A stretch of 64,000 nucleotides of DNA, taken from Balamuthia mandrillaris. Lineage: Eukaryota > Discosea > Longamoebia > Balamuthiidae. A program made the position numbers and the translations under genes. Positions 1-64,000 of this stretch are shown piece after piece (position 1 is the first letter of the stretch; each line of letters opens with the position of its first letter). The notes below the pieces were generated by a model. It did no database searches. It was given only the letters and a program-made list of their open reading frames with translations, and was not told where the DNA came from. The DNA is taken from assembly GCA_031835245.1 (NCBI GenBank), contig JAVKOQ010000240.1, positions 16,650 to 80,649 on the forward strand. The letters are read 5' to 3'.

Positions 1-43
1 CTTTTTATTTTTCTTTCTTTTCTTTTTTTTTTTCAGCACGCGC

Positions 44-2640
44 ATGTTATGTACGAACAGCTCAAACCAACGCGCCAACAACAGGCTGAGCGCTTTTGAG
101 TATTGGAAGACCTACGCAGCTGCTGCTGTACGTTCTATCACCTATTGTGCTCTCTACACCACTCTATTCGCTCTCCTTTCTTCGCCCTACTTCATGCTCT
201 CTGCTCTCTGCCCTCTCTGCTTTCCGCTCTCTGCGCCCTCCTCTCTCGTTCCTTCTCTCAGCTCGCTTGCGAGTCTTTTTCTCATCTTTCTTCATTGCGA
301 AAGGCCACAGGGATTGTTTCTGGAGGATTGTTGTTGCATTTCACGCAAGGAAATAAAGAAGACTCCTCCGAAAGCGACAACCAGCACAAGCGTGCAGTGG
401 TTTCCTCACCTCCTGCTCTCCCCGATGTTTCTACGAACATAACAGACGACAAACATGAAGGAAGCAGCAAGAAAATGGAAACCGAGGAATCAGTAACCCA
501 AACGACTGCGGCTGAGGAGAAAGAGACAAGCGAAGCTGCTGATTCAACTGCTACTGCTGCTGCAACTCAGAAAGAACAGCAGGAACAGCAAAACGATGGC
601 AACTCTAAAGAAGAAGAACCACAACAATATCTCTTTGCCTTCACCAAAGAAGTAAACACTTTCTTCTCCCTTCCTCACTATCTTATGCTGATGAAACATG
701 TTTCTTTTTGTGTTGTTAGGACGTTCCACCGGAGCTTATGGAAATGCTGCAAGGGCAAGGCGTTAATCCTCTAATTCTCCCTCCCAACAAAAGCGTGGAG
801 TTACTTTCAGCATCAGATGCTTCACCAGTGGCAACCAAGCTCGTCTTCTATTTGGAAGACATGAACACGCATGAGCTGCGTCGCTTTGCGTTTCCTTCAG
901 ACCGTGAAGTTACTGCAGAATCGCTCCTGCATTTCATAGACGAAGCGAAAAACGGTCGAGTGGTAATCTCTCTTTCTTTCTCTCTCGCTCTCTCTCGCTC
1001 TCTCGCTTTCTTAGCATCCTTCATGAGCAGGAGTCATGTGTAATGTCCGAAGTGATTTCAAGTCCCAACACTTCAGCAAGTGCATTGATGAAAAAAGGAC
1101 CTCCAGTCTTACAGCTCACCGCAAAACAGCTTAATACTTATTTGCGCAACAGAGAGCAACAAATAAAGAAGGCATTGGAGCATCAGCCTCCGACTGACGA
1201 CTCTCTCGATAACTCTTCGTCATCTGCTGAAGATGAAATACTCCTGCCGAAGCAACTGCAGCAACCAGACAAAGACGTGGTGGTGTTGGTAGGCGAGGCG
1301 ACAGCTCAGCGATGGGCCAAAGAATTGTTGTCTTTGTTTGGAAATGATCTCGTCGTAGCTTGTATTAATCCGGTTTTGAACTCTTTGAACGCTTCTTACT
1401 TTAGCGAGAGCAACGTGGAAAACTTCAAGCTCTTTCTTTCGCCGGCTAGTTTGAAGGCCACAAATCGGCTAACGGATCAGGCTGCTCTCAATGGACTGTA
1501 TCACAAACGAGACGGAGTGTTTGACTTTGTGGAGTTTATTTGTTCCAACAGGTACTCTTCTCCTTTCTCTCTCTTCTCTGTCGTTCTTTTTTTTTTCTAT
1601 TTACACATCAACAAAGTACTAACCTGCTGTGTTTTATATAATGGCACAGGCCGCCGACAGAGGCTAATGTAAACAGAGCACATACTGCTCGACTTATCAA
1701 AGAGATCAGTACAGCTATCAATCGGTTGACTGCTTTATCTGGTTTGTATCGCTTCTTTCTCACTTGTTTGTTGTTGTTGTCTTAATTTTGTATTGCTGTT
1801 ACATATAAAAATAGGTGGTGTAGAAAATACGCTCAACATTCTTTTCAAGGAACAGCTCTATGAACCAGGAATGAACAATTTTGTACAGGTTTTCAAAGAG
1901 TCTTTGCGAAATATTGAAGGTATGGAAACTCTTAACCTTTGTATTTTGTTCTTCTTGTCCATGGTTCTTTCTTCGTAACTTTCTTTACGGTCTGACGCTA
2001 ACTCTTGCTATCCAGACTTCATGCTGGAGAACATCCCTTTTCTGGAAACCCAAGAAGAATTAGATAACTATTTCCAGGAGCAAGAAAGTAAAGGCAACAC
2101 CCAAGCTACTATTCTATTTGTGACTGAAGCAGAGTGCCTTGCCTGCCCTGCATGGTACCACCGAGTAAATCTCTTTGCAAAGAACAAGCCCGACACAACC
2201 TTCATCCGATGCCCTTCTAAGGTTTTTCTTTTCGTCTTACCTGTTTATTCCCTCTTCTCTTCCCCAGTCTTGTGCTCTCTATTCTGTCTGCCTTCTTTCT
2301 TCTCTGCTTCCTTTCTGTTCTCTCTTCACTCTCTTATTTATCTCTTTTCGTTCTCTCTTTTTCGCTCGCATCTATTTTCTTTTGCTTTGCCCAAAAACAA
2401 AAGTTGTTTGAGAGCAAAGGGCCACTGCCAGGCCTGCCTGCCTTCTTTGCCTACAACTGGGAGAGTAAGACCTTCCGCATGCTCTCCCAGGAGGAAGAGC
2501 TGGAGCTGCTCACCTACATCGGGCGTCCTCAAGCTCCTGCCACCACTACCACCAATGCGCCTTCGCCACAGCCTCACCCGGCAGAGAAAGACGAAGAAGA
2601 AGCAGAAGAAGATAAAGAAGAGCAGAAGAAGAAAGAATAA
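44..2640 (+). CDS. Divergent PDI-like / thioredoxin-fold membrane protein, copy A1
   Basis: Eight exons read in frame: 44-127, 304-651, 720-962, 1031-1551, about 1650-1740, about 1815-1920, about 2017-2220 and about 2402-2640. Start is the ATG at 44. A T-rich stretch ending in CAG lies just before it, so an upstream exon outside the window is possible. Exon 2 opens with a short hydrophobic segment (GIVSGGLLLHF), then an acidic low-complexity linker. Exon 3 resembles a PDI b-type domain (FPSDREVTAESLLHFIDEAK). Exon 4 resembles a PDI a-type domain that has lost its CGHC site (DVVVLVGEA ... NVENFKLF). The last two exons form a thioredoxin fold with the CxxC motif ECLACPAWYHR and a likely cis-proline in GLPAFFAY; the tail is Glu/Lys-rich. 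A paralogue lies at 28.0-30.6 kb. Redox or chaperone function is inference; the family as a whole is not one I recognise. Confidence 0.72.
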
Positions 2641-2863
2641 AAAGGATTTTTAAATTAATTTAAAAAAATTGTGGTGTCGACAACAAATAATCAATGCCTT
2701 CCAAATTTTTCCAAAAATTTCCAAGAAAAAAAAAAGAGTAGCAAGCCCCAAAGGGAGATGGTGGTGGTAAGCTGTGTTGAGTGACTTGCTGCCAGGAGGG
2801 CCTACAAGTGGAAGAGGTTCCGCTCTGTTGTTTTTGTTGTTGTTGTGTATTTTTTTTTTGTAA

Positions 2864-4464
2864 ATGAGCAAACGGACGCTTTCTGGGACGTATGTTCCGG
2901 CCAACCCCGAACCCCCCAAACGGCTGTGTACGCCAACAAGCACGTAGTTCCCGCTACATTTTTTTTTTGTTTAGCAAGTTCTTGATGCCGGACAACTGCT
3001 AATCCTTTCTTATTCTGCTCTCTTCCGCGTAACACACACACTACCTCTTCCCCCTCTTCCTTTCTCTCTTCAAACCAACAACAACAAAACAAAAAGGTCC
3101 TGGTGAAGTTATATTGTACAAAATCCCACCGGCAGAACACACGCTGTTTGTGTGCCGGCTGCACCCTGACACCACCGAGGAGGAGCTGGAGGAGGCCTTC
3201 TCTCCCTTTGGCCTTCTCTATGAAGTGCGGTGCTACATGAGAGATGGAGATGGTGGCGGTGAAAGCTCGCAAGCGTCCCAGGCAACGCCTGGCCCGTCAG
3301 CCTCCCAGGAGCCCAGCCCCACACTCTGTACGTGTTTTTTTAGTGGCTTGTTGTTGTTGTTGTTGTTGTTCTTGTTCTTCTTCTTCTCCTTGTTCTTCTT
3401 CTTCTTCTTCTTCTCCTTGTTCTTCTTGTTCTTCTTGTTCTTCTTGTTCTTCTTGTTCTTCTTCTTCTCCTTGTTCTTCTTGTTCTTCTTGTTCTTCTTG
3501 TTCTTCTTGTTCTTCTTGTTCTTGTTCTTCTTCTTCTTGTTCTTCTTCTTCTTCTTCTTCTTCTTCTTCTTCTTCTTCTTCTTCTTGTATCATTCTTCTG
3601 GCGCTTAACTGACAATTGTGTACTCTTTGAAGTAAACAAGTTTGCGTTTGTAAGATTCTATTCCTACTTTTCTGCGCTGACCGCCAAACAAGATGTCAAC
3701 GATCGCAAGTTTCATGGTGCTCGCTGCAAGGTTTTGCTTCAAACTAACGAACTGAAGAAGAGAGAGAAAAGGAGAGAGCATCAAAAGAGAGAGAGAGATG
3801 AGAACAACAGAAGAACGAGAAAGGGAGAGTGAAGAGTTGACTAACCTGTTGTCTATGCCATTAAATGCAGGTAACATTTTCAAAGCTGAAAGGAGAGGAC
3901 AAATACGGAGGCAGCAACGCCTTGCCACTGACGATGCGGCGGAGCACCGAGCTCACTAACTATTACTTTGGCTATGACGGTTGGAGCAGCCGCTTAGTGG
4001 CGCTCGCTCCCGAGACTCCCGTTGCCTCTCTAGTTCCGGACCCCAAAACGCGCCTCTACAAGTGCGTGTACAAGTGCGTCATTCATCTTTCCTTTCACAC
4101 GCAGGACCGACAGTTGGAGGCTTTAGGTTTGTTGCTGAACTTGACTTTCTTCCTTTCTTGTTGTTTCTTTCTTTCTTTCTTTCTTTTCATTGCAAAGCTG
4201 ACACGAAGCTCCACCCAAAAAGGATTCGGAGAGGAGGAATCGGACAGCAAAGGGACGGCAATAGAGTACGCCAAGAAAAAAGCGGTCACGGAAGCCTACA
4301 AGAACGCCTTTGGCTCGTTGGCCTTGGTGGTGCTGCGTGGCGGGCGCGTTGCTCTCCACTTTCTGGATACCTCTGTGGACCTTTGGGATGCTCCTGTCCC
4401 TGGGGAGGCTCCTTCCTCCGCCGGTGCCGATGCTGCTGCTTTTGCTTCTGTATCTACCTCTTAG
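2864..4464 (+). CDS. RDM1-like protein: RRM followed by Rad52 motif
   Basis: Five exons join in frame: 2864-2927, 3097-3327, 3633-3730, 3871-4126 and 4223-4464, giving 296 residues. The RRM shows RNP2 as TLFVCRL and RNP1 as FAFVRFYS, split by the second intron. It is followed by a Rad52-type segment: ELTNYYFGYDGWSSR, then a predicted strand pair, then SKGTAIEYAKKKAVTEAYKNA, which matches the conserved Rad52 core helix. RRM plus a Rad52 motif is the architecture of RDM1 (RAD52 motif containing 1), a nucleic-acid-binding protein linked to recombination and DNA damage responses in animals. Joining 4126 to 4223 restores the Rad52-like G-F-G-E-E-E reading; the alternative acceptor at 4198 would break the frame. 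Intron 2 carries a long TTC/GTT repeat. The C terminus is Ala/Ser-rich. Confidence 0.8.
3340..3590 (+). repeat. TTC/TTG pyrimidine microsatellite in RDM1-like intron 2
   Basis: About 250 bases of GTTGTT, TTCTTG and TTC units lie between the donor at 3328 and the acceptor at 3632. The unit changes along its length: GTT units, then TTCTTG hexamers, then pure TTC. It is in the sense-pyrimidine orientation. Open frames across it encode only poly-Ser, poly-Phe/Leu or, on the other strand, poly-Glu and are not genes. Confidence 0.95.
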
Positions 4465-4678
4465 TTTGCTTTTGTTGATAAAAGAAAAAAAATGAGAAAA
4501 TGAAAAAAAAAGAAAGAAAGAAATATAGAAAAGAAAAAAAGAAAAAGAAAAAGAAAAAAAAGGAAAAAATGAAAAATGAAAAAATATGAAAAAGAAAAGA
4601 AAAAAAGAAAAAAAGAAAAAGAAAAAAAAGAAAAAGAAATAGAAAAAAAGAAAAAGGAAAAGAAAAAACCAAACAACA

Positions 4679-4688
4679 GTCGACAAAA
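4679..4688 (+). promoter_or_regulatory. GTCGACAAAA-type upstream motif
   Basis: GTCGACAAAA lies about 90 bases upstream of the carrier ATG at 4776. Close relatives occur at 2676 (upstream of the RDM1-like gene), 16463 (upstream of the ArfGAP gene), 22835 (upstream of the RhoGAP gene), 25090 (BAHD/P450 divergent region) and twice at 31130 and 31183 (just before the TPR gene). A promoter role is inference from position and recurrence. Confidence 0.35.
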
Positions 4689-4775
4689 ATTGACCTGGCA
4701 AAAATTATTATTACATAAATAAATAAATAAGGCAGCCGGAGAGAGAGACCAAACAAAAATACAGGCTCGAAGGAG

Positions 4776-6175
4776 ATGGCTGCACTATTTCACATCTTCG
4801 CGGCGGGAGGTTTGGCCTGTAGGTTTTTTTTTTTTTTCAAACGGACCCATCCACCCACAATTGCACTCAAGTGACCGACCACTCACCTTTTTTTGTTTGG
4901 GATGTACCTTTTTTTCGTTTTTTTTAAACAAAAAAATAACAGGTGCGACGGAGCGAGTGCTACTTCTTCCGGTGGATGTAGTCAAGACAAGGCTTCAAGC
5001 CCAACCAGGGATAGCTTTCCATCAAGTCTTAACCTCTTTGGCCCACGAAAAGTTTGTTGTTTCTTTGCTTCTCACTTTTGCCTTCTTTTTACATCTAATG
5101 ACCGAGACCAAAAAAAAGTTGGGGAGCAGGTTTCTTTCGCGGCCTTATCCCTGTTCTGATGACCGCTCCCATGAGGGTGGTGAAGCTGTTCGCGTTTCGT
5201 GTCGCTAGACAACTGTTGGAGAATGGGGACTCTTCTTCTTCCTCTTCGTCAACTCCCAGCCGAATGGAGCAAACGTTGAAGTTGGTGGTGGCAGGTTTGG
5301 GCGCTGCTGCTGTGGAGATCATCTTGAGTTTCCCGTTTGAGGTTCTGCGAGTGCGTTTGCAGGCTGCTGATGCCAATGTACACCGCTCTTTCTCTCGTCT
5401 CTCGTTCTCTCGTTCGCTTGTTTCTGTCTTTCTTTTCTTTTGCATTTATTTGTTTGTTTATGATGGTTATCTACTTGTTTTGCCAGCTCTCTACTTGGTC
5501 ATGCCTCAAAGATATTTGTGTGAAAGAAGGAGCCAGTTCCTTGCTTCGCGGTAGATTGATTTTTCCTTTCTCCATTCTCTTGTCGCACCATTCTCTCTTC
5601 TACTTCTCCCTCCTCCCATTCCCGTTATTCCTTCTTCCTCCTTCCTCCTTCTCCTTCGCCCTTGTTTCAATATTCTTACTGTCTCATTTTTTGTTATTTC
5701 ATAGGTATTGAAAGTTCATTATGGAGAGAAGTGGTGTGGAGTGGCGCTTACTTTGGCACAGGGCAGCTTTGCGAGAGTCTTGGTTGGAGAAATGACAAGA
5801 CGTACTTTGGTATTGAGTTGAGCATGCTCAGCGGTGTGATTGCCGCCATCGTCACAACCCCATTCGATGTGGTTAAGACCAGAACGCAAATATCATCGTC
5901 TCCCTCTCCTTCTACCTTCCCTATGCTATTCCGTCTTGCCACGACAGAAGGGTACATTCACTTTCTCTCTTTGTCTTCTACAATTTCTCCTTTTTTTTGC
6001 TCTATTATTATTACTTTTAGCATTAACAGTGGTTGAATGAAACCACAACAGGACGTCAGTGCTATTCTCAGGAGCATTGCTGCGTGTGCTCAGGGCGGTG
6101 ATTGGGGTGCCGGTGGGTGCTTATGTTTACACGGCCATAATTCAGTTGTTGACGCAGTACAGGATACGAACATAG
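4776..6175 (+). CDS. Mitochondrial carrier family (SLC25) protein
   Basis: A membrane transporter of the mitochondrial inner membrane. The start is the ATG at 4776, giving MAALFHIFAAGGLAC. All three carrier signatures are visible: LPVDVVKTRLQ in repeat 1, FPFEVLRVRLQ in repeat 2 and TPFDVVKTRTQ in repeat 3. At least six exons are needed; introns lie at about 4819-4942, 5050-5130, 5377-5487, 5553-5704, 5951-6050. Each intron is pyrimidine-rich. The last exon encodes SGALLRVLRAVIGVPVGA and ends at the TAG at 6173-6175. A Ser-rich insertion follows the first half of repeat 2. The repeat 1 and 3 signatures are canonical, so the protein should be a functional carrier. The substrate cannot be assigned. 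It is a different carrier from the EF-hand one at 43.8-45.8 kb. Confidence 0.82.
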
Positions 6176-6387
6176 TGCACTGCAGTGCATCCTAATTTAA
6201 GAGCTTGTGTCCCTTCCCTTTACTTTTACCACTTTGTTGAAAAATGCAGTTGGAAGAACAACGAAGCCCCATCCTAAGGTGTGTTCCCCCCTTGGTCTCC
6301 TCTCCACACTCAAAAAGGCGCCTGGAAGCCTCTCTCCATCTTGTGGTCTTCTTACCTTCGATGAACTTCGATCGAATTTTCATCAGC

Positions 6388-6471
6388 GCATCTATGGCCG
6401 AGCGGTCTAAGGCGGTAGACTCAAGTTCTACTGAGGTTATCCTCGCGTGGGTTCGAATCCCACTGGATGCA
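6388..6471 (+). tRNA. tRNA-Leu(CAA)
   Basis: Type II (long variable arm) tRNA. The acceptor stem pairs GCATCTA (6388-6394) with TGGATGC (6464-6470), discriminator A at 6471. The D arm contains the A box TGGCCGAGCGGTCTAAGGC. The anticodon stem GTAGA/TCTAC closes the loop CTCAAGT, giving anticodon CAA. The variable arm pairs TGAGG with CCTCG, and the T arm is GTGGG-TTCGAAT-CCCAC, containing the B box. No intron is seen in the anticodon loop. It reads TTG leucine codons. Confidence 0.96.
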
Positions 6472-6475
6472 ACAG

Positions 6476-6484
6476 TTTTTTTTT
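6476..6484 (+). terminator. RNA polymerase III oligo-T terminator of tRNA-Leu
   Basis: A run of nine T residues starts five bases after the discriminator base of the tRNA, the usual form of a Pol III stop. Confidence 0.8.
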
Positions 6485-6716
6485 GGTTTTCCTTTTTTTT
6501 TCCATGATTTACAAAACCACAAACACAAACCACAACAACTTTTGCTTTAGCCTTGCTGCAATCATCCGTTCCTCATCAAAGGAGTGAAGGACAAGGAGAC
6601 CGCCTCTTCCACCATCAAGGCTCCTAGCACCACCACCACGATAAACAGGCGGTCTCTAGAATTGTCCATTTGAACCTGCCCGCCGTATCACTTGTTTGCT
6701 TTTTGATCTGTACAAA

Positions 6717-9662
6717 TTAGTTAATTCTTATGGCAAAAAATAAAACAGAAATAAAAATAAAAATGTGAAGGTAACCTGTTTCTTCCTCGCCGCCACTCGA
6801 TGAGAAGGGATCATCCTCTGCGTCAGTGCAAAGTCTCCTTTGCTTTCCGTCTTGTCCTTTGCTTGCTTTTTGACGTTTTTCCTTGTAGGCATTCAGCACA
6901 AGACGTCGCCTTTTCTTTTTCTTGCTTTGCCGTGCTGCTATATCACCGTCCGATTCCTCGTCTTCATCAAAGTTTTCTTCAGTAAAGTCATCCTCAGAGC
7001 TAGACTGGTACTCAGAAGCAGAGTCCGCTGTTGAGTTTGCTTCTTCCTCAGAAGATGCTATAAAGTCAGAATCAGAATCTGTAGATGAGGTTGTGTCAGA
7101 ATCTGAATCCAAAAGTATGGACGTCGCCCTGGTTGCTCGTCTTTCGTCTATAGGGGCAGTCGAAGAAGCAGTTGAGGTACGCGAGGCTGTGGGAGATGGC
7201 GCAGATGATGATGACGAAGAAGTGGGATAAGAATGAAAGGGGGATGAATAGGTGAATGCAGATGATGAACGTGGTGTTGTGGAAGTAGGCCGGCTGTTGC
7301 GGCCACGAGAAGGGTGAGGCCCACTTCTACTGCTGCGATTTGGCTGGTAGGGAGTGGAAGCAGTTACTGTTGCTGAAGAAGAAAAGGCAGATGGACGTGG
7401 CGTTGCGGAATAAGTCTGGTAGCCATAGCCATAGCCATAGGAAACGGTACTAGCATAAGGGACCCTACTTCCCCTGCTGTGCTGCATGAAAGGCCAGTGG
7501 GATGTGGGCGCAGAGTTGCCACTAGCAGCAGCTTGGTGCCAATGGGCGGGAAATGGGAGTGAGGAGGGTCCACTGGTGGCGGAATAGGTCCCTTGGTCGT
7601 CTTCTTCTCTTGTATCTTCGAGCGCAGTAAATTCTGCTGAATCATACCAGTATTCTAATGTTGCGCCCATTGGTTTGCTGCATACACCCCAGAGACAGTC
7701 ACGATGTTCTACCAATTCTGCCACCCGCTCGCTTGATGCTTGACTGGAGAATATAGGTTGTCCAAAGATATTCCAAATGACGATCTTTCCATCCACTTGA
7801 CCACTTAAAGGAAGGAAGGCAAAAAGGTGAGAAATAAAAGGAGAGAAAAGAAGAGTAACAAAAACCTTGCAAGCTGTCCTTTGAAGGTGGCCAAGGATAT
7901 AATACATTTTCGATGCTTCAGGCTGGTGGCAAGGGTCCAATTCTCATTCCACACCTGCACCTTTGCCCCTGATCCTCCCACACACACATGACCATTCCAC
8001 ACCGTCATTGCATAGACCGCTTGGTTCGTGTTGATGGTGTGAAGGCAATAGCATGTATTCGTAAAACTGCGGTGTTCCCACACTTTCAGCCATGGATCTG
8101 CACCAGCAGTAACGAGATATGGGCCTCGTTGCACCATGCAGTATACTGGTTGACGATGGGATCCCTGGGGGAGAGAAAAACAATACTCCAGACCAACGCT
8201 AGCAGAGGGTGTTCGAAAAATGTGAACACTGCCCTTGGAGCCGCCGCAACACAGTAGTTCTTCGCTGCCCACTCGCCATGTCGTCAGACTCACCAGATTT
8301 TCTTTCGCTGTGGACTGGCCACAAAGTGTGAATATCGCAAAACGGCCGAGCTTAGAAACGGAGTATCTACTCGATGGTGCGGCGCTCCACAAAGTGACAT
8401 ACCCCGAACTTTCACCACTGACAAGCTGAAGGATTGGACCAACAACGCTACGTCAGTGCGCCAAATGGAAATGCAGCGAAAGAAAATCCACGCACCAGGT
8501 TTTTCCAAACATGCAGGCAGCAGTAGGTGGAGGCCTCCGAGACACTACCGCTTGCATCATGAGCTAGTTCCCTTCTGGCTGAACGCCACTGCCATAAGCA
8601 GGCTCGATGGGAAATCCTGCTAAAACTGTTGCCATTGCTAATGGTGCCTGTGCCCCACAGACGCTCTCGCCACACCACCACGCCTCTTGTCATCTGCATG
8701 AAGCATTGGAGCGAAGAGGTAGTTAGCTTCTCAAACGAACAAAGAAGAGGAGCTTACCAAAAGTGAACTGCTTGTATCTACTTTCTTTTCCAACGACCAT
8801 GGCGGCAGCCGCACGCACGCCGAGGAATCGCCCCAAAAGGACGGTTCGGTCAGTACCCAGTTCCTCCATGTCAAACAGACGGATACTGTACAAACCAGGT
8901 TCTGCCACGTTAGGTACAAGGAAAGAAACACTTGCAGAATACAGAAAGAAGAGAAAATAACAAAAAGCAAAAGAAGCAGATGAAGAAAAGCACAACGGAA
9001 TACGAACATATGGGACGCAAGTTAAGCGGGGAATCAGCAGCCAAGCACTCCAGTATGTGCAGCAGCACCTCGTTTGGCAGGAAAGGCAGTTCCTCCCTTG
9101 AATCATCAGTCGCAGGGGCAGCAGTACTTCGAGGAGAAGAAAAAGGGCTGGGAGACGTAACCGCTACATGCCGGGTTGAGGGAGAGCAAGGGCTGCTTGA
9201 CCCAGGAGAGGAGGCAGCAACCGTAGCCCTCGAAGCAGGAGAAAACGGAGACGAATATGCGCTGGAAGCAGCCGAAGGAGAGGTTGAACCAGGGAGCGCA
9301 GACGGAGAGGGTGGGGTAGTGGCGGCAGAAGCAGAAGAAGAGGCAGCCCATACATTGGCCTGCTGAATGGCTTGCCACTCATCCTCTGAGACCTCCTCTT
9401 CCTCTATTCCTGCTGGCAAGTTAGCTGTTGAGGCAGTCGTTTGCAGGGTGGCCTGGATGGCCAGCCACTCATCCTCTGAGACCTCCTCTTCCTCTATCTC
9501 CTCCTCCACCTGGTTGCTTGCTTTGATTGGGCTTAGGGTCTGGCCACTGGACGACGAAGCAGTAGTGCCTGCTTGTGGCTGCCGTTGCAACGCTAGACCA
9601 AGGGGAGGACTGGGTGCACCCAATCCCTCCCGTCGCAAAGGGGCGCTTGGCAATCGTTCCAT
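6717..9662 (-). CDS. F-box and WD40-repeat protein with acidic Ser-rich tail
   Basis: A likely substrate receptor of an SCF ubiquitin ligase. The start is the ATG at 9662 (MERLPSAPLRREG). The N-terminal region is Ser/Pro-rich and carries a duplicated motif, EEEVSEDEWLAIQ and EEEVSEDEWQAIQ. An F-box follows (LPFLPNEVLLHILECL). After at least four introns come WD40-type blades: LQLVSGESSGYVTLWS, ELLCCGGSKGSVHIFR, PYLVTAGADPWLKVWE, GHVCVGGSGAKVQVWN and GQVDGKIVIWNIFG. The long last exon has a Tyr/Gly and Ser-rich stretch, then Asp/Ser acidic runs, then a basic KKKKRRR segment that could act as a nuclear localisation signal. The stop used here is the TAA at 6717-6719. The final reading after GGEEETG runs into hydrophobic residues and may instead be an unrecognised splice. 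Confidence 0.78.
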
Positions 9663-9746
9663 TTTCTTCGTTGCAACCAAAAAAAAAAATGATTTTTATA
9701 GCAATTATTCCAAGAAAAATTTGGTCAGATTTTTCAGTTGCGGTAC

Positions 9747-9772
9747 GAGTTCGAATCCCACTGGAAGCAACA
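9747..9772 (+). pseudogene. tRNA-Leu 3' half fragment
   Basis: About 25 bases match the T loop, T-stem 3' side and acceptor 3' side of the tRNA-Leu at 6388-6471 with one difference in the acceptor (GGAAGCAAC against GGATGCAAC). The flanking sequence lacks a matching 5' half, A box or anticodon arm, so it is a fragment and not a working tRNA. Confidence 0.55.
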
Positions 9773-9888
9773 TTCTGGAGGGTGTGGTCTTATGTGACTA
9801 GACAAGCCTTTCCCTTCCAACATGTTGTTCCTCTTTATGCTTTTCCAACAAAGTTGGACAATAACTAATCCTTTTTGGTTATAAAGCT

Positions 9889-12065
9889 TTATTTATTTTC
9901 TTTTGGGAGAGCAACACGCAACCGATGTAATGTTGCTCGCCACTTGGTCTCCAGTGATGGAGGAGACAGGCTTGTCGTGAGGAACATTGGCAAGGAGGTG
10001 TAGGCACAGTTCAAAATGCCGGACACAAAGCCAAATGGTGGTGCCGCTCTACTTCTCGTCTTTGGTTCTGTTTCTGCTTGTAGGAGACCATCAATCCCGT
10101 TGTTCTCTCGTTCATTGAAAGTAGCTCTCTTTCCTCCTCTGCGTTCTCCTTCTTCCTCATCCAACGTTGTTGGTAAGCTAACTCTAGTTCGCGGATGGAA
10201 AACCTCTCCTATGGCAAACAGTTGAACCAAACAGGACAACGGCGGAATGTAGAACAGCTCATTGAAAGATGAAGAAGACGAGATGGTGAAAGATACAAGT
10301 CTTTCTTCGGAAGGCAGAGAGCATAGCCTTGATTGTTCCTCTTGCAGATGTGGTGGTACGGCACTGCTGTCTTGTCATGCATGATGCCTGAAAACAAACC
10401 ACTTCCAAAGGACAAAGAATGAGCCCCTAGTGGGTTGTGGTTTGTTTTCCATGACGTCGAGTCCTCATCTACGCTGCTTGTTCCTCTATACAGTATGTAC
10501 ACATCCTCGCCATTTCCGTCACCCATCTGCTCCTCTGCTCCTCCTCCTCCTCCTTCATGTTCTTGTTCTCCTGCTACTTCTTTCTCTGTCTTTCCGTTTC
10601 TGTTTGAGAGGCAACATTCCTGTCGCAAAACATGCAAGAAGAAGTCTTTGTCAAGAAGAAAGCCTTTCTTTCGAAAACAGGCTACACAGCTGTCCACCAC
10701 CGCCACCGGATTTAAACACCGTTTGAGACGTTGCCACTCTTGTCTTTGTCTTTTCTTGCTTTGTTGTTGAGAGTCTTCCCAGAGGAAGAGGCATCGTCCG
10801 ATGCATTCATCCAAAGTTGAAAAGAGGCTTCCCGTCAACAGTTCTCGCCAACCTTTTGTGTCTATCTTTCCAGTTTCTTCCTTCGCTTCTTTGCCGAAAC
10901 GAAACCGGAAAATATCTTCCACCAATTCTTCCATCATCGCCGACACCTCCTTCCCCTTTTTGTCTTTTGTATATTTTGCTCCTTCCTGTTTTATGTCCTT
11001 CACCACGGCCTTCACTTTCTTCTGAAGCAGCATCACCTCGTTTTGAACGGAATCTCTCCATAATTGCATCAGCTCTCTCCAAGCGTGTTGTTCTTCTCTA
11101 CATTCTCCGCCTTCCTCTTCGCCTCCATTTCTGTCACGGTCTTCTCCTCTTGTTTGCTCCGTCCTTTGCTGGAGCAAGTAATGCTTCACGGATTGCTGCA
11201 AAGAAGGAGAACGCAGCACCATCCAGTCGTCATACTTTCTGCTTATCTCGCTCCCACTTTCTCTTTCCACCGCTTTCAAGTCCGTCCACAACACTCCAAA
11301 ACGCTCCTTCAGAAGCTTCCACCATTTCTTCTTCTTGTCCTCTGGTTTCTCCTTCCTAGTTCTACGATGGTAATACTCCTCGAAATGAGAGGAACCAGAA
11401 AGAAAGTTCAAAAGCCGTCTATTGACTTCATAGTGAAGCAACAAGACGCCATCCTCCTCCATTACAGCTTTTGCTGCCCTTTTGTTCATTCTCTCTTCTG
11501 TCAAAGCCATTTTATCTTCTCCTTCTTCTTTCCAACGTTGAGCATGAGCATCGTTCTTGTGATCCAGAGTCCAAACCGCAAAATGGGTGGGGTCCAAAAC
11601 GGCTCCGGCCAGCAACAAACCACCGTTCAGAGCTTCCTCGGCAGATTGTGTTGGCAAAGGATAGGCAAAAGGCGTGTGCACTCGCTCGTAGAGGTACTCT
11701 CGGATCACAAAGAGCTCATAAAACGTTCGTGGTATCAACTCCGTCTTGACTCTGGGATCGATCTTTTGCACCGCTGTTCGCACTTTTGGATGTTCTCCTT
11801 CGTATCCTCCTTCTCCTGTTGCTTCTCCTTCTGCTTCTCCTTCTCTTTCTCCTTCTTCCTCTTCTTCTTCGTCTTCTTGTGCAGGTTGTTCGTCTTTGCG
11901 ATAAGAGTGACGAGTTTGACGACGGAGAATTGGATTCGTGTTCATGGGAAATTGTGAGGACATGACCGCGCAGTAGAGGCCTTGGTAGATCTCCGGAGGC
12001 GGCTCCCGCCACGCCTTGCGCTCATTCTCGGAAGGCAGAAACAACAGGTATTCGCCATGAGCCAT
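9889..12065 (-). CDS. Unrecognised acidic/basic protein, possible ART-like C-terminal core
   Basis: I do not recognise this protein. The ATG at 12065 begins MAHGEYLLFLPSENERKAW. One open frame runs to about 10.4 kb, with a Glu-rich segment near residue 75, a charged middle rich in Lys/Glu and helix-forming, and a region with YILYRGTSS and SLSFGSGLFSG. The most convincing downstream reading (FTISSSSFNELFYIPPL, then HPRTRVSLPTT, ending LPKENK at a TAA at 9889-9891) is in a different frame. A frame change is therefore needed between about 10,240 and 10,400, by a small intron I could not place or by a one-base shift. The order Y-R-G, then S-containing strand, then N-E-L-x-Y-I-P-P faintly recalls the R-S-E core of ADP-ribosyltransferases, but this is weak. 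The original frame would stop at 10,209. Confidence 0.55.
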
Positions 12066-12510
12066 CGGCTTCTTCTTCCTAGTTTTTATTTTCTCCTGTT
12101 TGTTATTGCCCACGTCGTCCCGAAAAATAGACAAACTGATGCCCCTAATCAAGGAACCTGTACTGTAAATTCTCGGGCGAACTTCACATCTTTGGAATGA
12201 GCAAGCTCTTTGAAGGAGCACCGCCTGTTGGGCAATATTACAGCTATGGGAGGGGACGCTACTGTCCGCCCAATAAAACCCATGTCTTGGGCGACCAAAA
12301 GCCTTTCGCCAAGGTACGGTAAGAGGTCAAATACCAAAGCCCATATAAAACGAACGCTTGGTTTGGTTCTTTGGCAAGAGTACCCACTCTACAGCAATGT
12401 CGATCCCCAATACCACCAGAAGTACTGTTTGAAAGAAAAGAAGAGCCAAAACCATTTTTATTTCCACACTTTCCTTCTCTTCATGTTATACAATTGAAAC
12501 AAATGGGTCA
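12066..12510. other. Intergenic, no gene seen
   Basis: 445 bases between the 5' end of the gene at 9889-12065 and the 3' end of the ArfGAP gene. It presumably holds the upstream region of the former. A short minus-strand open frame at 12149-12337 has no recognisable features. I see no RNA gene. Confidence 0.5.
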
Positions 12511-16178
<3,668 letters not shown>

Positions 16179-16333
16179 TTTTTTTGTTCAAACAAGAGAA
16201 GGTGAACGTTGCAATTCCTTCTTGTTTTCTCTCTTCTTCTCTTTCTTTTTTGCGGGCAATAAAGACTGAATAAATAAATAAAGACCACTTAGAGGCGACT
16301 CATAATGATAAAATAAGTAATGCATTATTACCA

Positions 16334-16451
16334 GATAATTATTTTAAATTAATTAATTATCGATATTTGTTTACAAAAGTTGGATAATTGGATTATTATC
16401 GGATAGTTATTATCTTTAATTAATTATCGATGATTGTAAATAAAAATTGGA
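16334..16451. repeat. Imperfect AT-rich direct repeat upstream of the ArfGAP gene
   Basis: Two copies of about 50 bases, at 16334-16385 and 16402-16451, share GATAxTTATT, TTAATTAATTATCGAT, a short T/A spacer and TTGGATA. It sits between the ArfGAP 5' end and the LRR gene 3' end, in the most AT-rich stretch of the neighbourhood. Confidence 0.6.
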
Positions 16452-16499
16452 TACTTACGATAATCGACAAAAAGCAAGAGAGAAGAAGGAGTGGAGGCC

Positions 16500-17855
16500 T
16501 CAAAGGGAGCGGTGGAAGCATCCTTGGCTGCAACACAACAACTCCCACCAAACTCCTCTTTCCTCGTCCCAATACCTTCTCACTGCTTGCCTTGCTTGCC
16601 CTTGTTCTGCTGCTTCTTCCCCCGCCTCTGCTTCCTCCTCCAAAAAAAGCTGTGCACAAAGTTGTTCTTCCGGCAGCACCACCATGATGACCGCCTCCGC
16701 ACTCCCTTCTCCTTCTTCTTTCTGTTCTGCTTTGGTTCCTTGCAGGTGTGTGATCCTCTCCGCCTTCAGAGAAGAAGAAGAAGAACAAGCAGAAAGCCGA
16801 GTGAAGGGCGGGTCTGGAACAGGGGTCAAGAGGCATGTGGGCAAAAGCTTGTGCCTCAGCACCGCCTCTCCGCTAAGGTGCCACAAACTTTTCACATGGG
16901 GAACAACCTTGGGTTTCACTCTCTTCTGCTTCTGCTGCTCCTCCTCTTCCTCATTCTCTTTCCTTTGTTGGAGAAATGCTGCTTGCCGTTGAAAGGGTTG
17001 AGGGAAGATCCTTTTCATGGATGGAAGAAGCCAAACCATTGAGCAGGGCAGTGCTGCCAAGGGGTTATCATCCAAGGTGTAACTGTTGAGAGCGGTGAGC
17101 CGGCCAAACTCCCTCGGCAAGGACGTCAGCTTGTTGTCGTGGAGGAAGCACTCCGTGAGAGCGGTGAGCTGGCCAAACTCTCTCGGCAAGCAGCTCAGCT
17201 TGTTGTCGTGGAGGTAGCAGAGGGTGAGAGCGGAGAGCTGGCCAAACTCCCTTGGCAAGCAGGTCAGTTCATTGTTGTAGAGGTAGCAGTGGGTGAGAGC
17301 GCGGAGCTGGCCAAACTCGCTCGGCAAGGAGGTCAGCTTGTTGTTGTCAAGGTTGCAGAGGGAGAGAGCGCGGAGCTGGCCAAACTTCCGCGGCAAGGAG
17401 CTCAGCTTGTTGTAGGAGAGGTTGCAGAGGGAGAGAGCGCGGAGCTGGCCAAACTCCCTCGGCAAGCAGGTCAGCTCGTTGTAGGAGAGGTGGCACTCGG
17501 TGAGAGCGGTGAGCTGGCCAAACTCCCTTGGCAAGCAGGTCAGCTCGTTGTGGGAGAGGTCGCAACAGGTGAGAGCGCGCAGCTGGCCAAACTCGCTCGG
17601 CAAGCAGCTCAGCTTGTTGTTGTTGAGGTAGCAGAGGGCGAGAGCGGTGAGCTGGCCAAACTCTCTCGGTAAAGAGCTCAGTCGATTGCCGGAGAGGTAG
17701 CAGAGGGTGAGAGCAGTGAGCTGGCCAAACTCCCTCGGCAAGCATGTCAAACCTTTGAAGGAGAGGTTGCAGGCGGTGGAGTGTGCAAAAGGTTGGAGAA
17801 GGGAGGGAAGGGTTGTGCTTTTCTCCTCTCCCTCTTTCTTGTCTGCCGGTCCCAT
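16500..17855 (-). CDS. Leucine-rich repeat protein, eleven 23-residue repeats
   Basis: Single exon of 451 residues from the ATG at 17855. After a short leader come eleven tandem 23-residue repeats of the form LPREFGQLTALTLCYLxxN, each encoded by 69 near-identical bases. The repeats resemble the SHOC2/Ras-suppressor type of LRR and should form a curved protein-binding solenoid. Cysteine sits at two regular positions (TLC and SCLP), giving an unusually Cys-rich ladder. The last repeat is diverged and works as a cap. The C-terminal 160 residues are a Glu/Gln-rich linker (ENEEEEEQQKQKRVKPK), a Ser run, and a Glu/Ala-rich helix ending in a Trp/Cys-containing tail. No kinase, TIR or NB-ARC domain is present. 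Partner unknown. The high DNA identity between repeats suggests recent expansion or gene conversion. Confidence 0.85.
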   Translation of the reverse strand: MGPADKKEGEEKSTTLPSLLQPFAHSTACNLSFKGLTCLPREFGQLTALTLCYLSGNRLSSLPREFGQLTALALCYLNNNKLSCLPSEFGQLRALTCCDLSHNELTCLPREFGQLTALTECHLSYNELTCLPREFGQLRALSLCNLSYNKLSSLPRKFGQLRALSLCNLDNNKLTSLPSEFGQLRALTHCYLYNNELTCLPREFGQLSALTLCYLHDNKLSCLPREFGQLTALTECFLHDNKLTSLPREFGRLTALNSYTLDDNPLAALPCSMVWLLPSMKRIFPQPFQRQAAFLQQRKENEEEEEQQKQKRVKPKVVPHVKSLWHLSGEAVLRHKLLPTCLLTPVPDPPFTRLSACSSSSSLKAERITHLQGTKAEQKEEGEGSAEAVIMVVLPEEQLCAQLFLEEEAEAGEEAAEQGQARQAVRRYWDEERGVWWELLCCSQGCFHRSL

Positions 17856-18188
17856 TTCCTCTTTCTTTTTCTTTCCTTCTCTTTCAAGTCTGCCGATGGG
17901 CGCGGTTGGACCCCTTCCCTTGGTCGCAGAGTAACTTTGGAGAACAACAACAAGCTAACCTTGTTAAGCTTAAACGACTGACTGAGGTAAAAAAAAATAA
18001 CGAGACTCTCACAAAACAAACAAAACAAAAACGAAGCACAAGAAGAAGAAGGAGAGGAGGAGGAAGTAGAAGGTGGTGTGAAGAAGAAGAAGAAGAAGAA
18101 GAAGAAGAAGAAGAAGAACAAGAAGAGGTTTTTTTTTTTCAAAAGCTTACTTTTCCACCATGCTTCGTTCATTCATTCATTCACTCTC

Positions 18189-21100
18189 TCATACACCCAT
18201 TGAAGTCGATCCGCTAAAACCACCACGACCAGGAGGCCGTGGAGGCGGTTGCCGACCGGGTGCTCCTCCTGCCGCCATCATGGGTGCCGCTGGTGCTGGT
18301 TTTGGCGGCGCACGAGAGGGAGGAGGACCACCACCTCCTGCACCGGCACTGCTTGCACCGGGCGGGACCACCCGTTGTTGAATGGAAGAGTCTAAACTGG
18401 CTTTCCCGTTGAGGCCACCAGCGGGGCGTCCTGGACCAGGGGGACCTCCTCCTCCCGGTGGTCCCCCACCTCCTGCACGTCCAGCAGCACCGCTGTTGCC
18501 AGGCCCTAGCGGGGGTATACTCTTTTTCAATGCTATTTCACCACAGAATAAATAAAATTATTAAGCAAAAAATGCAACAAGCGAAAAAGATAGAAAGAAA
18601 GAAAGGAACGACAAGAAACAAAATGGGGAAAGATAAAGAGAGAAATAAAAGTACCTCCACTCAGTTCAGACATCAAGCCAGCGCCACCAAAAGGATTGAC
18701 ACCACCGCGAGGAGAAGTCAAGGGTTTAGAAGAAGCAGAACCTGTAGATTGTTTCAGAGAAGAAGAGGCAGAAGGGGCAGAGCGAGGAGAGGGCATCATC
18801 GTAGTTGGTGCTACTGGCTGATCGCCCAAATCGAAAATGGTTTTCTTGACGGAGAACTGCAGCACTAATAGAAGTTCGTTGAGGTCGCGAACAATGTCCT
18901 CCTTCTTTTGAGCTAGGGTTAGGCGGGAGAAGGCCTCTGTCCTTGTTTTGGCTTTGAGGCTCTCGATGGTGAATCGGAGCGGGTCGTATTTCTTTCTGTC
19001 TTTCTTGCTGGCGGCTGAGGAAGGACCGCTTGATGGGAGTGCTCCTAAAAACATCTCCAAACTTTAATTTTTGGAGTTGTAAGAAAAAGAAGTGAGCAAA
19101 AAAGAAGTGGAGAGGTAAAGAGGAGGAGCGAGAAGGGGAGGAGGGAAGGAACAATCAGGGAAGAAGGAGGAAACCTTGTAAGGAAAACATCTTTTGTGGC
19201 GTCTACGCTCTCTAAGGCTCGCCGATGGTCCTCGCTTTCTTTGATAAATTCCTCAACGATGATGTAAAAGTCCTTGGGAGGTTTTCTAGTGACAGGTCCA
19301 CCTGCCTCTTGCTTTTTGCTCTCTCGTTCCGCCTGCCATGTTTTCAGAATGGGTTCCAATACTTGCTTTACACCATAAAACTCTCTGTCCAAGTTTTGTT
19401 TTTTGAGCTGCAAACTGTCAACTTGCTCCATCAGAGAAGCCTTTTCAGCTTTCAGCTTGCTTATGGCCTTGGCCAGCTCGGCTCTCTCTTCTGCGATGCG
19501 AGATTGCCGTTGTTTGTATTGTTGTCTTCGCGTAAATTCCTCGCTCTGTTTTTGGGACCACTTCTTCACATAGGAAGCTGGTACTCTACCAAATTGGTCT
19601 GAAAGAGAGAGAGAGAGAGAGGGGGGGGGGAGAGGGAGAGAGATTTAGCTTACGAACTTTAAAACAAAAGTAGGAGGTATTCGTACTTTTGTAAGTTGCT
19701 ATCCACCAACCGTCATTTCGTTCGTGTATGACTTTTAGGACGTTGCCAGCCTTGAAACTGATCTCGTCTTCTGACTTGGCTTCGTAGTCATAAAGAGCTT
19801 TGCAGCACGAAGCGGCCGTGCCTTCTTCTGTCAACGAGCTGTCAATTGGCTTTCCCTATTTGTCCAACAAAAAACAAAACAAAACAAAACGTAAATAAGC
19901 AACAGAAAAATCAAGCAGAAACATGAGAACGAAAACAGCCAAATATCTAACGTAAAACAGATGGAGCATCGTACCCTGAAAACGTACTCAAAGTCGCGTG
20001 TGAGAGTATTGACGATGCTGTTGATAGTGGGAGTATCAACGACCATGCCAATGGCGTTAGCCTCTTGTTTGCGAAGAAGATTGGGCGCCAACACTGTGGC
20101 CAAGTTGTGAAGCTCCATTTTGTTTTCATCTTTGTACTCCGCCACTCTGAGCAGGAACTGCAGCAGATATTCTAACAATGCTTGGTTAAGAGGGGGCATT
20201 TTTCGTAGTAAATGCCTCGCGTAACTCAATTGCACAGCTCTGTCCTTTGTTGCTGAGAGAAATGAAAAGTTAAGAACTTTTAGAGAACGATAGGTAACAG
20301 CACTCATACCTGCACAGCCTATCCACAACGGATAGAGCCGAAAGGTCATGACAGGGTCCTCCAGTTCGCGCAAATACAATTTGAGGATGCCGGCAACGCA
20401 GTGAGGATCCCGTTCGACCGACAGATCCACATCCTCTCCTTTATTATCGCCAAGTCACTCGTTACTTAACAAAAAAAAAAGAATAGGAAAGTAGCTGAAT
20501 ACCCTTATCGTAGCGTGCCACATATTTTTCTATCAGGGTGGAACTTCCGGATAAACGGAATATGCCAGTAGTAGTCATTGCTGGATGAACAAGATGAGAA
20601 AAACATGCAGGAAAGAAAATGGAGAACAGCTAACCTCGTTCTTCTATGTACTTGATACAATTAATTACAAGAGCGGGAAGCTCAGAACCATCCGTTTTTT
20701 CCACCGCATTTGTCAACGGTCCACCAAACAATTTCGCTCCTTAAACGACAAACTAAGTCAGTTCATCAATTTTTTAAAAAATATACAAAAACAACACAGA
20801 CAAAAATCGTCCATACCTTTCTTTGATTTTCCTGGAACAGGATCTCGCCCACCAAGAACGGCCAACCCCTGCCTTGGTGATAAATAGGCTTCCACGGGTT
20901 CATCCAAACGGGGAGTGCTCCCTGCACCAGAAGAAGAGGTACCACCGCCGGAAGAGGACTCGGCGATTGCGTTACCATCAATAGCTTGCTGTATGACATC
21001 CAACCATTCCTTCTTCTCTGTATCACTTTCGGTGGCAAGGATGTAGTTGCCTCGCTTCATGCCAGCAGCAGTAGTGGGAACTAGCTCCCATATGTGCATG

Positions 21101-22545
21101 TTACGCTTCTTAGGGCCATCTTTGATGCGGTAGGCGCCGTAGAGATTGATTACACCGGCTGGCTTTGGGTCTCTGTCTCCTTTGTAGTAGAAGAGATGAT
21201 TGGCATGAAGAACGAACCAGCGTTTCTCGAACCGCCGTTTGTTCTGTTTCCAAAACCAACCCGCTTTGATGGCCTCGGTGAGGGATTGTGCTGGTGCCTA
21301 AACAATTAAAATAAGGAGTTACTAATCTCACTTGCCGGTTTACTCGTCACTGTTTTTCGCAGCTTTGTTCTCTCTCTGCTCTCTGCTCTCTGCTCTCTGC
21401 TCTCTGCTCTCTGCTCTCTGCTCTCTGCTCTCTGCTCTCTGCTCTCTGCTCTCGCCTCTGCCTCTGCTCTCTGCTCTCTGCTCTCTGCTCTCTGCCTCTG
21501 CTCTCTGCTCTCTGCTCTCTGCTCTCTGCCTCTCTGCTCTCTGCTCTCTCTCTGCTCTCTCTGCTCTCTCTGCTCTCTCTGCTCTCTCTGCTCTCTCTGC
21601 TCTCTCTCTTCTCCTCTCTCTCTCTCTCCTTTTCTTTTCATCTTATGTTAGCTTTTCTCCTCTCGCTCGTCTGTCAAGTTTACTTTTGTTATTCCGCACC
21701 TGAAGATTAACGAGTGTGATCGATTTGGTTTCTCCAGCAGAACGATCACGAAGAGTTCCAGTAGTAGGAGGTCGTTTCTTCTTTTTGCCAGCAGCAGAAC
21801 CGTACTTGGCTTCCTCTACAGCGTCGTCCGGTCGCCGCAAGTCGAAGTAAATGTCTGGAGGGGGATGAATACCAAGCTCACACAATGTTACGTCACCCTT
21901 GAGAGCTAGAAAATTATGAGTACAAATTGAAAAAGGAGAACCAAGAAAGGAATACCAACGTTCTTTCTCGCCTGAGATATAAAGACACCAAGCTAAAGGA
22001 TTTTCAATGTCGAATTTCTTTGCGAGGAAAGGGAGCCACTGGCCCACTGTGTAGTCGCAGTAATTGAAGAGAGCCGTTTTCATTTTGCCCTGGCAGTAGA
22101 CTTTGACCACTTGATTCTTTGGAGCAAGCCTTGCTGAACTCTACAAGAAATAAAATACAGCGGTTTGTTGTTTTTCAGAAGCCAGAAGAAAGTCAAGAAG
22201 AAGCATGAAGCAAAAGCGGTGAGAACAAAGGGAGAGAGAGAGAGAGAGAGAGAGAAGGCAGAATGAATAACGAAGGAAGAAAGTTCAAAGGGATAAGAGA
22301 GAAGCGCATACCTTTTGCGAGAGGTTGTAAGAGCTAAGTTTTTCGCTGGGGTGCGTCCAGCGCGGTTTAGGGCACTCGCCGCTTTGTGGCAAGTAGAGCA
22401 GGTAGTCATTGGGCTTCATCGCCAGTTTGTTGGAGGTTATGATCTCCTTGATGGCCTCCTCCACCGTGTCATCCGCTTTGAACTTGACCAGTTTGGAGCC
22501 GGTGGAAATGCCAGGGGGGAAGTGGATCGTTAAGATGAGGGCCAT
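18189..22545 (-). CDS. Talin-F0/F1-like, PH, RhoGAP, SH3 and proline-rich signalling protein
   Basis: A predicted Rho/Rac GTPase-activating protein at the actin cortex. The start is the ATG at 22545. Domains in order: an N-terminal ubiquitin-like segment resembling talin F0 (KFKADDTVEEAIKEIITSNK, DYLLYLPQSG); an F1-like segment (VVKVYCQGKMKTALFNYC to WCLYISGEKE); a PH domain (AGWFWKQNKRRFEKRWFVL to EKKEWLDVIQQAI); a RhoGAP domain (GIFRLSGSSTLIEKY with the likely Arg finger in FRLSG, LKLYLRELEDPVMTF, NKMELHNLATVLAPNLL); an SH3 domain (KALYDYEAKSEDEISFKAG to DGWWIAT, RVPASYVK); a long coiled coil; and a Gly/Pro-rich tail (GAPGRQPPPRPPGRGG) that could bind SH3 or profilin. The stop is at 18189. 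About eleven introns are needed. RhoGAP proteins with this sort of shuffled domain set are typical of Amoebozoa. Confidence 0.88.
21361..21620. repeat. CTCTGCT minisatellite in RhoGAP gene intron
   Basis: About 250 bases of the 7-base unit CTCTGCT with variants CTCTGCCT and CTCTCTGCT, decaying to plain CT at the right end. It lies inside an intron of the minus-strand RhoGAP gene, so the sense strand is purine-rich, opposite to most introns here. Confidence 0.95.
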
Positions 22546-23125
22546 TTTTTTGGTCTTGTCAAAGAACAACCCTTTTTGTTTTTTTTTTTTTATTGATTGA
22601 ATGCACCCAGTACAAAAAAAAAAAAAAATGAATAGGCGTTCGATTAAGACAATAATAAACACGAAAAAAAAAATAAAATAAAGGAAAACACTCTTACCTC
22701 GTCTACACCCTCACCAAACTTTGTTTTTTTTTTTTTTTTCGTGTATTCAGCGCACCTGTTGTCGCAAGTTCAGCACCACCAAAACAATCTCTACCTCCAC
22801 TTCGCGAGTGTGTGTTGCTTATTTATTTTAAACAGTCGACCAAAAGGCCAACAACAACCACCCCCAAAGCGCACACCGCCGTTTTTTTATGTTTTTCGTT
22901 TCGGAAATAAAACGGGGGGTCAGAAAAGAAAATTTTAATTTTGGAAATTACCTTTCATGCGACTGGTGATGTCACCCATCAAATACAAATTCGTGACGAC
23001 ATGACCACCAAAATGTCGTCTCTAAATCAAAGATTGTTGTTTTGTGTTATACCGTCGCAGAACCCACAAAACCCTCCCCAGGCGCAGGGTTCCCTTTTCG
23101 TACAAAAGATATCGCGCATTTTTTC
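22546..23125. other. Intergenic between RhoGAP 5' end and BAHD 3' end
   Basis: About 580 bases with no supportable gene. It holds homopolymer runs (22580-22625, 22725-22740), a GTCGACCAAAA motif at 22835 about 290 bases upstream of the RhoGAP ATG, and GC-rich sequence near 23060-23100. Probably the RhoGAP promoter. Confidence 0.5.
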
Positions 23126-24812
23126 TCAAGAGAAAAAGCATCGTGCAAAGCCATGTCGTTCTTTCAGAGTCTGGCTTTCACCGTATCGCTCGCTCCTGAT
23201 AATGAGGGGAGTGGGGGGACAATACTTCCTGAACACTGGATCTTCGGCCAAACGCGACATCTGCTCGGTGCGAAGGCCAACCAAAGCCTTCCTGCCGCCA
23301 TTGTTATCTGGGAAGACGTGGCAGAGACCATCAAAAGCCACCGGAGGAAATCCTATGTTATAGGTAACAGATCGTCAGAGAGGGCGCGAAGAGAAAGAGA
23401 AACATGAAGATCAAGAGAAGAAATCTGGCTACCGAAATAGAATGGGGCTTTGCCCTGCCCAAAGTCAATTAGCCTGGGGTCAGGCGTTCCAGTATTGCTA
23501 AATGCTATCCCGACGTTTAAGGCAGGCAGATCAGTCGAGAGGTAGGTGAGGTCCTCTTGTGAGTCCATCCATACCAGAGTGTCCTCTATGTACTCTTGGT
23601 TCCTTGTTTTGGTGGTTTTGGAAATCAACTCTGCCATTTCTTGGAAGGACATGTCCTCTATCTCTCCTGCCGTTGGGAAAAGGGCCACCGTGAAACCAGC
23701 GTTACCACAATACTCAATCGGCAAGTAGGGCAAACGCTTACGCGCATCAGCTGACCATCTAGAAGAATAATAGGATAAAAGAACGAAGGAGTAGAAGCAT
23801 GGGATGGTAGGAAATAAGAAGATTAGAAACACGAAGAAGTGCAGTGAAGACAGAGAACCAGAAGAGGAGACAGAGTCAGAGAAACAGACAAATGGAGAGC
23901 CAAAGGGAGAGAGGGGAGAAAAGAGAATCTGTACCCAATGGGAACCACCGTATTGCGAGGAAGTTGTCTCGCCTTCGTCACACTTTTGACTATCAAAGCC
24001 ACAATGACGTCATTTGATGTGGCTTTAAAGCCCTTCGCTGGGTCCGAGAACGCCAGCTTGAGGTTTTCCAGCACCTCCCGAGGGAAAGGAAACATCTTGG
24101 CGAGGCACTCATCGAACCTTGCCGGAGGGGGTATTCCCTCTCCTTTGGCTGGTGCTCTTGCCGCGTACTCAGGATGAGGGAACTTTGGTACCTTGTACCG
24201 AGGGGCTAGCAGAGATTTGTCGTGACAACATAAAGCAGGAGGGATTTCCTGAATAGGCACACCTTTGGCCAGCATACTGCAGGCCCTGCTCCAGTTGCAA
24301 AAGAAGAGGAAGACTGTGGTGGCATCAGTAACTTTATGGTGAATGAGGATGCCCACACTGACCGCGCCGTCAGCAAACTCAGTGACCTGGACGGTGAGGG
24401 GTCTTGTCTCAGGGTCCTTTGGGTCCTCCTGTTCGACGCCAGCGATGTTGATGGGAATGATCCCAGCATTGGGAACATCTTCCTCGTTCGGGACGTTTCT
24501 CAAGGGCTCGAGGAGGGTGGCCGTTGTCTTGGCACGAATAAATCGGACGCCCTTGTTGGTACACTCGGAGGTCCAACGCCCCCTTGCGTCACAATGAAGC
24601 TCGCCGGCAAAGTCGGGATAACTCTCAATCGTGTGTTGCAAGCCTTCCAGGAGGTAGGTGGTGTCCAGCTTCTCGTATATCATGATGATAGGCACCAACG
24701 TGCAGATCATGCAGTTGTCGACGGGGGACAAGGGGATGCTCCTCGGTTTGGCGTTGGGTCCCTTCAGCTTGACCAAGGTTGTTTCCACCACTTCAATATC
24801 ACAGAAAAGCAT
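23126..24812 (-). CDS. BAHD-type acyltransferase
   Basis: A soluble CoA-dependent acyltransferase-like enzyme of the PF02458 transferase family. The ATG at 24812 begins MLFCDIEVVETTLVKLKGP. Catalytic HxxxD is present as HHKVTD, in the context SVGILIHHKVTDATTVFLFF. The C-terminal structural motif, usually DFGWG, reads DFGQGKAPFYFG, so its Trp is changed. Three exons: 24812 to about 23938, about 23762 to 23440, then an acceptor giving GFPPVAFDGLCHVFPDNNGG to the stop at 23126. The junction FYF-G-FPP is in frame with GT-AG. Length is about 440 residues, normal for the family. It lies head-to-head with the P450 at 25803, suggesting joint use in small-molecule metabolism; that link is inference. 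The acyl acceptor is unknown. Confidence 0.85.
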
Positions 24813-25802
24813 TTCTCCGTTCTGCAAGCGTCGCGTGAGTGCTGCCTTTGTTTGCCTCTTGTTTGCTTGTTCTTTTTTTTTTTTTTTGCCTTCTCCGCTT
24901 TTCGTTTCTATAGTCGATTTTTTCCGCTATGTTATTTTTGGTGCGCGTTTCGAGAGAAGAGCGTGGTTGAGGTAGGAAGCAACCAATGACTGGTTTCGAT
25001 GTGCTCTGAGGTAGGAAGCAACCAATGACTGGTTTCGAGGTGCTCTTCGCGTAACAGTCGCGCTCCTCACTTACCCCAATAGGTTAATTGTCGACCAAAA
25101 TCCCGTTTTCGTGCATGGTTGCACGTCCGTTGGAGGGAATCCTGACCACCGACCACCTGGAAAAAAAAAGAACCGCTTCTCTTTCGTATCTTCTCTTTTC
25201 TGCTTTGAAGCTTGATAGCGTTCACGACTCCTTCGTAGGAGGGAGCAGCCCCCGGTGCCATACCGCAAGAAGAACGTGGGGGCACCTTTTTGTTTGCAGC
25301 GCGGTTGTTTCTTCGAAGTGCGGCCCGGCCTGCCGTACGAAAGTGTGCAGGGTGAGTGCCTCCATTGGAGGCAGTTTCTTTTTTTTTTCCCCATGCCCAT
25401 TATTATTATTTTTTTTTTTGTGTTGTGAGGGACTGACCTTTAGAACCACGCTCTCTCTTTTTGGCGCCAATTTTTTCTAGGAAAATATTCGAGTAAACTT
25501 CGAAGCGGCTCCTGCTGACGCGAGTAGCCCCGAGATACCTACCTTTTATAGACAGACGCCGTTTCGCCAAATAAGCTGCATGGAGACGCCTCGACGGGTC
25601 GTGATATCGTGTTGACGCCTCAGGGTCGCTATCTCTACATCTAGGTAGCACCATTTTTCTTTTTTTTGGCTGGGTCATCGGTCCACCGTGTTTTTCGTTC
25701 CCTTGGTAACGGTTTTTTCAAACAGTGGCAGCAAAAGGAGAAAGAGAACATTGCTTCTCTTTTATCCTTTTGGGTTTCCAATCTTCAACACGAGCTTACG
25801 GT
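24813..25802. promoter_or_regulatory. Divergent intergenic region of BAHD and P450 genes
   Basis: About 990 bases between two head-to-head genes. It contains the duplicated CCAAT element at 24968-25045, GTCGACCAAAA at 25090, and homopolymer T tracts. No convincing open frame. A shared promoter is inference from the arrangement. Confidence 0.5.
24968..25045. repeat. Two tandem 39-base copies containing CCAAT
   Basis: TGAGGTAGGAAGCAACCAAT and the following 19 bases occur twice in direct tandem with one substitution (TCGATG against TCGAGG). Each copy holds a CCAAT box in GCAACCAATGACTGG. It lies 156 bases upstream of the BAHD ATG within the shared region before the P450. Confidence 0.85.
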
Positions 25803-27949
25803 ATGAACTGGTCTACAGCTCTGTTGCTCCTGCTTATTACTGCACCCTTGGCTTACCTCCTCGTGGGCGTTTTGCAATGGTGGAGAAGGAAAAAGGAGAG
25901 TAGGATGCCTCTTCCCCACTGGAGCTGGCCAATAGTTGGAGAGGTGTTCGCCTTGTTTTTCGTTAAGGTTCCGGAGAAAACCTGGTTACACCGGTTCGAT
26001 TTGTACGGCAACAGGACACGGCTTTCGCTGTTCGGAAGGTTCGTGTTGCATCCTTTGCTCTTTCATCTTCTTGTTCTTCTAACCTAGACGGAACAGAGAG
26101 ATATTCCTCACTGCTGAACCCGAAGATGTAAAACGTGTGTTTGCGGCTGATGGCAAAGAAGTAAATACTTTGAGTTATTCTATTTCAGTTGTTCTTTCAG
26201 CTAATATCCTATTTCTTTTTTACTTTCCGGAAACCCTAAGACTCAAGCCTGGCTTCCCGACCACATCCGCCTCCTGTTCGGTAAAGCCATTGGAACCACA
26301 GTCGGCGCCCATCACAACGTCGTGCGGAAAGCCCTGTTCACCCTCTTCTCCACCTCCGTCATGCGAAACTATTACGGCACGATGAAATACTTTGTCGAGA
26401 AGCACGTGCGAGAGTGGGCCAGCACTCCGGGACCGCACACCATGATTGACTTGTTGCGTCTTTTGACCTACGAAACAGTCTATGGATGGTAAAGACATAT
26501 TCTCCATCTCCCTCGTCTGCTTTGACTAATACTGTTAAACACAGTATGATTAACAAAGAAGATGCCACAAACAAAGAACTTTTGGAAACAGTGCAAGTTT
26601 GGTTCAAGGCGTTCATAAGCCTTCCTTTCAACTTCCCTGGTTCCCCGCTGTCCAAAGCCTTTGAGGCCAGAGCTAAGCTGCGACAAACATTGCAAGACTT
26701 GCTGAACCGTACTCGAGAGGTATCTCGTTCGTTTCCTTTTCTTCGCACTTCTCTCTTCCTCTTCTCTTGTGGTTGCTATTCTTATCGTCTTCCTTTTCTT
26801 CAAACAGGAGAGAAAGAACTTCACCTCAGAGAAGCAACATACAGCAACGGTGGTACTGATGCTGCTTCGTTTGGCGGAGGAGTTGGAAGAGGTTGGAGGA
26901 GAAGACGGCTTCCTCATCGACGACATCACCATTATCGATAACTTGATCAACTTTCTTCTTGCTGGTCATGAAACAGGTTAGCTTTCCGTCCCTTTCTATT
27001 TGTGTAAACGAATGAAAGAGACAGACTAAAAACGTACTCTTCAATTGCAGTGATGACAACGTTAAGTTCAGTGATGAGGATACTTCCTGAGCATCCGGAA
27101 GTGTGGCGAAAGATTCAACAGGAGGTTCGTTCAGTTGTCCCTGATGGAGCTGATCTGACTTATGATCACGTATGTTGAATTCTTCTGCAGTCTCTCTCCC
27201 TCTCCCTTCGTCTCTCTTACATTTTTGTATCGCTGTTAACACGAAAACAAAATAGACACAAAACCTACCTTATTGTACAGCAGTTGTTAAAGAGGTGCTG
27301 CGTTACAGGCCGCCAGTCTATGTGGCCTTCCGAGAGGCCGTCCAACCCATGAGCTTCGGGCCTTACACCGTTCTTCCCGGAGAGACCATCGTCACCAGCT
27401 ATCAGGGCGTTCATCGTTTGGCTTTTACTGACCCTGAGGTAGGGTATTATGTTTCGTGTTGGTGGCTGGTTTTGTTTTGTGTTGTTGGATAGTTGACTCA
27501 TTGCCTATTCTGTTGAAGTGTTTTGATCCAGATCGGTTCTACAGAGAGTCTGAGGCTTATTCGACAAAATACAAGAATGATGACAGGAACAGCTTCATGA
27601 GTTTTGCGGCCGGCATTCGAAGTTGTGCTGGAATGAAGGTTTCTCACTTGCTTCTTTTCCCTCCTTTTTCAGTTCCTCTACTTTCCTACTTTGTTCCTTT
27701 ATCTTCTCCTTTGCTTCTGCCTTTGTCATTCGCTCCTTCGTTCTTCTTGCCTTGTTTCACTCACGCAGAAACGGTAATACTTATCCAGTTTGCGTTTGCG
27801 GAGATGGTAACATTTTTGGCAGTGTTGGTAAGGGAACGATTGTGTTGGGATCTTGTTCCTGGCCAAGACTTGCGTTTGGTACATGGAGGAGCGGCTGTCA
27901 TGTATAAATCAGGAGTGGTTGTAAACTTCTACAAAGAAGGCGAAAAGGC

Positions 27950-27956
<7 letters not shown>
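25803..27956 (+). CDS. Cytochrome P450 monooxygenase
   Basis: A membrane-anchored heme monooxygenase. The ATG at 25803 gives an N-terminal membrane segment (WSTALLLLLITAPLAYLLVG) followed by basic residues and the Pro-rich hinge MPLPHWSWPIVGEV. Motifs seen: the I-helix AGHETVMTT (oxygen-binding A-G-x-E-T), the K-helix E-x-x-R in KEVLRYRPP, the PERF-like region FDPDRFYRES, and the heme-binding loop FAAGIRSCAG, which fits FxxGxRxCxG with the Cys axial ligand. Eight or nine exons; introns lie at about 26039-26090, 26162-26244, 26492-26545, 26720-26808, 26977-27050, 27172-27254, 27439-27518, 27637-27770. The stop TGA is at 27954-27956. The spacing and KEVLRYRPPVY context resemble CYP51/CYP26-like clans. 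Substrate unknown. Confidence 0.92.
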
Positions 27957-27989
<33 letters not shown>

Positions 27990-28031
27990 AATGTGTAACA
28001 ATTAAAGATGTAGGTAATAAAGGAAAAGCAT

Positions 28032-28962
28032 TCAACGTAGCTTTTTGTCGTTGTTGGTCTCGTTTTCTTTCTGTTCCTCTTTCTCTTCTTGTTGCTTCTG
28101 TTTTTTGTGTGCTTTTGTACCTTTGAGAGAAAGTAATTCTGTCTTTTGTTTGTCATCCAACACCACAAACTCTTTTGCTTCTCGATCATAAATAAGAAAC
28201 TCGGGAGTACCCTCCAACTTTGGGAATAACTGATTTAAAAAATCGATTTAAACAAGTTAAAAAGGAAATAAAAGAGAAAAAAGAGCAGAGAACAAATCAC
28301 TTAGTGATCAAATAGCAGAAAGAGGAGAGAGGAGAGGAGAAGAGAAGGAGAACTAGAGAAACGAAAGCACGAAAAAAAGAGGAAAGCGCCAAAAAAAAAG
28401 AAGGAAAATAGAAACCTCGACAGGACAATGCACTATATCCAGGTGCGGTTTTCTCTTGTGAATAAGAGCCACTCTGTGATAGTAGGTAGGGCAGTGAACG
28501 CATCCTTTCTGTGTGACAAAAACGATCAAATCTTTTTGCTTCTCTTCCTTCACCTTTGTTAAATCGCTTTCTTCAGCTTCTATTTGTCCCTCCTCGTTAT
28601 GCTCACCAAAGTGAGTTTGGACGATCTTATCTAGTTCTTCTTGCGTGTTTACAGATCGCACCCCATCCAACATCATTTCTTTGAAGAACAGTAAGTAAAG
28701 AAGGAAAAAGCGAAACAAAAGCAAAAAGATAAATACCTGTAGACCCCTCTAAAGATTTTTCTAGTTTAGAGACGAAAGAATCGAGGAGGGAATCATAGTC
28801 TTTGAGCTCATAGAAATGCGCAGCAGTGTCCATGAGCTTCATAGAGAGAGACCGAGAAAGAGCACTAATGTATTGAAGTCTTTTTTCTAGCTTCACTACC
28901 TTCAAACGGTTCTCATAACCTTCTTTGTCTTGTCTGAATAATGTTATGTCAAGGGGTTAACA

Positions 28963-29002
<40 letters not shown>

Positions 29003-30231
29003 CTAGAACATGAAGAACAAGAACAAGAAAGGTACCCAGTAAGTTCACACATAAAGGAAATGGGATCGCTTCTACCGTCATAAAAGAACCCTTTCTCAAA
29101 TGAACCAAACAGTTGCTGCCCTTTCTTTTTCCTTTCCGCCAACAATGAAGAGAACCGTTTTCTTTGCTCCGCAGGAGACGAAGTGGCTTTTGGAAAGAAC
29201 TTGAAGTTCTCAATGTTGCTCTCTGGAAAGTATCGCGAGTCCAAAGAGTTCATCATCGGGTTCACATAGACAACAGCGACGTCTTCTCCGAACAACAACG
29301 AAAGATACTTGGCCAACCGTTTGGGAAGAGACTCTCCCACAATTACAAAAACGTCTTTGGTCTCCAATAAAGTTAAAATGTTGTTCGCCTCCTTTTCGTC
29401 ATTGCCCTTATCTTTCATGTTCTTCTGTTTCGACTTCTTCTTGTCGGTGGCGAGATGTTTTTCTGTTGTTGGAGATGGCGAATTGTTCTTGAGTTGGTTG
29501 GGTGATGGTGGCTTTTGAAGCGGTCGAAGTTTTGCTTCTCGCTGTTGCAAAAATGTATGCAATTGCTCTGCGTTGATTTGGATCAGTGGATCATCCTCTT
29601 GGATGATCTCCTCTTCTTCCAACTCCTGAGAAATGTGGTGCGGGGTCTGTATACGATAAGAGGTAAGAAAATGTTGCTTGAAGCATAAAGAAAGTCAAGA
29701 GACAAGAGAAGTTTTTTTCAAAAAAAAAAAAAGAGAGAATGAGAACTAACCAATTTTCCGCTCTTTGCGTCTTCCAAAAACTTCAGAATGTCGTCTTCAT
29801 CGATGTGACCGTCCGTTGATGGAAGAATGTATCTCTCCAATTGGTGAGTCTGCCAGTAAACAACACAGTTGTTTTCTTTATTATTATTGCTATTTGAAGA
29901 GAGAGAGAGAGAGGAGAGGAGAGAACGAATGACGACAAAAACCTTCGGATCTTCCACGAAGAGCATGTATCTCACATCAGAAGCAGGCTCATGGCCGTCT
30001 ATTTTGAGGTGCATCCCTGAGTGAAGAAAACGAGGTTTGATGCCATGCTTGCTGGCCAACGTGCTTTCGAGTTCTGGAGAGAGGTCCTGAACAAGGACCA
30101 AACAAAAACCTAGGTTAACTTCTGCTTCGCTCTTTCAATTCTCTTCTCTTCTTTATCTCTTTTTCTTCTTCATTCTTTCCTTCTATGTTGGATGGTTCAA
30201 AGTGTGACAAGAGAAGAGAAGATAACAATAG

Positions 30232-30267
<36 letters not shown>

Positions 30268-30537
30268 TAACCTCTTCGTTAAAGACAAGAAGAAAAGTGG
30301 CCGGTGGGTCAACATAAATGGGTTCGTCCTTTTCCGTTTGCTCTTCTGCTTTCGTGGATGTCCCTTCCTCTTCCTCTGACGACGATGAGGCGGGGGGTTC
30401 ATCCGCGTGGGCAGTGTTATGAAAATGCCAGTACGCTGCTCCACTTGCAGTCAGTGCTGTGGCCTGTAGAAACGGAGTTGTTGTTCGTGAGAGAGAAGAG
30501 GAGAGCCGAAGAGAACACGGCAGAGAACCAAAGAACA

Positions 30538-30572
<35 letters not shown>

Positions 30573-30641
30573 AGTGAGTGAGTACAGCAAAGAGTGTAGA
30601 AGGAGCCCAGCGTAGCGGCAGTTCACTGGCAGACGATCGCA
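28032..30641 (-). CDS. Divergent PDI-like / thioredoxin-fold protein, copy A2
   Basis: Paralogue of the gene at 44-2640, with matching exon order. Exons encode a hydrophobic segment after an acceptor (ATALTASGAAYWHFHNTAHA), an acidic linker, a PDI b-like domain (ERYILPSTDGHIDEDDILKF), an a-like domain without CGHC (DVFVIVGESLP ... SNIENFKFFP), a helical exon (KRLQYISALSRSLSMKLMD), and a thioredoxin fold with CVHCPTYYHR and a likely cis-Pro in EGTPEFLIYD. The tail is Lys/Glu-rich and stops at 28032. A2 has one extra intron inside the b-like domain, after EDPK. The 5' end is unclear: the exon ending at about 30,586 (LRWAPSTLFA) joins in frame to the next exon, but no ATG precedes it in frame, so a further 5' exon must exist or the start is lost. 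The N terminus could be a mitochondrial or ER anchor. Confidence 0.7.
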
Positions 30642-31210
30642 CAGGAGGACCAATCCATATCGACCGCCTTTTTGTGTGTCACATAAAGCGAAGCCAATCA
30701 GCAAACAAAAAAATCAAATCAAATTGCAAGGGAGTGAATAATAACATCGAGAGAGGTAGCGAGGTAGAGAAGGAGAGAGGTGGGAAGACGTGGCAAAAGA
30801 GGAGAAGAGAGAAGAGCAGAGGTGAGAAGAAGAGGAGTGAGGGGAGAAGAGCTTTACAAACCAAGCAGACGGAGGGGGTCGACGTGGAAGGAAGCTAAAA
30901 AGTGGCGTGTGGTTGCCTCTGCTCGCCCATGAGGAGGAGGAGGGCGCAGTGTGACTTCCACCAAGCGAGCTTCCCGCGGGACGGAAGGCTCTCGGGAGTC
31001 GTCCTGGACGCGGCTGCGAAATCCTTCTCATCTCTCTTCTCTTTTTTTTTTTCTATTTTATATTGACAATAGGGTTCACCCTAATTGAAATTAACAACGA
31101 ACCTAATAGTTTCCAGCCTATCGTTTGTCGTCGACAAAAACAAATTTATCGCATTCTTTCTTCGATAATTGAGGATCAATTTGTCGACAAAAACGACGAG
31201 CTAGAAAAAG
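30642..31210. promoter_or_regulatory. Divergent region between PDI-like A2 and TPR gene
   Basis: Contains a CCAAT box in AAGCCAATCAGC near 30,690 and two copies of GTCGACAAAAAC at 31130 and 31183, the second 17 bases before the TPR ATG. GA-rich sequence lies between. It may hold an unplaced first exon of A2. Confidence 0.45.
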
Positions 31211-33006
31211 ATGAACGCAGCCGCGAGGACGTCGCGACGAGGCTTTCTCCTCTGCCGGACCTCATCGCTCCCACGGCCGGTGTCTCTCTCTTCCTCCTCT
31301 TCCTCCTCTTCCTCTCCTGTTTTTCGAATACACACCCGAACAGCACCGCTGCTTCTTTCTTCTTTTTATTCTACCACCACCGCTACTACTCGATTTCAAT
31401 GGAAATCTTCGTCGAGGCTAGCTCCTTCGCTGCATCCCCGTCGGCCAACCACCATCCCTCTTCTTCCCCCTTTTCAAAGCGGCAGCGGAGTCGCTTCCTT
31501 TTTCACGACAGCTTCTTGCAACTACTCTTCTGCTTCTCGTTTTTCCACCACCCCTTCGGAGGAGGAGGATGTCCCAGAGGCAGAGCTGAGCGTTCCTCCT
31601 TCAGAGGAGACGCCCTCTCCACCGCCATCGCAGTCGGAGGTGAGCGACCCTCAGGAGCAAGCGGCGATGCTGCTCTGGGAGGAAGGCAAAGCGGAGGAAG
31701 CCATAGCCAAAATGGAGGAGTGCGCTCGCTCTCACCCCAGTGATTCTCTTAAGCTTGGTATTCATTCTCTCCTCTCTCATCCTCTTCTCTTTTCTCCACT
31801 TCTCTCGTTCGCTTCTTCTCTTCCTCTATGCTTCTCTTTCTCTCTTCCTCTATTCTTCTCTTCCTCTTCCTCCCTAACATTACGCGAACCACAACACAAA
31901 AAACCTATACACACAGAGAAGTTAGCAGACATGCATCTGGCTACTGGCAACTACAATACAGCCATCGACCTCTACCAACGCTGCCGCTCGATGGTTGAAG
32001 CCCAACAACAAAGCGACATTGTATTGCAACAATCATCCTCCTCGTCGGACGCTACTCTGATGTCCATTCCTAAGCGATGCAGTCTGTTGGTGGTGAAGCA
32101 AGGCGAATGTGAGGAGCGCAGCGGCCATGCGGAGTCCGCTCGACGGCATTACAAGGACGCCCTTGAGCTTTGGAATGATTGCTCTGCCGCCCATCAAAGG
32201 TTTGTTTGTTTGTTTGTTTGTTTGTTTGTTTGTTTGTTTGTTTGTTTGTTTGTTTGTTTGTTTGTTTGTTTGTTTGTTTGTTTGTTTGTTTGTTTGTTTG
32301 TTTGTTTGTTTGTTTGTTTGTTTGTTTGTTTGTTTGTTTGTTTGTTTGTTTGTTTGTTTGCTTGCTTGCTTGGTTGTTTGCCCTTTTTTCGCTTTCTTTT
32401 GTTTGTCTTTACTTGTCTTAAGAACAGAAGAGCGATGATGAGGAGAGGGAAGAGAGAAAAGAACACAGAGAGAACACTTGTGCTTTGCATCTTTGTTTCG
32501 CTTTTAACAAGTAATTTTACCATATAGGTTAGGCTTCATGCATTTAGATAATGGGGAAGCAGAAGAAGCCGAGAAACACTTTACGGAGGGAGTGGCAGCA
32601 TTGCAACGGACTGTCGGAAGCAAACCCGACAAAGGGGACCAATGGGTGGCCGCCGAGCTGATGTACGGCAGAGGCAAGGCCCGCATGGCCCAGGCCAGAT
32701 GGAATGATGCCGCTAATGACTTTGAGAAGAGCATCGCTCTCTCTGGGGTGGAGTATGCCCCTTCGATGAGTGCCAAAGGCGACTGTTTGCTGCGAATGAG
32801 TATGTTTACTTTCTTTTTCTTACTTTTCTCTTCTCTTCTAATCGTCTGTTATTCTAAAGAGCGATATGCGGAGGCGATAGCTGCTTATTCTTTATTTTAC
32901 GAGAAGTATCCAGACTACTACGAACGCTTTTCGGCTGACACCATAGAACGTACTTTATTCCTCTTCCTTTTATCTTTATCTCTCCTCCTCTTTCTATCTT
33001 TTCTCT

Positions 33007-33056
<50 letters not shown>

Positions 33057-33429
33057 TTCTCTCTTTCTCCCAACAGAACTTCAACACTCCCCAATTTTTT
33101 ATGATACCGTTTTGAAACGTGCAATGGCCTATATCGAATTGGGGGATACGGATATGGCCCTCCTGGACCTCGCCACAGTCATAACGGCCGCCGACGATTC
33201 CCCAAAGCACCGCGCCCTGGCGCTCTACTACAGGGCCAAGTGCCAGCAGAGACAGGGGGAGTGGTGGGGAGTTGTCCACGATACCTCCAACGCGCTGAAG
33301 ACCGACCCCTCGCTCTTCCAGTGTTATTGGGACAGAGCCATCGCCTTTGAGGCCTTGGGAGAGGAGGATCGCGCCAAGGAGGATCGCGCACGTTTCGAGC
33401 TGGCGCAAAGGGAGCGACAGTTCCATTAG
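31211..33429 (+). CDS. Mitochondrial tetratricopeptide-repeat protein
   Basis: The ATG at 31211 begins MNAAARTSRRGFLLCRTSS, an Arg/Ser-rich leader without acidic residues for about 110 residues, typical of a mitochondrial presequence. An acidic Ser/Pro linker follows, then TPR units: EQAAMLLWEEGKAEEAIAKM, ADMHLATGNYNTAIDLYQR, GHAESARRHYKDALELWND, GFMHLDNGEAEEAEKHFTEG, ARMAQARWNDAANDFEKSIA, RYAEAIAAYSLFYEKYPDYY, KRAMAYIELGDTDMALLDLA and CYWDRAIAFEALGEEDRAKE. Six exons; introns include a GTTT repeat starting exactly at the donor (32200) and a CT repeat at about 33010-33055. Stop at 33427-33429. TPR solenoids are scaffolds, and no catalytic domain is seen, so the role is unknown beyond a likely mitochondrial location. 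Confidence 0.82.
32200..32360 (+). repeat. GTTT tetranucleotide microsatellite, about 40 copies
   Basis: Perfect GTTT repeat of about 160 bases. Its first GT is the 5' splice site of the TPR intron that follows CATCAAAG, so every unit offers an identical GTTTGT donor-like sequence. Open frames across it encode only a Cys-Leu-Phe-Val pattern. Confidence 0.97.
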
Positions 33430-33708
33430 GCGGGGCTAGACTTGAGAGAGGAGAGGAGAGAGGTGGAAATTTCATTTTGGAACTCCGCTTGATTATGATT
33501 GGATGTCATTAACTTTTACGGAGCCAATCCGAAACGCCGCGCGCGTCGCTTCAGCACAGTACGTGGACAACTTTGTCTCACGCTTTTATTTATTCCAAGT
33601 TTAAACTTTCAAGAAATAGGAATTTTAACGAGGTGACCAAAGAAAGTAAAAAAAGGAGGAAGAAAACAGAAAAAGGGGAGAAGCGAAGCGAAGAGTAGAG
33701 ATAGAGAG
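33430..33708. other. Intergenic with opposed CCAAT boxes
   Basis: 279 bases between the TPR stop and the next ATG. ATTGG near 33,500 and CCAAT near 33,524 lie in opposite orientations about 25 bases apart; a likely promoter for the downstream gene. Confidence 0.4.
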
Positions 33709-34997
33709 ATGCCGCCCTCCGGCAGGATGCAGAGAACCTCGTGTTGGGGTCTCTGCTTCGTTTTGTTGTGTCTGGCGGCCTTGGTGTCCGCCTCTCCCTC
33801 TCCATCCTTCGAGGTGACGGACCCTTTCGGCTCGCACCGTGAAGGTGTGGAGCAAGACCTTTTCACCGTTCACTTTAAGCACATGCACAAAGATGACTCC
33901 TTGCATGCTCACGAGGCGCAAGGCTTTCAGTTCACCGTGAATCAAATCATGCGGCCCTCTTGGTATCTCCAGAGGAAGGGAGAGGAGACGGCGGTTCCAT
34001 GTGAGAGGGATAGCGGAAAGTTTTGGGAATGCGTTTTGGGAAAGGACACCATTCAAGAACTAAGTAACGACGACAAAGTGGTCGTCAGAGGTTCGTTAAA
34101 GTTCTTTCGTTTCTCACTTTGGACCTCTACTCTCTCCTCTTTGTTTCTCTGCTTATGCTTTTCGCTTTTCTGCAAAGAGATATGACTGAGATAAAAAAAC
34201 AACAGGAAAACTTGTTAAAAAAATTACCAGTGGCTCTCGACTTGTCCGTAAGGACGTTATTGGCCTACCTGCTGAAGGTACACGCCCATCATAAGCTCCT
34301 CTTGAAATAGTTGTTTTTGCGAAGGAAAAAGATTCTAAAAGCTCCATTGATCGCTTGTCACAGATTTTCCTGAGGTTAAACCGGTCGTCCTGATGGCATG
34401 TACGTGTCTCTCGCGTTTTCTTCTATTGTGTTCTTTCTTGCTGCTCCAATTTTGCCATTCCTATCATCAAGATGCTTCGTCATTCTGGGGGGCCCCCTTT
34501 CCTCTATTTTTCTCAATTTCAACGCCTTCGAGCTGTCTCTGTGGAGTTATTCGTCACGCTGCACTCTCGCCCTTGCCCACTAATTGACTCCTTTTCTACC
34601 AAAATGAATAGTGCCCTTCGAGGAAGAACCTGAACTTCCGCTAGCCCCACAAGACGAACCAATCCCCGAGCGGAAGAATGAAGCGAAGACTGTAGCTGCA
34701 CCAGCAGTGGCTACCCATCCTCTTCCTCAAAAGCAGAAGATACTGTATACCCAAACCGCATCGTCGCCAAAGATGGCCACAAAGATAACAACCTCTACCA
34801 AGCAGCAATCAAATCGCCACCACTTGCAGAGCGTTTCAAGTGTGGCGAGCGCGGCCATAGAGGCGGCGAAAGAGTTGGGAAAAGGGTTTACTCCCACCGT
34901 CTCCAGGTCGGTGCGAGGAGTTGCGGCGCGTCAGGAAGAGGAGAACGCTGATATCGTTATTACCTATAACTTGGCTGACCTTTTGCCTACCTGCTAA
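33709..34997 (+). CDS. Secreted or lumenal protein of unknown function
   Basis: I do not recognise the family. The ATG at 33709 starts a clear signal peptide (CWGLCFVLLCLAALVSASPS). The mature part has VTDPFGSHREGVEQDLFTVH and a Cys pair (PCERDSGKFWEC) that could form a disulfide. Four exons read in frame: 33709 to about 34091; about 34204-34279 (KLVKKITSGSRLVRKDVIGL); a very short one near 34364-34400 (DFPEVKPVVLMA); and about 34611-34997 (PFEEEPELPLAPQDEP to YNLADLLPTC). The small exon is supported because it keeps the frame open on both sides, but another splice form is possible. The C-terminal exon is Ser/Thr/Lys-rich. No membrane anchor or KDEL-type signal is seen at the end. Antisense frames lack support. 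Confidence 0.6.
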
Positions 34998-35543
34998 ATA
35001 CATACATACTCGCACTAAACTTTTGTCGGATCGAACAAAAATAAAACAAAAAAACAAAAAAAAAAACGAAACAACAACAAGTGGTGCGCAAAAAGAGTTT
35101 TGGGTGTTGTGGATTCTCCCAACTCAGTGTAACCGCCAGCACAACTGAGAAGTTATAAACCTCGCAGGAGCAGAAATGAACCAAGCCACCGCCAAGTAAA
35201 AAACAGTACGTCTCTTCACTTTTATTTCCCTCCTACTGTTTTTTTTTTTTCCCTCGTTCTGCTCTTTCTCCCTCTATTATGATCTCCGTTCTCTCTTGTC
35301 TTGTTCCACCACGCTCCTCCCCTTTGCGCAGTCGCGTAGATTTGGGGAGAAGCCCAGTAGAGTAGAAATACTCCTCAATGATGGCTACCCCTTGGGGTGA
35401 CAATCAATATTGGCTTTCGATTTTTTTTTGATTGAAGAAAATGCCGGGGGGCGACTAGCACACCCCCAGCGCTATCACAAATTATGCTGTCCAGACACCC
35501 ACTTTGGAGTGTTGGTCCGCAAACCCACATCTACCTAAGTGCA
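34998..35543. other. Intergenic, no gene assigned
   Basis: About 550 bases. There is A/T-rich sequence to 35,250, then a more GC-balanced block from 35,330. TTTGCGCAGT at 35,327 recalls the 5' end of U4 snRNA, but what follows does not match U4. A structured non-coding RNA or 5' UTR is possible and unproven. Confidence 0.3.
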
Positions 35544-35986
35544 ATGGTAGCGCGGATTCACGAAGAGCACCGCCTAAGTGATCGCAGCAACTCCCAGCCA
35601 GGTAAGTATGATTTGAGGGATGCTTGAATACGGTATTTATACTACTACCGCTGTGGAATTTATTATGGGATGGAAATTATCTAAACCAATCTTACTGACC
35701 CTCAGATATCCTGACGTGGCATAGATCGATCAAACGTCGCCACCAACAAAAGTTGAAGTGTCGTTGCTCATCGGCTGCACCTAACGGTGGCAAGCGACCC
35801 TCCTCCGCGCTCAAAGGCACCCAGCGCGTCGCGCTTTTCCCCTTTGCCCCAGTAGTGGAAAAATACATGACCTCGCAAAACTTTTGGCTACCAGCTACAC
35901 TCATATTGCCTTTCCCTTTCTCGCGAAAGCGCAAGAGAGACCTTGATGCCCAAGACATCAATCCCCGTGGCGGTAGTAAACTGTAA
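35544..35986 (+). CDS. Candidate small two-exon gene, 112 residues
   Basis: Exon 1 (35544-35601, from ATG: MVARIHEEHRLSDRSNSQP) is followed by a strong donor CAG/GTAAGTAT. The intron 35602-35705 ends in CTGACCCTCAG, with a branch-like CTGAC. Exon 2 (35706-35986) continues in the same frame to a TAA and encodes a basic protein with KRRHQQKLKCRC, a hydrophobic stretch (QNFWLPATLILPFPF) and a basic RKRKR cluster. The total coding length is 339 bases, an exact multiple of three. No family is recognised. The splice consensus, better than most introns nearby, is the main support. The true start could be further upstream, or this could be a non-coding spliced transcript. Confidence 0.4.
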
Positions 35987-36102
35987 GCAGGAGTAGACAA
36001 CACCAGAGGTAACACGTCATGCCCTTCCCTCCGCTCCCTTGAGGCGCGGTGGTAAACCAGTGCAACCCTCCTCTCAATCCCCGCTATTGGTTCGGTACCT
36101 CT

Positions 36103-36124
36103 AAAGTTTTCCCCCGAAAACTTT
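36103..36124. other. Perfect 9-base hairpin
   Basis: AAAGTTTTC and GAAAACTTT flank a CCCC loop, about 75 bases before the YdeI-like ATG. It is a possible RNA or DNA hairpin in the 5' region; function unknown. Confidence 0.4.
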
Positions 36125-36199
36125 CGAAGAAAAGTTTGTGGGATAGCACATAGCGGCCTGCAGGCGGTACGTAGGCCTATTTTAAGTTAGGAACGAACA

Positions 36200-37234
36200 A
36201 TGAAAAGAAAAGGCACTTCACATTACAGAGCCGCAGAGGAAGAGAATGAAGCGGAAGTTCTGCGCAACGACAGCTCTGGCCGTACGAAGCGCCTTCGCCG
36301 GTACGTGACGAACGCCAACAAACTTAAAGAGAAAGAACCGGAACAAGAGCTGAGCGAAGGGGACGAAGAAGAGGAGGAAGAGGACGATGGCTCAGAATAT
36401 GAGGAACCTTCGACGGATGGAGAAGAGTATGAAGAAGAAGAAGAAGATAACCAAGAACCTCAAAAACCTTCCAAGAAGGTGGAATCTAACCCCTCGTCAT
36501 CCTCCTATTTACCCTGGACAGAATTTCCCAAAGGACAATGGGGAGACACACCCCGCCCCAAAGGCCGCAGCGCCACTGACAATCGCCCTCTGCTGGCTTT
36601 TCCCGAGAGAGCCTCCTGGCGGGCCTGGCTCTCCGCCAACTACGATTCCTCAGGCGGCATATGGCTGGTCTACATGCGCAAAGCCAGCAACCTCCCCTCC
36701 GTTGCCTACAATGAGGCCGTGGAGGAAGCCCTCTGCTTTGGTTGGATCGACTCCACTTACAACAGCTGGGATGAGCACCGGGGTCTGCAACTCTTCACCC
36801 CAAGAAAGAAAGGCAGCGTCTGGTCCAAGCTGAACAAGCAGCGGGTGGCCAGGTTGGAGGAGCAGGGTCTCTTGCGCACAGCGGGCATCGAGAAGATCCA
36901 GAGAGCCAAGGAGGATGGCTCCTGGTCCATCCTGGACTCGGCCGAGGCCTTGGAGATTCCCGAGGACCTCGCCCAGGCCTTTGAGAGTAACGGGCGAAGC
37001 AAAGCTAGAGCCCATTTCGAGTCCTGGGCGCCCTCCTCCAAGAAGGGCATCTTGGCATGGATCACTTTGGCGAAGAGGGCTGAGACCAGGGCTAAGAGGA
37101 TAGAAGAGACGGCTGCCATGGCGGAGCAGGGCAAGAAGGCTCTTTCTTGGGGCGGCGCTCAGAACAAAAACAATCAACAAACGACGAAGCCGACAACAAC
37201 AAAAAAGAAGACGGGCAAAAAAACAGCAGCATAG
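36200..37234 (+). CDS. YdeI/OmpD-associated family protein, intronless
   Basis: Single exon, 344 residues. The N-terminal 110 residues are low complexity with Glu/Asp runs and a basic KRLRRY cluster, a eukaryotic-style extension. The rest matches the bacterial YdeI/OmpD-associated family: FPERASWRAWLSANY, GIWLVYMRKASNLPSVAYNE, AVEEALCFGWIDS, LFTPRKKGSVWSKLNKQRV, then the C-terminal domain with LAQAFESNGRSKARAHFESW and the helix GILAWITLAKRAETRAKRIE. The C terminus adds a Thr/Lys-rich tail. This family is found mostly in bacteria, where a role in protection or stress is proposed; no enzymatic activity is established that I know of. The lack of introns, against six to thirty in most neighbours, suggests a bacterial origin by transfer, with later addition of the acidic leader. 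Confidence 0.88.
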   Translation: MKRKGTSHYRAAEEENEAEVLRNDSSGRTKRLRRYVTNANKLKEKEPEQELSEGDEEEEEEDDGSEYEEPSTDGEEYEEEEEDNQEPQKPSKKVESNPSSSSYLPWTEFPKGQWGDTPRPKGRSATDNRPLLAFPERASWRAWLSANYDSSGGIWLVYMRKASNLPSVAYNEAVEEALCFGWIDSTYNSWDEHRGLQLFTPRKKGSVWSKLNKQRVARLEEQGLLRTAGIEKIQRAKEDGSWSILDSAEALEIPEDLAQAFESNGRSKARAHFESWAPSSKKGILAWITLAKRAETRAKRIEETAAMAEQGKKALSWGGAQNKNNQQTTKPTTTKKKTGKKTAA

Positions 37235-37388
37235 TTGAGAAAGAGCGTTGTGCGAGTTATAATGTTTCATTCGTTTCGGTGGAAATACGTTTTTAAATAC
37301 AAGGGAAGAGCTCTAGCTTGAACAAAATGTGACTAACATCAGGAGGTGGTGAGTGAGAGTAAGACAGCCTCTTTGTCCGCACTGCAGC

Positions 37389-38007
37389 TTACGCACCGTT
37401 GGAGTTAGAAGTGGCAACAACCGCCATTCCTTCTGCCTCGTTTTCTCCTTCTTTCCGTTCTTGGGAATGGTCGCCTTCCTCCTCCGCAACTTTAGCTCGT
37501 TTCCTGGGGGACGGCTTGCTTCCTTCCTCTTCCTCCTGTTCTCCCGCTCCTCCTTCCTCTTCTTCCCCTTCTTCTTCTCCCGTTGCGGCGCTGTCTTTCT
37601 TCCTCTTCTTACCACTTTCGCCTGCTGTCGTGGTTCTCTTGCCTTTGGGTTGTTCCTTCTCTCCGGTTTCCAAAAACTTGAGAATGCGTTTAATGAGAAC
37701 AGGCTTTTTGCCAGAGCTGATCATGTCGTTCTCTTTACAATATTCCTTCAGCTGAGAGGCATTGTACGTGTTATGTAGGTCCTGTTTGGTCATTCCTTTC
37801 TTGATGGTGGAGATGGGAGGAGGCACATATTTTTTGCCCTGCCCTTCTTCTTCCTCCTCTTCCTCCTCTTCTTCCGCCTCTTCGTCTTTCTCCTTCTTCA
37901 CCTTTCCCTTGTCCTTTCCTTCTTCCTCCATAGCTTCTCCGTTAGTTGCTCGTCTTTTGGTGATTGTCTTCCTGGTTTTCCCTCTTTTACCGCGTGCCTC
38001 TTCCTCC

Positions 38008-38038
<31 letters not shown>

Positions 38039-38654
38039 TCTTTACCTTCTTCCTGTTCTTCGTCTGCTCTTCTTGTTGCTCCTCCGGCTCTTCCTCCTCC
38101 TCATCGGGATTCAAAGGCTCCAGTTCGAATATTTTTACCATCAACCTGTCCACCAGTACTTTTTTCACCGGAGTGGTCTTGGCCTCCAACGCGGCAGCCC
38201 ATTGCTTCAGCAAGGGGAGGGCCAGGTTGTGCAGGAACTGCTTGCTGCCGGTGAGCATGACCTCATCGGCTATCTGAGAGACCATGGACTCCCTCGAGCC
38301 CGGTTCCAGGAGCAGCATATCACAAAAGTAGCGCAGAAGCTCCTCCTTGCTGTCCGCGAGGAAAACGTCCAGCCCTTGGTCCCTTATGGCCAACTCCAGC
38401 TTGCGCATCTTCTCCGCGTTGGAGCGCTTGGCTCTATCAATGCCGAAAACCTCACAAGCCATCTTAAAGTGTCGCACGTCCAACACTCCGAGGAAGCCCC
38501 GTATGCCGATTTCCATGACCCTGTGGCCCAGTCGTTCCAAGAGTTCTGGCTTTTTGCCCGCGGGATCGACCTGATTGACGGTGAGGCTCTGTTTCAAGGT
38601 CTCTGTGCTGACCTTCTTGGCAGCTTCTTGCAGCTCATACGTATCTTGTGGCAT
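37389..38654 (-). CDS. SAP-domain acidic nuclear protein
   Basis: Single exon. The ATG at 38654 gives MPQDTYELQEAAKKVST; another in-frame ATG at 38768 would add a Lys-rich leader read through homopolymer runs, and is less likely. The N terminus resembles a SAP-like helix pair (STETLKQSLTVNQVDPAGKK). A helical globular region follows (GIRGFLGVLDVRHFKMACEV, to ALEAKTTPVKKVLVDRL). Long Glu runs then alternate with Lys-rich blocks, and a canonical SAP motif appears near the C terminus (LHNTYNASQLKEYCKENDM, then GKKPVLIKRILKFLE). A basic KRAKVAEEE segment could be a nuclear localisation signal. SAP motifs bind AT-rich DNA, so a chromatin role is likely. It ends convergently with the YdeI-like gene about 150 bases away. 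Confidence 0.8.
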
Positions 38655-38966
38655 TTGAAATGGTTTGCAAGCTTCCTCCGCGATGATAGAAACAGATTTT
38701 TTTTTGATTACGCTACCCTGTTTTTTTTTTTCACAGTCAGTTTTTTTTTTTGTTTTCAAAACACACATTATCTTTTTTTTTTCACGTACCGAAATACAAA
38801 AGAGAGATCTCGCTCACACTCCCCGCACAAAAAAAAATAACGGGAGGGGTTCCTTCCAACCAAGCAGCAGGAGCTGAACTCTTGTTCCTCGTTCTGCGTA
38901 GCGCAACCCCTTTTTTTCTCTTTTCTTTCTTTGTCTCTCTTTTATTTTAATAAAAATGTCTTCGCC

Positions 38967-39160
38967 AAGGTTCGATCCCGAGGCTTGTGGGGTGTCCAAC
39001 CGAAAAAAAAACTACCCGGTTGCTTGTACGGTTCGAACCCGTAACCTCCTATTTCTCACTCACAACAACTTGGCTACCCGGTTGCTTGTACGGTTCGAAC
39101 CCGGACCCTCCTATTTCTCACCCTCAACAACGTGGTTAAGAGTGCGGTTCGAACCCGCAC
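38967..39160 (+). repeat. Repeated T-arm/B-box-like elements, including a 62-base tandem repeat
   Basis: CTACCCGGTTGCTTGTACGG starts two copies at 39012 and 39074, each running about 62 bases. GGTTCGAACCC or GGTTCGATCCC occurs four times (38969, 39030, 39092, 39146). Two form perfect tRNA T arms: TACGG-TTCGAAC-CCGTA (39027-39043) and TGCGG-TTCGAAC-CCGCA (39143-39159). No A box or anticodon arm is visible, so they are not complete tRNAs. They lie just upstream of the RbfA gene. Confidence 0.7.
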
Positions 39161-39202
39161 CCTCGTTGCGACAAAAGAAGAAAGAAGCGAAGAAGAAAGA
39201 AG

Positions 39203-41322
39203 ATGAAGAAGGGAACGCCTCTTGCCCTGGCGGGACCGCGGCCGCTGTGTTGGTATTTCTCTTCGCACAGCGCCAAGGTGTCATGGACTCCTTGTTGTGC
39301 TCACTATTCCTCCTTCAAGTCTCCTCCTTCTCCTCCTACCTCTAGACGGCCTCCCCCTTCTCCTCCGCCGGCAGGAGGCCCAAGGGCTGGAGCCGGAGGG
39401 GAAGGAGACACACCCTCGACGGTGCGGCTGGCACAACAACAGGCCATTCTGGCCAAGAAGCTGCTTCCCTCTCCTTCCCTGGCCATGCCACCCGCACGCA
39501 TAAAGGCAAAAGTCTACGCGGAGGAGTCTTTGTCCCAACTCAAACAACAAATCAAAGGTTTGCTGCCATGTTGTGATTGAATTTGATTTTGTTTTTTTGC
39601 TGACAACAAATCATTTTTGAAACAAAAATATCAAAAAAGAGAGAGAACGTAAACGACAGCAACTGCAACTCGCCAAAGAGAGACATCGCGAGGCGCTCGA
39701 GAGGCAGGCCTTGGAGACGGCAGCCAGAAAAGCCGCACGGACCCAAGCCGGAGGCTTCCTCTTGCAACCTTCTGCTTCTTCTTCCTCCTCTTCCTCTCCT
39801 TCTTCCGCTTTCCCCATCTCTCTCAAAGAGGCAACGGCGTTTGCTAATGAATACGATGATGAAGCAGAAGGAGCCGAAGACGAAGATGAGGAAGAGGACG
39901 ACTACCTGCTGTTTGGTGAGGAGGATGAGGAAGATGAAGAGGATGAGGAGGGAGAGGATGAGGAAAACGACTTATTGGACTTTAACAAAACAATGCAACT
40001 GCTGAAAACGGATCCACAGCTGAGAAGGGACACTACTGGCAGCACCAAATACATCGAAGCGCCTCCGAGCTACGACAAACAGCTCCTTCAACGCTTCAAG
40101 CACGAGGAAAACCAGAAGGACGTGTTGCGCTCGTTCTCGAAAAAGAACAGAGGAGAAGAGGGGGATGAAGACGAATACTCGGAGGTGGAAGTCTATGGCA
40201 TGGATGCCAAACGACGGAGACAGCTGCGAGGAAGAGCGGCACGACGAGCTATACGAATGCAGAGGATGAAGAAGATCATGCGCCTGAGCAAACAAAACGG
40301 AGCTATTTTGGATACTACCACCGGTGACATAGAGATTACACTTCCATCCGTTAATAACGTTCTTCACAAAACGAACAACGCAAAATCACTTGTACCATCT
40401 CAGTTCTTGCATTACTTTTTGGACCCAGAGGCGCAAATCAAACGGCCTAGAGACAAGAAGTTGGAGGAGAGGGCCAAGAGGATGCAGGAACGGATGGAGA
40501 AGCATAAGTTTAGGGCCATGCGGCAGAAGAAGACGACCAGCCCCTACATTACGGATGCCAATGGAGAGGGTTTGACTCGAAGACAGATTCGAGTGGCCAA
40601 GTTTGTTCTCCTCTCTCTTACCCTCCCCTCCCCTTTCTCTCTCTCTCTCTCTCTCTCTCTCCTTGAATTAACACAACAAAAAATGCCCAGGCTGATATCA
40701 TCGGTGCTCCAAGCCATTATTTTCGAGCTGGAGGTGCCGGACATGCCGGCGCATGATATTTGGATCTCAAACGTGGAGGTCACCAGGAACATGCGCATCG
40801 CCAAGATTTATTGGGAGAGCACCAACAATGTCGATCTCATCGAGCAAGGTTTCTCCCCTCTATGCTTTTTTTCCCTCATCAATTTTCAAATCTATTTTTG
40901 CTGACACACTGTTGGTGTCCAATCATTTATCTGAAAGGCTTAACGAAGCACGCCCCAAGAATAAGAAGAATGTTGGCCCAACAAATCCAATTGAAGGAAG
41001 TGCCTGAACTCGTTTTCACCCGCGAGCGCGAATCCGACGAAGACATGAAGCTTGAAAAGTTATAATCCCTTCTCATTTCTGTTTTCTTCTTCGTTTCTTC
41101 TTTCCTCATTGTTTATTTCTTCTGTCTTCTTTTTTCCCTTGATCGTTACTCCTTCCCTTTTCCTAAAACCTTACTTCAACAACAACCAGAGTGATGCAAG
41201 AGATCAACGAGGTGGAAGGATGGACGGAGGAGGACGTGCAGCTCGGGATACGCCTCTTGGAAAAGAAAGAGAGGAGAGAGGAGGCGGAGAAACGAAGGCG
41301 GCAGGCAGCAGCCGGTTTGTGA
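39203..41322 (+). CDS. Mitochondrial ribosome-binding factor A
   Basis: A small-subunit rRNA maturation factor for the mitochondrial ribosome. The ATG at 39203 opens a basic, Ser/Pro-rich leader (MKKGTPLALAGPRPLCWYFS) consistent with a mitochondrial presequence. Exon 2 adds a basic helix, Asp/Glu runs and another long basic segment (RRRQLRGRAARRAIRMQRMK). The RbfA domain follows: LISSVLQAIIFELEVPD, DIWISNVEVTRNMRIAKIYW, and after an intron GLTKHAPRIRRMLAQQIQLK and VPELVFTRERESDED. These match RbfA strands and the C-terminal helix. An intron after KLEK joins in frame to VMQEINEVEGWTEEDVQLGI and stops at 41320-41322. A CT repeat lies in the intron at about 40,640. The protein is much longer than bacterial RbfA, as mitochondrial forms often are. 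Confidence 0.85.
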
Positions 41323-41535
41323 CTCGGAGCAACGCGCTGAAAGTTGGACAATCCGTGGCCGTATGTCGTTTCAAACCATGCAATTATTTTAACGAATCTC
41401 TCTTTTTAGGCGAGTTTCGCTATAAAAAGGTAATATTTGACGACCCTTTAACAAAGAAGCAAGGCTGCTCTCCCCCTCTCTCTAGGGTCCTGTCTCTCTT
41501 CTATGCATGATCGACGGAGAAAGCGGTGTTGATCC

Positions 41536-43591
41536 ATGCGGTTCTCGACGTTTTTGCGCTACTTTGCGGCGTTGATGGTGGTTGCATTGGCAGGCCCGAC
41601 TATGCTTTTCTTTTGTGGATCAACAGAAGAGGTGCGTGTCGAACCAAAATGTCCAATAGTGCCGGCCTCTTCCCCTTCTCCCTCGTCTACTCCAACAACA
41701 ACAGAGCCTAGGAGCATTGATCCCTACAACCTTTCTTTGCCCTCTTTGGTAATGTCCCTAGTACAAAGCGATGAGCCGGATCATGTGAAGGAGCTGCTGG
41801 ATCCAGTGTTACCCTCTCTAGTTACTGTGGTGTGGGTCAACCGAGAGAAGTTTTCCCACACTAAGACCGTTTTGGAGGACTGGTGGCGCAACGACCATCT
41901 TGGAATTCGCTGCATCTACGTTCTCAGCGGTCTGGAACAAGACTCTTTAGTGGAATGGCTGAAAGAGAAAGAACGAACTTTGGGCAAGGATCGCTTTACC
42001 CTGCTTGAAGACAACACTTTGCTTCCTCCTTTCGCCACTGTTAACGTTGCCTTGGAGCATGTTCGAACCAAATATTTTGTTGGTATTCATGCCGACACCG
42101 TAGTGGAGCCCCTCTCCCTCCATTACTTTCTTCGCAGAGCACTTCTCACGCCCGATGCTGTCGTCATCGATCCCATCATTTGGGAAGAGCATCTAGGAAG
42201 CCACGAGCTCATCCTTCACAGTACCTACGAGCTTCTCACAGCCTCCAAAACATCCGACCGCTCCTCCCTGGTTCCTCACTTTCTCCATCTTCCTCGACAG
42301 CATGTATCCATCTCCTGGTCCGCTTCCTCTACTTCGGATTCCATACGAGAGTTAACCAAAAAGTATGTTGCAACTCAGCCGATGACCGCGATGGGTGTGG
42401 AGTATCACTGCGCCTTCTTCGAGACTGCAGCGGCAAGACATCCCTACAAATTGCTAGACACCTTCGCCCCAGAGAACCCTCTTAACGCTGCTTTCGTGGT
42501 AGCGGAGATGAGTAGGATCATCGTGGTGGAGCCCCAGGCCATTGCCAAGTATGTCTTTCCGGAGGGTACCAATGTCATAGAGCAGGAGGATGTGTTCATG
42601 ATGATGTGGGCTTGGAGTCCTGAAATGGGTTATATTAGCAAGTACCTTCACATCGCACTTTCTCCTTATTGCTTGATCCTTTTATGATTTTTCCTTTTGT
42701 TTCTCCAGCTGTTATGCAGAGTCCAAGTTTGGTCACACTGCTGAGAATCCACGGTTCATGTTCTGGATACGCATGATCGGCTACCGCATGCGCGGCCTGG
42801 CCTTTGGAATAGGCACTGCAAAGGCTCTCCTCCCCGATCCTACCATCCAAACCCAAATGGTCATCGGAGCCTTTCTTCTGGTGGGCTCTAACCGTTTTCG
42901 TCTCTTCAACCCAGAAGAAAAAGGAGATTGGTTGGAGCCAAGAAAATTCTACTTGGAAGCGAAAAACGCTACTTACGCCTCTTCGACACCAACCCCTGTC
43001 CAGATGGAGTTTGCTCAAAAGAAGGACCTATTCATTCCGAAATGGAACGGAGAGCAAATGAAGAAATGGTTGGAACGCGTGGCCGTTCATGAAACGGAGA
43101 ATAAGAAACAGCACAAAGGATTCGTTATGCATAAGACGGATCGACTGAAGGTAGAAGGCTTTGACTGCAGCACTCAAACCTATCGCCAATACCATTTGTT
43201 GCGAGTGGATTTCGAGGTGGATGAAAGGGGGGACGAATCGGAGTGCCTATCCGCTCTTCCTTCTGTCTTTACGGCAGGCGCTTTCATCGTCATGGCCGTT
43301 CCAACAACGGACAATACCAAGGAAACTAGAGCCAAGAAGCTACGGCAACAGTTTTGGTTCGAGTTTCCTAACACATCAACAGAACAACAGTTTCTGGAGG
43401 AAGTGTTGCCAAGGGCGAAGATGCATGGAGGGCAGTGTGCGTTTGTGGAAGCTCAGAGCAACCCCACTTCGATCCTGTTGCCAACGATGGACGGAGCAGT
43501 GCGTTTGCTACGGTGGAAACATAATTTCAACTATGATGACTACACGGCGGCACTCGCCAGCCATATCATTCGTCCTCATGTTGTTGCCTAA
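41536..43591 (+). CDS. Type II membrane glycosyltransferase-like protein
   Basis: Two exons, 41536-42641 and 42709-43591, join in frame (YIS-N-CYAES) across a 67-base intron, giving 662 residues. The N terminus has a signal anchor (FLRYFAALMVVALAGPTMLF) followed by a Ser/Pro/Thr stem. The catalytic part looks like a GT-A fold: LVTVVWVNREKFSHTKTVLE, DHLGIRCIYVLSG, LLPPFATVNVALEHVRTKYF, then GIHADTVVEP, where the Asp in HADT sits where the metal-binding DxD-type motif is expected. EQEDVFMMMWAWSPE may supply a catalytic acid. The C-terminal half (PRFMFWIRMIGYRMRG onward) is conserved-looking with no named domain. Golgi glycan synthesis is the likely setting. Donor and acceptor are unknown. Confidence 0.68.
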
Positions 43592-43769
43592 GGGAGATTG
43601 CAGTGAAGAAAAGAACGAGACAGCAGCTGAGAACGCGAGACGAGAACTGGCGTTAAAAAAAAAAGAAACATACAAACCCCTATTTAATTTTTTGTAAACG
43701 AAAGAACAATAAGATACAAAAAGCCGTTTTGAACCTCCGAAGAAGACAGCCAGGAAGAAGAGGAGTGGG

Positions 43770-45462
43770 CTACTCGGAGGCAATTCCGGCAGAAGCCATC
43801 CAAGTCTGCACCAAACGTTCGCTCTTCAAATCCTCCAACTTCTCGCTAATCTTCACAAACTCCTCAAAGGAAATGCTGCCGCTTTTGTCCTCATCCGCAA
43901 AGGTAAACATCCTTTCCACATCGCTCCTCAGCTTCCTGCGATAATCCTCCCCTAGGCCTTCTCTCTGGAGGCGATGATGATAGGCCTGACTCTTCTCGGT
44001 CGCCAACAGCAGCTCCTCCAAGTCCAAAGAGCCGTTGCCATCTCTGTCCATATCGTTGAACAGCTGCCTCAGCTTTTGTCGTCGGATTATCTTCTTTAGG
44101 TCTTCTGAGACCGCACAAAACTCGCCAAAGTCTAGGACGCCGTTATGGTCCTTGTCGGCGTTTGCCATGATGGCATTCACCTCTTGTTGGACGAGAGCTT
44201 CTTTCAACTCGCCAAATGCATTAGCGATGGCAGCTCTGAGTTCGCTCACCTCAATGGTGCCGTTGCCATCCACATCAAAGTAGTTGAACATGCGATGAAG
44301 GTACTCGCTGTGAGCTTTACCAGATTGGTACTCTCTCATCATCCTCGTCATCTGGCCCAGGAACACAAACGTGAGGGTGAAGTGAGGTCCCAACCGCATG
44401 AACAGAGGGAAGAAGCCCTTGTAGACGGCGCCTATTCCTTCTGAGCGAGTGACCTTGAGGAACGCGTCGGCAGGATTGACGTAAAGGAGTCCTCTTTTGG
44501 TGACAGGGTCCACCGGTTGGTTATACATTCTCGTGCGGATGGTGTCGATTGGTGTGATTATCACCACAGTTGCAAATGCTGATGCTAATGCGCATGACAT
44601 ATCTTATGTGTTTGTGGTTATGCGTCAGTGAAAAGCAGAACAGAAAGAAGAAGTGATGCGTAGAAACGCAGAAGATTATTTGGAGGGAGAGAAGCAAACA
44701 AACCAACTAAAGGTCCATCCGACATCAACTTGTATCGCTGCACGAGGTTCTCTTTGAGCATAGTAAAAGCAGTCATATTCACCGCAGTGGCCAACGTGGA
44801 ACGCCAGATGCTCAATCCGGTGCCAACATAGAGGCCCCTAATACCCTCGTTTCTCACGATGGCGGCAAAGCCATCGCACACTCCTTTGTAGTTGTGTTGA
44901 TGGCCGGTGGCTCGTTTGCCGCTAGCCTGCATGCGAGTTTTTAGGATCTCAAAGGGGTTGCAGGCGATGGCGCCTACAGCTCCTGAAATGCCTCCCGCTG
45001 TCATTCGTTTCCATACTGGTGCGCCTATGGGTATGAAGTAAATGTAACACATAGGAAGAAAATGTAAGTTAGAGAGACAAGCAGCAATGCAGAGAAGCGA
45101 GTAGCAAAGAGAGCAGCGAAGATAGAGAAGCAGAGGACAAAGAGATGAGAAGAGAAGGACGAGAGAAAAATAGAAAACAAAAAAACCTTTGTCGTCTTTG
45201 GAGGTATGCAAAAGTTTAACGACAGGGTCATAGAGGCCAATACGAAAGCAGTTCTTGGAGCCTTCGCGAAAAAATGCCGTGACGAGGCCCTTCTCCAGGC
45301 CACGAACGCCCTCATGCTTGGCGATCTGCCGTATGCAGTCCCACATGCCTGAATAGAGTTTCTGTCCACTGGCGTTGAGCTCGCCTTGCAGCTGCAGTCT
45401 TACCTTTATGTTTGTGTTTTCAAAACAAAAGTGAGAGACCACAAAAAAAAAAAAAAAACGAC

Positions 45463-45554
<92 letters not shown>

Positions 45555-45771
45555 AACGACAAGAAAGCAAAGAAACAGAGGTATTGCGGTAGCATACCTT
45601 GGCGACGTCAAAAGGGTTGGTGAACACAGCGGCGAGCATCGGCGATGCCGAAGAGAACAGGAAGCCCGACCACTTGGGAACCACAACGGGCGGTGGGCAA
45701 AGCACGTCGTCCGGATGGGCCACATACCCCTTCGCACCCCCTGCTGCTGCTGCCGCCGCCGGTGAAGCCAT
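43770..45771 (-). CDS. Mitochondrial carrier with four C-terminal EF-hands
   Basis: A calcium-regulated inner-membrane transporter by prediction. Start is the ATG at 45771. Three carrier repeats: TNPFDVAKV then RLQLQGE (repeat 1), CNPFEILKTRMQ (repeat 2), TPIDTIRTRM (repeat 3). In the same final exon, directly after the last carrier helix (LGQMTRMMREYQSGK), come four canonical EF-hand loops: DVDGNGTIEVSE, DKDHNGVLDFGE, DRDGNGSLDLEE and DEDKSGSISFEE. All have Asp at position 1, Gly at 6 and Glu at 12. Carrier and EF-hands are in one uninterrupted 831-base open frame, so the fusion is not a splicing guess. Known calcium-regulated carriers (SCaMC/APC and aralar types) hold EF-hands at the N terminus; here they are at the other end. 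Introns: about 44615-44705, 45025-45185 and 45405-45597, the last with a GAAA repeat. Confidence 0.93.
45465..45555. repeat. GAAA microsatellite, about 23 copies
   Basis: Perfect GAAA (sense TTTC) repeat inside the first intron of the EF-hand carrier gene, bounded on both sides by CGACAAGAAAG. Confidence 0.97.
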
Positions 45772-45887
45772 CTCTCTCTGAATTGCTTTTTTTTTTGCTC
45801 GTCAACCTAGATGCCGTGACGACACGAAGAATTTAAGGAACCACCTTACAATTCATCAAAATTTTTCCAAGAAAAATTGCAAAAAAA

Positions 45888-46438
45888 ATGCAGAGAGATG
45901 AGGAAGAAGGTGAGCACGCTGATGCTCGAACGAGGAAGAAGACAGAGGCCGAACAACCTGGGGATGGTGGTGATGCAGGAGATGGACGGTTCAGCGAGGA
46001 GCAGGAAGAGGCGCTCCAGGCGCTACGAGACAGGATAAAAGAACTCCAAGACCAAGTACAAGCCAGAGCGGAGGAAGAAAAGTGAGTGCTCTCTCTCCTC
46101 GTCTCTTCTCTTGTTTTTTTGTGGCGCGTAACGTTAACAACGACTTGCTCCATTTGTTTTGTTGTTATTGTTGTGAATAAGAATGTATGACGCAGAGGCA
46201 AAGGACTACATGGAAGCACTCCACCAATACAACGAGCTAAAAGACATTGGGCAAATGCTTATGGGCAAACTTGGTATTCTATCCTTCCTTTTTTTTCTCT
46301 CTCTTCCTTCTTCTTCATGCTTCATACTTCGTTCTTCTTACCAAAGACCTACTACAAAAAAACAAATGAATAGCAACGTTGGAAGGTCTTTTGACAAGAG
46401 ACCTTTACGTCCGCTACGACCTCAAATGGGAAGATTAA
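45888..46438 (+). CDS. SWI5: Swi5 homologue (recombination mediator)
   Basis: Three exons, 45888-46081, 46182-46273 and 46374-46438, join in frame to a 116-residue protein. The N terminus is charged low complexity and a helix (EEALQALRDRIKELQDQVQA). The C-terminal half matches the Swi5 family: ALHQYNELKDIGQMLMGKLA, then TLEGLLTRDLYVRYDLKWED at the end. Swi5 works with Sfr1 to help Rad51/Dmc1 form filaments in homologous recombination. The size and C-terminal ending are typical. The gene is convergent with DNA-PKcs, 78 bases between stop codons. It is too split to show in any single open frame. Confidence 0.87.
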
Positions 46439-46516
46439 AAACAAAGGAGAAGAAAAAAAAAACCCTTGTTCCTACGTGTTGATGTGAACATCATGCATGA
46501 CAGAGACGGCCGTCTT

Positions 46517-49500
46517 CTAGATCCAAGGAGCCCATCCACCATACGTTCTTCCGAGTATGTTGGGGTCGGTGGCCTGATCCACCAAACAATCCACCTGTTC
46601 TTTCACAGAAGAGCACCTCTCTCCCACCATTCCTCTTATTCTTCTTCTTTGCTTCGTGGGTGCTGTCTCTGCTTTTGTCTTGTTCTTCGTATTCTTGTTG
46701 GCTTCCTCATCATCCTTTGCAAGAACGATCCTCTCGAGAGCAGACAAGTAAGGAGCTTCCGCGTGAACGCTTCCTCTCAGCTCTTTGACGGTGATATAAG
46801 CCGGGTTCATGCCTTCCAGCTTGAGGCGAGCGATTTCGATCTTTTCTTTGGGGAACCAATTGCTTCCTCCCTCTTCTCCTTCTTTTCCTTCCTTCCCTTC
46901 TTTTCCTTCTCCACTTTCTCCCATTTCACTGGAAGAAGAAGCAGCAGAAGACGAAGAAGAGGATGACGACGAAGAAGATGATGAAGAAGAAGCAGATGAC
47001 GACGAAGAAGCACCAGCTCCCTTTTGCTCACGCACAAGCCGACGTGAGAGTTTCACCCAATCGAGCAAAGGTTCTTTGATGAAGACATCCATCGTGTTGA
47101 GGAGAACATCTCGATTGTCGCGAAGGGCGGTTAACGCGTGCACCATGTTGTGCTTGAGGAGCCCCTCGTGGTCCAGCGGGAGAAGAAAGTTGGTCAGTTG
47201 GCGAGTTAAACGGAATGGCATTAGCTCGGGGATGGGGAGGAATTGAGTAGCTGTTCCGAATGCGTGACCAAAGTCGATTCCTATCAATCCACCTCTGGGA
47301 AAAGGAGAGAAGAAGAAGAAGAGAAGAAAGAGAGAATGGAAGAAGAGGGTTAAAATGGAACGGAGAAATAGCGATAGTAGAAGAGAGAGAAAAAAAAGAA
47401 AGAGGAGAAAGAGAGTACGTGGTGAGATCAAGAAGAAAGTTTTCCAAATGACGATCGCCAATTCCTGTTTAGTAAGAGAAGAACCATAAACTAAGTATCC
47501 ACAGTGGACAAAGAAAAAAACTCACAGGAAAGATCTTACCAATGATATACGAAGCAATGTTAAAGACGGAGAGAGAGCGTGCAAACTGGGAGCGAATAGA
47601 GAGATAAGCCTCTGGAGAGGAGGACAGAGCCACGATGCCCCGCTTCAACAAGTCCCATGGCAACAAGGAGTGTTGTTGCTCCACCTTGGCTTCCGTGTTT
47701 TCGGCAGTTGCATTCATGAACATCGCCTGATACAATGTAGGTAACGATTGTTGTGCCTTTGTGTTTTTAAAGTTAGAATTAATAATGTTGAGAAGAAAAA
47801 GCAGAATCAACAATACCTTAGCGGACTTGAGATACTTTGCAAAGGAGCGCAGCCACTGATCATGTATCTGGGCGGCCTGAATCTTCAAGATGCTAACTTC
47901 GGCCGGGTTCTTCCTCAAGTCCCTAGCAATCTCTTCCTCGATGATTTCCTTCAGCGGTCTCGTATCATTGAGCCACTGGATCATTCCCACTTTGGTCGTC
48001 ATTGGAACCACTTGATAGGTCTTTATGCTGAGCCCGCGTTTGTAACAAGTGGGCGAGGAGAGAAAGATCTCGTTCATGATGGAGAAGAGCTGCTGCACGC
48101 GTTGATCGAGACGCAAGTCCTCACCACCTTTTACTAAGTAGGGATAGTCTCGCTCGTCGTTACCGTGCATCTTGAGACGTTTGGGACGACGGAGGGAACC
48201 CATGACGAGGAGCTTAGGATCAAAGCTGGTGACCTTGATGTGGGTCTCTGGTTGAGGCTTGCAAAGCCCGCTGTATTGGCCCGGAAGTTCTATGTACTGT
48301 TTTTTTAAAGGAGAAAATAAAGTGATAATAAGCAAAACAAAAAAAGTACTGAAAGGCGGGAAATGCGAACTTCAGGACTGGATTGGTCTGATTGCTCAAA
48401 CTCGTTCAACCACAAAGAAAAATCCTGCAACTTCATGGCCTGTGTACGTTTCGGTTGCATCTTAGCCATCATCTTGGCACTGAAGTCACCCACCAGCTTA
48501 ACAAACGCGTTAAACTGCATGCGACAAAGCTTGGAGGCATCCTTGCCAAACGCGTTGTTGAAGAGGGTGTTCCATGCGGAGGCGAACTTCTTGTTGTAGG
48601 CACCGAGATGAGGGGCGGAGGGATTGAATACGTCTTCGTAGATTTGTTGGTGGAGGTGTTGGATCTTGCGGACATCTCTGCGTTTGTTCTTGATAAGAGG
48701 TTTCATGTCTTCCATCCAGTCCTTCCATCGATGTTCTTTTGTCACAAGAAAATGAGAAGAAACCTAAGAAACAAAGTAGCAAGGAGAGAGAAACAGAAGA
48801 AAAGGCAAAACCATACCAGGATTGGTAAGCTTTTCCAACGCTTCCACGAAGTCATTGAGAAGAGGATTGTGCAAAATTCTCGCCAGTTGTAACAGTGAAT
48901 ACGCTTCTTTCTTATGCCTTCCTTCTGATGACTCTCCTTCTCCTTCCTCTTCCAAAGAAGCTCGAGTCATTTGTTTCCAGTCCAAGTTTAAATGGTCCGT
49001 GCTGATACGAAACGGGAAGTAAAGGGCTTGAGGATAAGACCTCGCAATCTCCACCAACAAAGGAAGAATGCAGTCTTTCTCCGGCGACTTGTCAATAAGA
49101 GCCATCATTTGGGAGATCCATCGTATGAACATCCAACATGGAACTTGTTTTGCCGTTTTGGCAAAGAGGGCTTGCAAAACGTTTTCCTCTTTTTGTTTTT
49201 GTGTTTTTTTCGTCCCCATTTCCATAGTTGTAGAGGCATACGCTGAAAGAAGTTCGAGCAGACGCGGGAAGCGATCGCCGGCGCGAGTGTTGCCTAGTTT
49301 CATCGAAAGCAGCATGTGTTGGATGACCATGGCAGCATAGTTTTTCATCGTTGTGGTTTCTTTCTTTTCGCTTCCTGCTTCTTCCATCCATTTGAGGCGA
49401 TGATCGCAGAACAACGCCAACCGAAAGAGCGCGTCTGCAGTAGAAGTTACCTTTCTTTGTTCGTTGCGAGTTGTGGACAAAGTGGAAGAAGACGATGAAG

Positions 49501-52500
49501 TCGCATCCATTTGAGCGACGGCAGCACGATAAGATGTTTCTGCATTATCAAAGCATTGTTCAACGGCAGTTCTCAAGATGGATTGCTCATTCTTTCCTTC
49601 TTTTGTTTTCTCCGAGTCGTCTGTTGATATCAATCCACGTGCAAAAAGAGCAGCTATTCGAGAGGAGGTGTCCGATGAAGTAGGAGATGAAGATTGTAGC
49701 GTATCTCGAGCAATATTGCCAAGGTTTTCGTAGATGCTCGCTACCAACAACTCGTATTTGGTTTTGTTGTGAGAGTCAGAGGTGATAAAGTCATGGTCTC
49801 GCTTGGAGAGCACAAAGCTGAGAGCTTTTACAAATTTGTCAACTCCATCGACGGTATCCTTTGTAGCCGCAACCCTGATTTTTTTGAGGAGGAAGAGACA
49901 TAAGCAAGAAGAGAAGCAAGGAGAGAGGCGAGAAGAGAGCAGAGAACGAAAGTTACTTGGCTTTCATGCAATAAAGCTTCACCAACGAACGGAAAAACGG
50001 AAACTTGAGGCTCGGTTTTTCGGCATTGGTCTGTCCCATCTCCAACATGCGAGCATGTGTGCTCTGCGCGGCTTTAAGGGACAGCTTCATGTAAAGATCA
50101 GCCACGTAAAAGTTGTTCTGTTTTCTCGCTCCAACGGCCATTTTCCTATAAAGTTCTTCTCTCTCCTCCAGCAACAGTTGTTTGGCGTTCAACAAAACAT
50201 GTCCTGAACCAAGGATCATGCTGGAAGCAACTCCGCTTCTTCCTTCTGAATTAAGAGAATTGTTGTCTTTCTCCCAATAGTAGGAGAATCGCTCGTTGAG
50301 TCTTTCCAAGAGAACGGCACGATTGGTGACAATGTCGTCCCACACGTTGATGCCATCACGACGAGACGATGGCCAACGACGTTCCCAACTGTTGAGTAAT
50401 GATGCCATCTTTTTCGTATTTGCAAAATTGGTATCCATATCATCTTGTTTTTTTAAATAAATTGTTAGCTGCTGACGCGAGAGAGAGAGAGAGAGAGAGA
50501 GAGGACAAGGGAAGGGACGATAGAAAAACCTTGAATAAAGCGAAGAAATTCTTCGAGCTCAATAATTTTCTGTAGGCCTTGAAGGTGAGCATGTCGCCCA
50601 GCTAAAGCAAGCGGATGAAGAGAAGACCACTTGGACAGGAAATGGGAATAATAGGAGTTCACATAAAAGCGTGCTTTGTCATATTCCTCTCTTGTGATGG
50701 CAATAAAAGTTAATTCTGCGATAAAATCCGCCTCTAAGATTTGTTTTCCACGTTGGGCTGCAGCAAGATGACCATTAGGAGAAACAGCAAAATAGGAAGG
50801 AATGCAAGCAGAAAGATGATAGGAGAGGTTAATGAAGAAAGTACCAAGAGGATCTGTGGAGCCGGGAGCAAAAGTATAATCGCAAAACTGCCACAGGTCC
50901 GGCCATCTCTCCTTCAACTTGATGTGACTCTCCAAAAAGTACCTCAAGTAAGGGTCCAAAAATTGGCTCTCAAAGAGACGAGGCAGGTTGTCCTTTCCCT
51001 CAATCTCCTCCAGCGTGTTCAACGCCAGGTCGTTCCATTTCGTTAGTCTGGCCAGGCATTCCAATCGTCCGTTCTCCCAAAGGTCCATCTCTTGTTCCGT
51101 TGGCGCACCTCCTTCTTCGTTGTTCATTGCGTCACTACCATCAGCAAACATGTCTGTAGCTTCTTCGTAGATGCGTAATGCTTCGACATAATCGCCTGCA
51201 AGTTCCGCTTCTAGAGCTTTTTTGGTGAAGTGTTGTTTTGCGATGTGTTTGTCGTAAAGGCCTAACAAAACATCATCTTCGCCCAAAGCTTTGTACAGCC
51301 TAGCCAATTGAAGCCAAGCCGCTTCTTGATTGTTATCGCTACTGTCGTTGTTATCTGAAGAAGAGCCAAGAGCCTTTGATGACTTTGTGCCACCTCCTTT
51401 TCGTTTTTTGGTGACGGAAGGTTTGTTGGTGAGATTGAGGATCTGTTTTTCCAACAGCATGATGCCTGTGTGATAGTTCATGCTCTTGCAACTCGTATCT
51501 CCAACAAGAGCTGCTGGAAGCTCTAAGAAAGTAAGCGAACCTTGTCCTTCACCATCGCTGGAAGAAGAACTTCCATCATTGCCTCCAACAGAGGTTGATT
51601 CGAAGCATATACTGTGAAGACAAGCGATGAAAGAAGGATCACATTGTCGAGACTTGGTTAACAATTTGATGAGATAACGATGTACTTCTTTCTCCGTTTT
51701 GGTGTAAGAGGAAGAAGCAGAAGAGTCATCTTTGTTGCGGCGATAGTTGTCATTGTCGGAGAGATATGAGAAAATGGAGCGGAAGAGAGTGGAGAAGAGA
51801 AGGCGTGCGATGCTAGCATCACGTTGAGCCAAGGCTTGCAGTGGAGCTATAATTTCGGAGGACTTAATTTGTACGTCCGGAAGTTCTCCAGTTCTGTTAA
51901 GAAATCAAAAATAAAGAAGGTTAGCAAAGCGTATTTTCAACAGCGAAGGATTGAGACGAGGAAAAAATTACCTGTACTTGCGAAGCATTTGGATGGCGTT
52001 TGAACGAGACTCCTTACTGCGCTGACCCCATCGTTCTCTATGTCTACGTCTCCGGTGCGCAGGTGCATTGTACTGTCCATAGGACTGAGAACCTTGATGA
52101 TGTTTGCTCGTAACTTGTTCTCCTGATTGAAAGAGAGAACGAAGAAAAAGGAATTTAACCAAACTTGGTCAAAAAAAATGAAAAGAAGCGAACCTCCTTG
52201 AGATGAAGGCAGCGATGAAGCAACATGTCTACCAGGTCGGCGGAAGTATTCGAATGGCTTTTTGAAGGTGCCTCCTGGTGAGCTGCCCTGTTGCTGTGTT
52301 TGTTGAGAAGCACCTCCACTTCCACTCTGAGTGGTATTACGTCTACCAACCAAAAAACGTGGTCGATTAAAAGTGTTGTTGGTATCGGATGAAGAAGATG
52401 ATGCCGTTTGAGAGTCAGGTGTAGCTCCCAATTCTAACCAGTGAGCAGCGCTGCTGGAAGAAAAAGCAGAAAGAGCCGACTGTTGAGAGAAGAAGTAGGA

Positions 52501-55500
52501 GAGAGCAGGAGTAGCTCTAACTCCTCCTCTTCTTGCAGGTAGTTGCTCGTTGGTATTATCAGAAGTTGATGATTGTGAATCGCTCGCAGTATTACTGTTG
52601 GCAATGGTATCACTACCACTAATATCGTCGCGCTTTCTTTTGCCTTTTCTTCCTGTGGTTGCCGAGGTTTGTATTTCCTTTTCCTTTTCCTTATCTTTCT
52701 CTTGTTTCTCAGCTTTCTCTCTAGAAGCAGAAGAGGAAGACGATGATGACGAAGAAGATTGGAGAGAGTCTTCGAAACCGAACTCTTGAGATTGACTTTG
52801 TTGTGAGTATTGTTGAGACTGAGACTGAGAATGGCTTCCACTAAGAGAGAGCGAAAAGAGAGGGGTCATTTGGGCGAGACTTCGTTGCTGTAGACCAAAG
52901 TTAATGTTGTATTCCTTGAATTCGCAGTCGGTGAGAGCGTCGAATAGAACACGATCAAAGTCGGGACTTCGTCTCGTCAAACAGAGCAGTAGATGTGTTG
53001 AGAAGTGAAGCCAATCGGATTCCACTTCTGGAGAATACATAATTCTTTTAAAGAAAGAGTGAGGAAAAAAGTGAAAGATAGAGCTAAAGAAGTGAAGTGT
53101 TACGTACTTTAAGATTTGTTTCAAACGTGGAACCGTAGCAAATTCTAAACGTCCGTTCTCATCCCAGAATCGAACAAGCTTCTCTCGAATAGCAGTACTT
53201 CCATCACTCAATCCTTTGAGCAAATGAACTCGCAATACCTTGTTATCCTTCAACTCCTCGCAATGCTCATACAGCCAAAGCAGAATGTCGTAATAGGTCT
53301 CTCTCATAGTCTCATTACCATGATTGGCAAACGTTTCCAGCATGGGTTCCAGAAACGTCGAAATGTTGGCGTACGTCAGTGTAGGCAACAAGTTCCAAAC
53401 GATTTGAAGCAACAAGAGCTGATTGCTCTCATCACGGTGAGAGAGCAAGCGAGGCAACAACGGCTGAAGTCGCTTGAAGAGTTCAACCTTTCTCTCCACA
53501 GTTTCTTCTGCCTCATCCATATCAGTGTCTGCTGCACGAAGAAGAACGAGAGTGAGAGCGATCTCCTTGAACTCGCCCATGAGCTTTGGCATCACGTCAA
53601 ACAGCCGCACGAAGAACTTATCGACGAAAGCAGGGAAATGCAACGAGATCTTTTGAAGGCAGTTAAGCACTAGCTCGTACTCTGCTTTGGCGAACATGCT
53701 GTTGATCTTGTCTCGTAATATCTGTTCAAAAGTGTTGAGGCGACTGCTTTGACTGTCCATTGTGTCTTTCTCTTTCTCTTCGTCACCATCGTGGTGGTCG
53801 TGAATGTACTTGAGCTGTAATCCACAAACTTCAGCAGTGGCGCAATAGATCTGCTTAGTGGGAATGTTGAGATTCTGTAGCAATCGTTCGAAGAAACGAA
53901 ACTCGGAGGCAATGGCAGCATCTTCTTGGGGGTCATAGGCTGGCAGGCCAGCACTAAGAAGAACGCCCAAGAGTTGAAGGCCGGTGAGCCGTGCAAGTTT
54001 GGCGCTCTTGTGTTTCACATCGTAAGAGAGATATCGCATTATGATGTCCTAAAATAAAACACTTTAAATGAGGAAAAGCAAAAGAAGATGCGAAGGAAAG
54101 CATTACCTTCGAAACGTTGAACTGTCCTTTCCATCTTTGAAAGAACAATTTGATAAGCTCGATATTAGCATGTAATATACTTGGCTTTGGATAGGCCGCC
54201 ACTCTCATAAGCAGGTTCTTGATTGGAATGAGAGGGAGGCGAGGAAGAGAGCGAGAAAGAGAAGGAGAGAGAGAAGTAGAGTTAATGACTTCCAGAGTAA
54301 ATCAGAAACAGTCACCCACCATAAACTGCGTTGCAATATTAAAGTGTTGAGTTGATGTAGGAACAAAATTCCATTGCAAGAAGAGAATGCAAATGTCACG
54401 AAGGAAATAGTTGAAGCTGGTTGCATGCTCTTTACAATTGACAACAGCAACCAAAGGTTCAAACCATTCCTCAGCCCAAGGCCCAAAGGCAGATGGCTTG
54501 TTGATGACAATCTTTGTAATGAAAAGTTTAACATTCGGATGCGTTTCTGTAGAAACAGATTAGAAAAGAGATACCGACTAACTTTAAATGTATAAGAAAA
54601 CGAAAAGCAAGAAAGAGGAAAGAAGAAGAAAGAGATACAGAGAGAATGAGAAAGGGCAGGATAGAGTACCTGCGGCACAGATCTTTTCGTGCATGTGCTT
54701 CATCCAAGCGGGCATGCTCAGTTGGGTTGATGTTTCGTTTTTTGGTGGTTGTTGCTTGTTACTGCTGCTTCCGAAACGACTTTCGATAAAGTCAATAACG
54801 GAGAGAATGGTCGACATCGTGTTGTTGGCGTTCAAGCGATCTAATTCTAACACTTCTTCGTCATTTACTTGTTTTGTAACAGTAGAATCAGAAGACGAAT
54901 CTGCTTGTGGAATCTCTATCATAGACTCGGCTTCATCTTCGCTTACATCATCTCGTTTGGCAAAGAAAGAGCCGCTCTTGACTGAAAGCTCTTGACTGAG
55001 GCTGCTGTCAGCCAAATACTGGGAAGACATGTACTTCAGATCGGGCACTGGTTCGCCTTCGTTCATCGTCGTGGTTCCGCCACGTCCTGAACGCAAATCT
55101 TCTAGAGCTTTACGGGCCAATGGAAAATTGGTTTCAACCTGATGTTGCGAGAAAGAAAGAAAGACAAGATACCCAGAATAGAGCGTGTTAGAGCGAAGGA
55201 ATAAATCAGGAGAAAAAGGTGGTAAGTAAAGAAGACCTGAAAGTTGTAACGGGCAGCTCGATCAACAATGTTGTCCCAAGATTCTTTGAACAAAAATACG
55301 CTGAAGAACTTCTCATTGGTTTGTGTGCACTTGATAACTGCAGCCAAGGTGTTGTATGCAGTTTGGTAATGCAACAACGCAAGCTCGGCAAAAGTCAATT
55401 CATGTGTTGTTTTGTCTTGTACTTCATTAACACAAAGCAGAGTTAAAAATGAAGAAGAAGAAGAAGAAGAAGAAGAAGAAGAAGAAGAAGAAGAAGAAGA

Positions 55501-57317
55501 AGAAGAAGAAGAACAAGAAGAACAAGAAGAACAAGAACAAGAGAAGACAAAGACGAAGACAAAGAAGAATAATAATAAAAATGAGGACAAGAACAAGATA
55601 CATGCCTTCTGTTGAAACTGTTTCCATTTGATCCTCTCCTAATGCTTCTTCTGCACCTGAAGCTGGCAACTGTGAAGGTGCTGCGTCCTGCTGTTCATTT
55701 GTAGTCGTGGTAGATACCAAACTGTGAGCAGATCTCATAATAGCAGAGGTCAGCTCGTTGCCTTTCGGTTGAGTTTGTGATTTGCTTATCTTTCCTCGCT
55801 TTTGCTGCTCGCCGAAGTAAAGCTTGTTCACGCTAGCTTTTATGATTTCTCCTGGTAAACTGTTGAACAACGCCTCCAACAACTGGTAACCGCAAATGCG
55901 TTGCACCAGCTCTGACTTCTTATCCTCTTCGGTCTTTTTCACATATTCTCCAACATCGTCCAAGCTTTGACTCTGCTTGGCGTCATCTTTTTCTTCATTC
56001 ACAGTGACGGCGATGATACGATTGATATGAGTCTCAAAGATTGTCCTCTGCAAAGATGCGTTCATCCTGTAGATCAACGGTATGCAAAGATCTCTCATAA
56101 GGAGAAAGCGTAGTGCAGTGGGTTTGGCTGCGTCCAGAAAGGTCGCGAAGCAAAGGTCAAAGAGGGCATTGGTAGTCTCGGCGTCAGAGAGGCAGCGAGA
56201 TTGATTAAGAAGAGAGTCAAAGGATGCTTTGATGTGAGATGAATAGTGGACATGGTTCATGCCTTCGCGGAGCACGGGGAAGAGAACAGAGAGAAGCTCG
56301 GCACTACCAGTTCTGACGAAGGCGCGAAGCAACTTATCTAACGCTGTGGTATACTCGTTGAAAATAATACTTCCTTTTGGAACATCTATACAGTATATCA
56401 GAATAAGAAGGAACAATAATGAAAAGAAAGTAAAAGTAAGATCACCATGTGAGTTCATCGGGAAGTCATAAATGACCATGTCCGTAAGCCTTTGTTTTGC
56501 CTTTTCGAACAAAGTGAGTGTCGTATTCTTTCTAAAGAAGAAAACTGAAAAAGTTTTTGTTTGTACCAGCTCTCGTTGAGAAGAAGGCAGGTCCTTGTGC
56601 AAAAGAAAAGGAAGCAACTCCAACACATGATTCTTGAAACTCAGTGAGGTGCCTTTGTCCATGAACGACAACAACACGCCACAAATAAACTGCGCGGCCT
56701 CCCTCTTTGAAGGAGACAGAACATAGGGTGTATCCAGGACAAGAATCTTATGCAAAAGTTCGAGCGCGTTCTCCTTTTCCTGTTGTGTGCTTTCTGGTCG
56801 CGTCCATTCCGCCAAACGGCTGATATGTGGAAGAAGTTCGTTCAGGAATTGACGTCGAGAACTGGTGGCGGCGGAAGGGGTAGAAGGAGTGGAAGATGGA
56901 GAATTAGTATTTTCCTTGTTGACTTGTTGGTGTTGCTGTTTTTGTAGAGTACGTGCTTTGAGTTGTCGATCTAACAGACTGAGCAACGTACAAAGCAGCA
57001 AAGAGTGTCGAGGAAGGAACACCATGAGAGGTTTTGCAAATTGACTAAAGTTATGAAGAATGTATTCGTCGATTGTGTCCTGAAAATGTTTGTAGAATAA
57101 TGCTCCTTTCATTGATGTCTTAGCGGTAGCAGTATCACCAGTAGTTGTTGTGGATGTTGACGATGAGGTGGGGGATGCCAGAACGTCGGTTTGAGTGTGT
57201 GTGGCTGTAGTTTGGGCTCGCTGTGAAATGGTAGGAACTGTACTCAAGTCAGATTGATGTAACGCTTTTGTCTCTTGAACCAACGTTGCATCCTGCAATA
57301 AGATAATACCAAAGTGT

Positions 57318-57354
<37 letters not shown>

Positions 57355-60300
57355 GCGAACCAAAAGCAATTTGAGAAGAAACTTGGAAGAGACGTTCAAG
57401 TTTAAGGCTAATCTAAGCAATTGTGTAGCTACGGAAAGCTGGATTGGAGTATAGCAATGAGCGTTGTCGAATACAGTTCTAACCAACTGTTCCCCAATGG
57501 CGAACGAAGTGGAGCTGTGCGAAGAAGAAGAGGAGAAGTAAGGCAACAACATATTACATGCGTGCAGTTGTTCGTAGCCTCTTATCAGTGCTGTTGTAGC
57601 TGGAACGTTGAGCTCTGTAAGACATAGAGTCCAGTGGTAAGGTTAATATACGAGAATAAGGAGCAAAGCGAGGATAAGAATATAATAAAGAATAGAAATA
57701 AAGAGAAGATACCTGGGTCCGTCAAGTTGATTTGTAGTAAGTTATGTCCAGGTTTAGTCAGGGCCGATTTGATCACAGCAGTTAGACGATTGGTCTCTTC
57801 AGTTTCAAGCCTCTTCTTCAGAATCTTCAATAGCCTCGTGGTTAACGGGCGTAGCATGCAGATTGAGTTATGTTTGGCATCTCTTTTAACATCCGTCTCT
57901 GCATCTGCTTCTTCTTCACCCTCTTTCCGCTCTGTAGAAGCAATCAGTTCTAAGTCGCTCGTGCTAATCCCGATTTCAGCAGATTGAGGAGAGAGCATGC
58001 AGTCCAAAAGTAAACGGAAAAGCAGCTTGCTTGCTTTACCAGCCTCACCTCCTTTGCCTTCACTAAACCATGAATCCATTAGAATTGCAGATTCGTCACC
58101 CATCTTTTGTTGTTGTTGAGGGCTGAATTCGGGATATCGTTCCAGCAACAAAAGCAAGAACCGAAAGAAGCGAATAATCACCGTTATTTTCAGTTTGTTG
58201 TACTTTTCGAGCTCACTAGGCGTGAGCGACTTGAAGGCATCAGAGTTGAGAATGTTCTGGGGAGTGCTTGCAAAGTGATTCAGGAAATGGGAGAGCGAAG
58301 AAAAGAGGCGAGAATGTACAACAGCTGTCCTCGTTGAAGTAGCTTCAAGGGAAAAAAATCCTTAAGTTTTAAAGAAGCAGAAAAGATTAGAGGAAAGAGA
58401 GAGCACGTGAATACCTGGATTGAAAATACGACTAGGCCTCAAATACTGTTCACCTAAGACCCATAGATAGCAGTCCAATGCTGCATAAAGGTGCGAATAC
58501 CAATAAGTCAAACGCGAAAGATTGAACACTCCAGCAGGAGGAAGGCGGATCCGTTTATGCGTGGACTCAAAGGCAGCAATAAAAGGTGAAAGCGCAGCAG
58601 ATTCGTCTTTAGCGGTTTCCATCTTTGCAGCAATCCAATCACCCGCAGAAGAGATTCCTACGAAACAATAGCAGAGTATTCTATTTTTAGCAATACACCT
58701 TCGGTCTTTGTTCTTCTCACGCGGTATGAAGCATCACAAACCTGGAAGCAACGGGCAAAGCTTGTTGATTAGCGATATAATCTCCAAACGACTGCGACTC
58801 TCTGATTGGCCTATTTCCTATAGAGAAGCAATAAAAAAGAAATTTCAGAAATAAAGATTACCAAACAGCAAAAAGGGACATTACTTTAAAAAGCCATTCA
58901 ATGAACGAAGCCAGATTTTTATGTTGTCGCCTGTCCTTATGTGACTTGAACAACAGGGAATGATTCCGTTGTACCAGTCTAAGAAACAAATGAATGACAT
59001 CCGCGATCTTGTTTGTAGTGCCTATGCTGGGATCATCTGAATGAGCCATTCGCAAGCTGTAGATTTGATTGTGAAGCACCTCCAAACAAAAGATGGAGAC
59101 CAAGTTCTTATCCTGGCGAAATACTTTGTAGATCTGCGCAAAGGTTAAAGCGGCCCCCAAGCGCTTGTAAGGGTTCGGATGGTGAGAAAGACTGTACAAA
59201 CGCTTGAATAGAGTTTTGGCGTTTATCATCGTCTTTTGTTGCTGTCATATAGAGCACTTCGTTAATAATCTATAAAATGACGAACGCAAACAAACACAAG
59301 AACAAACATACAAATAAACAAAAGCGCAATACTTACTTGCTCGGAACTTTGTTTAATGGACCATCGCAAGAATTCAGCGAGGGCACCTGCAGCCAACTCT
59401 CGCATGGCGCCATCGGATTCGTTTCCAACGGCATCCACTATAGCATCCAACAGGGAAAGCGTTTCTGCATTCTCGTACGAAGAGTTCTTGGTGAACCAAC
59501 GAACCAGCTGAAAGAGCAAGGGCTCAAAAAGTTGACGAGTTACAGGATCAATGTCCACTCCAAGACGAATCAGACATGGAAATATCTTTTGGTAAATCTT
59601 GTAATAAGGAGTCTTTTTTGTTCAGCAAATACAAATATCAAGAAAGTTAGAAAAGTATCATTAGCAAGTTGAAAGAGAAGGGAACAAAAGAGAAAATTTT
59701 ATTAATTTTACTCACCGGTTCGCCAGACGAATCCCTACGAGGATTATGAGCATTGCTCCCCACCATAAACAGCACAATGGAATGCAACAGTTCGCACGCA
59801 GCAACTTTAGTTTGTCTGTCCGCAGCGTCCTCCGCCAGCTGAACAATGCGCGGTAGCAACGAGTCCAAATGGATTTCAGGCTTCATGTCCACAAAAGGCA
59901 GAATGAACTTAACGCGTGGAGTTGTGTCCCAAGCCATGTCCGATCCTGTCTCCTTGTTGGAGGAAACGAGATTGATGGAGCCAACAAGATGAGCATTGTT
60001 TCCCCCAAGCCGACCTAATAGCTTCAAGATGCGAAACTGAAGTTTGGCGGCCGCACGATCATTGTACATCGTGTGTGCTTGCGGTGAATCCGTTGAGGAA
60101 GAAGACGAAGAGGCATTTTTGAGCTTTTCTATGACTTCAGAGCGATTTTTCTTTTTGCCTGCTTGAGACTCGTACTGAAGGCCTGCTAGGATAGCTTGTT
60201 CTCGCTGTTCTATCCAGTCTTTGCTGAGATAGTCATTCAGGCAGGGCAGAATGAGCTTCAGCGGTGAACTCTGTCCTCTTCGTCCTATTAGAGAAGAGAG

Positions 60301-62319
60301 AGAAAATGAAAAGCAAATGTAAGATTCATGTGCTACATTAGATTGAGGAAAAAAAACCTTTTTCTCCTTTCTCAAGGAAGTGCTCTGGCATTAGATCCAG
60401 CCAGTGCTCCAAAGCGTTTAAACCTACTTCAGCAAGTGGCAGATATCTTAAACCAATTTTAAATGCAGTTTGAAGTGCAGGCACCAATAAAGACACTTCA
60501 ATGAACTGTCGCGGAACAGAAAGCACCAACTCAATGCAAGAAGCCAATAACTCGTCTGAAGTGAAGCGTAGATACATCACAAAGATTAATGAAATGAGAT
60601 TTAAATCAACACGTAGACTTCACCTTTGAACTGTTTAACTCGCACCAAAACCTCCAAAATGAATTTCTTAAAAAGTGTAAAACAAACACGTTTGTTCTCG
60701 TTGGCCTTTTTGGTTCAAAAAAGGTGAGTATGATTTCAAGAAACAAGGAGCGAAGGAAAGAAAAAAGAGCGGGTCCCGTACCAACAAACTGTTTGCTTCT
60801 GCACAATCTTCAAAGTACTGAATGGCCTCACAGTTCTTCATCGTTAAGGTAAGCAACTTATAAAAGCCACTTACCAACGGGAATTCGTTGCAGCGTCTGA
60901 TGACCGCACTTCCAAACAAGAATACCCAACGAGAAAAGAAGGAGGAAGACCGAGTAGATGTTGAAGATGATGACTGAGAGACATGAATAGAATGATGACC
61001 GTCACCTTCGCTCTCCTTATCTTTTTCCTTTTCTTTTTCTGGTTCTTCTGTAGGTTCTGTTTTGATCGGTACTGAGAACGACGACGGTGAGGAGGAAGAG
61101 TGACTCCGCTGAGAAGTTGTTATCGCAGAGACCGGAAGAATGATCTTGCAAAACTCGACCAAATTGAGAAAGAGCTCATAATCTTTGGGAACTTTGGGCT
61201 CCATCTCAACTTCTGTTTCAGCGTTTGTGTTGCTTTCCTTCTCCTCTTTCTTTTCATCGGAAGAAGTAGAGTCGGCATTTGAATTTTTGAAAGACGTGCT
61301 GCTCTTTTTGTTTATCGTATAACCGATGTTAAGTGAGTCCATCATTCGCATAATTCCGATTATGAGCTGGTCATATATGATAGAACACATTTCCGCTTTT
61401 TCTTCCTTGTAAGAAATAAAGGTAAGTCTCAACATGAAAAGTAAAAAAAATAGAAAAGGAACAGACGAGAACTACGTTATTGAAATGTTGTAGGTCATGC
61501 ATGTCTCTAGGGGAGAGTAAGTTAACCCAAAGGCGATCGTACTTTTGCTCCACTCGTAGCTGGCCATAAGGCCCATATAAGGGTGCAGATGGTGCTTGCG
61601 AACATGTAAGCATCAAACCTGCAAAAACTATTTCAACAAAGTTAAAGGTAACGGCACAGAAGGAGAGAGGAAGGAAGGAAGGGAGGGAGGGAGGTAGAGA
61701 GAGAGAGAGAGAGAACGAGAGAGAAACAATACCAATGCGAGAGAGCAGGTCTTGTAGAGCAGAGCCTTTAGAATAGAGGGCCACAAAGAGTCTAGAAATG
61801 GCGTAATAGTATTCCTCTCGTTGGGGTTTCTTGTAAAGTTGAGGGAAAATGATGAAGAATGCGCCCATGGCTTTTTCCAGATGATCTAAGTAATGCTCTT
61901 CCCAATCGTTTGCGCTGAGTTCCATAATAATGTTGGCGAAGGAGAGAATGAACCCTGAAAGGTGTTGAATTGTATCTTCCACATGATCCGCTGAACTGTT
62001 AAGCAAGGGAGAGAGAGAGAGAGAGAGAGAGAAAGAGGAAAGAGAAAGGCGTAAAGAAAGGTGTAAAGTAAGTATGATAGTTAACAAAAAAAAAAAGTTA
62101 ACTACAAACCTTGAAATGTAACGTTCGCTCATGACAAAAAGCTTATCGAGCATTCGTTTGAGCTCGTAGGTGCCCAGAAAGCGTTGGATGGGCGCTGCAA
62201 ATTGTCCAAACCCACAAATGCCAATGCCAACTTCATTTACACCTCCTGTTTCAACATCCAACAGTTCAAAGAATTTTTTCATAAAGAACTAGGTGTAAAG
62301 AGAAGCATTAATTTCTGAC

Positions 62320-62365
<46 letters not shown>

Positions 62366-63416
62366 TTAATTTACTTTGAAGGTAGCCTTATTACTCTCAA
62401 CATTACGATTGGAGGAAACTAGTTCGTTTGAGACCTGCTGTAGGAAGGCTTTTAGAGCTGGGAATGCTGCGTATCGAACTTTGCTGTTCTTGTGCTTACA
62501 TAAAGTAACAATTCGTTTGTACATATTCTCGCTGTCCTCCGTTAAGTATTCCTTAATAAGGAATGCATGTGCATTGACAAATTTACATGCGGCTTTTAAA
62601 TCATTCGTAAGGGCGTTGCTTTGGTACGGCAAAGACAGCGAGCGAGAGAGAGAGAGAGAGAGCAGAGAGCAGAGAGCAGTTACCTTTAGGTATGTCGTAT
62701 CGAGTTAAGTACGGTGGAGGTTCCAAAGCCAATGATATGTATTTGTAGAGACTCTGGATGTTCTTTGGTACTGAACAACATTATTTAAGTGAATGCTAAG
62801 ATAACAGGCAAATGAGAGAGAGAGAGAGAGAGGGAGAGGGAGAGGGAGGGAGAGAGAGAGAAAGGAGAGGAAGTTACTATTTAAAAACTCATCGCCAAAG
62901 TTGACCAAAAGAGAGCACATGCCGTTGATGCCACCCGAAATGATTTTCATATCTGGTTTTGTGGACTTGAATTGCTTGTGCAAGCTGTCCAGAAAGATCT
63001 GCAACAACTGATTGGCTCTATGATGCATCGCAGCAGGAAATAGCTCTGAAAGGTGCCCCAATAGTTGCAAGATGTTCGACTTGACAGTCTGTGAGGCTTT
63101 GCTGGAGGTATAATATTCTTGCAAATACCTACACAATAAGATAAGGATATGAATAAGCGGGGGACACGTAGGGAATAAACAAAACGCAGTTCCAAAATAC
63201 CATTCAGCCATTTCTTTTACTCCCAGTTTCTCTGCATCGAGAATGTGAAGCTTTAGCTTCATGAGTCGGATGATTGGGCTGAAACTAGCTTGCTTCACCG
63301 TGTTGGATTGTTCTCTCCTAAACACACTCACACATGTTTTCTGTTGCAGCGACTGGCATGAGCTTTGAACTAACTCAAAAGAACGGGACAATGATAGAAA
63401 AAGAGAAAGATAGAAC

Positions 63417-63451
<35 letters not shown>

Positions 63452-64000
63452 CGAGCGAGAGAGAGAGAGCGAGAGAGAGAGCGAGAGAGAGAGCGAGAGA
63501 GAGAGGAATAAGAAGAAGGCAGTGAAAAAAGAAAAGACCTTAATGTCGATAGCATAGTCCTGCACACGTTTGCCAAGAAGCGTGATGAGCTCGTCCAAAA
63601 AGATCAGCAAGTTCTCCTTTGTCTTGTTATACTTCTTCTCCTGCAACGTGACCGTCTTTTCCAGAAACCGAAGAATGGAGTGATCGCTGGCGAGCAACAA
63701 AGAAGCGCACAAACCTGGAGGAAACGCAAACACACATCAGAGATCCACACGAATAGAAAAAAAAAAAGCGTAGCCATAGCCATTGCCATAAACAAACCCA
63801 ATTGATCTTCTCCCACTTCCGTTGTGAGCACTTGCTGTAGGTCCTGAACGATGGCCGTCGGCTCCACGAACGCGTTGCCGTTCTGGTTCTCGGCCAGGTA
63901 GTGCAGCTCAGCCAAGTAGTTTTCTATCGCTTGCAGCGCCATCCTGGCCTTTGGATGATGATCATGCACTCCAGCTGCGAACAGTCCGCTGGTCTCGTTG
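46517..64000 (-). CDS. PRKDC: DNA-dependent protein kinase catalytic subunit (5' end outside window)
   Basis: The giant PIKK of non-homologous end joining. Nearly the whole gene is here in about 35 exons; the initiator ATG is not seen, and the first residues (LFAAGVHDHHPKARM) align near the N terminus, so little is missing. HEAT regions are recognisable: VPALQTAFKIGLRYLPLAEV, DRQTKVAACELLHSIVLFM, FKRLYSLSHHPNPYKRLGAA, YMSSQYLADSSLSQELS. Then FAT repeats (ARLYKALGEDDVLLGLYDKH, NIWDDIVTNRAVLLERLNER, SWISQM-like WMFIRWISQMMALIDKS). Kinase domain: SLRRPKRLKMHGNDER, YLVKGGEDLRLDQRVQQLF with the ATP-binding Lys, catalytic loop GIGDRHLENFLLDLT, and [20 protein letters not shown]. It ends with an intact FATC ([20 protein letters not shown]). 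A Ser/Gln-rich insert at about 52.2-52.9 kb sits where human DNA-PKcs has its autophosphorylation clusters. Confidence 0.95.
55449..55530. repeat. GAA microsatellite in a DNA-PKcs intron
   Basis: About 21 copies of GAA then GAACAAGAA units. In the sense strand it is a TTC tract just before the acceptor of the intron at about 55,445-55,600. Confidence 0.95.
63415..63505. repeat. GA/GAGC repeat in a DNA-PKcs intron
   Basis: Interrupted GAGAGA with periodic GAGC units. The sense strand is CT-rich. Similar CT tracts fill the introns near 50,485, 57,325, 61,700, 62,010, 62,330 and 62,815. Confidence 0.9.

What the first reader, a model, noticed from the sequence alone, without database searches (positions are those of the whole stretch)
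43770..45771. Mitochondrial carrier with four EF-hands at the C terminus
The carrier's third repeat runs in one open frame straight into four canonical calcium-binding loops. Established calcium-regulated carriers (SCaMC, aralar/citrin) put their EF-hands at the N terminus, facing the intermembrane space. Since both carrier termini face that side, a C-terminal sensor could do the same job by independent fusion. I know of no standard family with this order.
Basis: partly seen in the sequence, partly recalled or inferred. Interest (0 to 1): 0.8.

Follow-up and report, generated by a model that had tools for sequence, protein, structure and literature searches.

The report
Mitochondrial carrier with C-terminal calcium sensor
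An amoeba gene encodes a mitochondrial metabolite carrier with a calmodulin-like calcium sensor fused to its tail end, and the same unnamed design turns up in algae, diatoms, fungi and relatives of animals, which suggests an old third type of calcium-sensing mitochondrial carrier besides the two in textbooks.

Summary
On the minus strand, four exons (45771-43770, GT-AG introns) encode a 514-aa protein: three Mito_carr repeats, then four canonical EF-hands. Repeat 3 and all EF-hands share the last exon. It is identical to a Balamuthia mandrillaris entry named 'Tricarboxylate transport protein'; a second copy in the assembly keeps frame and loops. The two halves look co-inherited: full-length modules resemble each other more than Balamuthia calmodulin (14 of 15 in a single-sequence test), and carrier and module distances correlate. 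Most chytrid rows kept one EF pair; Mortierella and Acrasis rows none. The carrier keeps three contact-point arginines aligned with UCP1 and differs from OAC1/SLC25A34-like rows at contact point I. In AlphaFold models TM6 runs unbroken into the first EF helix. Best reading: an old, uncharacterised third architecture of calcium-sensing SLC25 carrier, probably for carboxylate-type anions. Calcium regulation is inferred, not shown.

The parts
45598..45771 (-). exon 1 (start codon at 45771; N-terminal Ala-rich stretch and first part of carrier repeat 1)
   Evidence: identical to NCBI entry P0001
45404..45597 (-). intron 1, GT-AG, holds a long GAAA/TTTC simple repeat
45187..45403 (-). exon 2 (rest of carrier repeat 1)
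45266..45268 (-). R104, carrier contact point I by alignment (R 55 and K 10 of 65 family rows; Y in 14 of 14 OAC/SLC25A34-like rows)
   Evidence: aligned with an Arg of UCP1
45025..45186 (-). intron 2, GT-AG
44704..45024 (-). exon 3 (carrier repeat 2)
44801..44803 (-). R205, carrier contact point II by alignment (R in 61 of 65 family rows; L in 4, the diatom-type rows)
44603..44703 (-). intron 3, GT-AG
43770..44602 (-). exon 4: carrier repeat 3, four EF-hands, C-terminal tail and stop codon in one uninterrupted frame
44394..44396 (-). R307, carrier contact point III by alignment (R in 61 of 65 family rows; 3 gaps, 1 D)
44277..44414 (-). residues 301-346: one continuous predicted helix, TM6 running into the entering helix of EF1
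   Evidence: AlphaFold2 model, block pLDDT 92-98 over 301-350
44241..44276 (-). EF-hand loop 1 (residues 347-358)
44121..44156 (-). EF-hand loop 2 (residues 387-398)
44013..44048 (-). EF-hand loop 3 (residues 423-434)
43860..43895 (-). EF-hand loop 4 (residues 474-485)
43773..43823 (-). C-terminal tail, residues 498-514, short predicted helix after EF4; the tail Trp is present in 10 of 16 full-length members
   Evidence: block pLDDT 63-75

Best explanation
This is one gene for an SLC25 mitochondrial carrier with a four-EF-hand, calmodulin-like sensor fused to its C terminus. It belongs to an old, unnamed carrier family found in several eukaryotic supergroups. Shown here: gene structure, domain order, wide conservation of that order, signs of joint inheritance of carrier and sensor, three contact-point arginines aligned with UCP1, and a predicted unbroken helix from TM6 into EF1. 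Inferred: the protein sits in the mitochondrial inner membrane with both ends in the intermembrane space (general SLC25 topology, recalled); the sensor reads cytosolic calcium there; calcium binding acts through the TM6/EF1 helix and so speeds or permits movement of a di- or keto-carboxylate anion. This is a third, separately evolved solution beside ATP-Mg/Pi carriers (SCaMC/APC) and aspartate/glutamate carriers (aralar/citrin).
For: Sixteen of the 135 proteins listed have carrier then four EF positions; the 15 others are 35-48% identical to the window protein over 90-96% of it (alignment; loops). Named or traced sources of eight: Balamuthia; Gloeochaete; Syssomonas clone Colp-12 and Pigoraptor clone Opistho-2; Odontella, Thalassiosira, Seminavis, Synchytrium. 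HMM from the 15 other modules: window module 173.3 bits, Balamuthia calmodulin-like ORF 85.8. Carrier tree: 63 family rows and 14 OAC/SLC25A34-like rows split at 100/100. Module tree: 16 modules split from 6 Balamuthia EF proteins at 93/89. Carrier and module distances correlate, r 0.67, p 0.0002 for 16 rows; r 0.44, p 0.008 after thinning to 11. Contact points. Models of P0001 and P0008, pLDDT 88.2 and 87.1, helices 301-346 and 289-330. The distance from R307 to the first EF loop is 36, 40 or 43 residues in the 40 of 65 rows where it could be measured, about whole helical turns apart.
Against: No calcium binding, transport, localisation or expression data were seen for any member. Cargo is inferred from three positions only. 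Deep branches inside the family are weakly supported (85/73 and 85/90 at the deepest split), so age and transfer between lineages stay open. Several members have broken loops: 6 of 16 keep all four loops at full score by the rule. One of 15 other full-length modules (Synchytrium P0028, 44.0 bits) scores below three Balamuthia EF ORFs, and the shorter chytrid modules (about 16-30 bits) below several of them, so for chytrids shared descent rests on the carrier tree. Linker classes follow clades, so they are few events, not 40. The two models use nearly the same alignment.
Confidence: 0.7

Rival explanations
1. The sensor works as in SCaMC/APC: in low calcium a helix leaves the EF domain and plugs the carrier ('locking pin'), here the tail after EF4 taking the part of the amphipathic helix.
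Confidence: 0.3
2. The EF module no longer regulates transport; it serves as a docking or dimer-forming domain, or a calcium buffer.
For: 10 of 16 full-length members have at least one imperfect loop; Physarum-type and cryptophyte-type rows keep a C-terminal extension with one or no recognisable loop; a 2025 review (PMC12410006, passages) argues that even the AGC sensor may not regulate transport.
Against: The window protein keeps four full canonical loops, unchanged between its two copies; the four diatom-type rows keep four or nearly four.
Confidence: 0.2
3. Unrelated lineages fused an EF domain to this carrier several times.
For: EF modules are easily recruited (general knowledge); module tree support is only 93/89; Synchytrium and the short chytrid modules do not outrank Balamuthia EF ORFs.
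Against: 14 of 15 other full-length modules outrank every Balamuthia EF ORF tested, distances correlate with the carrier, and the joint lies at one place in three length classes.
Confidence: 0.1
4. Two neighbouring genes wrongly joined by assembly or prediction.
For: No RNA-seq seen for Balamuthia.
Against: Single exon across the joint, same in copy C469, same order in relatives with transcriptome-style names.
Confidence: 0.01

Closest known systems
ATP-Mg/Pi carriers (SCaMC/APC, SLC25A23-25)
   Same: SLC25 carrier plus four calmodulin-like EF-hands, proposed calcium control from the intermembrane space
   Different: EF-hands at the N terminus with a linker helix before the carrier; carrier domain related to ADP/ATP carriers (PMC6283063, abstract and passages). 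Balamuthia also has carriers with EF-hands in front, on C605, C161 and C359
Aspartate/glutamate carriers (aralar/citrin, SLC25A12/13)
   Same: EF-hands fused to an SLC25 carrier; a helix at the C-terminal end
   Different: N-terminal domain of eight EF folds, one calcium-binding, dimeric (PMC7611780 passages)
Oxaloacetate carrier OAC1 / SLC25A34 / SLC25A35
   Same: among the closest named carriers by sequence, 34-39% over about half of the protein; arginines at contact points II and III
   Different: no EF-hands in the 14 rows used; Y-Q instead of R/K-E at contact point I in 14 of 14 rows; separate branch at 100/100
UCP1/UCP2 (and UCP-like brain mitochondrial carriers)
   Different: no EF-hands. 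Whether UCP-type or OAC-type carriers are the nearer sister was not resolved: the two tandem BMCP-like rows were dropped before the trees

Membership tests
SLC25 mitochondrial carrier family | three Mito_carr repeats with PX[DE]XX[KR] motifs | tested here: met
SLC25 mitochondrial carrier family | carrier fold | tested here: met
SLC25 mitochondrial carrier family | located in the mitochondrial inner membrane | not testable with these tools
   no localisation data
SCaMC/APC | EF-hand domain N-terminal to the carrier | tested here: not met
   EF-hand loops at residues 347-485, after the carrier
SCaMC/APC | carrier domain related to ADP/ATP carrier | tested here: not met
   best solved sequences are UCP2 and UCP1 (149 and 133 bits) against 66 for ADP/ATP carriers; named database hits are OAC1/SLC25A34 and BMCP types
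AGC (aralar/citrin) | N-terminal eight-EF regulatory domain | tested here: not met
   about 30 residues precede the first carrier helix
OAC1/SLC25A34/35 | falls within that clade | tested here: not met
   63 versus 14 rows split 100/100; rows chosen from the hits, 77 of 135
OAC1/SLC25A34/35 | same contact-point I residues | tested here: not met
   R/K-E versus Y-Q
C-terminal EF-hand carrier family described here | carrier then EF module, shared by descent | tested here: met
   module tree support 93/89 only
C-terminal EF-hand carrier family described here | calcium-regulated transport | not testable with these tools
   needs reconstitution

The most novel reading that the evidence does not exclude
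A third class of calcium-gated mitochondrial carriers, present before the split of Amorphea and Diaphoretickes, in which transmembrane helix 6 and the first EF-hand helix are one rigid rod, so calcium moves the gate directly instead of releasing a plug; lineages without it (no EF-bearing row from animals, plants or Dikarya was among the best 120 of either search) would have lost it.
Probability: 0.3. Interest if true: 0.85.

Novelty: new variant of a known kind. Interest (0 to 1): 0.7.

Why it matters
[quoted passage not shown] A 2025 review doubts AGC regulation (PMC12410006, passages). A third, differently wired architecture would give an independent natural test of how EF-hands can control an SLC25 carrier, and would put calcium control on a probable carboxylate carrier in protists and early-branching fungi. 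It also flags a family whose members and near relatives carry conflicting names: tricarboxylate transport protein, oxaloacetate carrier, kidney mitochondrial carrier, ADP,ATP carrier.

Tried and rejected
Two separate genes: rejected (single exon, two copies, relatives with transcriptome-style names). SCaMC or AGC membership: rejected on domain order and carrier type. OAC1/SLC25A34 membership: rejected on tree and contact point I. Nearest named sister (OAC type or UCP type): not resolved.

Amphipathic tail as a locking pin: tested by helical moment on seven tails, not clearly above shuffles; left as a rival. Search with the module alone (P0003 residues 305-505) returned P0003 itself and six EF-hand proteins without a listed carrier domain; it did not return the other known members, so its word filter limits it and the distribution above is a lower bound. 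NCBIfam gave only sub-threshold EF-hand matches for P0001, P0003, P0014. Rfam: 0 matches in 41000-49000. The EF parts of Balamuthia's SCaMC-like genes were scored as single-exon fragments, so their low scores are weak evidence.

Literature: nine searches in the held open-access library, eight on the topic and one for clone names. None of the listed titles and abstract starts concerns a carrier with C-terminal EF-hands, but one search matched 197 papers of which 20 were listed, and subscription papers and preprints are not held. I saw passages of PMC12410006, PMC7611780, PMC10526428 and PMC7147346, and of PMC6283063 the outline with abstract, passages and sections 10 and 12; all others only as listings.

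Rows dropped: of the 135 proteins, one search used 65 of P0001-P0085 (10 left out as partial or odd, among them the tandem BMCP-like P0015 and P0048; 10 near-duplicate Mortierellales) and 18 of the 50 others. Four Balamuthia ORFs were added there; L001 and L004 were wrong frames, and all four were removed before the trees. One search also left out P0132, P0076, P0027, P0092, P0116, P0086 (long branches or distant outgroups); P0027 is a full-length member. In one search, 25 of 65 family rows gave no linker length (no recognised loop, no EF module, or a gap or change at R307); some may be faulty gene models. The quick tree gave the same split with weaker support (89-90) and one outgroup row (P0132) on the wrong side.

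Full report
What is there. The minus strand of 45771-43770 carries one gene with four exons and three GT-AG introns. Its 514-aa product is identical to an NCBI protein of Balamuthia mandrillaris named 'Tricarboxylate transport protein', on a contig of 80,649 bases, which fits the window's place on contig C239 (16650-80649). Pfam finds three Mito_carr stretches (201.4 bits) and four EF-hand_1 stretches (90.5 bits). Repeat 3 of the carrier and all four calcium loops lie in the last exon in one frame. Four strict loops in 184 residues is far beyond chance: 0 of 20,000 shuffles had even two. A second copy of the gene on contig C469 has the same structure; 9 silent and 6 other codon differences, none changing an EF-loop residue. 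Allele or duplicate was not decided. In the whole assembly only these two places match the protein at high identity; the next hits are other carriers and EF-hand proteins at 53% or less over parts.

Not a local oddity. A protein search (best 120 of 269 listed) and a profile search with 16 members (best 120 of 297 listed) together gave 135 proteins. Sixteen of them, the window protein included, have carrier then four EF-hand positions. Eight have a traceable source: Balamuthia; Gloeochaete, a glaucophyte (taxid in the header); clones Colp-12 and Opistho-2, which are Syssomonas multiformis and Pigoraptor chileana, unicellular relatives of animals (PMC7147346 passages); the diatoms Odontella, Thalassiosira and Seminavis; the chytrid Synchytrium. 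The headers of the other eight name no organism (tig00000670 I recall as Cyanophora style, unverified). Chytrids and Blastocladiomycota (21 rows in my grouping) keep one or two recognisable loops; the chytrid forms of about 415-450 aa stop near the end of the first EF pair. Three Physarum-type rows keep one loop, cryptophyte-type rows keep an extension without a recognisable loop, and Mortierellales and Acrasis rows have none ('Physarum' is read from the header prefix Phypoly). The simplest history is a full module early on with later erosion and loss, but the deep branches are weak. Both listings are capped and word-filtered, so absence from them is not proof of absence.

One fusion or many. 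Carrier tree (careful, 77 rows): 63 family rows part from 14 OAC1/SLC25A34-like rows at 100/100; full-length EF-bearing rows stand on both sides of the deepest split inside the family, whose two sides have support 85/73 and 85/90. Module tree (22 rows): 16 modules part from 6 Balamuthia EF proteins at 93/89; the four diatom-type rows group as in the carrier tree, and Balamuthia lies beside Syssomonas and the glaucophyte-type rows but with weak support (81/44). An HMM of 15 other modules scores the window module 173.3 bits and the best other Balamuthia EF ORF, calmodulin-like, 85.8. In a single-sequence search 14 of 15 other full-length modules outrank every Balamuthia EF ORF tested; the 15th, Synchytrium (44.0 bits), falls below three of them, and the short chytrid modules (about 16-30 bits) fall below several. 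Pairwise distances of carrier and module correlate (r 0.67, p 0.0002, 16 rows; r 0.44, p 0.008, 11 thinned rows). This favours joint descent from one fusion, most clearly for the full-length members. The Balamuthia EF yardstick was a chosen set of 21 loci, not all EF genes of the genome.

Difference from known calcium carriers. Balamuthia also has carriers with EF-hands in front, on C605 and C161 and a related one on C359 (frames of C605). Their EF fragments score 12-22 bits with the module HMM, though as single-exon pieces. So the cell has the textbook order and this one side by side.

Verdict. Observation confirmed; 'no standard family' holds for the names and literature I could search; 'independent fusion' is likely true relative to SCaMC and AGC, but the fusion is shared widely. 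It is a new variant of a known kind: a third carrier-EF architecture. Function is inferred throughout.

Noticed in passing
45888-46440: A Swi5-like gene (Pfam Swi5, 54.3 bits on a fragment joined by eye) starts on the + strand about 116 bases from the carrier's start codon, so the two are divergently transcribed from a very short shared interval.
   Followed up: partly
46517-48371: C-terminal part of a PI3K-related kinase with FATC domain on the - strand (PI3_PI4_kinase 70.1 and 73.9 bits on two frames, FATC 48.3 bits); from memory its kinase motif resembles DNA-PKcs.
   Followed up: no
41536-43591: Two + strand frames before the carrier's 3' end; the first has a weak, sub-threshold match to Glycos_transf_2 (19.7 bits, cut-off 23.3), the second has no Pfam match at E 0.01.
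   Followed up: no
45466-45557: Long GAAA tetranucleotide repeat inside intron 1 of the carrier.
   Followed up: no
L025 (C469:28800-31600): Parts of the assembly seem present twice: many carrier and EF-hand matches appear on two or more contigs with equal or near-equal scores.
   Followed up: partly
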